From Microcaldota archaeon (GTDB lineage Archaea > Micrarchaeota > Micrarchaeia > Micrarchaeales > Micrarchaeaceae): a stretch of DNA of 47,602 bases. Position numbers and translations under genes: made by a program. Shown piece by piece: positions 1 through 47,602 of this stretch (position 1 is its first letter; each line of letters opens with the position of its first letter). The stretch covers positions 84,434-132,035 of the forward strand of contig JAJZOR010000003.1 of the NCBI GenBank assembly GCA_021811435.1. Direction: 5' to 3'. Under the pieces are notes generated by a model. It worked only from the letters and a program-made list of their open reading frames with translations. It was not told where the DNA came from and made no database searches.

Positions 1-461
1 AATTTGGTGTATACGTCGTTAGATATGCTGTATCTGTATTCCTGCTCATTGGGCTTCTTGAAAAGCGCCACTATCTTCTTCTTCATCAGCCCCTGGAGCA
101 CCTGCGTTTCTTTATCGTTCAGTTTGGCGTTGACTTTGTCCCGCGTCCTGTCCGGGTATCTGAATTCGTCTAGCTTCTTTAGCAGCCCCAGCTCCTCCGC
201 ATCGACCATGACTCCTGTCGGTGGCGCGAGCGTTTCTTCTGTAGGCTTTGGCTGCTGGCCGTTCTTCAGAAGCATTGGGACTATGTCGCTCTTTTTTGCG
301 AATATGAAATATTTCTCGGGGTGCATGAAGAAGTCAACGTCGTCTCCATCCTTCAAACCCAGTGCGCTTATTACCTCGAATGGGATATTGACGGAAAGCT
401 TTCCGTTCTTAAGCTTGTATACTCTAGGGATGAGACCACCACAGCATTTATTTAAGCGCAT
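1..461 (-). CDS. AbrB/SpoVT-type DNA-binding protein (partial, C-terminus outside window)
   Basis: The minus strand is open from an ATG at 461 to the window edge, so about 153 residues are visible and the end is missing. Residues 13-45 look like a swapped-hairpin AbrB domain: a VYKLKNGKLSVNIP stretch, then a short helix and a GLKDGDDVDFF strand, as in archaeal looped-hinge regulators. The rest is charged and helical, with KKLDEFRYPDRTR and a final KKPNEQEYRYS segment, which could be a second domain that senses a ligand or partner. Family members bind DNA as dimers; the target is not known. It is divergent from nnr with an 85-bp gap. The first residues before VYKL (RLNKCCGGLIPR) are atypical, so the start could be further in. 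The plus-strand frame over this stretch is a shadow. Confidence 0.75.
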   Translation of the reverse strand, partial: MRLNKCCGGLIPRVYKLKNGKLSVNIPFEVISALGLKDGDDVDFFMHPEKYFIFAKKSDIVPMLLKNGQQPKPTEETLAPPTGVMVDAEELGLLKKLDEFRYPDRTRDKVNAKLNDKETQVLQGLMKKKIVALFKKPNEQEYRYSISNDVYTK

Positions 462-546
462 GTAAAGCTTAAAATACTGCGCAACTTTTAGTTGTCAGTA
501 AGTCACTGAATATAAGCCTTTAAAACTTGTTATAGATTATATAATT
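462..546. promoter_or_regulatory. Divergent promoter region between AbrB-like gene and nnr
   Basis: This A/T-rich gap contains CTTTAAAACTTG at about 515-526, which sits roughly 25 bases before the nnr ATG and fits an archaeal TATA box for a leaderless or nearly leaderless transcript. On the minus strand a TATTTTAAGC element lies just upstream of the AbrB-like start. Positions and role are inferred from sequence only. Confidence 0.45.
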
Positions 547-2106
547 ATGCAAACGCTAAAGCTGCAGGATTTTTCTCTCTACACCAAGAAAGTCATTGGC
601 TCGCGGTACGCTTATGCGATAAGGGAGAACGCTGAGTCATTAGGATTCGATGACAGGCTGCAGGTTGAGAATGCCGGATTTGCCATAGCCAACATAATCA
701 AGAGGACGCACAAGGGGTCTAGTGTACTTATCATATGCGGGCAGGGAGGCAAGGGCGGCGTTGGCCTCGCGCTTGCCAGGCACATGATCGGATACGCTGA
801 CGTGACTGCCTGCTTCGTAGGGCGCATAGAAGACGCGGACAACCAGACCACCAAGCTTAACTATAGGCTGCTAGGCGAGATTTCCGATATCATAGACGTG
901 CATGAGGGAGAGGAGGCCAAGCTAGAGGAGGCCTTAGGCCGGGCGGACATCGCGATAGACGCGCTCATAGGCATAGGACTCAGGGGCAGGGCGGGCTTGG
1001 GCGCAGCGAGGGCCATATCACTTATAAACAGACATGGGAAGCACGTCATTTCGATAGACATCCCTAGCGGAATCGACCCCGACACGGGCGCTGCCCGAGG
1101 AGCTTACGTGAAATCCGATGAGCTGCTGACATTGCACAAGCTCAAGGCCGGGATAGCGACCGAGGGTTTCACAGGCAGCACCGTAGTAGTCGATATTTGC
1201 ATGCCGCTTAGCGCGGAGCTCCTCGCTGGACCAGGCGACCTCAGCCTTGCCATAGAGCCAAGGCGCATCGGGATTAACAAGTACAGCGCAGGCGGCGTGC
1301 TGATAGTCGGCGGCGGAGAGCATTACCACGGCGCGCCGCTGCTCGCATCTAATGCGGCACAGAACGCAATTGCAGCGCTCAGGACTGCAGTGGGCTATGC
1401 TACCATATTCGTACCTAAAGGCAAGGAGGATGTGGTGCGCGGCTTATCCCAGAACGCTATAGTGCGCGGATACGACGGCGAGGAGCTATCCGTTGATTCT
1501 CTTGGATTCCTGAGCGGGGTGAGACACAATGTCACCATAATAGGGCCGGGTTTGGGGAAGAGCGAGACCGTTTGCGGCGGGGTCCGGGCGCTTGTGGAGC
1601 GCGAGAACGCTGCGAAAAATCTCATCGTTATAGATGGCGATGCCATAGGAGCGATCTCCAAGCACAAGAACCTGCTTGGCAGAAACGTGGTATTGACTCC
1701 GCACCATGGCGAATTCACTGAACTTACAGGCGTTGATTCCAAGAACGCCACGCTTGGACAACTGGCGAGGAGGGCCATATCGTTCGCCAAAGCGTACAAT
1801 TGCGTGATAGCGCTAAAGGGGCACGAGACCATAATAACAGACGGCAATCTGCTTAAGGTAAACATAGCAAAAAGCAGCGCTTTGGCCACCATGGGCACAG
1901 GCGACGTCCTATCCGGGATAATAGCCGCTTACCTGGCGTCCCACAAGGACGTGTTCGAGAGCACGGTTGCAGGCGTTTATCTGCACTCGCTTGTAGGTGA
2001 TGCATTGAATGAACGCATGGGGCCGCACATACTTGCAAGCGATGTGGTTGATTCTATACCTGCCGTATTGAAGGGCATCGGCAAGGACAGGGAGTTGATT
2101 GATTGA
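547..2106 (+). CDS. nnr: Bifunctional NAD(P)H-hydrate epimerase / ADP-dependent NAD(P)H-hydrate dehydratase
   Basis: This repairs damaged NADH and NADPH: the N-terminal domain interconverts R- and S-hydrates and the C-terminal domain dehydrates the S form using ADP. Residues 1-225 are the YjeF-N epimerase, with GQGGKGGVG near residue 58, DALIGIGLRG near 137 and SIDIPSGIDPDTG near 168. Residues 235-519 are the ribokinase-like dehydratase, with GGGEHYHGAP, GPGLGK, IDGDAIGA, LTPHHGEF and the catalytic/nucleotide motif MGTGDVLSGIIAAYL. At 519 residues it has the usual length of the fused form. The ATG at 547 follows a TATA-like element. Its stop overlaps the TTG start of argS by four bases, so the two are probably co-transcribed and translationally coupled. 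Confidence 0.95.
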   Translation: MQTLKLQDFSLYTKKVIGSRYAYAIRENAESLGFDDRLQVENAGFAIANIIKRTHKGSSVLIICGQGGKGGVGLALARHMIGYADVTACFVGRIEDADNQTTKLNYRLLGEISDIIDVHEGEEAKLEEALGRADIAIDALIGIGLRGRAGLGAARAISLINRHGKHVISIDIPSGIDPDTGAARGAYVKSDELLTLHKLKAGIATEGFTGSTVVVDICMPLSAELLAGPGDLSLAIEPRRIGINKYSAGGVLIVGGGEHYHGAPLLASNAAQNAIAALRTAVGYATIFVPKGKEDVVRGLSQNAIVRGYDGEELSVDSLGFLSGVRHNVTIIGPGLGKSETVCGGVRALVERENAAKNLIVIDGDAIGAISKHKNLLGRNVVLTPHHGEFTELTGVDSKNATLGQLARRAISFAKAYNCVIALKGHETIITDGNLLKVNIAKSSALATMGTGDVLSGIIAAYLASHKDVFESTVAGVYLHSLVGDALNERMGPHILASDVVDSIPAVLKGIGKDRELID

Positions 2107-4085
2107 ATAGCAAAAGCCCCGAATCCCCATACAGGTCAATAGTTTTGCAGTTGGGAGAAGCGCTGCATAATTCAGCCTCAGCCTGCGGTTACGCTGCAGA
2201 TCTGCATGAGGTAGAGCAGACTGTAGGACTAGCGAGGGGATATGGCGACATCTCATCCGCAATCGCGCTCAGGATAGCGAAGGCATCCAACAAAAATCCC
2301 GTTGAAGTTGCCTCGCTGATTATGTCCAAGATGACAGTACCGGCCTATGTAAAATTGGTAAGCAAGGAAAACGGCTTCATAAATTTCCATATAGACAGGA
2401 ATGCCTTCCCCGGGCTGGTGCTACCAGGCATACTTGAGCAGAAACAGCGGTACGTGCGGTCATGCATGGGCAGCGGGAAGAAGGCCATAGTGGAATACCC
2501 CAGCGTAAATCCAGTGCATCCGTGGCACGTTGGGCAGGTAAGAAGCGCGCTCCTTGGCGATTGCATGGCTAACATAATGGAGGGATGCGGTTACACCACA
2601 GAAAGGATAGATTACATAGACGACCTAGGCCTGCAGGTAGCGGAGGTGATTTGGGGATGGATGCATCCTGGCTCACTTAAAGGCTACATAGACGACCAGT
2701 CACTCCGCTCAATCGACCTCTTATTGGGACTTGCACACCCTACCATTAGCAACGCGGAAAGCGGCGGCGCCAAGAGGGTAGATTATATCATAGGCGAGAT
2801 TTACGTTGCCGTGAACAAGTACATGAAGGACCACCCTATAGAGGACCAGATAAAGGAACTGCTTAAGAGGATGGAGCAGCAGGGCACGGATGAAGCGAAA
2901 CTGTCCAGAAAGATAGCCGGGTATTATGTCATGGCGGAATACGAAACCGCTTTCGCCTACAGCATGTACCACAGCGCGCTCATATGGGAGAGCGATATAA
3001 TAAGGGAGCGTATGCTCGATAAGGCCCTGGAGAAGCTCAGAAGCAGCAGCATAGTAAAGGTCGCGGAGGACGAGAAATACAGGGGCTGCCTGGTAATCGA
3101 CTTTAACCAAGTGAAAAATCTGCCTGAAGAATTCAAGGGGCTGAAGGAGGACGTAAAAGTGCTTGTGAGAAGCAACGGGATCCCTAATTACCTCGCCAAG
3201 GACATAGCATTCCACATGTGGAAATTCGGGGTAATAGAGAGCCCGTTCAAATACACGCAATTCATAGAGAAGCAGCCGAATGGCAAGCCGCTATACACGA
3301 CCGGGGCCGAAGGGGCCCCGATGGGATTCGGCAATGCGGACAAGGCCGTCAATACCATAGATTCAAGGCAAAGCTACGAGCAGGCGCTAGTCAAGCTAGC
3401 GCTGGAGGCAACAGGTTACGCAGAGAGGGCCTCGGGCTTCAAGCACCTCTCTTACGGCATAGTAGAGCTCGAGAGCGGCGCATTGGCAGGAAGGAAGGGC
3501 ACATGGATAGGATACACGGCAGACGATCTGCTCAGGGAGGCCAGGGAGAAGGCTATGTCGCTGATAGGCGAGAGATTCAGCCTCAGCGAAGGGGAGAAAG
3601 CCTCGATAGCTAACGACATAGCACTGTCAGCCATAAAGTTCGAGTTCCTGAAGCTTTCGTGCGAGAAGAAGCTCGTGTTCTCGTGGAGCAGGGCGCTGAA
3701 CTTCGAAGGGAACTCCGGACCTTACTGCGAGTACATGCATGCGCGCGCGATAAGGATACTTGAGAGCTCAGGGATCGACGCCGCGGAGCTTAACGGTGCA
3801 GGGCTGTCATGCCTTGACAGCGAGGCGGAATTCGAGCTCATAAAGAAGCTCTCAGTCGCAAGGGACACGCTTGAGAAGGCCTGCAGGGAGTACAAGCCCA
3901 ATGTAATAGTCGAGTACGTCGGGGAGCTGGCGCTGCTCTTCGGCAAATTCTATGAGCAGAAGCCCGTCCTAAAGGCGGCCACAGGAGAGGAAAAGGCCGC
4001 GAGGCTTGCCCTCGTAGCGTGCTTCGCCATCGTGATGGGGGAGATGCTCACGATGTGCGGCATAAGCCCTGTGCATAGAATGTGA
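2103..4085 (+). CDS. argS: Arginyl-tRNA synthetase
   Basis: A class I synthetase that attaches arginine to tRNA-Arg in the cytoplasm. Near residue 140 there is NPVHPWHVGQ, a variant of the HIGH signature, and near residue 465 AGRKGTWIG, which matches the MSxRKG-type second signature of ArgRS (here AGRKG). The C-terminal part contains the DALR-type helical anticodon-binding domain (NSGPYCEYMHARA through the end). At 660 residues it is slightly longer than a typical archaeal ArgRS. The start is TTG inside the nnr stop codon; no good ATG lies nearby. Sixty bases downstream is a tRNA-Arg gene, so enzyme and substrate are neighbours and could share a transcript. Confidence 0.95.
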   Translation: MNSKSPESPYRSIVLQLGEALHNSASACGYAADLHEVEQTVGLARGYGDISSAIALRIAKASNKNPVEVASLIMSKMTVPAYVKLVSKENGFINFHIDRNAFPGLVLPGILEQKQRYVRSCMGSGKKAIVEYPSVNPVHPWHVGQVRSALLGDCMANIMEGCGYTTERIDYIDDLGLQVAEVIWGWMHPGSLKGYIDDQSLRSIDLLLGLAHPTISNAESGGAKRVDYIIGEIYVAVNKYMKDHPIEDQIKELLKRMEQQGTDEAKLSRKIAGYYVMAEYETAFAYSMYHSALIWESDIIRERMLDKALEKLRSSSIVKVAEDEKYRGCLVIDFNQVKNLPEEFKGLKEDVKVLVRSNGIPNYLAKDIAFHMWKFGVIESPFKYTQFIEKQPNGKPLYTTGAEGAPMGFGNADKAVNTIDSRQSYEQALVKLALEATGYAERASGFKHLSYGIVELESGALAGRKGTWIGYTADDLLREAREKAMSLIGERFSLSEGEKASIANDIALSAIKFEFLKLSCEKKLVFSWSRALNFEGNSGPYCEYMHARAIRILESSGIDAAELNGAGLSCLDSEAEFELIKKLSVARDTLEKACREYKPNVIVEYVGELALLFGKFYEQKPVLKAATGEEKAARLALVACFAIVMGEMLTMCGISPVHRM

Positions 4086-4145
4086 AAGCGCCGCGCTAAA
4101 AACGAAAATTTATAAACCTGAATCGGCTAATAGGATGGTGTTGAC

Positions 4146-4258
4146 GGGCCCGTAGCTCAGCTTGGATAGAGCAGCATCCTCCTAAGGTGATGGTCGCGGG
4201 TTCAAATTCGGCTTTTTGTATCTGACGTGCAAAAGCCATGAAAATCCCGCCGGGCCCG
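4146..4258 (+). tRNA. tRNA-Arg(CCU) interrupted in the T-loop
   Basis: The acceptor strands GGGCCCG (4146-4152) and CGGGCCC (4251-4257) pair fully, with G4258 as discriminator and no CCA. The D-arm is GCTC/GAGC (4155-4158, 4169-4172). The anticodon loop CTCCTAA (4179-4185) gives anticodon CCU; its stem GCATC/GGTGA has one G-A mismatch at the base and one G-U pair. The T-stem GCGGG (4196-4200) pairs with CCCGC (4246-4250), but the normal seven-base loop TTCAAAT is formed only if about 38 bases within it are removed. It lies between argS and a membrane protein gene on the same strand. Confidence 0.88.
4207..4244 (+). other. Non-canonical tRNA intron in the T-loop of tRNA-Arg
   Basis: Thirty-eight bases split the T-loop TTCAAAT of the tRNA. 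The exact cut can slide by up to four bases because A/T runs occur at both ends (possible range 4204-4245). The insert folds on itself through GGCTTTT (4210-4216) and AAAAGCC (4231-4237), with TTC/GAA pairing outside, which gives a relaxed bulge-helix-bulge shape as recognised by archaeal tRNA-splicing endonucleases. Introns outside position 37/38 are known in some archaeal lineages. Confidence 0.8.
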
Positions 4259-4280
4259 CCTATGTTTGCAATGTGATACA

Positions 4281-5366
4281 ATGCGACGTTCTAAGCGAGG
4301 CGCCTTGATAGGGGCGAAGGAGCCAGTGTTCATAATAAGGCCGGCATTCAGGAGGTTCGGGCTGGACAACCTGCACGTGGCGCTGATGGCGCTGGTTGTC
4401 ATACTCATAGCATTTGCATTCGCCCTTTCGACGTTCAAGCAGGGGCCGACCATATATAACTGCCCTTACGGCGTACTGAACGCCACCAACGCGTCGGCAC
4501 AGAGCCAATGCGTACAGCCAAGATACAATGAGACGCAGGTGCTTGGCGCAGTGGAGAGCATGATAGCGAGTTACAGTTCAACCAACACGTCACTTGCGCT
4601 TTTGTCATACTACTCGCTTGTAAATGAGTCTAGCGTGTCATATGTGAACGGCACCGATGAATGGCTGGCAGTAGTGCCATACATCGACCCGCAGGCGGAC
4701 AATGAGACTTTTTACTTGTCCATGCTGATTTCGGATAAGAACCTCACTTTGGAGTCGGCTTACCTGTCGACACTCAGGCCTGTCTCCTACACTAAAGACA
4801 GGTCAGTAGCATACGGCGCAGTAAGCATCTTTGGCGTATCGCCGGCCACTGACAAGGCGCCCTACCCCGTTTACCTCGTGGTCGATCCTTATGCCTTAGG
4901 GGCATTCAAAAGCATCCTCAGCGCGATAAATGCGTCGGTGTCGTACGGGGATAGGATAAACATGAGTTATTACTTCGTTTTCACTCCTGAATATGCGCTC
5001 AGGTTCTACAAAGGCTTCGGGGTGAACGAGACACAACTACTCGGCTATTACCTGGCATGCGCGTCAAAGCAGCACAATTTCTTCGGCTTTATGAAGAATC
5101 TCAGCATCGAGTACGTAGGCACCCCGTTAAGCAATCTCACCTTGTATCAGACAGCCATTGGCTCCGGGCTTGACATGGCCTCAATGGACACATGCTTCGG
5201 CCCCGAATATGACAATGCGACTGGAAAACTGGACAACCAGCTCAACCTCATAAAGTATTACGGTGTGACCGACACGCCGATATTCATAGTGAATGAGAAG
5301 TATTTCGCGCTGCCGCAGACGCTTGGCAAAGCCTTGGATTACGTGATGAACACCACAAAAACATGA
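4281..5366 (+). CDS. Membrane-anchored thioredoxin-fold (DsbA-like) protein lacking a visible CxxC
   Basis: A short basic N-terminus is followed by one membrane segment at about residues 28-48 and a large domain presumably outside the membrane, rich in N-x-S/T sequons. The last 110 residues resemble the end of a DsbA/Thioredoxin_4 fold: YLACASKQHNFFGFM, then a helix with GLDMASMDTCF and the cis-proline region GVTDTPIFIVNEKYF. The family's redox motif CPxC is not seen where expected; the only nearby candidate is NCPYG just after the membrane segment. It may therefore be a structural or substrate-binding relative and not an oxidase. The ATG at 4281 is preferred over a TTG 15 bases upstream. It follows the tRNA by 22 bases. 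Confidence 0.6.
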   Translation: MRRSKRGALIGAKEPVFIIRPAFRRFGLDNLHVALMALVVILIAFAFALSTFKQGPTIYNCPYGVLNATNASAQSQCVQPRYNETQVLGAVESMIASYSSTNTSLALLSYYSLVNESSVSYVNGTDEWLAVVPYIDPQADNETFYLSMLISDKNLTLESAYLSTLRPVSYTKDRSVAYGAVSIFGVSPATDKAPYPVYLVVDPYALGAFKSILSAINASVSYGDRINMSYYFVFTPEYALRFYKGFGVNETQLLGYYLACASKQHNFFGFMKNLSIEYVGTPLSNLTLYQTAIGSGLDMASMDTCFGPEYDNATGKLDNQLNLIKYYGVTDTPIFIVNEKYFALPQTLGKALDYVMNTTKT

Positions 5367-5381
5367 GCATAGAATGGTTTG

Positions 5382-5855
5382 ATGCATATAATAGTAGGGA
5401 TCGACCCGGGCAAGACCGTTGGAATCGCGTGTATTTCGCTCAATGGGAAGTTGCTGCACAGCGCCCACTTGGCTTTTGCAGAAATAGGGTGGATTGCAAG
5501 CGAGATAAGGAAAGTCGGAACGCCTTCTTTGATAGCAGGCGACAAGAGGGAGGTTAGCGAAGTCGTAAGGCGCGCCGCGGCGGTTTTCAATGCCAAGGTA
5601 TTCTATCCGGAAAGGGACCTTGGACTTGAAGGCAAGAAGATAGCCGGCAGACACGCGGGTGTCTTCAATCCTCATGAGAGGGACGCTTATACGGCTGCGC
5701 TCAAGGCTTATAATGCGTATGCGAACAAGCTGAACCAGGCAGAGCACATAGCGAATGAGAGCGGCGTTAACGATATAGATTCGGTAAAGGCCAAGGTGAT
5801 AGACCGCTATTCGATAAACGAAGCTATACTGAACAGGAAGGCGAACAGGCAGTGA
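5382..5855 (+). CDS. Short RNase H-fold protein related to the DUF460/COG2433 family
   Basis: The protein begins HIIVGIDPGKTVGIACISL, the first strand and acidic residue of the RuvC/YqgF RNase-H fold, followed by PSLIAGDKREVSEVVRRAAA and a later NPHERDAYTAALKAY with a conserved acidic residue. This matches the nuclease-like core of COG2433 proteins. Those are usually several hundred residues with coiled coils; this one has only 157 and ends soon after the core, so it is a minimal or trimmed form. Substrate is unknown; cleavage of a structured nucleic acid is a guess from fold. ATG at 5382 directly follows a TTG; it is 15 bases after the previous stop, so likely the same operon. Confidence 0.65.
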   Translation: MHIIVGIDPGKTVGIACISLNGKLLHSAHLAFAEIGWIASEIRKVGTPSLIAGDKREVSEVVRRAAAVFNAKVFYPERDLGLEGKKIAGRHAGVFNPHERDAYTAALKAYNAYANKLNQAEHIANESGVNDIDSVKAKVIDRYSINEAILNRKANRQ

Positions 5856-5923
5856 CGAGGAATGTTCCATTGAAGCGCGCTGTCCCTGTATTTTAAACTT
5901 TTCGCACCAAATACCTTACTGCC

Positions 5924-5998
5924 GCTCTGATCGTCTAGTCCGGTCAAGGACACGGCCCTCTCAAGGCCGGAACTCGGGTTCAAATCCCGATCAGAGCA
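5924..5998 (+). tRNA. tRNA-Glu(CUC)
   Basis: A complete cloverleaf is visible: acceptor GCTCTGA/TCAGAGC (5924-5930, 5991-5997), D-stem GTCT/GGAC, anticodon stem CGGCC/GGCCG around loop CTCTCAA giving CUC, and T-arm TCGGG-TTCAAAT-CCCGA. The discriminator is A5998 and no CCA is encoded. A TTTTAAAC element at 5891-5898 lies about 30 bases upstream and fits a TATA box. No intron is needed. A decayed copy of its 3' end follows at 6021-6045. Confidence 0.95.
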
Positions 5999-6020
5999 TT
6001 TCACAGATGCGAGGGCGGGA

Positions 6021-6045
6021 TCGGGTTCAAATCTCGGTCGGAGTA
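6021..6045 (+). repeat. Decayed copy of the tRNA-Glu 3' end (possible old attachment site)
   Basis: TCGGGTTCAAATCTCGG followed by TCGGAGTA repeats the T-arm and 3' acceptor strand of the preceding tRNA-Glu with four substitutions. There is no matching 5' half. Such a partial copy is what remains after a tRNA-targeting element integrates, or after a partial tRNA duplication. No integrase is found next to it. Confidence 0.6.
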
Positions 6046-6217
6046 GATAATATTGAAATTGATTGAAACTTTGGCTAATTATCAAAAGCTACATAATTTA
6101 ACATTTGAACCTGTTGGCAAGTGCAGAACAAAGATATTTAATTTGATAAGAATTAGTAGATTTATGATTGGATTCTTATCACAGCATTTGCCAGCTCAAC
6201 CAAACCAGGTATGAACA

Positions 6218-7963
6218 ATGTCAATATTTAATATAAAGATACGCAAACTGGAATATTTCGAAAAGTGGCTTATTCTAGGAATAATGATAGGAGTCGCAGC
6301 AGGAATAGGCGCGATAATATTCTATTATTTGATAATATATATGCAGAGCCTTTTTCTTGGTGGAATCGTTGGAATGACAGTACCTACGGCATCCGGGGAA
6401 GGCAGCAGTGGATTCGTGCAAGGCAACTCCCTTTTAGTACCGGTTTCCATAATACTGGGTGGATTGCTTTCTGGTTTTCTTGTTTACAAGTTTGCTCCTG
6501 AAGCAGAAGGCCATGGAACTGATGCCATAATAAACTCATTCCACAACAAGAATGGCGGGATCAGGCGTAGGGTACCAATAGTAAAGGCGATATCATCTGC
6601 GATCACCATAGGCTCCGGCGGTAGCGCAGGCAGAGAAGGACCTACTGCGCAGATTGCATCTGGCATAGGCTCGTTTCTTGCTGACTTGCTAAAACTCACT
6701 AAAAAGGAGAGACGGATTGCAATATTGGTTGGGGCTGGGGCAGGAATAGGTACCATATTCAAAGCACCGATAGGCGGTGCCCTGCTTGCCGTAGAAGTTC
6801 CATACAAAAGAGATTTCGAGACTTCGGCCCTGTTCCCAGCCATAGTTGCAAGCGCAGTTGGATATTCAATATTTGGATCCATAGTTGGCTTCCAGCCGAT
6901 CTTCGGATATTATCTTGGTGTATTCAACCCAGTAAATCTGCCACTCTATGCGGTGCTAGGCATAGGAACAGGCATCTTCGCAATAATATATATAAAATTT
7001 TTCTACTACATTCATGATAAATTCAAGTCGTTTAAAATAAGCAACTACTACAAGCCCGCCATAGGCGCAGTTATAGTTGGCGCGTTAGCGATTCTATTTC
7101 CTGAAATAATGAGTGTTGGATACGGATGGGTCCAGCTCATGGTAAACGGCAGTATTTCTTCGTTTCCGACGTTTGGTCTCCCAATACTTCTTATACTGAT
7201 ATTTCTTCCATTTGCAAAGATAGTTGCAACCGCATTTTCAATAGGCACTGGAGGTAGTGGAGGCGTATTTGCACCAGGAATATTCGTAGGAGCTTCAGTA
7301 GGACTTCTTTTTGGCATGCTGTTCCATATGATCTTCCCTAGCCTAGTCACTTCGGTTGCGCCTTTTGTGATAGTGGGCATGCTAGCGTTGATGGGCGGAG
7401 CAGGGAAAATTCCCGTATCGGTATTACTCATGATAACTGAGATGACTGGTAGCCTTCAGCTCTTGCCAGCAGCGATGATTGCCGTATCAATGTCCTACCT
7501 CATATCAGGCCAAAGCACACTTTACCGCTCGCAGGTAGCCACAAGGGAAGAATCGCCTGCGCACATGAACGAATATCACAAACCAATACTCGAAAATATA
7601 AAGTTAAAGGATCTTCAGCTAAATGATATTTCGATTGATGCACGCCTGCCCGTTTCCTATGCAATTAAGCGCATGAAGGAATTTGGCATCACTTCAATGC
7701 CGGTTGTGGACAAAACAAAAAGAGAAAAGCGGGTAGGAATGATAGCACTATCCAATATACACAACATCCATTCAGAAAAAGTTAGGACAGTAGCTACTTG
7801 GGATATTAGGATGGTTAAACTAGACAGCAGTGGAAGAGTCGCACTGGATGTCATGTCAGAAATGGGAACGACGTGGGTTGCAGTGGAGGATGGCAAGGGG
7901 TATGTTGGTTGCATAACCCTCAAACGGATCGTCAATGAATACAAGAAGCGGCTTGAAATGTAG
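6218..7963 (+). CDS. CLC-family chloride channel / anion-proton exchanger with CBS domains
   Basis: A polytopic membrane protein that moves chloride or another anion. The core shows the CLC signatures: GSGGSAGREGP at residues 132-142, with Glu140 in the gating-glutamate position, and GTGGSGGVFAPG in the second half, plus repeated GxxxG-rich membrane helices over about residues 18-440. The C-terminal 130 residues contain a CBS pair (LKDLQLNDISIDARLPV and SSGRVALDVMSEMG), which in this family binds nucleotides to regulate transport. At 581 residues it is full length. The gene and the 170 bases before it are visibly more A/T-rich than neighbours, and it lies just after the decayed tRNA-Glu copy, so it may be acquired. 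The upstream gap shows only A/T-rich promoter-like sequence. Confidence 0.93.
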   Translation: MSIFNIKIRKLEYFEKWLILGIMIGVAAGIGAIIFYYLIIYMQSLFLGGIVGMTVPTASGEGSSGFVQGNSLLVPVSIILGGLLSGFLVYKFAPEAEGHGTDAIINSFHNKNGGIRRRVPIVKAISSAITIGSGGSAGREGPTAQIASGIGSFLADLLKLTKKERRIAILVGAGAGIGTIFKAPIGGALLAVEVPYKRDFETSALFPAIVASAVGYSIFGSIVGFQPIFGYYLGVFNPVNLPLYAVLGIGTGIFAIIYIKFFYYIHDKFKSFKISNYYKPAIGAVIVGALAILFPEIMSVGYGWVQLMVNGSISSFPTFGLPILLILIFLPFAKIVATAFSIGTGGSGGVFAPGIFVGASVGLLFGMLFHMIFPSLVTSVAPFVIVGMLALMGGAGKIPVSVLLMITEMTGSLQLLPAAMIAVSMSYLISGQSTLYRSQVATREESPAHMNEYHKPILENIKLKDLQLNDISIDARLPVSYAIKRMKEFGITSMPVVDKTKREKRVGMIALSNIHNIHSEKVRTVATWDIRMVKLDSSGRVALDVMSEMGTTWVAVEDGKGYVGCITLKRIVNEYKKRLEM

Positions 7964-8016
7964 GGCTAATTGCCGCAGGGACAATGTCTCGTCTTATATG
8001 GATTTTATAGCGGAGA

Positions 8017-8630
8017 TTATGGTGGCAAAGCGAGATGTGCAGGGACCGCGGTAGAGCCTATGTAGACCGCGAAGAGGCCCGCAGCTACCAGGGTCAGCCA
8101 ACATATAGCCAAAAGTGCCTGCCAGCCCACCTACACGTCCTTCTGGTAGCCAGGTAGGCGATCCATCACGAGCGCGGCGGGATACGCAAATATCCCGGCA
8201 ATGCCGAAAATAAAGTACATTAGCATCATTGCAAGGGATTCGTTCGTTAGGCCCAGGCTATATCCGGAATAGCCGTACAATATGGCCATAAAGCCGAAGA
8301 AGAACGCCACAAGGCCCACATATTCGAGCTCTATCTCGTACTGTATGGCGAACGCGAAGATCAGCAGGAGGGCGCCGAAAGCTACGAATGGGTCAAGGAA
8401 CAGGATGTTATATGAGCCTGGCAGGAACCATGTAAGCTGGTTTATAACGCCTGTGATAAGTATGTATGCGCCCAGGACCGCAAGCGGTATCCCTGCGGCT
8501 TCAGCTCGCTTCTTATGTCCTTTATCTTTATCTTATACCTCATGTATATCCTGGTCATCAAGTATGCCAGGAGCAGCGCTACAAAGCCGAGCAGCAGCAG
8601 GTCGAAAGCCAGGTTATCGACAAATGCCAT
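8017..8630 (-). pseudogene. DUF981-like multi-spanning membrane protein, broken by a frameshift and an in-frame TAG
   Basis: Reading from ATG 8630, the frame gives MAFVDNLAFDLLLLGFVALL and ends its membrane character at about 8500 (near KDIRSELKPQG). From there a different minus frame continues as membrane helices: IPLAVLGAYILITGVINQL, then FVAFGALLLIFAFAIQYE and LVAFFFGFMAILYGYSG. That frame meets TAG at 8131-8133, yet the same frame goes on to another membrane helix (LLAICWLTLVAAGLFAVYIG) and a VPAHLALPP end before TAA at 8017. The joined product of about 200 residues has the size and multi-helix plan I expect of DUF981 membrane proteins. Two independent lesions suggest a true pseudogene; sequence error in one is possible. 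Confidence 0.65.
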
Positions 8631-8737
8631 AGCCTCACGGATTAGATATCGCTGGCACTGCTTAAAAATGGTGCGGTGACGCACGCGTGCAGCCGTATGT
8701 GTCCGATGCCCCAATAGCAGCCAAGCATAGCCGGCAT

Positions 8738-9073
8738 TTATGCGGCTCGCTTGTTGCGCTTGTTGAGCATCTTTGTTATGCTGTCTATCTTTTTGTTTAG
8801 CTCCTTCATCTCCTTCTTGGTCAGATCGGGCACCGATTTGGAAAGGCGGTCCATTTCTGCCTTGACGCTCTTGGCGTACGCATCGCCCTCCTTCTCGTAC
8901 CTCTTGACCGTCTCCAGCACCAGCCTCTCGCTGTCCTTCTTGTCCATATGGCCCTCCTTCTCCAGCTCGTCCAGCGCCTTGTTAAGGGCCTTGACGGTTA
9001 TGGATGCGACCCCGAAGCCGAACTCTATGCCCTTCCTCACCAGCTTGTCCACGTCCTTGTTCGATTTTGCCAT
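8738..9073 (-). CDS. Phasin-like helical protein
   Basis: A 111-residue, highly charged, almost wholly helical protein. It begins MAKSNKDVDKLVRKGIEFGFG, has a GFGVASIT segment and continues as heptad-like helices ending in KMLNKRNKRAA. This resembles the small phasin-type proteins (COG3937-like) often found beside ABC1/UbiB kinases in bacteria, but similarity of short helical proteins is weak evidence. The start at 9073 is chosen because GGTGG lies eight bases upstream; a longer frame would overlap ubiB. It is directly downstream of the UbiB-like gene in the same direction, 20 bases after its stop, so co-expression is likely. Confidence 0.5.
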   Translation of the reverse strand: MAKSNKDVDKLVRKGIEFGFGVASITVKALNKALDELEKEGHMDKKDSERLVLETVKRYEKEGDAYAKSVKAEMDRLSKSVPDLTKKEMKELNKKIDSITKMLNKRNKRAA

Positions 9074-9093
9074 GTTTTCCACCTTCCAAAGCA

Positions 9094-10752
9094 TTAATAG
9101 GCTATGATTTTCAGGGCCAGCCACAGCCCCAGCATGCCGCTTACCAGGAATCCGGCAAGGCCGAAAGTGGTGCTCACCCGCAACACCAGCGACGAGCCCA
9201 CTATCAGCGCGGCCACGAGCAGGGCCATAGACAGCTTGTCGCTTATCCTGTCGAGGTCCTCGGAAAACACCATGAGGTCCTTGTGCTCCAGCTCTATCTT
9301 CAGCCTTCCGTCTTCCATCTTCCTCATGAAGTCCCTTAGCGCAAGGGGCAGGCTCCTGGCCATGTACTCGAGGTCTAGCATGTCATCCTTCAAGACCTCG
9401 ACCAACTTCCTGGTGTCCCACTTAGTCGGGAGCAAATCCTTAGCATAAGGCTGGAATTCCTCCGCGATATTGAAATGCGGATCGAGTTCTGTGCAAGTGC
9501 CTTCGAGTATGAGTATGGAGCGCGCGAGCTCGGCGGTTTCCCTCGGCCTGTTTATATCGTATTTCACTAAAATGGTGACAAGATCTGAGAGCATCTCGCC
9601 CAACTTGACGTCGACTATGCGCTTGCTGTAGTAGGCGTCCAGCACATCCGATATGTCGGCCTTGAACGATGCCATGTCATCTCTTTCAACAGCCATCCCA
9701 GTGCGCAACATGTGGGCTATGAGGCCGTTCACATCGTCCTCCACGGCGTAGAAAGCCAACTTGAACAGATCATTGGCCGTCTCTTTGTCTATCGAATTTA
9801 CCCGTCCGAAGTCGAGGAGGCATATGACGCTGTTATCGAGCACCATTATATTCCCGGGATGCATGTCCGCATGATAGAACCTGTCGACTAGCACCATCTT
9901 GAAAAAGATTCTGGCGCATTTGCGCGCTATGGCCCTTTTGTCGAACTTGTTTGAGTGCGTGGTTATGACCTTGGAAAGTGACATGCCCTCAACCTCTTCC
10001 ATTACGAGCACCCTCCTCGTGCATAGCCTGTTATAAACGGTCGGTACGTTCACGCCTTTGTCATCATTGAAGTTATCTTTGAGCCGCTGGCCGCTGTTTG
10101 CTTCCCTGAGGAAGTTAAGTTCTTTTATTATGGAGCGCTCGAATTCATCTACCAGATATACGGGATCGTACTTCCTTGTTTCGGGGATGTGCTTCTGAGC
10201 CAACCTTGCCAGATAATGCATTATCCTAAGGTCTTCCTTTATGGTGGCCTCTATGCCTGGCCGCTGCACCTTGACCACGACCTTGTGTCCGTTCTTCAGC
10301 ACAGCCCTGTGCACCTGCCCTATTGAAGCGGATGCGAGCGGCTGGTTCTCAAACTTCAGGAATAGTTCGTCCGCATGCTTGCCCAGCTCATCCTTTATTA
10401 TGCGCTTGGCCTGGTCCGTAGGGAATGGGCTCATGCTGTCTTGCAGCTTGGACAGCTCAGCAGCGTATTCAGGGCCTATTATGTCCGCCCTAGTGCTGAG
10501 CAGTTGGCCGAACTTCACAAATGTGGTGCCCAGTTCCTCAAGCATAAGGCGAAACCTTTCCTGCGGCGTCTTGTGCATAACTTCGGGCAGCGCCTTCTGC
10601 TTAGACCTGCGTATAGGCAGTTTCTCGCCCAGCCTTAACCTGTCAGCCAGCTGGCCTGCTTCGAATTTGGCCAATATGTCCATTATGCGGGCTATCCTGT
10701 CCAGGTCCTGCCTACTCTGCGAAATAGAGAAGACGTCTATGCCACCACCCAC
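9094..10752 (-). CDS. ABC1/UbiB/AarF atypical protein kinase-like protein
   Basis: The protein has the marks of the UbiB family: KFGQ at residues 80-83, the Ala-rich nucleotide loop ASASIGQVH near 142, the kinase lysine in VVVKVQRPG, ELNFLREA, the catalytic-loop-like HADMHPGNIM and the metal-binding LLDFGRVN. Two hydrophobic helices at the C-terminus anchor it in the membrane. At 552 residues it is full length. Family members act as ATPases that support isoprenoid-quinone synthesis or membrane lipid handling; the archaeal substrate is not known. It starts at GTG 10752; no ATG is available upstream of the conserved helix. TTTTTATAC at about 10758-10766 may be its TATA box. Confidence 0.9.
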   Translation of the reverse strand: MGGGIDVFSISQSRQDLDRIARIMDILAKFEAGQLADRLRLGEKLPIRRSKQKALPEVMHKTPQERFRLMLEELGTTFVKFGQLLSTRADIIGPEYAAELSKLQDSMSPFPTDQAKRIIKDELGKHADELFLKFENQPLASASIGQVHRAVLKNGHKVVVKVQRPGIEATIKEDLRIMHYLARLAQKHIPETRKYDPVYLVDEFERSIIKELNFLREANSGQRLKDNFNDDKGVNVPTVYNRLCTRRVLVMEEVEGMSLSKVITTHSNKFDKRAIARKCARIFFKMVLVDRFYHADMHPGNIMVLDNSVICLLDFGRVNSIDKETANDLFKLAFYAVEDDVNGLIAHMLRTGMAVERDDMASFKADISDVLDAYYSKRIVDVKLGEMLSDLVTILVKYDINRPRETAELARSILILEGTCTELDPHFNIAEEFQPYAKDLLPTKWDTRKLVEVLKDDMLDLEYMARSLPLALRDFMRKMEDGRLKIELEHKDLMVFSEDLDRISDKLSMALLVAALIVGSSLVLRVSTTFGLAGFLVSGMLGLWLALKIIAY

Positions 10753-10807
10753 TAAACAGTATAAAAATTACTACGCTTGGACATTATTAAAACTTTTGTA
10801 TCCATTC

Positions 10808-10820
10808 GCAAACTGTTTGC
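10808..10820. promoter_or_regulatory. Palindrome in the ubiB / Ntn-hydrolase divergent gap
   Basis: GCAAAC-T-GTTTGC is a perfect 6-bp inverted repeat with one central base. It lies between two divergent promoters and could be an operator for a dimeric regulator. No further copy was noticed. Confidence 0.3.
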
Positions 10821-10939
10821 AGGTTTTGTGCATGGCCGCGTACAGTAGCGGAAAGCCAGATTTTGAGCCATTGACCATTGGCGATAAAAAATGGAGTGGC
10901 ACCATAGCCGTTAATGCGTGTTTGGACCGATGTAGGCAA

Positions 10940-10948
10940 TTATATACA
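10940..10948 (+). promoter_or_regulatory. TATA box of the proteasome-like gene
   Basis: TTATATACA is centred 32 bases before the ATG at 10976. With archaeal spacing, transcription would begin within a few bases of that codon, giving an almost leaderless mRNA. This placement favours the ATG at 10976 over longer frames reaching upstream. Confidence 0.55.
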
Positions 10949-10975
10949 TTGTGCTACATAGGGTATATCGAGTCA

Positions 10976-11806
10976 ATGACTGTGATAGCGGAGATACCGT
11001 ATAAGAGCGGCGTTGTCACTGTAGCGGATAGCAGATATACCATAGAGGAGCATTACTTCTGGATTAAATATGACGATGATGCAGAGAAGACTTTCACCTC
11101 TTATGATAAGGACCTGGTCATAGCCACCGCCGGGGACGAGGCGCTTGGACGCACAGTTGCCGAGTACCTCCTACTGAACGAGGATAAGCTTAAGCGATAC
11201 TGTTATACGGATGACAGTAGCTTAAGGAAAAGCCTTATCGACAAATTCAACAAATTAGCGCTGGATTGCATAGGAAGCAATAATTCGGGCTTTTACATAT
11301 CGGTAAGGCTAAAGGACGGCAGCATAAGGACCATGTTGCTGGACATCATAGGACCTAGCGATAGGTCTGGATCCCCGGATACTAAGTTTTACGATTTGAA
11401 AGAAGGCGCGGCGATGGGCATAGACGGGACCGTCGAACCTTATCTCAATGCTTTGACGGCCAAGTATGCACCGGACAAGGGCAAGAGGGACGCCGCTGAC
11501 GCGATGGCAATAGCGTTCCTGCTCGAAGACAAGTACAGCGAGGAAAACTACCCGATAAGGTACCATTTCCAGTACCTCTATGGCGTGGGCGGACCGATTG
11601 TTGCGCACGTCACGGACAAGGATGCAAGCGCAGACATGGTTATCGAAAGGGATGAGCGGAAGCGCCTAGAGCAAAAAAGCTACGAGGAGCTCAAGCGCTA
11701 TTTCAGTGAAAAGATAGAACTCGAGCGGCGCGACAGACGCGGTATGCTGCGCGGGGGAAGCTCAGTAGCCGGTAAGCACAACGGCAGGGAAGTCAGCCGA
11801 GGATAG
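10976..11806 (+). CDS. Proteasome-beta-like Ntn (N-terminal threonine) hydrolase, unassigned subfamily
   Basis: After removal of Met1 the chain would start with Thr. With that Thr as residue 1, GVV falls at 11-13, Asp at 17 and Arg at 19, the spacing of proteasome beta subunits and HslV (Thr1, Asp17, Arg19). A KTF motif at 37-39 sits near the position of catalytic Lys33, followed by DLVIATAGDEALGRTVAEYL like the beta-subunit helix after Lys33. Later AAMGIDG, then YLNALTAKYAPDKGKRDAAD, follow the beta-type strand-helix order. No propeptide is present. The last 50 residues are a charged helical extension not seen in beta subunits. It could be a protease, a ligase-type relative such as the DUF2121 connectase group, or a self-assembling ring of its own. 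Confidence 0.6.
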   Translation: MTVIAEIPYKSGVVTVADSRYTIEEHYFWIKYDDDAEKTFTSYDKDLVIATAGDEALGRTVAEYLLLNEDKLKRYCYTDDSSLRKSLIDKFNKLALDCIGSNNSGFYISVRLKDGSIRTMLLDIIGPSDRSGSPDTKFYDLKEGAAMGIDGTVEPYLNALTAKYAPDKGKRDAADAMAIAFLLEDKYSEENYPIRYHFQYLYGVGGPIVAHVTDKDASADMVIERDERKRLEQKSYEELKRYFSEKIELERRDRRGMLRGGSSVAGKHNGREVSRG

Positions 11807-11889
11807 GTGCTGTGCCATGTTGGCAGAACCTAAAACAGCAATGTTTTTATTCATAAAAGGTTATCAATTTATACGTTTGAGGGAAACTG

Positions 11890-12672
11890 ATGGTGACGAA
11901 AAGTGTACCTGTCGCTGGCCAGAAAACCGAAGCGGATGCGGTTAGCATCAGGACGGATATAGAGACGGGGCGGGTATCTGATATAAAGCCGCGCACGCGC
12001 ACAGATGGCGATGCCATCAAGACCGTATTCTCAGTGGACGGCACGCTCGAACTTATAAAGAGGATAAACGAATCGCTGGACAGGGGCGAGCGGGTCGTGG
12101 TGCTCGTTTTCGGCAAGAAGCTTAAGAGGGACGGGACGCTTGATGAGAAGGGTACGCAGGTGATAAAGGAACTGGCGCGGCTTTATAAGGAGATAGAGCA
12201 GGCAAGCGGAGCGAACATTGACAAAGTAGCCGTACTTTTGACGGGAGGCAGGAACAGCAGCTACCTGCTCAGAGGGGTAAAGCTGCCGAGCGAGGCCAGT
12301 GTTATGTTTAAGGCGCTGCAGGCTGAAGGCGTTGACCCCGCCAATCTGCTTTTGGAGCAGAAATCGTATGATACAGTTACAAATGTCTTGTTCTCTTACC
12401 CGATTGTGAAAGGGTTCGGAGCCACCACAGTAGTGGTGGTCGCTGAAGAGTACATGGCCGAGCGCGCGCTTAGGATAGCGAGCTCTGTTTTTGATAAATC
12501 CGACACGATATTCGTAAAGCCGGTAAGGATAGAGCTAAGCCCGCTGGCAAAAGCATTCGAGGAGCTCAAGGAATGGCTCGCCATACGCGCGCTCCCGCTG
12601 TTTATAGACGTAAGGAGGCGCCAGCATAATCTTGATAGGAGGGAGGAGCCAATCCCGATTGCCGCAGAGTAG
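11890..12672 (+). CDS. DUF218/YdcF-like protein without membrane anchor
   Basis: Residues 68-215 follow the DUF218 pattern: VVVLVFGKK, VAVLLTGGRNSSYL, PSEASVMFKALQAEGVDP, the signature LLLEQKSYDTVTN (Glu-x-x-Ser-x-x-Thr-x-x-Asn), and TTVVVVAEEYMAERALRIA. In bacteria such proteins (SanA, YdcF) are linked to envelope functions and YdcF binds S-adenosylmethionine. This one has no signal or membrane segment, so it is predicted cytosolic; residues 1-60 are polar and probably disordered. Length 260. The ATG is supported by a short A/T-rich promoter-like gap. It stands alone. Confidence 0.7.
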   Translation: MVTKSVPVAGQKTEADAVSIRTDIETGRVSDIKPRTRTDGDAIKTVFSVDGTLELIKRINESLDRGERVVVLVFGKKLKRDGTLDEKGTQVIKELARLYKEIEQASGANIDKVAVLLTGGRNSSYLLRGVKLPSEASVMFKALQAEGVDPANLLLEQKSYDTVTNVLFSYPIVKGFGATTVVVVAEEYMAERALRIASSVFDKSDTIFVKPVRIELSPLAKAFEELKEWLAIRALPLFIDVRRRQHNLDRREEPIPIAAE

Positions 12673-12717
12673 TGTGGAGTTTGCGCGAATGGCGCATAAC
12701 ATATAGACGAGGCGCGA

Positions 12718-13014
12718 TCATAGCCTTGAAACCGCGAAGTATATCTGGATTATTATCTCCTGCTCCAGCGCATTTTCCTCTACTATCGCGCCTTTTGAAT
12801 TCAGTATCTTATTGACTACATGCTTGATTGCAACCGAGGTTTTCTCGCTGCCCCTTTCCACATCAAGCATCCCTGCAAGCTTTTTGAAATTCTTGCTTTT
12901 TATTATTTTATGTATTTTGGGGTTGTTGAACTTTATATAGTTGTTTAAATCCGTCCAGTTTACCACTGACGAATCCGCGGTGTTTATCAGCGCGTGTTCA
13001 AATTCGAATGCCAT
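12718..13014 (-). CDS. Small protein of unknown function
   Basis: The 98-residue product is mixed helical with no membrane segment and no recognisable motif. It carries polar patches such as IHKIIKSKNFKKLAG and ends EQEIIIQIYFAVSRL. A purine-rich GGGGGAT precedes its ATG at 13014, and an ATATAAATTAAT element lies about 45 bases upstream, so it looks expressed. I cannot assign a family. It converges with the DUF218 gene. Confidence 0.55.
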   Translation of the reverse strand: MAFEFEHALINTADSSVVNWTDLNNYIKFNNPKIHKIIKSKNFKKLAGMLDVERGSEKTSVAIKHVVNKILNSKGAIVEENALEQEIIIQIYFAVSRL

Positions 13015-13089
13015 TTTATCCCCCTTTTCTGATTATAGTATTTGGGCGGCCGATTAATTTATATGCATTGTTTGTACCGGCTGCTGCAC

Positions 13090-13114
13090 GATGCGGGTCC
13101 GCTCGTTCCGCATC
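13090..13114. other. Stem-loop in a GC-rich intergenic island
   Basis: GATGCGG and CCGCATC form a 7-bp stem with an 11-base loop. The stem sits between an AATTTATATG element (about 13056-13066) and the separate coaD promoter (TTTTAAATG, about 13162). The surrounding 13080-13150 is more GC-rich than other gaps, so it might be a short non-coding RNA or a 5' leader. Confidence 0.3.
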
Positions 13115-13201
13115 GAACGATAGACGCTATTGCAATCCCCAGGCAGGCGGCCTTAGGATAGAATTTTAAATGTTAGATGGCGATATCTTTAAGTAGTTCA
13201 C

Positions 13202-13693
13202 ATGAAGACAGCGATTTACGCGGGCAGCTTCGACCCGCCTACTCTCGGACATGTCTGGATGATAGAGCGGGGCGCGGCGCTGTTCGGCAGGCTTATAGTC
13301 GCCGTAGGCACTAATACGGACAAGGCATACGCGTTTTCCATAGAGGAGCGCCTAGAAATGCTTAAGGCTCTCACTAAAGGCCACAAGAACGTCAGGGTGG
13401 AATCGTTTGAGAACCAGTTCCTGGTAAAATACGCAAAGTCGATCGGCGTGGATTACATAATAAGGGGCATAAGGACCGAAACCGACTTCGCCTACGAGAG
13501 GGACATGCGCCTTATAAATGGCGACTTGGAACCGCGCATTGAGACCGTGTTCCTGATGCCACCGAGGGAGATAGCCGAGATAAGCTCAAGCTTCGTCAAG
13601 GGGCTGGTCGGGCCGCAGGGATGGGAAAAGGTAGTTAGCAGGTATCTGCCGCCTCCTGTCTACAGGAAGTTTATAGATAAGCTGGACAGGTAA
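13202..13693 (+). CDS. coaD: Phosphopantetheine adenylyltransferase, bacterial type
   Basis: Catalyses transfer of AMP to 4'-phosphopantetheine, the step before dephospho-CoA in CoA synthesis. The 163-residue chain matches bacterial CoaD: YAGSFDPPTLGHVWMIERG with the T/HxGH nucleotide motif, FSIEERLEML, the IIRGIRTETDFAYERDM block and the ISSSFVKGLV motif. Most archaea use a shorter, different PPAT (COG1019), so this looks like a gene acquired from bacteria. The ATG follows a TTTTAAATG box by about 35 bases. The gene converges with nreA, two bases from its stop. Confidence 0.9.
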   Translation: MKTAIYAGSFDPPTLGHVWMIERGAALFGRLIVAVGTNTDKAYAFSIEERLEMLKALTKGHKNVRVESFENQFLVKYAKSIGVDYIIRGIRTETDFAYERDMRLINGDLEPRIETVFLMPPREIAEISSSFVKGLVGPQGWEKVVSRYLPPPVYRKFIDKLDR

Positions 13694-13695
13694 CT

Positions 13696-14949
13696 TCATC
13701 TTATGTATTCGGCCATCTTGCGCTGGGTCAGTATGTCCTTAAGTATCCTGCTGTTTGCTATCCAGCTCTTGCTCGATATCTCGAGCCTTTGCGCTATGAA
13801 ATTCCATATCTCATTGGGGCTCTGCAAGACTGCGGGCGCAGTTTGCAGCGTCTGCCTAACGTGCTCCCTGACGTTCCACACGCCTACTGGCATTATGTAG
13901 CCGTCATGCACCTCCCTCAGGATGAGAACCGTGCCCTGCTTTCCGAGCTCCTTTAACTTTTCAGTAACTGCCAGGCGGGCTGCATAATAACACCCGCCTA
14001 TTTCCGCATATGTGGACCTGCCACCGTAGCCTTCATATGACGAGTATATCGATATGTCGGTACCGCTTTCATTCCATATCGTCTTGGGATACCAAGCCTC
14101 TATAGATTCGTACTGCCATTTGCCTGGGATGAAAAATATGAGCCAGCGGTTGTCAAGCGCAACGTTGTAGTAGGCGTAAACCGCGTCCACCAGGTTGTTC
14201 TGCTTTATCTCCTCCCTGAGATCCTTCGATATGGTGTCGTCTACCGCAGTTATGCTCCAGCGCGTCGGCACAAACTTCCTTTGGCTCTTTATCCCGAACA
14301 GACCGGCAGAGAGACCCTGCTGTATTTTTGATGTAGCAAGCCCTTTATTGTACAGTTCAAGTATTGCGGTGGTGGCCTTTGCGTCGGTATCAAGATAGAG
14401 CGATTCCATCTGCCTTTCAGCCTTTATGTTGTACAACTCCACCTGCTTAAGCTCTGCGCTTGGGCCGAAAGGCTGCACCTCGTCGTTCAGCGATATCTTC
14501 ATGAAAGGCTTGCTGGAGAAGCGCATCTCGGCGACTGCAGGCCTTTCCGCCAGTGCCAAATCCCTCACCTGTTCCTCTATCTTGCCTTTTTCAACATCAT
14601 GTATGTTTGACAGATGTATGCCCCTTACCAGCCTGGATCGCATGTCGACTATCTTATCGATCGGCATGTCGCGCCATAGCTCAGGCCTGCCGAGAATGGA
14701 CGTGTCGCCGAATTCCGGAGGCACGAGCGGGCCTATGAATACCTTCGGATAGCCGAACCTCCCTATGAATATGTCGGTAGGCGATGATCCTGATATGTCG
14801 AGCCGGTCGACCAGATTGAGCGTCTTTATGCTGTAGTAGTACCGCATTAGGGCCGGATCCCTCATGTGCCTGTACACTGTGGTGGATCGCTTCACGTTTA
14901 TGGTGTTAGGCATATGCGCCAGCTCTTGCACCATCCCTGCCCTGTCCAA
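13696..14949 (-). CDS. nreA: NreA-type archaeal DNA repair protein
   Basis: The protein contains the hallmark DIFIGRFGYPKVFIGPLVPP, then a GDTSILGRPELW segment and a C-terminal domain with GGCYYAARLAVTEKL, all typical of the DUF650/DUF651 NreA family. NreA works with DNA repair in Haloferax (mitomycin C sensitivity of mutants). The last residues, QRKMAEYIR, fit a PCNA-interacting (QxxMxxYI) tail, as reported for the family. Length 417 is usual. A short TTAAATTAATC-type gap separates it from the divergent M24 peptidase. The N-terminal zinc-ribbon seen in some members is not present. Confidence 0.88.
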   Translation of the reverse strand: MDRAGMVQELAHMPNTINVKRSTTVYRHMRDPALMRYYYSIKTLNLVDRLDISGSSPTDIFIGRFGYPKVFIGPLVPPEFGDTSILGRPELWRDMPIDKIVDMRSRLVRGIHLSNIHDVEKGKIEEQVRDLALAERPAVAEMRFSSKPFMKISLNDEVQPFGPSAELKQVELYNIKAERQMESLYLDTDAKATTAILELYNKGLATSKIQQGLSAGLFGIKSQRKFVPTRWSITAVDDTISKDLREEIKQNNLVDAVYAYYNVALDNRWLIFFIPGKWQYESIEAWYPKTIWNESGTDISIYSSYEGYGGRSTYAEIGGCYYAARLAVTEKLKELGKQGTVLILREVHDGYIMPVGVWNVREHVRQTLQTAPAVLQSPNEIWNFIAQRLEISSKSWIANSRILKDILTQRKMAEYIR

Positions 14950-15019
14950 ATTAATCCGCCTAAATTAATCTGGATGCTCATAATTTATCTCTTTCCCTGC
15001 ATTAAATTAATCGGATTCG

Positions 15020-16102
15020 ATGGGGAGCTTTGCAAGAAGGATACGCAGGGTATTTGAAGGCTTTGATGGAGACGCAATACTCATTTATAACACCGGACTG
15101 GTGGACAGCAATTTCACTTACCTGTCTGGTTTTACCAGTGGGATATTCGAGAATACCGCGCTCTTGGCCATGAGGAACGGGATGACCTTACTGACAAGTG
15201 ATTTGGAATATGAAACGGCGCTCTCACAGAGACCAAAAGAGATGACAGTGGTAAGGTACTCCGGCGCTAGTGAACTCAGGGATCAGCTAAGGAAGCGTAT
15301 CGAAGGAAAAGTGGTCGGCGTGGATGCGAGCTTCCTTCCCTATCACTATTTCAGGAAGTTAAAACGGCTCTCCAAAGCCAGGAAATTTGTAGACGCTACA
15401 GACGCGTTATCTGAAGCCAGGCTCGTCAAGGAGCCTAGTGAGATAGCCAATATCAGGAAAGCGGTAGGCATAGTAAAGCGCACTTTCAACGGCATAGAGA
15501 GGCACTTCAAAGCCGGCATGACAGAGAAGGATCTTGCAGCGCAGTTTGACAATCTTATGAGGCTTAACGGGGCTTCTGAGCCTTCGTTTAAGACGATAGT
15601 TGCTTTTGGAAAGAACGCGGCGCTGCCGCATCACGCACCTGATTACAGCAGGCTCAAGCCCAACGAATTCGTGCTGATAGACGCAGGGGCGAAGTACAAT
15701 AATTATTGCTCTGACCTGACGCGTACTTTCATATTCATGCCGGACAGGCGCTCCGAAAAATGGAGGAGGATGGATGACATGATCAAAACCGTTAAGAGCG
15801 CGCAGAGACTAGCGCTGGAATCGATTAAGCCAGGGGTCGATGGCAGGCATGTCCACAGAATCGCAGCCGATTATATAAACAAAGCTGAAAAAGGCGTCTA
15901 TAACGGGCTATTCATACACTCTCTTGGCCACTCCATCGGCATAGACGTCCATGACGGGCCCGGATTGTCGCCTTTTACGCGCAATAGACTGGATGCGGGC
16001 ATGGTAGTCAGCGATGAGCCCGGAATCTATTTGGTCGGGTTTGGCGGCGTGAGGTTTGAGGACGACGTATTGGTGGCCGAAAACGGGGCATCGTTCCTTT
16101 GA
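15020..16102 (+). CDS. M24-family Xaa-Pro aminopeptidase/dipeptidase
   Basis: A two-metal peptidase that removes residues before proline. The first 120 residues are the creatinase-like N-domain (GFTSGIFENTALL, SDLEYE). The catalytic pita-bread domain shows all metal ligands: the aspartates in LIDAGAKYNNYCSDLTR, the His in HSLGHSIGIDVHD, the Glu in SDEPGIYL and the Glu in GVRFEDDVLV. Length 360 agrees with archaeal PepQ proteins. It probably finishes peptide breakdown after the proteasome. ATG at 15020 lies 18 bases after a TTAAATTAAT element. Confidence 0.92.
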   Translation: MGSFARRIRRVFEGFDGDAILIYNTGLVDSNFTYLSGFTSGIFENTALLAMRNGMTLLTSDLEYETALSQRPKEMTVVRYSGASELRDQLRKRIEGKVVGVDASFLPYHYFRKLKRLSKARKFVDATDALSEARLVKEPSEIANIRKAVGIVKRTFNGIERHFKAGMTEKDLAAQFDNLMRLNGASEPSFKTIVAFGKNAALPHHAPDYSRLKPNEFVLIDAGAKYNNYCSDLTRTFIFMPDRRSEKWRRMDDMIKTVKSAQRLALESIKPGVDGRHVHRIAADYINKAEKGVYNGLFIHSLGHSIGIDVHDGPGLSPFTRNRLDAGMVVSDEPGIYLVGFGGVRFEDDVLVAENGASFL

Positions 16103-16120
16103 AGGCAATCATTTGCGTTT

Positions 16121-17992
16121 TCACTTGAATTGACTTAAAAGCCCGTTAAGCTCGGATCCGTCCACGTTAAGCCGGTACCTGGACATTATGGCCCTGCGTA
16201 TCTCTTCTGCATCCTTACTTTGTATCTCGCTGCTAACCGAGCTTATCAGATTTAACAGATCGGCGCCTTTTATCCTGTTAAGGCTCCGCTCCGTTATTAT
16301 CAGATCCACATCCGCCTTTCCGGATGAAAACGCCTTAAGTATTTCATCTATGCCCTGCTTGGTTATGGCCCCGTCAGCATATCGCGAGAACATCTTTATG
16401 ATGCAAGCTTCAGGTATGGCGTCGACGTCTAGCCCGGAGCGCTTCAGCTCCGTGAATTTCTGGAGCAGCACGTTTGCAATAAGCGCAGGGTCGACTTTGG
16501 ATGAAGACACTACGCGCTTGTAGACGCCCAGCCTTGGTGACATCATGATGCTGGCAGCCAATGAGTCATTATGGAGCTGGCTCTTCAGTGAGGCGCGCTC
16601 CGCGGATATGTCCGGAGCGTCGCGCTCGGCCTTCGCAAGCATTTCGGAGGATGTCACTATCGGCCTTACATCGGTTTCCGGGTACATCCTAGAGCCCGTA
16701 GGCAACGGCCTGAGGAACCTGGTGGTGCATAGGTCGATATTGGCCACGCCCCTCGTCTCAAGCGGCACTCCGTCGAAACATAGCTGGGCCCTTCCTCTGG
16801 CCAGCGATGCTGCCTTAGGTGCGTTTGATTGCGAGCCGGCTATTATGACGAACGCGTCGTCATCGCCCAATGATAGTGCGGCGTGCAGCTTGTCTAGTTC
16901 CTGCTTGGAAAACCCGTAGCCATCCATGTTTTCATCGCTGTGTAATATACCGTTTACGCCAGCGACCTTGGCATAATCACTTATTTCGGTCCCAAGCCTT
17001 CGCTCCGGGTTGACTTCCTTGCCGAGCAGGCCCTTGAACCCCTCAAGCCTGAATCCGATGACTAAGCCGCCCTTATCCAGCTGGTTCCGTATTATCTTCA
17101 CCTTTGTATCTGCAAACACGCTTGTAACGTCAATATTCTGGTGGACCTTTGCGTGCGCATTTTGCAGTAAGTCCTTGATTTCAAGTAGGGCTTGCTGCCT
17201 CGCAATCTCGTTGATTATGAATTTGTCCATCCTTTCAAGTTCCTGCATGCCCTTTATCTCGACCCTGGATCCGCCTCTTATGGACACGTTAACGTCCTGC
17301 CTGATAGTGCCGATGCCCCGTTGTACCGCGCCGGAAACCCTTAGCATTGTGCCTATTGCGAGGGCTACAGACCTTGCTGCGGCAGGCGTTGGGATGAAGG
17401 GATCCGTGTCTATCTCTACCAGCGGTATGCCGAGCCTGTCGGTGTTGTAGACTATCGAGCCTTGCGAAGACGACTCTATGCCGCTCGACTCCTCCTCAAG
17501 GAACAGCTTCATGACCTTCGTCTTGATCCCTTCTTCCGTGGTTATCTCGCCGTTCAGGCCTATGAGTATGGTGCGCTGGAATGCGCTAGGGTTGCTGCCG
17601 TCGACGACGCTTTTGCGCATCGTCTGGAACTCGTCTATTATCTCCATCTTCAATGACTTGGCGAATGCCATGGCTATGCATAAGGCGTCCTTGTTGAGCT
17701 CGTGAGGTGGCTCCTCGTCTATCTCGACAAGGCACGCATTGTCTTCGTAGATGTTGTACGTGAATTCGCGGTCCTTGAACTCCTCGTACTCTGCAGATAA
17801 ATCTATCTTCCCCAGCTCACCTGCAACTGCCCTCTGATGGCGCCTTATGCTGCCGGCCGGCTTTTCGGTTGCAGGCGGTATTGCAGTTGGGCAGCTACAG
17901 AAGAGCTTTTCTGCCGTGGCCAGGCGCTGATGGATCTCTATCCCGCACATGAAGCCTATCTTCTTATAGAACTCTGAATCGTTAGCGTCCAT
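16121..17992 (-). CDS. gatE: Glu-tRNA(Gln) amidotransferase subunit E
   Basis: GatE binds Glu-tRNA(Gln), phosphorylates the glutamyl group and, with ammonia from GatD, forms Gln-tRNA(Gln). The GatB-like cradle is visible: GIEIHQRLATAEKLFCSCP near residue 15, then NACLVEIDEEPPHELN and VEIDTDPFIPTP, with GTIRQDVNVSIRGGSRVEIKG further on. A GAD-type insertion and the YqeY-like tail (DEILKAFSSGKADVDLII) complete the 623 residues. This enzyme is restricted to archaea. It begins 10 bases after gatD ends, in one operon with gatD and the methylthiotransferase. Confidence 0.96.
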   Translation of the reverse strand: MDANDSEFYKKIGFMCGIEIHQRLATAEKLFCSCPTAIPPATEKPAGSIRRHQRAVAGELGKIDLSAEYEEFKDREFTYNIYEDNACLVEIDEEPPHELNKDALCIAMAFAKSLKMEIIDEFQTMRKSVVDGSNPSAFQRTILIGLNGEITTEEGIKTKVMKLFLEEESSGIESSSQGSIVYNTDRLGIPLVEIDTDPFIPTPAAARSVALAIGTMLRVSGAVQRGIGTIRQDVNVSIRGGSRVEIKGMQELERMDKFIINEIARQQALLEIKDLLQNAHAKVHQNIDVTSVFADTKVKIIRNQLDKGGLVIGFRLEGFKGLLGKEVNPERRLGTEISDYAKVAGVNGILHSDENMDGYGFSKQELDKLHAALSLGDDDAFVIIAGSQSNAPKAASLARGRAQLCFDGVPLETRGVANIDLCTTRFLRPLPTGSRMYPETDVRPIVTSSEMLAKAERDAPDISAERASLKSQLHNDSLAASIMMSPRLGVYKRVVSSSKVDPALIANVLLQKFTELKRSGLDVDAIPEACIIKMFSRYADGAITKQGIDEILKAFSSGKADVDLIITERSLNRIKGADLLNLISSVSSEIQSKDAEEIRRAIMSRYRLNVDGSELNGLLSQFK

Positions 17993-18001
17993 AAAACCAC
18001 A

Positions 18002-19351
18002 CTACACAAGGAATTCATCGAACTCCAGTCTCGACTGTATCTCGCCAACGAGATTCTTATTGAGCATGGCCATCGCCTCGTCTCTCTTGTAGTTCCCTAG
18101 CAGCCAGCCTAGCTTTATCTGCGCCACCTCGGCCATCATGTCCTCGCAGTATATGACGCCGATGTTGCTGAGCAGCCTGAGATTCTTGTATACATTTGGA
18201 TGGACCCTGCCGTATAGGCATTGCGACGTCATGCCTACGATCAATCCGTTGTCTATCGCATATTTTATGTGCGGCAGCCAGAGGAATTCTTGGTGATTCG
18301 TAGACACAGGCGCATGGCCCAGGCCGGTGCCCTCCAGTATTATGCCGCGGTAGCCCTCGTTGACGTAAAAATCAATGACCTTTGGATTGGAATTCGGGTA
18401 TATTTTGACTATCGCCACCCTCGGGTCGAAATTCGGCATCACAGAGACATTTCCGGACTTCTGCGCGTCTATCTTTCTGTAGTCGCCATGGTATTTTATG
18501 TCGCCTCCGATCGATACGTAGGCCATCGGCTTGTCGTTTATCGCGCGGAAGGCGTCCCTTCTTGAGGTGTGCATCTTCCTTGCCTTCACGCCCCTTATGT
18601 ATGCGCACTTGCCATCAGAGCTCTCGTTATGCATGCATATCCCCACCTCGGCTATGTCGGACTTGGAAGCCAGTTGCGTGGCGCAGATCAGGTTTATGAA
18701 TCCGTCGCTGGAGCCCCTGTCGCTGCTCCTTTGCGCACCGGTGAGCACCACTGGACCGTTCAGCCCCTGCAGCATGAAGCTCAGCGCAGCTGCCGTATAG
18801 TGCATCGCATCGGTGCCTATGGTTATTATGGCGCCCCTTGACGAGTTATTGAACGCCTTGGCCACGCTCTCCGCTATCCTTCCCCATTCATGGTATGAGA
18901 GGTCCTCGCTTGCCACGCTCATGAGCATGTCGACGGATATGTTTGCTATGCCCTGTATCTCGGGAACCTTGTAGAGCAGCTCCTCTGGCTTGAGCAGCAT
19001 TGACACCCCGCCTGTCTCGTAGTCCACCCTGCTGCCTATGGTGCCCCCGGTGTATATGAGACCCACTTTCGGGGCGGAGCCGTCATGCTTAAGGCTTATC
19101 TTTGGGAACGACGCGATGTTGGCCGCGCCGCTCGAAAGCTTTTTTATCTCGAGCTCCTTGACTAGCTTCATGCCTATGTTGTAGCCGTCCGCCATTTTTA
19201 TTATTATAGTGCCGCTGCTGCCTATGTTCGCCTTGGGCATCAGCTCTCCGTCGAGTTCCGCATCCCCGATTTTAAGCCTGACCAGATCGCCGATTTTTAT
19301 CCCGTGGCTATCGAGCAGCCTTTGTATCTCTTCGCTGTACACCGGTATCAT
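18002..19351 (-). CDS. gatD: Glu-tRNA(Gln) amidotransferase subunit D (asparaginase-like)
   Basis: GatD releases ammonia for GatE. An N-terminal SH3-like domain (GIKIGDLVRLKIGD) precedes the type I/II asparaginase domain with the nucleophile motif GLIYTGGTIGSRVD, the SEDLSYHEW segment, the catalytic GTDAMHYTAAAL and the TGAQRSSDRGSSDG loop. Length 449 is standard. It follows the methylthiotransferase stop by six bases and precedes gatE. Together with gatE it implies that Gln-tRNA is made by the indirect route, so no GlnRS is expected in this organism. Confidence 0.96.
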   Translation of the reverse strand: MIPVYSEEIQRLLDSHGIKIGDLVRLKIGDAELDGELMPKANIGSSGTIIIKMADGYNIGMKLVKELEIKKLSSGAANIASFPKISLKHDGSAPKVGLIYTGGTIGSRVDYETGGVSMLLKPEELLYKVPEIQGIANISVDMLMSVASEDLSYHEWGRIAESVAKAFNNSSRGAIITIGTDAMHYTAAALSFMLQGLNGPVVLTGAQRSSDRGSSDGFINLICATQLASKSDIAEVGICMHNESSDGKCAYIRGVKARKMHTSRRDAFRAINDKPMAYVSIGGDIKYHGDYRKIDAQKSGNVSVMPNFDPRVAIVKIYPNSNPKVIDFYVNEGYRGIILEGTGLGHAPVSTNHQEFLWLPHIKYAIDNGLIVGMTSQCLYGRVHPNVYKNLRLLSNIGVIYCEDMMAEVAQIKLGWLLGNYKRDEAMAMLNKNLVGEIQSRLEFDEFLV

Positions 19352-19357
19352 CCCGAT

Positions 19358-20629
19358 TCATTCGGCCCTCGCGTATACCCCGCTTATCGACGCGCCGTAA
19401 ACGCACGCCATGACGCTGGAGCCTATCTGCAGGTCGCTTATGCCGTCCCTTATCATGACTTCCTTGTATGTATCGCTGCGGCCGTTTATCGACGCATTGC
19501 CGCGTTCGGTCAGCAGCACCCTTACCTTATTCCCTATGAGAGCGGAATTCCCGGTGTGCTGTATGGATCTTGTGAACCGGTACATGTCCGTGCTTCTCCG
19601 GTTGAGCACCGATTGAGGCAGCTGCCTGAACTTTGAAGCCTTGGCATGGGGCCTTGCGGCGAACTTTGATATGTTGGTTATGCCCGGCTTTATGCTGTCT
19701 ATGAGCTCCTTCGTTTGCCGGAAGTCTTCCTCGGTCTCGCCAGGATAGCCCACTATGACGTCGGTAGCAAACGTTATGTCCGGTACGGCCTTCCTTATCG
19801 TGCTTACATAGCCGTTGAATTCATCGGATGAATAATGCCTCCCCATTGAATTGAGCACCCTGTCGCTGCCGGACTGCACCGGCAGGTGGAGGAAGCGGTA
19901 GAATTTTTCGTTCTTCAGCGCGTCTATCAGGTCGCTTATGTACCTGTGCAGATGCTCCGGGTTGAGCATCCCTATCCTGACCCTGAAATCGCCCTCGATT
20001 AGTGCTATCTTGTGCATGAGCTCCGCTATGTTAGTGCCCCTTTCCAGCCCGTATGCCCCCATGTCCTGCGAGGTGAGCTGTATCTCCCTCGCGCCGCGCC
20101 GCACGCTGTACTCTACGGCCTTCAGTATGAGTTGCTCGGAGAAGCTGTTTAGCGGCCCCCTCGCGAACCTTGTTTCGCAGAACGAGCAGTTGCTCAGGCA
20201 GCCCTCGCTAACCGGCACCTTGGCTATCACGCTTTCCGGTCTGTTGAAAAAAGACAGCTTGTCGATCTTCCTGTACCCGTCCAGGACCACCTTGTTGCCT
20301 CTTGCCGCACTGGTCACCGCCTCTGCTATGCGGTCTATGTTGCTTGTGCTGACTATGCTAGCATGCGGAGCGGCTTTTTCTATTTTGTCCTTGTTGGCGC
20401 TGGCCAGGCAGCCCGTAACCACTACGCGCTTTCCCTGCCGCTCCAGACCGCTTAGGAGGTAGAGTATCTTCTGCTCGGTAACTTTTTTTACCGTGCATGT
20501 GTTCACCACTAGGACATCTGGCTCTCCGCCATCAGAGACTGATATGCCGGCCCTGCCCAGCATACCGGACATTAGCTCGCTGTCGCTCTGGTTCAGCGTG
20601 CAGCCGTAAGTCCTGATAGAAACCTGCAT
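19358..20629 (-). CDS. tRNA t6A37 methylthiotransferase (MtaB/CDKAL1 type, radical SAM)
   Basis: Converts t6A to ms2t6A at position 37 of ANN-decoding tRNAs. The N-terminal UPF0004 domain carries the cluster cysteines in TYGCTLNQSDSE, VVNTCTVKK and VVTGCLAS. The radical SAM centre is CLSNCSFC (CxxxCxxC) near residue 140, followed by REIQLTSQDMGAYG. The TRAM domain at the C-terminus (about residues 360-420) binds RNA. Length 423. It is first in an operon with gatD and gatE. The archaeal e-MtaB assignment rests on overall pattern and on being archaeal. Confidence 0.92.
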   Translation of the reverse strand: MQVSIRTYGCTLNQSDSELMSGMLGRAGISVSDGGEPDVLVVNTCTVKKVTEQKILYLLSGLERQGKRVVVTGCLASANKDKIEKAAPHASIVSTSNIDRIAEAVTSAARGNKVVLDGYRKIDKLSFFNRPESVIAKVPVSEGCLSNCSFCETRFARGPLNSFSEQLILKAVEYSVRRGAREIQLTSQDMGAYGLERGTNIAELMHKIALIEGDFRVRIGMLNPEHLHRYISDLIDALKNEKFYRFLHLPVQSGSDRVLNSMGRHYSSDEFNGYVSTIRKAVPDITFATDVIVGYPGETEEDFRQTKELIDSIKPGITNISKFAARPHAKASKFRQLPQSVLNRRSTDMYRFTRSIQHTGNSALIGNKVRVLLTERGNASINGRSDTYKEVMIRDGISDLQIGSSVMACVYGASISGVYARAE

Positions 20630-20711
20630 ATTATCTGCTATGTTTTTATATGTTGGCGATTAAATTATAGCGCAAGCAATATTAAACCTTTTTATGCAGG
20701 TTGGTGTTATA

Positions 20712-20933
20712 ATGCCTTTATTGTGTGAAAGATGCAAAAGGGAGGTCTACAGGGTCGAGGTCTGCAACTACTGCGGCAGAAAGATCGGCGTGGAGTGCGT
20801 AAAGAGCTCCCAGCGTGCCTCCAAGATATCCAGGCTGGTCATATGCAAGGACGACTGGAGCAACATAAAGAAGAGGACCATTTACAAGAACAAGGGCGCC
20901 AAGGCGACTGCCACTGCGCAGGAGACCGCCTGA
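20712..20933 (+). CDS. Small zinc-ribbon protein
   Basis: The 73-residue product starts MPLLCERCKREV and continues VCNYCGRKIGVECVKS to LVICKDDW, giving CxxC-CxxC-C-C ligands for one or two zinc ions. The C-terminal 25 residues are lysine-rich and flexible. It is not a recognised ribosomal protein; RNA or protein binding is inferred. The start at 20712 is chosen over an ATG 18 bases earlier because GGTG precedes it by seven bases and the earlier residues are not part of the zinc fold. It is divergent from the methylthiotransferase gene and lies 34 bases upstream of the SelB-like gene in the same direction. Confidence 0.65.
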   Translation: MPLLCERCKREVYRVEVCNYCGRKIGVECVKSSQRASKISRLVICKDDWSNIKKRTIYKNKGAKATATAQETA

Positions 20934-20967
20934 AGTGTTTTCCTTATCTTAACGTTGGTTGATCCAT

Positions 20968-21867
20968 ATGCGCGGCATAGTAGTGGCGCTGCCGAACGAC
21001 AGCGATTTGGCCGCTGCGATAGGCAAGGGCGGCGCGGAAAGCAGCATGAACTTTTACAACAGGAAAGTGGAAGACGACACCATAACTGTGCTTACGCCTT
21101 CAGACCTGGAGAAGAAGTACTATGCCGTGCCGGAGTCGATACTCCTGGCTGATACGATACTTCTTAGCACTGCGAGGGTGGACGCGCTGCTGGGCGAAAC
21201 GCTGATAGCCGCCGGCATGACCGGCAAACCGGTCGTCCTGACGGATGAGAACGACGTCTCAAGGCTGGCGCAGGACGCCGGGGCGGGCAGGATAAGCGTG
21301 GTGGGCAGGGCTGGCGCGCTTGAGGAGCTGCGCAGGATAGGATGCGGAGAAAGCGCGAATGACACGCGGGTCGACATCGACGCGGCGTTCAACGTGAAAG
21401 GGGTCGGCGCCGTGCTTTTGGGGATAGTCAGGAGCGGCACGATCAAGGTTCACGATACCATGGTGCATTCCAGCGGAAAGCGGATCAGCATAAGGTCGAT
21501 ACAGAGCCTTGATGTGGACATAGATTCTGCAGTCAAAGGCATAAGGGTGGGCCTGGCAGTCAAGGGGCTGGAAAGCTCCGACTTTGAAAAGGGGGACGTC
21601 CTGGCCGAAAGGGCCATACCAAGGGTAAAGGGCGCCAAGGTCAAGCTGAGGCTAGGCAAGATATACAGCGAGGGCAGCACAGGAGGCGATATCATAGGGT
21701 TCAGTTCCGGTTTCTCCCATTGCCAGGCAAGAATATCCGGGTTAAATGAAGGCTCATGCACCGTGAGCTTCGAGAAGGCGATACCTTTGGACGCAGGTGA
21801 CCAGTTCCTGCTAAGCCAGGAAAGCAAGCCCAGGATTTTCGGATTCGGCACAGTAATAGGCGTATAA
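20968..21867 (+). CDS. SelB/EF-1A-like protein with degenerate GTPase domain
   Basis: Residues 1-135 take the place of the GTPase domain but lack a P-loop GxxxxGK(S/T) and a NKxD motif. Residues 140-225 are an EF-Tu domain II (FNVKGVGAVLLGIVRSGTIKVHD, then RSIQSLDVDIDSAVKGIRVGLAVKGL), and the end is domain III (FLLSQESKPRIFGFGTVIGV). This matches what is known of an archaeal family of SelB-like proteins without functional G motifs, whose role is unknown. It may bind a tRNA or protein without hydrolysing GTP. ATG 20968 is preceded by GGTTGATCC; a TTG nine bases upstream is less likely. Confidence 0.7.
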   Translation: MRGIVVALPNDSDLAAAIGKGGAESSMNFYNRKVEDDTITVLTPSDLEKKYYAVPESILLADTILLSTARVDALLGETLIAAGMTGKPVVLTDENDVSRLAQDAGAGRISVVGRAGALEELRRIGCGESANDTRVDIDAAFNVKGVGAVLLGIVRSGTIKVHDTMVHSSGKRISIRSIQSLDVDIDSAVKGIRVGLAVKGLESSDFEKGDVLAERAIPRVKGAKVKLRLGKIYSEGSTGGDIIGFSSGFSHCQARISGLNEGSCTVSFEKAIPLDAGDQFLLSQESKPRIFGFGTVIGV

Positions 21868-21874
21868 TCGGCAA

Positions 21875-22411
21875 TCAGCTGGTTATTCCTGCAGTTGAAG
21901 CCAGTTGCACGCTCGCCGCCCTGACGAAGTATGTCGGGTAATTGCACAGTGAGGTGCAGTAACCGAGCCAGACATAACCGCTGAATACCGTGCCCGTTGT
22001 AGGATTGGTAGGTATGCCGCCGGCCTTGAATGCGGTGAAACTTACTTCGGCGACCTGGCCGGAGGCCAAGGTGCCCAGTTCTGTTGAATTCTGCACCGAA
22101 AAGCCCGATGGCGCGTTAGCCGGGCCGGCCGACTGGTTTCCGGATGCGACGAAGACCCAGTCGCCGTAATACGTCGCGCCGGTCTTCTGGCTGAACAGGA
22201 ACGTGAGCTTGCTGCTGCCATAAGCCATGCCGGAGCACGTGAAGTTTGACTCTGCGACGCACGGATTGGATGAGGTGAGCGTGTGCGAGCCGGATAGCGA
22301 TGGGGCGAGGTGGCCGCTTATCTCTAAGATGACTACAACGGCTATCAAAACGGTGATTACTATAGAGATATTGCGCAGTTCCCCGTCCTTTATCTTATCG
22401 ATTAACGCCAT
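21875..22411 (-). CDS. Single-pass surface protein of unknown function (pilin-like topology)
   Basis: The chain begins MALIDKIKDGELRN, has one hydrophobic segment at residues 14-32, and then about 145 residues rich in Ser, Thr, Gly and aromatic residues, with two pairs of cysteines (NPCVAESNFTC and GYCTSLC) that could form disulfides outside the membrane. The short basic start and a single N-terminal helix resemble archaeal pilin-like or secreted small proteins. No family recognised. It converges with the SelB-like gene, ending seven bases beyond its stop. Confidence 0.6.
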   Translation of the reverse strand: MALIDKIKDGELRNISIVITVLIAVVVILEISGHLAPSLSGSHTLTSSNPCVAESNFTCSGMAYGSSKLTFLFSQKTGATYYGDWVFVASGNQSAGPANAPSGFSVQNSTELGTLASGQVAEVSFTAFKAGGIPTNPTTGTVFSGYVWLGYCTSLCNYPTYFVRAASVQLASTAGITS

Positions 22412-22485
22412 GCTTTTAATCTGTCATAAAGAATTAAAAGCGTAGCGGTGGATTCGGGCGCGCGTGCACGACACGGGCGCGAGGC

Positions 22486-23682
22486 TCAATTCGGCATCAC
22501 TGAATTTATTACGAATTCAGGGCTGTATGGGATCAGGGCATCGTAAGCCTCGCCGACGCCGAAAAACAATATCGGTATGCCGGTGGCGTTGGATATTGAT
22601 ATGGCGTTGCCGCCCCTGGCGTCGCAATCCAGCTTGGTCAGTATTATGCCGTCTATCTTGACGAACTTGGACAGCTCCCTAATCTGCTCGGCTATTACGC
22701 TTCCTGCAGTGCTCTCGCCTACGAATATGGTTATGTCTGGCTGCGCTACGCGCACTATCTTCTGCATCTCGTTTATGAGGTTCTTGTTCGTTTCCTGCCT
22801 GCCTGCGCTGTCCATGAGCACTACCGCTATGCCATGCGCCTTCGCGTATGCTATGGCATCGAACGCTATGCTTGCCGGGTCGGCGCCGTACCTGCTCTTG
22901 ATCACCGGCACGCCTATCCTGTTGGCATGGTATTCGGTCTGCTCTATGGCTGCAGCCCTGAAGGTGTCGCTTGCAGACATCACGCAGCTGACGCCGCCCG
23001 CCTTTAGCCTGTATGCTATCTTGCCTATCGTAGTGGTCTTGCCGGTGCCGTTGGACCCTATGAACAGCATTTTAACAGGCAATGAATTGCTGCGTATCCG
23101 CTCTGCTACGTACGAGTATATGTCCACGCCCTGCTTGGACCGGGCCAGGACGTCGGCCAGCGCGCCCTTCACGACCCGGAGGAGCCCTGCGGCCATGTTC
23201 TTTGAGTCGATGTCGGCTTCCGCAAGGCGGGACTTCATGTCTGCGACGATCGTCTCGGTGACATCGAAGGATACGTCGGACTGCAGCAGGGAAATCCTTA
23301 TCTGCTCTAAAAAATCGTCTATCTCCCTTTCGTTGAGCCTTATGGCGCTGCTGAAGACCTTCTTTACCTTGGTGGAAAGCGAGAGCTTCAGCAGGCCCTC
23401 CTTGGGCTTCTTGTCATGCGCGACTTGTTGCCTGCCTCCATCGCCGCCGGCGGGTGATGCGGGCTTGACATCCGGCATAGTAGGCTTGATTGCCTCGGTA
23501 TTCTGGCTCTGCGCAGCAGTGTCGGCAGGCCGACCGGCTTCTTGCGGCGCCGCATCGACTCCCGGGTGTGACGGCGCCTCATCGCGAGGCACAGGCGCGG
23601 AAGCGGATTGGGCCGCGGGAGCTTCGCTCTTCACAAACGTCTTAACCGCTTCCGCAAGCTTCTTCTTTAGTCCATCAAACAT
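22486..23682 (-). CDS. ftsY: Signal recognition particle receptor FtsY
   Basis: FtsY is the membrane-side SRP receptor GTPase for co-translational targeting. The C-terminal NG domain has G1 GSNGTGKTTTIGK near residue 205, DTFRAAAIEQTEYHA, G3 DSAGRQETN and G4 TKLDCDARGG. The N-terminal 90 residues are an alanine/proline-rich linker (A-domain) between a basic helix MFDGLKKKLAEAV and the NG domain. Length 398. It starts 10 bases after prefoldin alpha ends, matching the pfdA-ftsY order known in many archaea. Confidence 0.96.
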   Translation of the reverse strand: MFDGLKKKLAEAVKTFVKSEAPAAQSASAPVPRDEAPSHPGVDAAPQEAGRPADTAAQSQNTEAIKPTMPDVKPASPAGGDGGRQQVAHDKKPKEGLLKLSLSTKVKKVFSSAIRLNEREIDDFLEQIRISLLQSDVSFDVTETIVADMKSRLAEADIDSKNMAAGLLRVVKGALADVLARSKQGVDIYSYVAERIRSNSLPVKMLFIGSNGTGKTTTIGKIAYRLKAGGVSCVMSASDTFRAAAIEQTEYHANRIGVPVIKSRYGADPASIAFDAIAYAKAHGIAVVLMDSAGRQETNKNLINEMQKIVRVAQPDITIFVGESTAGSVIAEQIRELSKFVKIDGIILTKLDCDARGGNAISISNATGIPILFFGVGEAYDALIPYSPEFVINSVMPN

Positions 23683-23691
23683 TGCATGTAC

Positions 23692-24129
23692 CTAACGTGC
23701 GAGCTGCTCAAGCCTGTACGACACATCGAGCACTGCGTTCTCGAGCTCACGCTTGTTCTTCATAAGTGCATTTATCTGCGTGGTCTGGTTTTGGACCTGC
23801 TTGCTGACGAACTGCTTCGCGTTCTCTACATCCTCTTCTATAAGGTAACCGCCCCCTATCGACACTATCACCGTCCTTGCGTCCCCTATGGCCGCGTTTA
23901 GGAAGATGTCGCCCCCGATCGGCAGCAGGGTGTTCTTGTTTCTCACGCTCTCTATGTTGTTTATCGTCCTCTGCGCGTTGTTAAGCTTGGACAGCCCGTC
24001 AAGCATGGAGTTTATCTCCTGCGTCAGGAGCACATACTGGCTCTGGTAAAGCTGATGCAGATACTGCAGGCCTTCAACGGTCTGTTCAATTTTCTGCCCT
24101 TTGTTGGCAGGCGGATTCTGGTTAGGCAT
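23692..24129 (-). CDS. pfdA: Prefoldin alpha subunit
   Basis: Part of the prefoldin hexamer that holds unfolded proteins for the thermosome. The chain shows two long coiled coils flanking a beta-hairpin core (LLPIGGDIFLNAAIGDARTVIVSIGGG, seen in shorter stretches as LLPIGGDIFLNA and TVIVSIGGGYLIEED). About 145 residues from the chosen ATG at 24129, which has GGTGAT nine bases upstream; the longer frame adds 21 unrelated residues. It precedes ftsY in the same direction. Confidence 0.92.
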   Translation of the reverse strand: MPNQNPPANKGQKIEQTVEGLQYLHQLYQSQYVLLTQEINSMLDGLSKLNNAQRTINNIESVRNKNTLLPIGGDIFLNAAIGDARTVIVSIGGGYLIEEDVENAKQFVSKQVQNQTTQINALMKNKRELENAVLDVSYRLEQLAR

Positions 24130-24203
24130 TGTATCACCAAATAAGTTATCGCAACTTTGATGCTGTTGGAAGCGATTACGGCTCCCTACCATGTCCTTTA
24201 TAA

Positions 24204-24572
24204 CTATGGCACGCGGCTCTTTTCCCTGTTCACTGAGGAGACCGAGCCCTTCTCTATCACGAGATATTTCTGGCCAGACCCTTCAAGAGCCTCGCCGATG
24301 AGCCTTGCCATGGCTTCCGAGTTCGCAGCGTTTATTATGTCCCTTATAAGTACTAGCCTTGTTGATATCGCTGCGGCCTTCCATTCCTGCGCGATGAAGC
24401 CCTTGTCCCTGGTTATTATGGACGCCCCCAGCTTATTTGCCAAAGCTATTATCTCCTCGTCGGTAGAGCCCCTGTAAGTGGTCTCGCATACCCATACCAC
24501 ATCGAAGCCCTCCCTCCTCAGGGCATCGACTAACGACCTTGGGATGTTCTCATCTGCCAGTATCATTTTCAT
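24204..24572 (-). CDS. DUF5615 PIN-like protein (probable toxin)
   Basis: The sequence MILADENIPRSLVDALRREGFDV, read here in two parts as ILADENIPRSL and DALRREGFDVVWV, carries the first PIN-like acidic residues; later EEIIALANKLGASIITRDKGF supplies the second acidic site. This is the DUF5615 (Mut7-C-like/PIN-like) family, often the toxin partner of DUF433 proteins. It would act as an RNase if active. Length 122. Its start overlaps the DUF433 gene by 23 bases, supporting coupled translation. Confidence 0.85.
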   Translation of the reverse strand: MKMILADENIPRSLVDALRREGFDVVWVCETTYRGSTDEEIIALANKLGASIITRDKGFIAQEWKAAAISTRLVLIRDIINAANSEAMARLIGEALEGSGQKYLVIEKGSVSSVNREKSRVP

Positions 24573-24813
24573 ACGCCTTGTCGAGCTCGTCCTTCGCGAA
24601 AGTAAGGGCTTCTATCACTGCCGCTTCGGGAAGCCCGTAATTCTCGCACACCTCCTTTATGCTCTTGAACTCTATCACCATCTGGAGCACCTCTGAGACC
24701 CTTATCCTTGAGCCGATTATCAATGGCTCGGCCGTCCCATGGATCCCCTTGTTGACTGCTATGTACCTGTAGCCCTTCAGCGTGCTATAATCAGCCATAA
24801 GCCACACTCTCAT
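24550..24813 (-). CDS. DUF433-family antitoxin-like protein
   Basis: The core TAEPLIIGSRIRVSEVLQMV matches the DUF433 consensus (GxPxIxGTRIxVxxIL), followed by SIKEVCENYGLPEAAVIEAL. The fold is a helix-turn-helix that normally binds the operon promoter and the paired toxin. Length 87, or 82 if starting at ATG 24798. A CTATAAAAG box at about 24833-24841 would put the transcript start next to the first ATG. It overlaps the DUF5615 gene, forming a two-gene toxin-antitoxin unit. Confidence 0.85.
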   Translation of the reverse strand: MRVWLMADYSTLKGYRYIAVNKGIHGTAEPLIIGSRIRVSEVLQMVIEFKSIKEVCENYGLPEAAVIEALTFAKDELDKAYENDTGR

Positions 24814-24871
24814 TATGGTTTGTGTCTTCTAAGCTTTTATAGCTTCTGAGCTTGCTCACGGGCTGCGCCTT

Positions 24872-25285
24872 TCACACCCTTACGCTGTCAGTAACATCGA
24901 CCAGCTTTCGGCCTCTGACCTGATAGAATTTGCTTATCATCCCTTCCACGTACAGGTCGACGCCGTGGGTAGGCGATTTGGATTTTTGATTGCGCCATGC
25001 CGAATTGTATGCCACTTTATTGTGCCTGTTGATCTGCTGCGTTTTCATGTCATCGCCCTGCACGAAAACATCGGGCTCGTAATCTTTATCGTCCAAAACC
25101 AGGAACATGGTGTGCTCGGCCACATCGTTGCCGGAAAGCATCGCAGGAAATCGCTGCAGCTCGGCATTGAAGTATGCATCCGCGTCTGATTCCTTTTCAA
25201 ACTCCTTGGCGCCCGTCACCGCGATGGTCTTCCCGCCGCCGTCTAACTTTTCCCAGTAAACCGAATACCGTTTTTTTATTTCCAT
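24872..25285 (-). CDS. Hypothetical protein, about 137 residues
   Basis: A soluble, polar protein with no recognised domain. It begins MEIKKRYSVYWEKLDGGGKT, has an alpha/beta look with EFEKESDADAYFNAELQRF and ends DLYVEGMISKFYQVRGRKL, then VDVTDSVRV. The ATG at 25285 (preceded by GGTATTGAC) is preferred over an upstream GTG. It stands between the toxin-antitoxin unit and the CDGSH gene, inside the region that separates LX from pfdA. Confidence 0.55.
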   Translation of the reverse strand: MEIKKRYSVYWEKLDGGGKTIAVTGAKEFEKESDADAYFNAELQRFPAMLSGNDVAEHTMFLVLDDKDYEPDVFVQGDDMKTQQINRHNKVAYNSAWRNQKSKSPTHGVDLYVEGMISKFYQVRGRKLVDVTDSVRV

Positions 25286-25467
25286 GTCAATACCAGATTG
25301 CAACACTACACTAACTCAGGGAAAAAATAAAGATTTATCGACATTTTACAATCCCGCCATCCACGGTTATTGCAGCTAGGATTACGCTGCAATGTGGATA
25401 AATATAGGATGACCTATATATTTATATATCTTGCATTTCACAATCATGTATCGTAAAGCGTGGTAAC

Positions 25468-25638
25468 ATGGCTGAGGTTATTATAAAGTCGACCAAGAAC
25501 GGGCCGAATATAATTCTGGTGGACGGGCAGGTGAAGGGGGCCTTTTGCAGATGCGGCCATTCCGAGCACAAGCCTATGTGCGACGGCACGCACAAGAAAA
25601 TTAATTTTGAGGCGCCTGAGGCCGAGACCAAGCTGTGA
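25468..25638 (+). CDS. CDGSH iron-sulfur domain protein (mitoNEET-like, 56 aa)
   Basis: Reading from ATG 25468 gives 56 residues with the 2Fe-2S motif FCRCGHSEHKPMCDGTH, i.e. CxCx6CDGTH, the three-Cys one-His ligand set of CDGSH proteins. A strand region PNIILVDGQVKGA precedes it. It is a single-motif archaeal form that would dimerise; role likely electron or cluster transfer. A TTTATATATC TATA box lies at about 25421-25430. It runs opposite to the flanking ribosomal genes. Confidence 0.9.
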   Translation: MAEVIIKSTKNGPNIILVDGQVKGAFCRCGHSEHKPMCDGTHKKINFEAPEAETKL

Positions 25639-25662
25639 AAAGCCTTTATTCTGCTCCTCCTT

Positions 25663-25833
25663 TTATGCTTTCTTTGTCCCGGTGACCACTATCATCGACT
25701 TTGGCACGCCCTGGGCGCCGCCCAACTTAGTCAGGGCTAGGCTGACGGCGTGCTTCTCGTTCTTCGCATCCACTTCAAGGGCGAAGTTTCTTATCGATTC
25801 CCGTTTTATATATCCGGTCACTACGAATTTCAT
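25663..25833 (-). CDS. rplX: Ribosomal protein LX (L18Ae/eL20 family)
   Basis: A 56-residue protein starting MKFVVTGYIKRESIRNF and containing HAVSLALTKLGGAQGVPKSM, ending TGTKKA. This is the archaeal LX/L18a protein of the large subunit. Nine bases separate its start from the aIF6 stop. It is last in the S19e-PDCD5-L39e-L31e-aIF6-LX run. The symbol rplX follows common archaeal usage and must not be confused with bacterial L24. Confidence 0.88.
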   Translation of the reverse strand: MKFVVTGYIKRESIRNFALEVDAKNEKHAVSLALTKLGGAQGVPKSMIVVTGTKKA

Positions 25834-25841
25834 ATTACCAC

Positions 25842-26513
25842 CTATTCTATCTCCAATGCTTCCATTATCCTGGCGAGCTCAAATCCAGTCGTCGAATCCC
25901 CGACCACCGCACCGTTAGAGTTGGCTATGGCTGAAAGCCCTATATTAACGTATCCCGTGTTTGCCGTGGTGCGCATGGATTCGAATCCGACAAGCTTGTC
26001 TACCGCTTCCTTTTCCTCGTCTGTGCTCCTGTTGTTTATCAGGAAGCCCTTGTTCGTGAGTATGTTGTTTGCACCGAGCGTCTTGAACCCGCCTATGGTC
26101 GCCCTTATTACCTCGACGCCCAACGCATCGCTTATCTGCTTGACCGTCTCGTGGCTGTAATCCGGATTCACGAGCGCGATTTTGTCATTGGCGATTATGT
26201 TGTTTCCGGCAGCGTTTATCCCTGTCTCTGGCACGCAGACCCTTATGTCGAGCCTCTCTGACTTGAAGGCGCTGAGTTCCGCATCCGATATCATGTTTGA
26301 GAACACTATGCCGTTCGAATTGGCTCGCGCGAAAAGCCCTATTATGTTGGAGTCGAATATCGAGAGTTCGACGCACTCTATGCCCAGGGTATCAGCTATC
26401 AGCTTCCTTACGTGCGCCTGTACCCCCATTCCGGTGAAAAGATACCTGTCAGTGCACGTTGCGAAAACACCGACATAATCGCTGCCAGCCACCCTACATT
26501 TGGCAACGGCCAT
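25842..26513 (-). CDS. eif6: Translation initiation factor aIF6
   Basis: aIF6 binds the 50S subunit and prevents early joining with 30S. The chain has the five-fold repeated alpha/beta propeller of the family: successive units around GSDYVGVFATCTDRY, DSNIIGLFARANSNG, GNNIIANDKIALVNPD, LGANNILTNKGFLI and IGLSAIANSNGAVVG. Length 223 is typical. It lies in the ribosomal block between L31e and LX. Confidence 0.95.
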   Translation of the reverse strand: MAVAKCRVAGSDYVGVFATCTDRYLFTGMGVQAHVRKLIADTLGIECVELSIFDSNIIGLFARANSNGIVFSNMISDAELSAFKSERLDIRVCVPETGINAAGNNIIANDKIALVNPDYSHETVKQISDALGVEVIRATIGGFKTLGANNILTNKGFLINNRSTDEEKEAVDKLVGFESMRTTANTGYVNIGLSAIANSNGAVVGDSTTGFELARIMEALEIE

Positions 26514-26528
26514 CTATCTCAACTTGGA

Positions 26529-26924
26529 TTATTTCTTTGTTTCCGCAGGCGCTTGTTTCGTTTGGTCGGCAGGCTTTGGTTCCGCCTGCTTCTGTGCCTT
26601 CTGCTCCTTGGCCTCCTTCTTCGCCGGTTCGGGCTTTGCCTGGGGCTGCGGCTTGGGCGCTTCTTTCTGCGAAGAGAATGGTGCCGCGAGCACCCTGCCG
26701 TTGTCTATGTTCAAGTTAACCTTTATGGGTACCATCATCCTCGAGTAGTACTTGACTATCGAGTTGTTGAGCTCCGGCGTAAGGCTTACGTCTTCCGGCT
26801 TCAGCTTTGTAGCGTGAGCTATCCTGTCCCTTATGAACCTTACAGCGCTGCCGCGGCGCTTGGTGCGCGGCTTTCCTACCAGGTGCCTCCTTATGTTTAT
26901 CGTTAGTATCCTAGTTGCTGCCAT
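26529..26924 (-). CDS. rpl31e: Ribosomal protein eL31 with low-complexity tail
   Basis: Residues 1-80 match L31e: ILTINIRRHLVGKPRTKRRG, then AVRFIRDRIAHATKLKPEDV and LNNSIVKYYSRMMVPIKV. A tail of about 45 residues made almost only of K, P, A, Q and E follows, which is not part of the usual 80-100 residue protein and probably is disordered. It lies near the exit tunnel in known archaeal ribosomes, where such a tail could reach nascent-chain factors. Six bases separate it from L39e. Confidence 0.93.
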   Translation of the reverse strand: MAATRILTINIRRHLVGKPRTKRRGSAVRFIRDRIAHATKLKPEDVSLTPELNNSIVKYYSRMMVPIKVNLNIDNGRVLAAPFSSQKEAPKPQPQAKPEPAKKEAKEQKAQKQAEPKPADQTKQAPAETKK

Positions 26925-26929
26925 TGCAA

Positions 26930-27091
26930 TCAGTCCACCTTGAGCCTGAGCTTCTGGGTGCGCCAGTTTCTGGCGAACCTGTTCTGCTGTATGCTCCTGT
27001 GCGTGCGCAGTGATGCGAGCAGTGGGAGGCGCCGGGCCCGCTTCAGCCTTTTTCCCAGCATTCTTTTCTTTTCCATAGATTTCTTGGACAT
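26930..27091 (-). CDS. rpl39e: Ribosomal protein eL39
   Basis: The 53-residue, strongly basic chain begins MSKKSMEKKRMLGKRLKRAR and ends NRFARNWRTQKLRLKVD, matching the L39e end pattern NxxRRxWRRxKLKV. It is one of the smallest ribosomal proteins and lines the exit tunnel. It sits between PDCD5-like and L31e genes, the conserved order in archaea. Confidence 0.88.
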   Translation of the reverse strand: MSKKSMEKKRMLGKRLKRARRLPLLASLRTHRSIQQNRFARNWRTQKLRLKVD

Positions 27092-27095
27092 GAGA

Positions 27096-27410
27096 TCACT
27101 TGTGCTTGAACTCTATCGTAGGTTCACGCTTGTATGTTACCTTGTTAAGTATCGCGACAAACTGCGCTTCTGTTATCTTGCCCTGTATCCTGTTGCTCTG
27201 GGCGAGGGAGATTATCAGGTCGAGCAGTTGGGCGTAAAGCTCGTAATTGGCGGCCTTTATGTTCGTAAGCCTCTCGTAAGCGTTCGCATCAAGCAACTGC
27301 TTGGCCAGCTCCTTCTTCTGCTGTTCTATCTGTGCCTGGCGTATGGCGCCTGAAAGTTGTTTCCTCAGCCTTCTTTGCTCCTCCTGATCCGCTGCGTCCT
27401 CCTCCTGCAT
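27096..27410 (-). CDS. PDCD5-like DNA-binding protein
   Basis: A 104-residue helical protein beginning MQEEDAADQEEQRRLRKQ, with LLDANAYERLTNIKAANY in the middle, then ARSNRIQGKITEAQF-type sequence (read here as AQSNRIQGKITEAQFVAIL). This is the archaeal PDCD5/TFAR19 family, reported to bind DNA and perhaps prefoldin. Start ATG 27410 is chosen over GTG 27419. It lies between S19e and L39e, its conserved place. Confidence 0.9.
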   Translation of the reverse strand: MQEEDAADQEEQRRLRKQLSGAIRQAQIEQQKKELAKQLLDANAYERLTNIKAANYELYAQLLDLIISLAQSNRIQGKITEAQFVAILNKVTYKREPTIEFKHK

Positions 27411-27426
27411 TTTAAACACTTGACTT

Positions 27427-27843
27427 TCAGGCCTTTGGCTTTGCTATGTCCGTGCTTATCTTGTCGAGGAACGACCTGCCGACGGGGGTTATCACGCGCC
27501 CCTCCTTTGTCTTCTTTATGAACTTTATGCCCTCAAGCTCCCTGAACGAATCGGATATTATGCTGCCTCCGGCCTTCCTGTGGTGGTGCGCATGGATGAC
27601 ATGCTGCTTCCTGCCGCCGTACCTGGTCCTGAGCCTCGACACCCCCATCGGACCGTTTATGTATATCTGCCTGAGTATCGATGCGTTCCTGATGTACCAG
27701 AAGTCGCGGTCGAGTGGAGGGCGTTCTTTGTCGGCGCCGGACTTGACGTAGTTCAGGTATTCTGGCTTCTTTATCATGTCCTTCAGCCTTGAGGCTGCCG
27801 CGTTCACTAGATCGGATGCCTTGACATCGTAAACAGTAGTCAT
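27427..27843 (-). CDS. rps19e: Ribosomal protein eS19
   Basis: The protein has the S19e pattern: VYDVKASDLVNAAASRLK, RDFWYIRNASILRQIYINGP, MGVSRLRTRYGG, then an HHHRKAGGSIISDSFRELE segment and RVITPVGRSFLDKI at the end. Length 138 fits the small-subunit protein. ATG 27843 has GTGAT upstream and is preferred to 27852. It is the first gene of the ribosomal block. Confidence 0.94.
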   Translation of the reverse strand: MTTVYDVKASDLVNAAASRLKDMIKKPEYLNYVKSGADKERPPLDRDFWYIRNASILRQIYINGPMGVSRLRTRYGGRKQHVIHAHHHRKAGGSIISDSFRELEGIKFIKKTKEGRVITPVGRSFLDKISTDIAKPKA

Positions 27844-27950
27844 CAATATCACTATGCATCAAAAGCATGGGATGCTAGAATATTACTATAAAAAAGCTAT
27901 TAATAGCTTTGCCTGATATCCGCTACCGCGATACGACCGCAATGCCCTTG

Positions 27951-28685
27951 CTATAGCCCTACGGTTGACAGCAGGCCTTCCTGCCTGAGCACGAGCAGCG
28001 CTATTATCACTAACACTATGGCTACCACGATGGCGATTGTCTTTGTGTTGCCCTTACTGGGCGCTGCCATGGTTAAGTCCTGCAACGTTCCTCCTGATAT
28101 TCCCTGGGTGCCATTGGCCGCCGCAGGCTGGTTTTGCTGCATTTCCTGCGATTGGACGATGGCAGGCGTTACTGCAGTAGGTGCGGCAGACTGAGCCGCT
28201 TGCTGCTCTTGGCTGGCTTCCGGCTTTGGCATGCCTGCCTTGGCCTGGAGGAAACCCTTCTCGGTGAGCGTAATGTCCAGATTCCCGTTCCTTATAGTAT
28301 AGGATACGTATTGCTGCTGCACTAGCTTGTATATGTGGAGCGCCAGGTCCGTTGGTCTTAGATTCACCAGACCGGTAAGTTCCTGGAGTGTGCGCTTGCT
28401 CGCGGACAATTGGGATATTATTGCGAAATCCAGCTCATCAAACGTCCCTGCGGCCTTCGCGGAGGCTTCATCCAGCAACTGCTTGCCCGCGCCGGTTACC
28501 TTTATAGCGTTCTGGCCAGCGAATATCGTAGAGAAGTCTATGAGGCCCTTCAGCTTGAGCGTACCGAGTATGTTTGATGCATCGAAGAATGAGGAATTTA
28601 TCAGGCCGCCGTATTTCTCGACCACGGTGTCCGGGCTTATTTTTGAAAGCGCGGCTAGATCGAGGAAATTAATTTCTTCCGCCAT
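27951..28685 (-). CDS. Tail-anchored protein with winged-helix-like domains
   Basis: Residues 1-150 contain two helical segments that resemble winged helices (SSFFDASNILGTLKLKGLI and FAIISQLSASKRTLQELTGL, then LVNLRPTDLALHIYKLVQ and YTIRNGNLDITLTEKG). A Q/A/P-rich linker of about 55 residues follows, then one membrane helix (TIAIVVAIVLVIIALLVL) near the C-terminus. It would therefore hold DNA- or protein-binding domains in the cytoplasm at the membrane. No family recognised. It lies 108 bases upstream of S19e, same strand, and may be a separate unit. Confidence 0.55.
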   Translation of the reverse strand: MAEEINFLDLAALSKISPDTVVEKYGGLINSSFFDASNILGTLKLKGLIDFSTIFAGQNAIKVTGAGKQLLDEASAKAAGTFDELDFAIISQLSASKRTLQELTGLVNLRPTDLALHIYKLVQQQYVSYTIRNGNLDITLTEKGFLQAKAGMPKPEASQEQQAAQSAAPTAVTPAIVQSQEMQQNQPAAANGTQGISGGTLQDLTMAAPSKGNTKTIAIVVAIVLVIIALLVLRQEGLLSTVGL

Positions 28686-28807
28686 GTAATCCTTATAGTT
28701 ATTGGTGCTCTGTTTTAAATCTCTTTCTTAGTCGCTGAAATCGCAGCGGTTTTGCATTCGAATTCTGTAGAAGCAACGCTAGGCTTCAAAACCAAAAACA
28801 GGAAAAC

Positions 28808-28856
28808 GAATGGAGTTTAAAATATGGAATAAAAAAGGAAAAGAAAAAGAAAAAAG
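28808..28856 (-). terminator. Oligo-T transcription terminator after the duplicated-motif protein
   Basis: On the minus strand the stop codon at 28865 is followed by about 50 bases with runs of T broken only by C or A, the form of an intrinsic archaeal terminator. No hairpin is required. Confidence 0.5.
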
Positions 28857-28864
28857 CGGGGCTA

Positions 28865-29089
28865 TTACTTCCTGCCCCTCCTGTTCATCTTTGCCCTTGC
28901 TACGTATCCGCCCTTGTCTATGAAGTATAGGAATCCTTCCTTCCTCTCGATTTTTTCAGACCCTACCTTTCCCTTCCTGCCCCTAGGGTTAGTCTTCATT
29001 GGCGTGCGCCAAACATATCCGTCCTTCCCCAAGAAATAGAGGAATCCGTCTTCTCTTGCCAGCTTTTCGCTTCCGATTCGTTCAGCCAT
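28865..29089 (-). CDS. Small basic protein made of two repeats
   Basis: The 74 residues are two copies of a 35-residue unit: GSEKLAREDGFLYFLGKDGYVWRT-type, here recognisable as GSEKLAREDGFLYFLGKDGY then GSEKIERKEGFLYFIDKGGY, each followed by a basic linker ending RGRK. This is a family of small repeat proteins seen in some archaea and bacteria with no known function; the pattern suggests a two-hairpin fold and nucleic-acid binding is a guess. A TATATATTTATGG region upstream is promoter-like. Confidence 0.7.
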   Translation of the reverse strand: MAERIGSEKLAREDGFLYFLGKDGYVWRTPMKTNPRGRKGKVGSEKIERKEGFLYFIDKGGYVARAKMNRRGRK

Positions 29090-29139
29090 AAATTCACCTT
29101 GTTCTATATATTTATGGATATGTTTAAATACCTATCGTC

Positions 29140-29265
29140 GACATGCCGTCATAACATCGCAGTTGCTGGCCGGTAAGGACCGGGTAAAGGGGCAGGCATG
29201 GGCTTGCGCGTGGTGCCGATTTTACTGCGCCTATGCGAGGCGGCTTTCCTTCGCCTACATTTATA
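29140..29265. other. GC-rich intergenic stretch with hairpins
   Basis: This part of the 29090-29296 gap is GC-rich and contains CCGGT-AAGG-ACCGG (about 29170-29183) and AGGCG/CGCCT around a nine-base loop (about 29239-29257), before the TTTATAAATA element that serves the next gene. It might be a small RNA; no known family was recognised. Confidence 0.25.
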
Positions 29266-29296
29266 AATACCTTTCAAAAGAAATCAATCTGATTTT

Positions 29297-30031
29297 ATGA
29301 TTGAGATAAAGGCTTTCCAAAAGGTGAAGATGGACGGAGCCACGTTCATAGAGGGCTTTCCGGGCGTTGGGCTTGTGGGGCCTATGGCGATAAGCTACAT
29401 AATAGACAAGCTGGGCCTCGATTACATAGGCTACATAGAAAGCTCGGACTTCCCGCCGCTAATCTCCATACACAAGGACAAGCCCATGCCGCCGATAAGG
29501 CTTTACTATTCCGGCAAGCATGCGATTTTCACTGTTTTCGCGGAGTTCGCCATACCGGTGGAGCTGACTTATGAGCTGAGCAACAAGTTATACGACTTCG
29601 TGAAGAGCAACGGCATCGCCAAGATAATATCAGTGGGTGGCATACCGTCCCAGACGACGGATGAGACGGCCTTCGCCATAGCGTCAAACGATGCGCTCAA
29701 GAAAGATATCAGGACAGCCGGATTGAAGCCCGTCGGGGAGGGCGTTGCAACCGGCGTTAGCGCGCTCCTGCTGACCAGGGCTGTCTTGGGCGATATGCCC
29801 GACATAAGCATATTGGTGCCGACCGACCCAAACATAATAGACCCGGCATATGCGGAGATAGTGATAAACGCGATAAACAAGCTCATGGGGCTAAACATCG
29901 ACGTAACGGAACTCGAGAAGGAGGCCAAGGAAATAGAGGCTAGGGTGCGCGAGGTCATGAAAAAGAACAGGGAGACGCACGACACGTACAAGAAGGCGGT
30001 TGAGGGAGCTGGCCCATCGATGTATGCGTAG
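29297..30031 (+). CDS. PAC2-family proteasome-assembly-chaperone-like protein
   Basis: The sequence shows the PAC2 family pattern: FIEGFPGVGLVGPMAISYII near residue 18, then SSDFPPLISIHKDKPMPPIR, FAEFAIPVELTYELSN and VGGIPSQTTDE. Its C-terminus is a charged helix. Archaeal members (PbaA/PbaB type) bind proteasome-related subunits, although a direct role in assembly is unsettled. Length 244. TTTATAAATACC lies about 30 bases upstream of the ATG. A tRNA-Leu gene begins 16 bases after the stop. Confidence 0.88.
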   Translation: MIEIKAFQKVKMDGATFIEGFPGVGLVGPMAISYIIDKLGLDYIGYIESSDFPPLISIHKDKPMPPIRLYYSGKHAIFTVFAEFAIPVELTYELSNKLYDFVKSNGIAKIISVGGIPSQTTDETAFAIASNDALKKDIRTAGLKPVGEGVATGVSALLLTRAVLGDMPDISILVPTDPNIIDPAYAEIVINAINKLMGLNIDVTELEKEAKEIEARVREVMKKNRETHDTYKKAVEGAGPSMYA

Positions 30032-30046
30032 CCGATTTTTGCTTAA

Positions 30047-30156
30047 GCAGGGGTTGCAGAGTCTGGTCTGGCTGAAGTGTAAAGCCACGGAAAATCGCGC
30101 AGGACTTAAGATCCTGTGGCTTAGCGCCTTCGTGAGTTCAAATCTCACCCCCTGCA
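30047..30156 (+). tRNA. tRNA-Leu(UAA), with an insertion in the D-loop
   Basis: Acceptor GCAGGGG/CCCCTGC (30047-30053, 30149-30155), anticodon stem CAGGA/TCCTG around loop CTTAAGA giving UAA, a long variable arm (GGC...GCC) as in class II tRNAs, and T-arm GTGAG-TTCAAAT-CTCAC. Discriminator A30156 and no CCA. The D-arm reads normally up to TCTGGTC, but 24 extra bases precede the expected AAT-CGCG return. After removal the D-stem has one A-C mismatch, so I am less sure of the exact splice site. Its 3' 37 bases are repeated at 33253-33289. Confidence 0.85.
30069..30092 (+). other. Probable non-canonical intron in the D-loop of tRNA-Leu
   Basis: The inserted bases form TGGCT (30069-30073) paired to AGCCA (30083-30087), leaving short single-stranded pieces at each border as in a bulge-helix-bulge substrate. 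Borders could move by one or two bases. The D-loop without it has the usual class II form with conserved GG. Confidence 0.65.
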
Positions 30157-30193
30157 CATTCAAATCACGACGACAGAGCATGGTTCAGAAATC
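30120..30193. repeat. Left attachment repeat (tRNA 3' end plus start of int)
   Basis: Seventy-four bases covering the last 37 bases of tRNA-Leu, a 23-base spacer and the first codons of int. It matches 33253-33326 at 73 positions. The element is thought to enter at the tRNA 3' end, leaving the tRNA intact. Confidence 0.9.
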
Positions 30194-31025
30194 CCGGAAT
30201 CGAATCTTCACGAAAGAAGATTTTGAGGAAATTTCTGAATCCCTCAAGTTTGTGTCCATGAAAGTCTCATGGCACCAATTACAACAGCTGCAGTCCATTC
30301 TTCACAAAGCGCAGACAAAGAGATTTTCCGGCAAGAGGAAGACGCCGAAATATGGCTCTCTATCGAAGGCGTTTTCCGACATACAACTTCAAAGGTTTCT
30401 CCACGTAATAGACTCTGACAAGTTCCGCCTGCTATTCAAGTACCAGGCTCAACTTGGGCTTAGAATAGGCGAGGCGGTCAGAGTCAACATAGGCAGCATA
30501 GATCTTGAAACAAGGGAACTCACATTGAAGACAGAAAAGACGAAAGTCATCGATTCGCTACTTATCCCTATTCCCTTGTTCAAGGAGACCGTAGCCTTCA
30601 TATCAAAGCATGGGGCCGAGATTGGCGCGGCTCAGGGCTTCCTGTTTTACAAAGATAAATCGTGCGACATGCGGCTGGAGCCTTTTCTGGAACAGAACTA
30701 TGTCAGGAACAGGTTCAGGGCCTACGTCCGGATAGCAGGGTTGGATGAGGTGTACGACACCTCAGATGAAACAAGCCCAGACAGGGGGGTTAGGCATCTG
30801 CATAGGTTCACAACGCACAGCCTCAGGCACTACGCGATAACCAGCTTCGCGAAGCAGACAAATGGGAATGTGGTGCTTACAAGTCGCTTTGCAAGGCACT
30901 CTGATCCCAGCACAACGATGACCTACATAAGCACAAGGAAAGAGGAGCTCTACAGGGAGATAGACAACACCTTTGGGCTTAGCCAAGCCGTTGGCCTGAA
31001 AGCAAGGCTTTCCAAGCAAGTTTAG
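30180..31025 (+). CDS. int: Tyrosine recombinase/integrase of the element
   Basis: Two parts are visible: an N-terminal core-binding helical domain (residues 1-65) and a catalytic domain with the complete active site: Arg95 in GLRIGEAV, His213 and Arg216 in THSLRHY, His240 in RFARHSDPS and the nucleophile Tyr249 in TMTYIST. Length 281. ATG 30180 lies inside the left attachment repeat, so the gene would remain intact on integration. An open frame extends further upstream through the tRNA but has no start signal. It should catalyse integration and excision at the tRNA-Leu site. Confidence 0.92.
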   Translation: MVQKSRNRIFTKEDFEEISESLKFVSMKVSWHQLQQLQSILHKAQTKRFSGKRKTPKYGSLSKAFSDIQLQRFLHVIDSDKFRLLFKYQAQLGLRIGEAVRVNIGSIDLETRELTLKTEKTKVIDSLLIPIPLFKETVAFISKHGAEIGAAQGFLFYKDKSCDMRLEPFLEQNYVRNRFRAYVRIAGLDEVYDTSDETSPDRGVRHLHRFTTHSLRHYAITSFAKQTNGNVVLTSRFARHSDPSTTMTYISTRKEELYREIDNTFGLSQAVGLKARLSKQV

Positions 31026-31051
31026 CCGCTTTCCAAGGCCATGGACCCCGT

Positions 31052-31369
31052 CTTTATCTGGTGCCACAACTTTATCTGGCTGGAGCGATTCAGATAAAGT
31101 CGGGCTTACGACGACAAGCCAGAAAACCTCAAAATTTCTCTGACGGAGGGCTTTACATAGGTAATATGGCGCAATCAGATAAAGCCCGCAGATAAAGTCG
31201 CGGTTATCGAAAACATGGAATCCAGCTTGGAACAAATCCTGAACTTGGAACGAATGTTCCAAATCGTTCCAAGTCGGGCTTACGACGACAAGGCCAAAAA
31301 GGCCGGTTTTCTGTCGTCGGGCGTCTCGCCATTCTTAAATGGCGTGGTTGTTCCAAGAAAACGTTCCAA
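31052..31369. repeat. Iteron-like repeat field (replication or control region)
   Basis: CTTTATCTG at 31052 and 31070 and its reverse CAGATAAAG at 31091, 31176 and 31189 give five copies of a 9-mer. TTGGAAC at 31227 and 31245 and its reverse GTTCCAA at 31256, 31266, 31350 and 31363 give six copies of a 7-mer. Two copies of a 21-bp direct repeat with core GGGCTTACGACGACAAG stand at 31098-31118 and 31272-31292, each after one of the short motifs. Mixed direct and inverted short motifs between int and the cargo genes resemble a plasmid origin or a binding array for the element's own regulator. Confidence 0.7.
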
Positions 31370-31621
31370 GCCGCCCGCAGCCCGCCGAGCGCCAGCGTAA
31401 GCTGGCTTAGAGGCGGGCGCAGGGCGGCTCGCTTGCCAAGCTAGAAGGCTGCGTTTGCCCCCACCCAAACGCAGCCGCTTGAGCTGACTGTGCGCCTCCG
31501 GTTGCGAAGGCTGGCCCAGCTCGTAGGTACCTTTGAAGGCTAGTTGAAGCCGCTGCTTGATTGCAAGCTTAAAGCTCATGGGAGCGACCCCACGTAAGAT
31601 GAACGGAGCGAAGCTTACGTG
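31369..31621 (+). ncRNA. Candidate structured RNA in the integrated element
   Basis: First domain, 31369-31429: three nested perfect helices, AGCCGCCC/GGGCGGCT, CCCGCC/GGCGGG and GCCAGC/GCTGGC, capped by GTAA, a GNRA tetraloop on this strand, with internal loops GCAG/CGCA and GAGC/TTAGA. Second, 31447-31476: 11 bp GGCTGCGTTTG/CAAACGCAGCC with an 8-base loop. Third: GAGCTG/CAGCTC (31481-31486, 31517-31522) enclosing a small GCCT/AGGC stem. Fourth, 31591-31621: CACGTAAG/CTTACGTG with a 15-base loop. There is no convincing reading frame, and the stretch is the most GC-rich in the element. It could equally be DNA structure for replication. Confidence 0.5.
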
Positions 31622-31670
31622 CTGGGTTTAAGGATAACGCTTAAAGTCTCTAAACACCAGATTATAAAAT

Positions 31671-32360
31671 ATGTGCGAACAATGCGAAGATGCTAATTGT
31701 ACTTGTGTATGTGATTGGGTACCCAGTTTTCGCGAATTCAGGCCCAATAGGCTGGATAGCATAGAATCTCCACCATGCGCTGCATGTGGACATGGTAATC
31801 GCTGGCTAAAGTGGAATCAAACCACACCTGTTAGTATAAAAATGGAAGATTTTAAAGCCGTCATAAATAAAAGGAAGGAATTTAGCAAAGAACAGAAGGA
31901 GTACATCTCAAAACTGCAACATTACAAATGTAAAATGTGCAAGGAGAGATTAGGAGCATTTCCACACGGAGATCATAAACTCCAAAAATTAAAGGGTGGG
32001 GTTTCTACAACGACCAACTTGCAAATGTTATGTGCTGATTGCGATGTAAGGAAGACTGCGGAGGAACATAGACAAAATGCGCTACAAAAAAAGCAATTAA
32101 AACCGATAGATGTCGAAGTGGATGGAGCAATAATAGAAGTTATAGATACTGCGTTATTAAATGCAGTGTACGCTAAAGATTTAACAGTAGAAGAAAAAGA
32201 GGACATAATATACAAGAGATTTAAGCAGATTGAACGGTATACTGGCACATGGATTGGAAAGAGCAGCTATTTTAAACCAGTAACTGGGAACAGCAGAAAG
32301 ATAAGCACGGTAAGAAAAGCTTTAGAACAGTATCTGAAAACTAAAATTACAAGAGCTTAG
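31671..32360 (+). CDS. HNH nuclease with N-terminal cysteine cluster
   Basis: The 229-residue protein starts MCEQCEDANCTCVCDW and has a second CxxC pair in PPCAACGHG (residues 36-39), suggesting a zinc-binding head. Residues 87-124 are an HNH domain: CKMC (87-90), the catalytic PHGDHK (99-103), NLQML with Asn116 and the second zinc pair CADC (121-124). The C-terminal 100 residues are basic and helical, ending in KISTVRKALEQYLKTK. It should cut DNA, or could be a DNA-binding component. Composition is A/T-rich and codon use is unlike the host genes. It is five bases ahead of the GIY-YIG-like gene in the same direction. Confidence 0.82.
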   Translation: MCEQCEDANCTCVCDWVPSFREFRPNRLDSIESPPCAACGHGNRWLKWNQTTPVSIKMEDFKAVINKRKEFSKEQKEYISKLQHYKCKMCKERLGAFPHGDHKLQKLKGGVSTTTNLQMLCADCDVRKTAEEHRQNALQKKQLKPIDVEVDGAIIEVIDTALLNAVYAKDLTVEEKEDIIYKRFKQIERYTGTWIGKSSYFKPVTGNSRKISTVRKALEQYLKTKITRA

Positions 32361-32365
32361 ATAAA

Positions 32366-33079
32366 ATGGATAAACAATTCATCCTCGAGGAGATAAAAAG
32401 AACTGCTAGAGAGAATGGAGGTAGGCCCTTAGGCCGCGAGGTTTTTCAGAAGCAGACTGGTATCAAACCTTATGACTGGTTTGGGAAATATTGGATTAGA
32501 TGGGGAGACGCGCTCAAAGAAGCCGGCTTTGAACCTAATGCACTCAAAATCGCCATTCCAAAAGAACTACTTTTAGAGAAACTGTGCCGGTTAACTAGAG
32601 AATTAGGACATTTCCCAACACGGGGTGAACTACAACTTAAAATAAATAGTGATGAGACATCTCCAAGCTTTTCTGTTTTTATGCGTCTAGGCAATAAGCG
32701 TACTGCAGTATTAAAACTAATAGACTATGCTAGACAACATAATTATGACGATGTAATTAAACTCTGCCAAGTGCCACAACCTTCTAGCACTACCAAAGAA
32801 GCTCCAAAAAAAAGTAACCAAATAATCGGGTCTGTGTATCTTATAAAGTTTGGAAAGTATTACAAAATTGGTAGGACAAACGCATTAGGGAGAAGGAAAT
32901 ATGAAATTGAATTGCAACTTCCTGAAAAAGCAAGGTTAATACACGAAATCAAGACAGACGACCCCATTGGTATCGAGGCGTATTGGCACAACAGGTTCGA
33001 TAAATATCGTACTAATGGGGAATGGTTTGTGCTTACACAAACGGAGGTTAATGCGTTTAAGCTAAGGAGATTTATGTAA
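32366..33079 (+). CDS. MUG113/T5orf172 (GIY-YIG-like) nuclease with homing-endonuclease-associated repeats
   Basis: Residues 1-130 hold two helical repeats (ILEEIKRTARENGGRPLGRE and LLEKLCRLTRELGHFPTRGE), the pattern of homing-endonuclease-associated DNA-binding repeats. Residues 155-237 are a GIY-YIG-like domain of the MUG113 class: GSVYLIKFGKYYKIGRT, then the candidate catalytic Glu204 in IEAYWHNRF and the NGEWFVLT end. It would be a DNA endonuclease with a sequence-reading N-terminal part. Length 237. It follows the HNH gene after five bases, and both are A/T-rich, so they look like one acquired cassette. Confidence 0.8.
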   Translation: MDKQFILEEIKRTARENGGRPLGREVFQKQTGIKPYDWFGKYWIRWGDALKEAGFEPNALKIAIPKELLLEKLCRLTRELGHFPTRGELQLKINSDETSPSFSVFMRLGNKRTAVLKLIDYARQHNYDDVIKLCQVPQPSSTTKEAPKKSNQIIGSVYLIKFGKYYKIGRTNALGRRKYEIELQLPEKARLIHEIKTDDPIGIEAYWHNRFDKYRTNGEWFVLTQTEVNAFKLRRFM

Positions 33080-33089
33080 GCTAATAGAG

Positions 33090-33113
33090 GTTCAGATTTC
33101 CGGAAATCTGAAC
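33090..33113. repeat. Perfect 24-base palindrome after the nuclease pair
   Basis: GTTCAGATTTCC followed by its exact reverse complement stands 10 bases after the GIY-YIG-like stop. It can act as a terminator hairpin without a loop spacer, or as a binding site for a dimeric protein. It is the only palindrome of this length noticed near the element. Confidence 0.6.
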
Positions 33114-33252
33114 GCTAGTTGCTTATATATCTTGCTCGGCCATAATCTATGGTTCGGATGAATCTGCTCGGGCTTAGAATTTTATGTTGTTTTTGGTGTT
33201 AAATATGGCTAGGAATATCGGCGTGGAAACTGCTAGGCTAGACTCCCGGACC

Positions 33253-33326
33253 CTTAGCGCCTTCGTGAGTTCAAATCTCACCCCCTGCACATTCAAATCA
33301 CGATGACAGAGCATGGTTCAGAAATC
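33253..33326. repeat. Right attachment repeat
   Basis: A copy of the last 37 bases of tRNA-Leu with the following int leader and first codons, differing from the left copy at one base. It has no matching 5' tRNA half. The bases before it (33080-33252) carry only the palindrome and A/T-rich promoter-like sequence. Confidence 0.9.
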
Positions 33327-33495
33327 TGGCAGGACAATCATTCCAAAAGAGGATTTCACAGAATTTTACGAGAGCCTCAAGCAGGTGTCCATGAATATAT
33401 CATTGCATGGGTTACAGCGATTACAATTTATTTACCTCAAGTACAAACAAAAAGGTTTTCAGGAAAGAGAAAAACGTCAAAATATGGATCGCTGA
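33313..33495 (+). pseudogene. Broken N-terminus of a second integrase
   Basis: Starting in the right repeat, the frame gives MVQKSGRTIIPKEDFTEFYE, which matches the first residues of int but with many substitutions. After about 45 codons the resemblance moves to another frame (QTKRFSGKRKTSKYGSL), so there is a frameshift, and the match stops near 33497, where the MscS gene ends. The divergence is too large for a simple duplication of the present int, so it comes from a related element that used the same site earlier. Confidence 0.8.
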
Positions 33496-33516
33496 TTCTT
33501 GTATTACCACACTAAA

Positions 33517-34413
33517 TCATTTGGATGCGTTGGCGGCCCGGACGGCCTCGAACACTATCTCGGAAAGCGCATTCTTGACGTATGTTTCGTTTTCTATGAT
33601 AGTCATTGTCTGCACGTCTAAACCGTAATTTGAAATGCCAATATCGGTTATGGATACGTTAAGCGCACTTTTGATGCGGGTTTTAAGCTTTTTGCGCCTT
33701 CCTATGCTGCTCCGCAACTCTTTTTTGAACTTATAGAAATCAATGTTTATAGGGAGTTCTACCCTGAATTCCACATTTATAGTGTTCGAAACTGCATAGT
33801 TTATGATGGCTGCCTGGTTCATCACTCCGTTTGGTATCGCAATGACCCTACCATCATCAAGAATCAGCTGGGTATACATAAGCCCTATATACTTTATCAC
33901 GCCGGAATAGCCTGGCAATAGGGTTCTGTGTGCGTATGATGGCGGCATCATGCCATACTGCCATGTAGAGAATGTGATCCTCTCTCCTTTGGTAAACGGT
34001 TTTGCAGCCATCATTGATACGCCAGCAAAGAGATTGCCCAGAGTGGCTTGCGATGCCAACCCTATTACTATGCCAAGGAAGCCTGCACCGACCAGCAGTC
34101 CAGTTATATTTATCTCGAAAATTGATAGCACTAGCAGTACCATTATAGCGTAGCCCAAGAGGCTAATCACTTTCGAGAGTAGCACCTCTTCCATTGTCGG
34201 CCTTAGCTTCCCGTATGCTATAACTGATTTGGCTAACAGCTTTATCGCAGCGTAACCAAATACCACAGCTATGAATGATTCTGCTATCTGGTAGTATAAC
34301 TGGGCCTCTGGAATCCTGATTAGACTGAGAATTAGATATAGAGAAATGTCAAACGACAGCCCGATGACTGTTACAATGACAAAACCGACAAGATACACAT
34401 GGTAATGCTTCAT
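33517..34413 (-). CDS. MscS-family mechanosensitive channel
   Basis: A small-conductance channel that protects against osmotic shock. Three membrane helices lie in residues 8-120, the last being the pore helix VGAGFLGIVIGLASQATLGNLFAG, seen here as GFLGIVIGLASQA with LGNLFAGVS. The beta domain has ITFSTWQYGMMPPS and the end holds the alpha/beta C-terminal cage (VEFRVELPINIDFY). Length 298 matches bacterial MscS. The start is ATG 34413. The 240 bases before it contain no gene that I could see. Confidence 0.9.
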   Translation of the reverse strand: MKHYHVYLVGFVIVTVIGLSFDISLYLILSLIRIPEAQLYYQIAESFIAVVFGYAAIKLLAKSVIAYGKLRPTMEEVLLSKVISLLGYAIMVLLVLSIFEINITGLLVGAGFLGIVIGLASQATLGNLFAGVSMMAAKPFTKGERITFSTWQYGMMPPSYAHRTLLPGYSGVIKYIGLMYTQLILDDGRVIAIPNGVMNQAAIINYAVSNTINVEFRVELPINIDFYKFKKELRSSIGRRKKLKTRIKSALNVSITDIGISNYGLDVQTMTIIENETYVKNALSEIVFEAVRAANASK

Positions 34414-34657
34414 TCTTGACGCCCTGGCTAGTACATGGTATTTCTGGCTATCGAATTGGAGGTGGTGTGAAAACTGTGCTTTTGGCGCAATTGGCTGCTT
34501 TCGGCCCGTTAATTCTGCTACACCACGCAGTGCTTAGCCGGCTTAAGAGTGCTAAAGGCTATGGATTTGACGTGTGGTACATGAATGTTGCCCATCGTGG
34601 CAATTGGTGTTGCGCCCTACCTAGCTTGCAAATCCAACCAAGTATGGAACAGTGCAA

Positions 34658-35176
34658 TCAGCCCTGCCTAATCATCCTTGCCAGATTGCCATGAATGTCG
34701 AATTGCATGTTGAGCCAGCGCTCATCCTCATAAGCTTCCTCGCTGCCACGCTTGGACGCCATAAGCTTGAACGCCTGCTTCAGGCGCTCTGGAGTGTAAA
34801 CGTCAGTGAGCTTATCGCCTATCACCTTCAGCACGGCACCGACAGGACCGCCGCTGCTCATGTAATGGTACTGCTGCTCTTCTATCACAATTGCGCACAT
34901 CCCCTTGCCGTAGATTCCCTCGATTTCACTGCCGAATACGGTCTTGAATTGCAACTTGCCGCGCATGCCTCCCGGGAGTTTTGTCATCATATCAGTCAGG
35001 TCATGCATAGCGTCGCTAAGGTCAGCTTCATTGATTGGCACCAGAAACTTGTACCTCTCATCCAATGAGGTGGGGCTTATGTAACACTTCACAAATCCCA
35101 TCTTCCAATCTCCCTGACCGAGTTTCTCGGCGAACTTTTCCTCCTCCGTCTTCTTTTTAATGTTCCATCCTACCAT
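34658..35176 (-). CDS. Hypothetical protein, about 172 residues
   Basis: No domain recognised. The start MVGWNIKKKTEEEKFAEKLG is chosen because GGTG lies seven bases upstream. The middle holds alpha/beta sequence with DERYKFLVPINEADLSDAM and FKTVFGSEIEGIYGKGMCAIV, then EEQQYHYMSSGGPVGAVLKV; the end is a helical part with ERLKQAFKLMASKRGSEEAY. It has no membrane segment. A TTTTTATTTACATAAT promoter-like region precedes it. It precedes MscS on the same strand by 244 bases. Confidence 0.6.
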   Translation of the reverse strand: MVGWNIKKKTEEEKFAEKLGQGDWKMGFVKCYISPTSLDERYKFLVPINEADLSDAMHDLTDMMTKLPGGMRGKLQFKTVFGSEIEGIYGKGMCAIVIEEQQYHYMSSGGPVGAVLKVIGDKLTDVYTPERLKQAFKLMASKRGSEEAYEDERWLNMQFDIHGNLARMIRQG

Positions 35177-35289
35177 TATGACACACCTTTTCATTATTAT
35201 GTAAATAAAAATTCAGCGAACCTGAACTGCCTGGAAAAAATGATGGTTGGACGTTGTCCAACCAAAATTACATCATAGCAATGCGCTAT

Positions 35290-35466
35290 TTATGCCTCTT
35301 GGAATGATGCCTTTATCTTTGACATGGTAACTTCGTCGACCTGTTCCATGTTATGTGCTGTCTTGGCATGTTCCCTGACTTGCGCAAGCAATGCTTCTTC
35401 GTTTTCTGCAGTAGTTTCGAAAGCGCACGCAAGCCCTATGTTCTTGCATGCAAATTTTTTTGCCAT
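35290..35466 (-). CDS. DUF1059 small metal-binding-type protein
   Basis: The 58-residue chain begins MAKKFACKNIGLACAFETTA and contains LLAQVREHAKTAHNM, the Cys-Cys-His-His arrangement of DUF1059, a family of predicted small metal-binding proteins. Start ATG 35466 has GGTGA six bases upstream. Upstream the region holds three 18-base repeats, so expression may be controlled. Function in the family is not known; stress response has been suggested only by context. Confidence 0.85.
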   Translation of the reverse strand: MAKKFACKNIGLACAFETTAENEEALLAQVREHAKTAHNMEQVDEVTMSKIKASFQEA

Positions 35467-35525
35467 TTCTTTCACCGGATTAATTTTGTTTGATTTAATT
35501 TATATCGCTTCTTGTGGCGTTCCAC

Positions 35526-35579
35526 AATCGTGGAACGTTAGACAATTATGGAACATTAGACAGATGTGGAACCTTAAGT
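35526..35579. repeat. Three tandem 18-bp repeats upstream of the DUF1059 gene
   Basis: Three successive 18-base units share the core TGGAACnTTAGAC, at 35526-35543, 35544-35561 and 35562-35579 (the last with AAGT at its end). TTCCAC-AATC-GTGGAA at the first unit forms an inverted repeat. They lie about 60-110 bases before the DUF1059 start, on the far side of its promoter, so they could be regulator sites. They may also act for nothing else, as the next gene to the right ends there. Confidence 0.7.
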
Positions 35580-35645
35580 ATTTTTGATACGCTTTGGCAG
35601 ATAGAAAAAAATGCGGCACGGCATGTGTGTATGCAATCATGTGGC

Positions 35646-37856
35646 TCAGCGCTTGCCGAACAAGAGGGACATATTCCTTTCTGCTTTCTCATTGATGAGT
35701 TTGCGGAATAGGCTCTCCTCTTTCCTTGCTATTGCATCCCAACTAAAAAACGTAGCGTTCTTTATTCCATTGTTGGAAAGTTTCTTCCATAGTCTCCTGT
35801 CAGTAAGCACGCGCTGCAGGGCCATTTCGATCTGCTTTCCATCCTTCGGATCCACAAGTATGCCGTTAGTATTGTTTGTTATTGTCTCACTTGGCCCACC
35901 GTACTTCGTTGCCACAACGGGAAGGCCGCATGCGCTTGCCTCTAGAACGGTGAGGCCGAAAGGCTCTATAAGCGCGGGGTTAATGAATACGCCTCTGCTC
36001 CTTGCTGCATTGCGATATAGCGGCCCTAGGCCTATCTTAGGGTCTATAAAACTGACGAAGACAACGGAACCGTCACATTTCGAATCGCGCACAATCTTTT
36101 CCATGCTATGGTAAACTGCCTTCTCCCCTGTATCGGCTTTTTTCCGCAGACGCGTAAGGATTACAAGATTAGAGATCTTCCTTAGTTTGCGGCTTCTGCA
36201 GAATACCTCCACGAGTTTGGGTAGGTTTTTTCTGCGTTCAAGCCGTGATGCAGCGAATATCATCGGCTTGTTTTTGTTCGCAAGCCCTTTGGTCATGGCA
36301 TCCAGCACTTCTTTGTGCTGCGAAACTGGGGTGGCAGTAGGTCTAAAAAGCGATGTGTCAAGCCCAGGCGAAATCACACGGAATTTCCTTCTGTCGGCAC
36401 GGTAGCCTGTATACTGATTTTCGACTTCGTTCCGCGTGCTCACTATTATTGCATCGGCCTTGTCTATGATAGTCTGTTCTGCTAGAATCCTCTTCGAAAA
36501 ATTGAAGACGCGGTCGAACTCGTCGTAGTTGCTGTCGTTCACACCAAGCTTCTGCATTTTTGGTATCCCAAGGGAATGGCCTGTGAACACGAATACCGCA
36601 CCGGTCTTATCCGCCAGGATTGCGCCGGCCAATCCTGCATCGGCATAATTTGCGTGTATCACATCTGGCGTACCGGCTTCTTCAGCATTGTAGCGGGCAA
36701 CATTCCTCGCATACTCGTTTATGTAAGGCCACAGCTTCGTCTTCTTTATGTAGCCTTTCGGGCCGCAGTCTATCCTCACTATCTTTAGCTTCCTGTTGAT
36801 GTACTCGAAGCGCTTGTTGTAGCTTGGGTAAGCACCGTCTTCTATCCTTCGTGTTATTAGGTCGATCTTCCTTATGCCCGGTAGCTTGGAGAGTGCCTTC
36901 GCCAATTCCACGACGTATATTACCTGGCCGCCGGTATCCTCGTCCCTCCCTATGTCGGAGTAATTCCGGTTTATCAGACCGTGCATTGAATGTATCTGTA
37001 CATAAAGACCGGACTTATTGTTCTTTGAGAACACGCCGTGGTACATTGCGCCTTCCAATACGCCGCAGACATCATCACCGGAATGACAGCCGTACCTGCC
37101 CGTAGAGAGGTATAGGGTTGGCAGTGTTGCCCTCTTCCCTGCTTTTTTTAAGATTTTGCGCTTAAGTTCGGGATCTGCGTTGTTTACTACGATGCTGTTT
37201 ATGCGGCTTACAAGCAAATCGAAATCATTGCCACTATCACCGGCAAATGTTGCATCATGCGCGCTTATATCTAGCCTTTTCATCAACTCCTTCACTGCGC
37301 GCTTCTTGGATGCGCCGCTTGGTAGTATGTCTACCATCAGTCGCTTACTTTTGCCGAGGCTCAGCTCAAGGGTGTACGGCACACCGAGAGCGTTAAGCTT
37401 TGCATGCATATCTCGCATGACTTTGGATTTTTTCTTGGCGGTAACATAAAAGCTGCGCTTGAATTCGGACTGCCCACTTTTAGGCTGGGCAGTCGCGCCG
37501 ATGACTGCGCCCGCATGCTCGGCGATCTTGTCTGCGGCGTCAGCGTGCCATATGCTTTTGAGGAAGCTGTACCACCTGTGGTCCCTCACCCAGCCGCGGT
37601 GCTTTACTCTGGAGTATATGTTTGTGCCGACATCAGTTATCAAATAATCCGGCTCAGGCAACCTGTGCTTATGGATCGCTTCAAGTGCAAGCTCTAAGCT
37701 TCTGCCAGTTACATAGCATAGTATGACGTTTGGATTTTTTGCAAGAAGGCTCTTCAGTTTTTCCATGCAGGATTGATCTGCAGAGCCGTAGAGTGGAAAC
37801 ATCGTGCCATCTAGGTCAGAGCACAATAGTTTCCTACAGGCAACGCTTCCGTACAT
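35646..37856 (-). CDS. Fused sucrose-phosphate phosphatase/sucrose-phosphate synthase-like enzyme, phosphatase first
   Basis: Residues 10-250 are a HAD phosphatase like SPP: DLDGT (Asp14, Asp16), VTGRS and GDSGNDFD. Residues 275-736 are a GT4 glycosyltransferase of the sucrose-phosphate-synthase group: IHSMHGLINRNYSDIGRDEDTGGQ, best seen as GRDEDTGGQVIYVVELAKAL, then TGHSLGIPK, VISPGLD and EPFGLTVLEASACGLPVVAT. Together it could make sucrose (or a related disaccharide) from UDP-sugar and fructose-6-phosphate, perhaps as a compatible solute. Plants and cyanobacteria place the phosphatase-like domain after the synthase, so the order here is reversed. The ATG at 37856 follows GGAGTG and a CCTATATTAATA box. 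Confidence 0.85.
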   Translation of the reverse strand: MYGSVACRKLLCSDLDGTMFPLYGSADQSCMEKLKSLLAKNPNVILCYVTGRSLELALEAIHKHRLPEPDYLITDVGTNIYSRVKHRGWVRDHRWYSFLKSIWHADAADKIAEHAGAVIGATAQPKSGQSEFKRSFYVTAKKKSKVMRDMHAKLNALGVPYTLELSLGKSKRLMVDILPSGASKKRAVKELMKRLDISAHDATFAGDSGNDFDLLVSRINSIVVNNADPELKRKILKKAGKRATLPTLYLSTGRYGCHSGDDVCGVLEGAMYHGVFSKNNKSGLYVQIHSMHGLINRNYSDIGRDEDTGGQVIYVVELAKALSKLPGIRKIDLITRRIEDGAYPSYNKRFEYINRKLKIVRIDCGPKGYIKKTKLWPYINEYARNVARYNAEEAGTPDVIHANYADAGLAGAILADKTGAVFVFTGHSLGIPKMQKLGVNDSNYDEFDRVFNFSKRILAEQTIIDKADAIIVSTRNEVENQYTGYRADRRKFRVISPGLDTSLFRPTATPVSQHKEVLDAMTKGLANKNKPMIFAASRLERRKNLPKLVEVFCRSRKLRKISNLVILTRLRKKADTGEKAVYHSMEKIVRDSKCDGSVVFVSFIDPKIGLGPLYRNAARSRGVFINPALIEPFGLTVLEASACGLPVVATKYGGPSETITNNTNGILVDPKDGKQIEMALQRVLTDRRLWKKLSNNGIKNATFFSWDAIARKEESLFRKLINEKAERNMSLLFGKR

Positions 37857-37991
37857 TACTTTTCACACACTCCAATTTAGTACATCGATATTAATATAGG
37901 TGCAATCCGCATTTCAAGCTAAGACTCCGAAACGGAGCTAGCTGCTTATGCTGACTTAACGCGGCTTATCAAATGGGCGCGGATATTGTCG

Positions 37992-38879
37992 CTACGCACC
38001 TCCAAGAGATACTATTAAATCGGTAAAGAAGCCGAAAAGCAGGCCTATCAATATGCCTGTCATCACTGTTGTACTTGTGGTCTGCTTTATTGCTACTGAG
38101 TACATAAGCAATATGACGAATATCAAGGCGCCGCCTGCGAATGCCAAAAATGCCACGTATAATATTTGCGAGACCCAGATACTTCCTACCAATGTTCCCA
38201 AGAACGTGGGGCCGCCACCGATTAGTCCGAGTTTTATTAGCGTTAGTAACGGCGGCCTCTTGTCGCTGCCTTGGAGCGGGCCGAGTATGCCGAATCCCTC
38301 GGTTGCGTTGTGCAGACCAAAGCCTATAACCAATATTAATGCAAGCCCTATAACGCCCGCAGCGTATGACTGCCCTATCGCAAGCCCTTCGCTGAAGTTG
38401 TGCGCGCCTATGCCGATTGCTATCATGGTAGCAAGTTTGAGCCTGTTTACATGTAATGCGTCCTTGCCGGCCATTTCGTTCTCCAGTTTTGCCTCGGTTT
38501 TGGCTGTTGCTTTCATGAACCTGCGCTCATAGAGAGCTAGACCGATAAGGCCTACTGCGACGCCTGTGAACATTGTAACAATAAGCGATACACCATCAAT
38601 AAGAGGCGTTTTGCCGCCGAGCGAACTTATTACTGCGTTTGTGGTTGTATCCCATGCGTGGCTGAATACGTCCACCACTAGGAATATCAGGATGCCTATC
38701 GCAAGCGCATTGAGGAATGCCTTTACCCTCTGGCCTGCCCTCATCAATGCAATTGGGAAGCCCAAAAAGATTGTGAAGCCCGCGATTGCACCAAGCATGA
38801 GAAGTTGTATATAGTCAATCACTGCATCACTTGACAATATGTTGTTGTTTGCCAAAATATTTATTACATTATAATGCAT
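37992..38879 (-). CDS. ZIP-family metal transporter
   Basis: Eight hydrophobic segments and the ZIP metal site: GIGAHNFSEGLAIG in helix IV and GFGLHNATEGFGI in helix V (HNxxE). A charged loop of about 35 residues (ERRFMKATAKTEAKLENEM) lies between helices III and IV. It should import zinc or another divalent metal. Length 295 if starting at ATG 38879; a GTG at 38822 preceded by GTGAT could be the real start, since the frame before it lacks hydrophobic character and shares bases with the divergent gene. The 134 bases between it and the SPS-like gene contain CTCCG-AAA-CGGAG, a weak hairpin. Confidence 0.9.
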   Translation of the reverse strand: MHYNVINILANNNILSSDAVIDYIQLLMLGAIAGFTIFLGFPIALMRAGQRVKAFLNALAIGILIFLVVDVFSHAWDTTTNAVISSLGGKTPLIDGVSLIVTMFTGVAVGLIGLALYERRFMKATAKTEAKLENEMAGKDALHVNRLKLATMIAIGIGAHNFSEGLAIGQSYAAGVIGLALILVIGFGLHNATEGFGILGPLQGSDKRPPLLTLIKLGLIGGGPTFLGTLVGSIWVSQILYVAFLAFAGGALIFVILLMYSVAIKQTTSTTVMTGILIGLLFGFFTDLIVSLGGA

Positions 38880-38897
38880 TGTTTAGCGTTTGATTAC

Positions 38898-39338
38898 ATG
38901 GGATTGCGCGTAACGAAGGTGACAAGGAAGAATGAGAAGGATGCAACCTTGTTTGCGGATAGGGAATGGAGCAAGTGGATTAAGGCGAAGGGCTACGACC
39001 ATGATATTGAGAAGCATGCGTTTGTAGCTTACAAAGACAACGATATTGTCGGATATGCTAGCATGAAAATAAGCGGCGGAGCGGCGTACCTATCGCAATT
39101 GATAGTATTGGACGAAGCTAGAGGGAATGGGGTTGGAACGCTGCTGATTAAGGAATTCGAAGCATGTGCAATGCACAACAAGTGTCATGTCGCGTATTTA
39201 GAGACGCATGAAAGGAATGTGGAGGCGCTTTCCCTGTATAAGAATAACGGTTATAGCGTAGTCGCAAAACTGAAAAACAACAGGTTCCATTTCACATGGT
39301 ACTTCTTATCAAAAAGAATCAGTAGTAATGCCATTTGA
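38898..39338 (+). CDS. GNAT-family N-acetyltransferase
   Basis: The acetyl-CoA site is seen as LSQLIVLDEARGNGVGTLLI (motif A, R/QxxGxG/A), followed by CHVAYLETHERNVEALSLYKNNGY, in which LSLYKNNGYSVV is the typical motif B. Length 146 from ATG 38898; a further frame begins at 38874 but that ATG overlaps the ZIP start (ATGCAT) and is less likely. The substrate is unknown; protein or small-molecule amines are possible. Confidence 0.85.
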   Translation: MGLRVTKVTRKNEKDATLFADREWSKWIKAKGYDHDIEKHAFVAYKDNDIVGYASMKISGGAAYLSQLIVLDEARGNGVGTLLIKEFEACAMHNKCHVAYLETHERNVEALSLYKNNGYSVVAKLKNNRFHFTWYFLSKRISSNAI

Positions 39339-39393
39339 TTTTTATGAAATGCTTGAATTAACACCGGTAGCTATACTTTTGGGTACTAGATGG

Positions 39394-39403
39394 TTTTTAA
39401 ATA
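39394..39403 (+). promoter_or_regulatory. TATA box of the cytochrome b gene
   Basis: TTTTTAAATA is centred 27 bases before the ATG at 39425, so transcription would start at or beside the first codon, giving a leaderless mRNA. Confidence 0.6.
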
Positions 39404-39424
39404 TGAACCGGCTTTACTTGGAAT

Positions 39425-41119
39425 ATGGCGTCCGCACATGAAAATCAAGACCAGCCAACGCGTGACCCACAAAAAGCTGAAAGCGCACTGAGCGATATTA
39501 GTCCGGCCGATAGCATACGCAGTCATCGCGAGTTTGTTCATTACGCAAGTGGGGAAGGCGATGACCGCAGAGTTTTAAAGACGCAAAAGGATGTTCAAGA
39601 TAGCCGGATACCCGCTTCAAAGCAACATGATAGCAAGGCCCACATGAAAGGTGGCGCGGAGGATGCGAATGCCGAAGGCGGAGTTGAATCTATATTTTCG
39701 CAGATAAATTCAGTGGCGGAGTTCTTTCATATAAAAGAGGTGCCATCATACGGCAACAACTTCTTCTTTACTATAGGGGTTTACTTACTCGGTATATTCG
39801 CAATACTCGCAGTCACTGGGATGCTGCTTTTGGTGTTCGGCCCTGTATGGGGGGATACGCCTGGCTTAGGCAATTTCGTGCTAAGCATACACCTTTGGGC
39901 AGCCATGGCTTTTGTTACGCTGATATTTGTGCACCTGTTCGTTAACTTTTCCACCTCCATGTTCAAGCATAGGAAACTTATATGGATGATTGGTAGCGTC
40001 ATGCTCATGATAGTGTTATTGGAATTCGCTTTTGGAGCTTCGCTTCCGGGATCTTTCCTCGCACAGGTGAATGCCAGGGCTGGCGCTGACCTATGGAATG
40101 GCATGGGATTGGGGTTCTGGATAAACCCACTCAATGCCGGCGCTGTTTTAGGATGGCATGTGGCGGTCATACCTCTGCTTCTTGTAGGCCTTATATTCAT
40201 GCATTATATGCTTGTAAAACACCATGGCATGAGCAAGCCATATAGGAATGACATACCCTATGGCATTGTACCGGTAGACCATAACGTTATGGCCAAGCGC
40301 ATGGTATATGTAATTGCCGTAATATTGATTTTCGCTATATTCCTGCGTGCCCCGGGAAATTCAGAGTCGCCACCGATGACTACGCAAAGCTTTGCTATCT
40401 CTACGCCTAACGGGTTTGCTACGACATTGATGACTGAATTTAATTACACTTCCGAAACGGCGACGTATCTGGATACAATAGACCCTTACACCTTCAGCAC
40501 AAGGAATGTATATGTAGAAACACCGTATCTGGAGTACATAAATACAACGCACGATGTGAATGAGTTAAACGTGTTCAACGCTGAAACCCCATATGAGCAG
40601 AATGCGAGCATGGCGAATGCATCTGCGTATTTTGCCGCAAATGGCACTTTGAGTGGTGCGGTCAATTCTTCGGATCCGTTGACTAGCGTCATCGGCACAC
40701 TTACGAACATAGCCCAAAAGGGGCTTTACGGCCCCATACTACAATCCGAGACGGCAAGCGGCATAAACCAGACTTATACGCTGCTATTTCTTTCGGATTC
40801 CCAGGCATTTGACAATTTAACTACTGCAAGTGGCTTGCAGGATTCTGAATGGGGCATGTTAAAGTTAGGTAACACGTGGTGGCAGACCGGGATTCAATAC
40901 TGGCTAGTTCCATACAACCTTATGCAGATAGCTACAGCAGGGATACCTTGGTGGAATGACATCGAAAACGGTACTGTGGCTGTAGTTGCATTTATACTCC
41001 TCATGTTCCTGCCTTACATACCAGGCCTTAGGGACATACCTGACAGATTGAAACTTTACAAGCTTTTCTGGAACAGGTACACCATACCTGAACTCAGAGA
41101 TAAGAAAAACGGCAGATAG
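39425..41119 (+). CDS. Cytochrome b (b6-type) with long N-terminal extension and extracytoplasmic domain
   Basis: Carries two hemes for quinol oxidation at the membrane. Residues 1-100 are polar and likely disordered. Four membrane helices with His156, His170, His245 and His260 follow (13 and 14 residues between the pairs), the b6 spacing. A fifth helix at about 297-315 is followed by about 185 residues with N-x-S/T sequons, which lie outside the cell, and a last membrane helix (VAVVAFILLMFLPYIPG). Cytochrome b normally works with a Rieske protein; none is next to it. Length 564. Similar proteins occur in acidophilic archaea. It stands alone as a transcription unit. Confidence 0.85.
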   Translation: MASAHENQDQPTRDPQKAESALSDISPADSIRSHREFVHYASGEGDDRRVLKTQKDVQDSRIPASKQHDSKAHMKGGAEDANAEGGVESIFSQINSVAEFFHIKEVPSYGNNFFFTIGVYLLGIFAILAVTGMLLLVFGPVWGDTPGLGNFVLSIHLWAAMAFVTLIFVHLFVNFSTSMFKHRKLIWMIGSVMLMIVLLEFAFGASLPGSFLAQVNARAGADLWNGMGLGFWINPLNAGAVLGWHVAVIPLLLVGLIFMHYMLVKHHGMSKPYRNDIPYGIVPVDHNVMAKRMVYVIAVILIFAIFLRAPGNSESPPMTTQSFAISTPNGFATTLMTEFNYTSETATYLDTIDPYTFSTRNVYVETPYLEYINTTHDVNELNVFNAETPYEQNASMANASAYFAANGTLSGAVNSSDPLTSVIGTLTNIAQKGLYGPILQSETASGINQTYTLLFLSDSQAFDNLTTASGLQDSEWGMLKLGNTWWQTGIQYWLVPYNLMQIATAGIPWWNDIENGTVAVVAFILLMFLPYIPGLRDIPDRLKLYKLFWNRYTIPELRDKKNGR

Positions 41120-41268
41120 CAGTGACGCTGTCCAAGTATGCAACCGCACCGGATGCCTTGCTTGAAAAACTTTCGGATTAGTTGTTTTGTATATGTAAAA
41201 TCGCATTTTTGGGCCGAACAGATACCTCTATATACTTATACATAACAAGTTTATATTGAAGTGATAGA

Positions 41269-41592
41269 ATGGAGATGAAGATGCAGAAGCATAGTGTCAG
41301 TTACGACGACATTTCGCTAAGGCGGGGAAGCAGCGACACTAAGGAGGTCAGCAAGGAAACCGCAGTATCCGTTGAGAAAGCGAAGAATGCGGCTGAAGAG
41401 TCAGCGACGCAGGAGGCGGGCTTTAAGCATAAGGCCAGAACCGCAGGTGTGGCAGCAATGGCGGTCGGAGCAACAGGCATGATAGTAGGCGGTGTTGCGC
41501 TTGTCTTTGCGCCATTGGCAGGAGTGGCTGCGTTAACGCTGGGATGGTACTTCATGCAGAGGGGAGCCATCATATACGCAACCAACAAGTAA
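41269..41592 (+). CDS. Small membrane protein of unknown function
   Basis: The first 55 residues are polar and charged (SYDDISLRRGSSDTKEVSKE). Two hydrophobic stretches follow, AGVAAMAVGATGMIVGGVAL and FAPLAGVAALTLGWYFM, forming a hairpin in the membrane. It has 107 residues and no family that I recognise. GTGATAG precedes the ATG and a TATACTTATACATA region lies 25-40 bases upstream. It converges with the acyl-CoA dehydrogenase gene. Confidence 0.6.
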   Translation: MEMKMQKHSVSYDDISLRRGSSDTKEVSKETAVSVEKAKNAAEESATQEAGFKHKARTAGVAAMAVGATGMIVGGVALVFAPLAGVAALTLGWYFMQRGAIIYATNK

Positions 41593-41614
41593 GCTCGTCA
41601 TTCTGATTTTATAG

Positions 41615-41669
41615 AAATGCGGTAACCTGCTTAAGTTAGCAGTTTTCTGCCGCATTTATTTTTATTTTA
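41615..41669. terminator. Bidirectional terminator between convergent genes
   Basis: AAATGCGG (41615-41622) pairs with CCGCATTT (41650-41657), enclosing a small CTGC/GCAG hairpin, and is followed by ATTTTTATTTTA. The structure lies between two gene ends and fits transcription termination in both directions. Confidence 0.6.
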
Positions 41670-41696
41670 TGGTAACTTAGCTGCGCTTCTGCATTC

Positions 41697-42914
41697 CTAC
41701 TTGTAAGCCTCGAAACCCTTGCCGAGGAGGTCCGACGCAAGTTTTAGCTCCAGCACGTCGTTCGAGCCCTCGTATATCCTTGAGGCGCGCACGTCTATGT
41801 AGTGCCTGCCCACCGCGGTCAATATCGAGTAGCCCGAACCGCCGAACAGCTGTATCGCGTTGTCGGCTGCGAGCCCCGCGGCGTTTGTGGCAATGACCTT
41901 TGCGAGCGTGACGTTGTGATCCGCTGCTTTCCTCAGTTCCAGATCCTGCGGGTCGTCATCGTACCGTTTCTTCCAGTAGGCTGCGCGTTCTACGGAACCT
42001 GATGCGATGCCCAGCTGCTGCTCCACCACTGATATACGGTGCTGAACCAACTGATGCTTGCCTATCTCCTTTCCGAACTGGATGCGCTCCTTGGAGCGCG
42101 ACACTGCAGCGTTAAGGCAGTCCTCCGCCACGCCAACGCATCCCGCAGCTATGCCTAGCCTGCCGGTCAGCAGGCCGGTATACGCTAGCTTTAGTCCGTC
42201 GCCGAAGTTGCCGAGCAGGTTCTCCTTTGGGGCGAAGGCGTTATCGAACTTGAGCAGCGTCGTGTCTGAGGTGAAGAGGCCGAGCTTTTCCTCTATCTCC
42301 GCCTCCTTCTCTACATGTTCGTCCTTGTCCACTATTATAGCTGAGATGCCCTTCTCCTTGTTCCTGCAGAACACTATGAACGCGTTGGCGATGGAGCCGT
42401 TCGTTATCAGGTACTTCTCACCGTTTATAACGAAGCCGCCGTCCTTCTCCTCGAAAGTCGTCTGCAGCGAGCTTGGGTCGCTACCCTCGCCTGGCTCGGT
42501 AAGGCAGAACGACATGAACCTCTCGCCCTTTGCCTCTGGCACGAGGTATTTCTTCTTCTGGTCCTCGTTGGCCCATCTTGTCAGTATCGCTTCTGTCAGG
42601 CACGTCTGGACGTCTAGGCCGGTCACCACCCCCATGCCTACCTGCCCCAGCCTCTCGAAAAGCAGGGAAAGCGCTATGGCGTCGCCGCCCATGCCGGAGT
42701 ATTGTTTTGGGACATGTATGCCTAGGAGGCCGTATTTTTTAAGCACGTCGAACTGGGCCTTGACGTTAAGTTCCCTCTTCATGTAGGCGTCTATCTCGCC
42801 CACGTAGAGCTCCTCCGCGGCCCGGTCCGCGAGTTCGGCGAACCTTACATGGTCGCCGTTTATCATGCCGCGCGCCTTAAGCTCCGTCACATGGTCCTGG
42901 AATAACTTCTCCAT
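41697..42914 (-). CDS. Acyl-CoA dehydrogenase
   Basis: A flavoenzyme that makes the trans-2,3 double bond in acyl-CoA. The chain shows LTEPGEGSDPSSL for FAD contact, EKYLITNGSIANAFIVF for the beta domain, and the C-terminal signature GGSGYSILTAVGRHYID then RASRIYEGSND with the catalytic Glu. Length 405 from ATG 42914, which has GGTGTG six bases upstream; a longer GTG start at 42932 is less likely. It runs ahead of no further gene on this strand and follows the acyl-CoA synthetase by 35 bases, so both are probably one operon. An electron-transfer flavoprotein is not seen here. Confidence 0.93.
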   Translation of the reverse strand: MEKLFQDHVTELKARGMINGDHVRFAELADRAAEELYVGEIDAYMKRELNVKAQFDVLKKYGLLGIHVPKQYSGMGGDAIALSLLFERLGQVGMGVVTGLDVQTCLTEAILTRWANEDQKKKYLVPEAKGERFMSFCLTEPGEGSDPSSLQTTFEEKDGGFVINGEKYLITNGSIANAFIVFCRNKEKGISAIIVDKDEHVEKEAEIEEKLGLFTSDTTLLKFDNAFAPKENLLGNFGDGLKLAYTGLLTGRLGIAAGCVGVAEDCLNAAVSRSKERIQFGKEIGKHQLVQHRISVVEQQLGIASGSVERAAYWKKRYDDDPQDLELRKAADHNVTLAKVIATNAAGLAADNAIQLFGGSGYSILTAVGRHYIDVRASRIYEGSNDVLELKLASDLLGKGFEAYK

Positions 42915-42948
42915 ATTCACACCCGATGCCACATAGATGGCTTTAACG

Positions 42949-44958
42949 CTAATGTATAAACCCTTTGCTTAGCTCCAGTATTTCGTCTATGCTCTCCCTG
43001 TTCCTTATGGTGGACGTATCGCCTATGTCCTCACCGGCAAATGCCCTCTTTATTATCCTGTAGGCCGGTTTGTTGTTTATCGTATAGGGTATCCCCTTGA
43101 CGAAGAATACGGCGTATGGCTTGGCGAGCTTGTTGACCCTGTCCTTCACGGTATCCTTTATCCTTTCTTCCAGCGAGAGAACGCTTTCGCGCGTAGATGG
43201 CGCGTACTGCTCATTCAGCACCGCGAATATGATCAATTCCCCTCCGGTGCCCACTTTCACCGGCATCGATATCGGGACCGCGTCCTTGACTTCCGGGTTG
43301 TACTTCAGTATCGCGTCCTGGACATCCATCGGGCTGAGCTTGTTCCCATGTACTACTAGGAGGTCGTCCGCTCTGCCGTGAATCGTTATGTAGCCCTGCC
43401 TGTCGAATGAAGCTAGGTCCCCGTGGAACCAGTACCCGCTCTCTTGGCCCTCGTCGGCGGGCCTTCCGTACCGGAAATATGTGGCCCTGAAAAGCGATCG
43501 CTCCTCATTGTCGTTCAGCAGCCCCCTTGTCATCGAAGGGAACGGGCTTTTTATCACAAGCTCGCCTATCTCGCCGGGGCTTGCATCGCGCCAGCCATTC
43601 CCTTCCTTGACCATTACATGCACGTCTATCCCAAGACCGGGCAGCATCTTGGCGCCCTTCCTTCTAGTCACGGAGTTGCAGCTCGCATAGCAGAAACACC
43701 CGTCTGTGCCGCCGCAGGCGCCGTTTGGCGGATAGCCGAATTTGGCGAGCCTGTCCGCTATGCTATCGGCCAACGGTGAAGATGTGTACCTTATCTGCCT
43801 GAGCGAATGCATATTGCTGGCGTAGCCCGGAGACGCCTCTAACGATTCTACCAAATCTAGGACAAGAGGCGGTGACAGGCCAAGATGTGTTATATTGAAA
43901 ACCTCTACGAATTTCAGCATTGTGTCCTTCCCGCTTATCTTCGGCGACCCGTCATATAACACAACAGCGGCCCCGAGACCGTTGGCACCCATTACGAGCC
44001 ACGGGAACATCATCCAGCCAGGGCTAGTGTACCATAGGAACCTGTCGCATTGAGCCAAGTCGGACGAATATGCGTTTTCCAGCATGTCTTCTATAAGCGC
44101 GGCGTACGTGTGCATTGTGCCTTTTGGCGTGCCTGTGGTGCCAGACGTGAAAAGTATCATGCTTATATCAGTGCTTGACATCGGCTCGGTGGCGGTTGGT
44201 TTGCCAGGGAGCGCGCTGATCCATGTATCGTAATCTATTACCTCGATGCCATTGTAATCACGCTTCTTGCCAGCCTGCAGAATGTATCTTATCTCTATTA
44301 CCTTTGGGTTATACTTTTCATCGGCATTTATCTCGTTCAATGCTGCGATAAGGCCGTCAATCGGGGCGCTCGCCTTTTTATTGTAAATTAAGCCATCGAC
44401 TGAAAATATCATCTTCGGTTTCGTCATCTTCAACCTCTTGACTATGGCCACGTCCATTATCTCAGTTGGTAGCGGTATGAACACTGCGCCGATTTTCTGT
44501 GCCGCGTAAAAAATCAGGTAAGGGTACTCGGAGGACGGGGACATCACGCATATCCTGTCGCCCTTGGCTATGCCTTCCTCCTTTAGTAGGGACGACAGTG
44601 ATTCGACCCTCTCTTTAACTTCGTTGAATGTGAGGTATACGGTTCTCCCGTCCTCCCTGTATGATATGACGGCCAGCGAAGCACCGAGGCCCCTCCTTAT
44701 CTGCTCCTCTATGCACACGTCGTATACGTTCGCCTCGCCGCCGATGAACCACTGTGCCTTCCAGATGGGCTGCGCGGTGTCCCACTCGACTATCTTGTCC
44801 GGCTCCTTTAGCCAATGGAATCTTATATCATCGAGCCCCTTTGCGTAGAATTCGGAGTGATGCGCTATGGTCCAATCATGGAATTCGTTGTAGTATTTTG
44901 TGGCTGCGCCTGCCCTGAAGCCGTTCATTTCCATGAATCTGGATAGTCTGCTGGCCAT
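42949..44958 (-). CDS. Acyl-CoA/acetoacetyl-CoA synthetase-like AMP-forming ligase
   Basis: Activates a carboxylic acid with ATP and CoA. Residues near 275 show the P-loop motif LFTSGTTGTPKGTMHT; later FLWYTSPGWMMFPW and GRADDLLVVHGNKLSPMDVQ are the A5 and A8 motifs, and the end KGIPYTINNKPAYRII holds the catalytic Lys of the A10 motif. The N-terminal 80 residues (NEFHDWTIAHHSEFY) match the acetyl/acetoacetyl-CoA synthetase extension. Length 669 fits acetoacetyl-CoA synthetase, but chain specificity cannot be told. It is divergent from the thiolase and directly upstream of the acyl-CoA dehydrogenase. Confidence 0.88.
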   Translation of the reverse strand: MASRLSRFMEMNGFRAGAATKYYNEFHDWTIAHHSEFYAKGLDDIRFHWLKEPDKIVEWDTAQPIWKAQWFIGGEANVYDVCIEEQIRRGLGASLAVISYREDGRTVYLTFNEVKERVESLSSLLKEEGIAKGDRICVMSPSSEYPYLIFYAAQKIGAVFIPLPTEIMDVAIVKRLKMTKPKMIFSVDGLIYNKKASAPIDGLIAALNEINADEKYNPKVIEIRYILQAGKKRDYNGIEVIDYDTWISALPGKPTATEPMSSTDISMILFTSGTTGTPKGTMHTYAALIEDMLENAYSSDLAQCDRFLWYTSPGWMMFPWLVMGANGLGAAVVLYDGSPKISGKDTMLKFVEVFNITHLGLSPPLVLDLVESLEASPGYASNMHSLRQIRYTSSPLADSIADRLAKFGYPPNGACGGTDGCFCYASCNSVTRRKGAKMLPGLGIDVHVMVKEGNGWRDASPGEIGELVIKSPFPSMTRGLLNDNEERSLFRATYFRYGRPADEGQESGYWFHGDLASFDRQGYITIHGRADDLLVVHGNKLSPMDVQDAILKYNPEVKDAVPISMPVKVGTGGELIIFAVLNEQYAPSTRESVLSLEERIKDTVKDRVNKLAKPYAVFFVKGIPYTINNKPAYRIIKRAFAGEDIGDTSTIRNRESIDEILELSKGFIH

Positions 44959-45079
44959 GGAACCATTGCTATTCGATATCGCTTATTACCGGATGGGCCG
45001 CGATGGATGCCATAATATCTGGTAAAACACTGGAAAGATAAGAGATTTAAGGATTTAAATGTTTATTGAACTGGTTAAC

Positions 45080-46432
45080 ATGAAGAACCAGAGGAAGGTT
45101 TACGCGATTTCCGGAGGAGTCACAAAATTCGCCAAGGCGCACCCAGAGATGGATTTCAGGCTCATGGTCAAGAAGGCCTTTGACTACGCCATGAAGGATG
45201 TCCCGAACTTGGAGGTCAAGGACATAGATAGCAGCAGGATAGCTTACTTTTCGGATCATTTCACAAGGCAGCTGAAGGCGGCCTCCATGGTGCAGGACTT
45301 CATAGGGCTCAATCCGAAGGATTCTAGGAGGATAGAATGGGGAGGCGCGACAGGGGGCCAGTGCATCCAGGCGGGATGGGAGGCCATAGCGAGCGGCAGG
45401 AGCGACATATGCGTAGTGGCCGGCTTCGAGACGATGTCTAGGGTGGAGACCTGGAAGGGAAACGAGTTCATAGCATTGGCATCTGACACCAATTTCGATT
45501 ATCCTGTAGGCGGCTTCTACACTGGCTATTACGCGCTTATGGTGCAGAGGCACATATACGAGTACCTGCGCAAGTCCAAGTTCGCCCATATTAAGGACGA
45601 AAAGGAGGCGCAGAGGCTTGCAATAAATGACGCCATGAGGATAATGTCCATGGTATCGGTCAAGAACCATATCAACGCCCTCCACAATCCGTACGCCCAG
45701 TATCCCATGAGGCTTTCGGTTGACGATGTGCTTAAAAGCGAGATGATAGCCTATCCTCTGAACAGGCACAATATATGCACGATGAGCGACGGCGCGGCAG
45801 TCATGATACTCGCATCGGAGGACGTTGTGTCCAGGTACACGAAGAAGCCAGTGCTCATAAAGGGCGTGGGTTGCGGCACAGATACGATGAGGCTCTCGGA
45901 CAGGCCGCACGGCGAGGTTCCGCTTTTCGATTGGGAGAAAAAGTCCGACTACGGGGGCTTGGATTACCCCGGGGTGCACTCGTTCAGGGCTGGCAGGACT
46001 GCTGCGCTCGAAGCTTACAAGCATGCAGGGATAAAGAATCCGAATAAGGAGCTTAGCTTCATAGAGCTCCACGATGCCTACGCAAGTTCCGAGATCCAGA
46101 CGTATGAGGACCTAGGGCTGTGCAAATACGGCGGCGGCTACGATTTCGTGGAGCAGGGCCACCCGTTCCTTGGCGATATAGATTACGGGCTTGAACTGCC
46201 CAGAAAGGGCACCATGCCGGTAAATCCGTCTGGAGGGCTCATAGCATGCGGGCATCCGGTGGGCGCAACAGGGATAATGCAGGGAGTATTCGCGCTGTGG
46301 CAGCTGCAGGGCAGGATAAAGGAGCATTTCGGGGACGATGCACTGCAGATAAAGAACGCGAAGAGGGGGCTGATACATAGCCATGCTGGCACGGGCAGTT
46401 CAGTGTCAGTCAGCATATTCGAGGCGGTTTGA
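45080..46432 (+). CDS. Acetyl-CoA C-acetyltransferase / thiolase (archaeal type)
   Basis: Joins or cleaves acetyl-CoA units. Catalytic Cys95 is in GGATGGQCIQAGW; the C-terminal motif is LIACGHPVGATG with the second Cys, and NPSGG precedes it. The pattern agrees with the archaeal thiolases that act with a DUF35 partner. Start ATG 45080 (RKVYAISGGVTKF is where the fold begins) is preferred to 45059; a TTTAAATG element fits as TATA. It directly abuts the DUF35 gene (TGA-ATG), so one complex is likely. It could serve beta-oxidation or mevalonate synthesis. Confidence 0.92.
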   Translation: MKNQRKVYAISGGVTKFAKAHPEMDFRLMVKKAFDYAMKDVPNLEVKDIDSSRIAYFSDHFTRQLKAASMVQDFIGLNPKDSRRIEWGGATGGQCIQAGWEAIASGRSDICVVAGFETMSRVETWKGNEFIALASDTNFDYPVGGFYTGYYALMVQRHIYEYLRKSKFAHIKDEKEAQRLAINDAMRIMSMVSVKNHINALHNPYAQYPMRLSVDDVLKSEMIAYPLNRHNICTMSDGAAVMILASEDVVSRYTKKPVLIKGVGCGTDTMRLSDRPHGEVPLFDWEKKSDYGGLDYPGVHSFRAGRTAALEAYKHAGIKNPNKELSFIELHDAYASSEIQTYEDLGLCKYGGGYDFVEQGHPFLGDIDYGLELPRKGTMPVNPSGGLIACGHPVGATGIMQGVFALWQLQGRIKEHFGDDALQIKNAKRGLIHSHAGTGSSVSVSIFEAV

Positions 46433-46945
46433 ATGGTAGAGAAATTCGACAGGTTCAGGGACGTCATGAAAGAGGTCAACAAGTCCGGGGCGGCGATATA
46501 CAGGAATCCGGTAGGCACGGAGGACTTGGTCATACTTTCGCCATACCGCATAAATTACATACACAGCTATGCGCAGGACTCGAAGTTCTTCACGGCCCTG
46601 GCCGAAGGCAAGCTTATGGGCAGCGTGTGCAAGAAATGCAAGTACAGGTACGGAACGCCGAGAAGCCACTGCATGGAATGCGGAAGCGAGACCGAATGGT
46701 TTGAACTGCCATTGGAAGGCAGGGTGCATTCATGGACAACATGCTATTTTGGCGGTGAGGAATTCCTTAAGGAGACGCCGTTCAACCTAGTGCTCGTAGA
46801 GTTCAAAGGCGTGAACACGCTTTTCCTGGCCAGGCTGATCGGAGCTGCTATGGATGACATCTTCACGGGGATGAAGGTCAGGGCGGAGTTCAAGAAGAAA
46901 CCCAAGTACCTCGTATCGGACGTATACTTCGTACCGGCCAAGTAA
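46433..46945 (+). CDS. DUF35 zinc-ribbon/OB-fold protein, partner of the thiolase
   Basis: The zinc ribbon is CKKC (near residue 64) with CMEC (near 80); the OB-fold follows from PLEGRVHSWTTCYFGG to the end KPKYLVSDVYFVPAK. In archaea DUF35 proteins are built into thiolase/HMG-CoA synthase complexes, where they carry the acyl intermediate between enzymes. Residues 1-55 form a helical lead. Length 170. Its ATG follows the thiolase stop without a gap. Confidence 0.92.
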   Translation: MVEKFDRFRDVMKEVNKSGAAIYRNPVGTEDLVILSPYRINYIHSYAQDSKFFTALAEGKLMGSVCKKCKYRYGTPRSHCMECGSETEWFELPLEGRVHSWTTCYFGGEEFLKETPFNLVLVEFKGVNTLFLARLIGAAMDDIFTGMKVRAEFKKKPKYLVSDVYFVPAK

Positions 46946-46960
46946 GGCGCAGGTCTTCTG

Positions 46961-47602
46961 ATGAGCGGCGGGGATGTCCTATCGAAAACCGAAGGCACAA
47001 TGCTAGAGCTGACGCTGAACAGGCCTTCAAAGCTCAATGTGCTGGATAAGCATATGATAGAGGACCTGATAACGCAGATAGAGGGGCTGAAGGGGAACGA
47101 TGCAGTGCGCAGCGTAGTTATAACCGGGGCCGGCGGCAAGGCGTTTTGCTCCGGAGTCGACATAAAATACCTCTCCGGCCTGGGCACGGAAAAGGAGCGC
47201 GTCGCGTTCTCCGAGCTGGCGGACAGGCTGTTCCTAATGCTCGAGTCAATCGATGCGCCGGTGATAGCCGCGATTGATGGCTACTGCCTTGGGGGCGGCC
47301 TTGAACTGGCCATGGCATGCGACATAAGGATAGCTACAGATGATTCGATCTTCGGGCTGCCAGAGACAAAGCTGGGCATAATACCAGGCGGCGGCGGCAC
47401 CCAGCGATTCCCTTATATTGCTGGCCTTTCCAAGGGCAGGGAGCTCCTGTTCACGTCTGACGCAGTGAAAGCAAGCGAAGCGCTCGCACTCGGGCTGCTC
47501 AACTACGTTGTGGAGAAACCCGCGCTGCAGGGCAAGGTGGACGAAATTGTGGCGAAGATATCGCAGAACAGCTTCAACGCGGTGAAGAGCGCGAAAATGG
47601 TA
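46961..47602 (+). CDS. Enoyl-CoA hydratase/isomerase family protein (partial, cut by window end)
   Basis: The visible 214 residues show the crotonase fold: LELTLNRPSKLNVLDKHMI, the oxyanion-hole GKAFCSGVDIKYLSGLG (AFCSGxD), then AIDGYCLGGGLELAMACDIRIA with the second oxyanion Gly, and ETKLGIIPGGGGTQRFPY with the catalytic Glu region. It would hydrate enoyl-CoA in beta-oxidation. Start ATG 46961 lies 15 bases after the DUF35 stop, so it is the third gene of the thiolase operon. Downstream sequence is missing; a typical length is about 260. Confidence 0.92.
   Translation, partial: MSGGDVLSKTEGTMLELTLNRPSKLNVLDKHMIEDLITQIEGLKGNDAVRSVVITGAGGKAFCSGVDIKYLSGLGTEKERVAFSELADRLFLMLESIDAPVIAAIDGYCLGGGLELAMACDIRIATDDSIFGLPETKLGIIPGGGGTQRFPYIAGLSKGRELLFTSDAVKASEALALGLLNYVVEKPALQGKVDEIVAKISQNSFNAVKSAKMV

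Follow-up and report, generated by a model that had tools for sequence, protein, structure and literature searches.

Small tRNA-targeting elements of Micrarchaeota with a conserved structured region, probably RNA, and exchangeable cargo

An integrated element at tRNA-Leu(UAA)

The window, a 47,602-nt stretch of contig JAJZOR010000003.1 from a Micrarchaeota genome, contains an insert of 3,133 bp at a tRNA-Leu(UAA) gene. The insert comprises an integrase gene, a field of repeats, a non-coding region that folds, and genes for an HNH and a GIY-YIG protein. It is flanked by two 74-bp direct repeats on the plus strand, attL (30120-30193) and attR (33253-33326), which are identical at 73 of 74 positions and lie 3,133 bp apart from start to start; the similarity of the direct repeats runs on to 164 nt at 79% identity. 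These repeats bear out the initial annotation, which had described an element with exact ends at tRNA-Leu, and its claim is backed by around 30 relatives of the same plan, 13 of which, besides the window element, are bounded by att repeats. The target tRNA gene (30047-30156, plus strand), identified from its sequence and a weak Rfam tRNA match, has its 3' part rebuilt by the element. This gene carries an unusually long, intron-like insertion in the D-region (TGGCTGAAGTGTAAAGCCACGGAAAAT) and was overlooked by ARAGORN; a comparable D-region insertion is present in the same tRNA of locus L033 and of genomes G002 and G003.

The tyrosine integrase gene (30180-31025, plus strand) is intact, as had been claimed: its full-length reading frame matches PF00589 with an E-value of 1e-10, and the catalytic residues of tyrosine recombinases are conserved in the family alignment, with an HxxR motif (HSLR). 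The two genes previously described as nuclease-type are also recognizable as such. The first encodes an HNH endonuclease-like protein of 229 amino acids (31671-32360, plus strand; PF01844, E 1.5e-5) with a weak PADLOC REase_II match and no homologues in 98 related genomes. The second (32366-33079, plus strand) encodes a GIY-YIG nuclease-like protein of 237 amino acids (MUG113/T5orf172) with homing-endonuclease-associated repeats (HNH_repeat), relatives of which, at 61-63% identity, lie behind a tRNA-Glu element in genome G003 and behind tRNA-Leu in genome G124. Phages yielded a distant T5orf172 match for the GIY-YIG protein and none for the HNH protein, and AlphaFold models of the two (pLDDT 64 for GIY-YIG and 38 for HNH) were too poor for a fold search. 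Pfam and PHROGs searches of the window element's proteins returned integrase and nuclease families only, with no viral, conjugation or transposase hallmarks; nor was a replication gene found in the element, in agreement with the earlier description. The window element thus displays both features of a cryptic integrated element, namely an integrase with att direct repeats at a defined target, and an absence of hallmark genes.

Upstream of attR lies a conserved right end (33089-33252) with palindromes resembling the tRNA T-arm. The attR repeat leads into the 5' end of another integrase gene, a truncated one (33312-33495, plus strand); this stub comprises the first ~60 codons of an older integrase and is the remnant of an earlier element. 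Because attR opens this older stub, the newer element must have entered a tRNA that was occupied before, and the locus is a tandem insertion of two elements, the older of which has decayed to leave ~180 bp of integrase gene. At the same tRNA locus in genome G002, of the same genus, att copies occur at four successive positions, two of them preceded by right-end sequence, while in genome G003 att is present and the integrase has been lost to a decayed remnant. No clean empty site was found; the locus is polymorphic in the genus (G002, G003). As a side observation, the tandem att copies of locus L124 (G002:C11:34000-46000) mark tRNA-Leu(UAA) as an insertion hotspot.

A family of elements with a shared plan

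The window's own host genome (1.1 Mb in 25 contigs) holds about eight full or near-full copies of the integrase, together with fragments, and ten copies of the folded region. A scan of a genome collection revealed 28 further integrase loci, all in MAGs recorded as Micrarchaeota or Marsarchaeota, and at a cut-off of E ≤ 1e-30 the integrase is present in 101 of the 295 genomes of the phylum. A related integrase is also present in a further family of the class (f7), in whose genomes no structure copy turned up. No relatives were recovered from viral contigs searched with the integrase, the GIY-YIG protein and the structure motif, or from plasmids searched with the integrase, and we found no description of such elements in the open literature, including that on Micrarchaeota and DPANN mobile elements. 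The window insert is one copy of a widespread and apparently undescribed family of small Micrarchaeota mobile elements, whose cargo-bearing copies nearly all contain the folded region.

Members of this family reside at tRNAs for eight amino acids (Leu, Glu, Gln, Pro, Ser, Ala, Arg and Val), and in nearly all oriented loci the integrase gene starts directly behind the tRNA. The 14 elements bounded by att repeats, including that of the window, range from 1.55 to 7.1 kb. The common plan of the family runs from the tRNA and att through the integrase gene, often followed by toxin-antitoxin genes, to the structured region, the cargo, the conserved right end and the second att. The right end, of ~160 nt, shows ~79-90% identity across 130-170 nt at most of the ~30 loci, and abuts attR in the bounded elements. 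Structure and cargo occur together in each of the 11 bounded elements measuring 3 kb or more and are both missing, as checked with filters off, from the three minimal ones (1.55-1.87 kb). In most relatives no stop interrupts the integrase frame up to the tRNA or through it, and the first ATG or GTG often comes only at about codon 25. At loci L043, L045, L013, L019, L014 and L015 the left end and the first integrase codons contain copies of the target's T-loop motif at constant intervals.

The window element had been described as built around an RNA or DNA structure plus two nucleases. The first half of this description holds for the family as a whole; the nucleases are exchangeable cargo, of which the HNH gene is unique to the window and the GIY-YIG gene recurs, so that the same cargo is found in different elements. 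Elsewhere in the family we find toxin-antitoxin-like genes (HicA, DUF2283, DUF4258), restriction-modification genes (Eco57I-type methylases and a BsuBI/PstI restriction enzyme), an N4/N6 methylase with a NucS-like nuclease, a PD-(D/E)XK nuclease, Schlafen/AlbA_2, ParA, a transposase and redox enzymes, as well as some proteins without any family match. The restriction-modification and toxin-antitoxin genes of these other members make the earlier suggestion of a defence island plausible. A restriction-modification system pairs its nuclease with a methyltransferase, and the window element has no methyltransferase beside its HNH and GIY-YIG genes. The two nucleases would serve defence. Cargo is not the only exchangeable part. 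The window element and locus L009 agree at 91% in the repeat and structure region, whereas the L009 integrase is only 62% like the window's, compared with ~81% among Leu-type integrases, which indicates that modules have been exchanged.

The left ends also carry traces of the target. In several non-Leu elements, copies of a T-loop motif are spaced at -74, -25 and +17 from the first integrase codon, and these copies match the letters of the target tRNA: they read GTTCAAAT or GTTCGAAT, and GGTGCGA where the target is an Ala tRNA whose T-loop has those letters. That the copies track the target suggests that the integrase recognizes the T-arm of its target tRNA. Most members also have a ACGACGACAA-like motif 12-16 nt past the end of the tRNA, and the motif reappears in the repeat field.

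Anatomy and conservation of the structured region

The integrase gene of the window is followed by a repeat field (31040-31367) of two homologous units, each with inverted and direct repeats (CAGATAAAG type, then GTTCCAAG type) and a ACGACGACAAG att-like motif. Two repeat types thus stand in succession in the window; across the window element and loci L011, L013, L022, L037 and L047 the repeats before the structure vary by element (CAGATAAAG, GTTCCAAG, CATGTAGAG, CATGTGGAGT) and the layout is constant. A TATA-like sequence, CATTCTTAAATGG, lies ~40 nt upstream of the folded region and may act as its promoter. The folded region itself, on the plus strand, comprises hairpin 1 (31370-31428), a two-tier stem with a covarying tip; hairpin P0 (31447-31476); an extra hairpin seen only in several members of the genus (31482-31522); and a multi-branched core (31525-31635), supported by the covariance model and by covariation, in which a closing stem encloses hairpins A, B and C and a long arm D. 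Hairpins B and C have GUUG-like loops and the long arm is bulged. Folding of positions 31360-31670 gave -137 kcal/mol (z = -4.8), with none of 100 shuffles as low. The large folded non-coding region noted in the initial annotation is therefore upheld, and it is conserved in other loci, with a size of ~200-270 nt across the family.

Blast detects the non-coding region again in elements that occupy other tRNAs or belong to other genera, and single-sequence folds of these copies are alike. A covariance model (R1) trained on six loci with the window left out finds the window copy at 82.6 bits and gives ~30 matches at E < 1e-3. Among 29 sequences, 22 of the 30 pairs have changed on both sides; the covariation score, in an alignment fitted to the structure, is 0.383, against 0.126 ± 0.011 for shuffled and at most 0.081 for slid controls. 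In a sequence-only MAFFT alignment of a longer region from 15 members the structure scores 0.316 (shuffled 0.118 ± 0.011; slid at most 0.059), and RNAalifold, unprompted, predicts 42 pairs from this alignment, 19 of them with compensatory changes. Nearly all frames of the structure are interrupted by stops in 15 members. A search of the window element and six related loci with 4227 Rfam covariance models, at gathering and permissive thresholds, returned tRNA and chance-level matches only. A likeness of the core to twister-sister was considered and dropped, as the hairpins covary independently and an Rfam match is absent. The arrangement also differs from IscB/OMEGA systems, in which a protein with RuvC and HNH domains lies beside its guide RNA: the HNH protein of the window has no RuvC match, and other elements carry the structure without HNH.

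Across the phylum the structure is present in 59 of 295 genomes and 32 of 125 genera, in two families. An integrase is present within 4.5 kb of 45 of the best 87 matches; in 44 of those 45 cases the structure is downstream of it on the same strand. About half of the best matches in the phylum have no detectable integrase nearby; among 20 such copies examined, about half have a decayed integrase or a tRNA upstream, with integrase fragments or a gap at the gene's expected place near the tRNA, and some have neither.

Interpretation and relation to known systems

We consider it likely that the window insert is a self-integrating cryptic element with its own tyrosine integrase, carrying cargo of the defence type and probably a new non-coding RNA. 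The integrase would insert the element at the T-arm and 3' end of tRNA genes, and the element would presumably be excised as a circle. Its core consists of the left att and integrase gene, often a toxin-antitoxin pair, and the conserved right end, to which most copies add a block of repeat/operator field, ~200-270-nt structured region and one to several cargo genes. The structured region would most likely be a non-coding RNA transcribed from its own promoter, and may control the cargo or the element. The cargo commonly consists of restriction or other defence-type genes, with HNH and GIY-YIG nucleases as the window's version, and the window element has joined a relative that now survives as the 180-bp integrase stub. 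Two observations count against this reading: the many structure copies in the phylum with no detectable integrase nearby, and the G-U and A-C counts given below.

The structure might instead be a cis-acting leader of the cargo operon, a 5' UTR element that acts, for example, as regulator or attenuator, in which case it would not be an RNA in its own right. We regard this as possible, at a lower level of confidence. The structure lies on the cargo strand, as a rule with 13-130 nt between it and the first cargo gene (the first reading frame falls within this range in 30 of 44 cases), bounded elements without cargo lack it, it stays beside cargo after loss of the integrase, and locus L013 has two structure-plus-cargo blocks. 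By contrast, TATA-like sequences between structure and cargo start in some members (L011, L016 and L097) suggest a separate cargo promoter, and in locus L012, which has lost its integrase, the right end directly follows the structure with no cargo.

It is rather unlikely that the structured region acts as DNA, as a single-strand or conjugative origin or a recognition site by which a helper replicates or moves the element. The fixed orientation and position of the structure, the iteron-like repeats just upstream of it and the lack of a replication gene in the window element would fit such a role, as would the 35 G-U and 20 A-C cells in the structure, counts that are compatible with DNA folding and leave RNA and single-stranded DNA poorly distinguished. 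However, several unrelated member types share a TATA-like motif 40-53 nt upstream, loop and hinge letters are conserved as in RNAs with tertiary contacts, no Rep or relaxase occurs among the cargo proteins searched, and the minimal bounded elements still look mobile without the structure. We favour an independent RNA or a cargo leader over a role as DNA.

The presence of a tyrosine recombinase and of a structured site adjoining variable cargo, together with the two blocks of L013 and two adjacent structures in locus L031, recalls integron-like cassettes captured at folded single strands; we hold this to be very improbable, given that there is usually one structure per element, no integron-type array of matching sites was seen in the elements, the structure is far bigger than an attC site and the right end has a different conserved sequence. 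Least credible of all is an ordinary cryptic element of unrelated genes, with a duplicated tRNA fragment as its repeat and GC-rich noise as its fold: integrase elements of small size that lack replication genes have been described, down to 2.6 kb (Krupovic et al., 2019; PMC6563490), but the conserved right end, the covarying structure, an architecture repeated at many tRNAs and the covariation controls all speak against it.

Returning to the non-coding RNA, we lean slightly towards a new class of ~200-270 nt that serves as a recurrent working part of a new family of DPANN mobile elements; these would carry defence cargo from one tRNA gene to another, and the arm sites of their integrase would copy the T-arm of the target. 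The exact ends, marker integrase and covariance model make these elements findable in any Micrarchaeota genome. The family may offer a route for the exchange of cargo and defence genes in reduced symbiont genomes, its T-arm mimicry is a clean comparative system for change of integrase target, and its strongly covarying structured region, probably RNA, is without known relative.

The elements form a new family of small integrative elements in archaea. Their general kind, the cryptic integrated element, is already known; the structured region as a regular family part is apparently new. In Thaumarchaeota, cryptic integrated elements carry an integrase and mixed, mostly unknown genes between att repeats, and some, as short as 2.6 kb, have no evident replication gene (Krupovic et al., 2019; PMC6563490). 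The window element is likewise small, with integrase and att repeats and no replication gene; the Thaumarchaeota elements have no discernible signature genes, whereas integrase, right end and structured region recur in the Micrarchaeota family. Archaeal SSV-type (suicidal) and pNOB8-type integrases are tyrosine recombinases that act at tRNA 3' ends with att sites of ~40-50 bp (Badel et al., 2021; PMC8371274). The Micrarchaeota integrase is of the same class and has the same targets. Unlike SSV-type genes, which are split by integration and encode PF16795 (Phage_integr_3) with KxxR, it remains a full-length reading frame beside attL in the window and its relatives and matches PF00589 only, and its HSLR differs from the YxxR of the pNOB8 type. 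GOLLD, ROOL and HEARO are large structured RNAs linked to mobile elements; the Micrarchaeota elements share with them a sizeable covarying structure, probably RNA, and differ in that permissive Rfam searches of the window element and six related loci found no match. Bacterial mobilizable genomic islands carry an integrase with restriction-modification and toxin-antitoxin genes and no transfer genes of their own, some consisting only of integrase, origin and cargo. The Micrarchaeota elements resemble them in combining integrase with defence cargo, and differ in having no identified origin or helper and in being much smaller.
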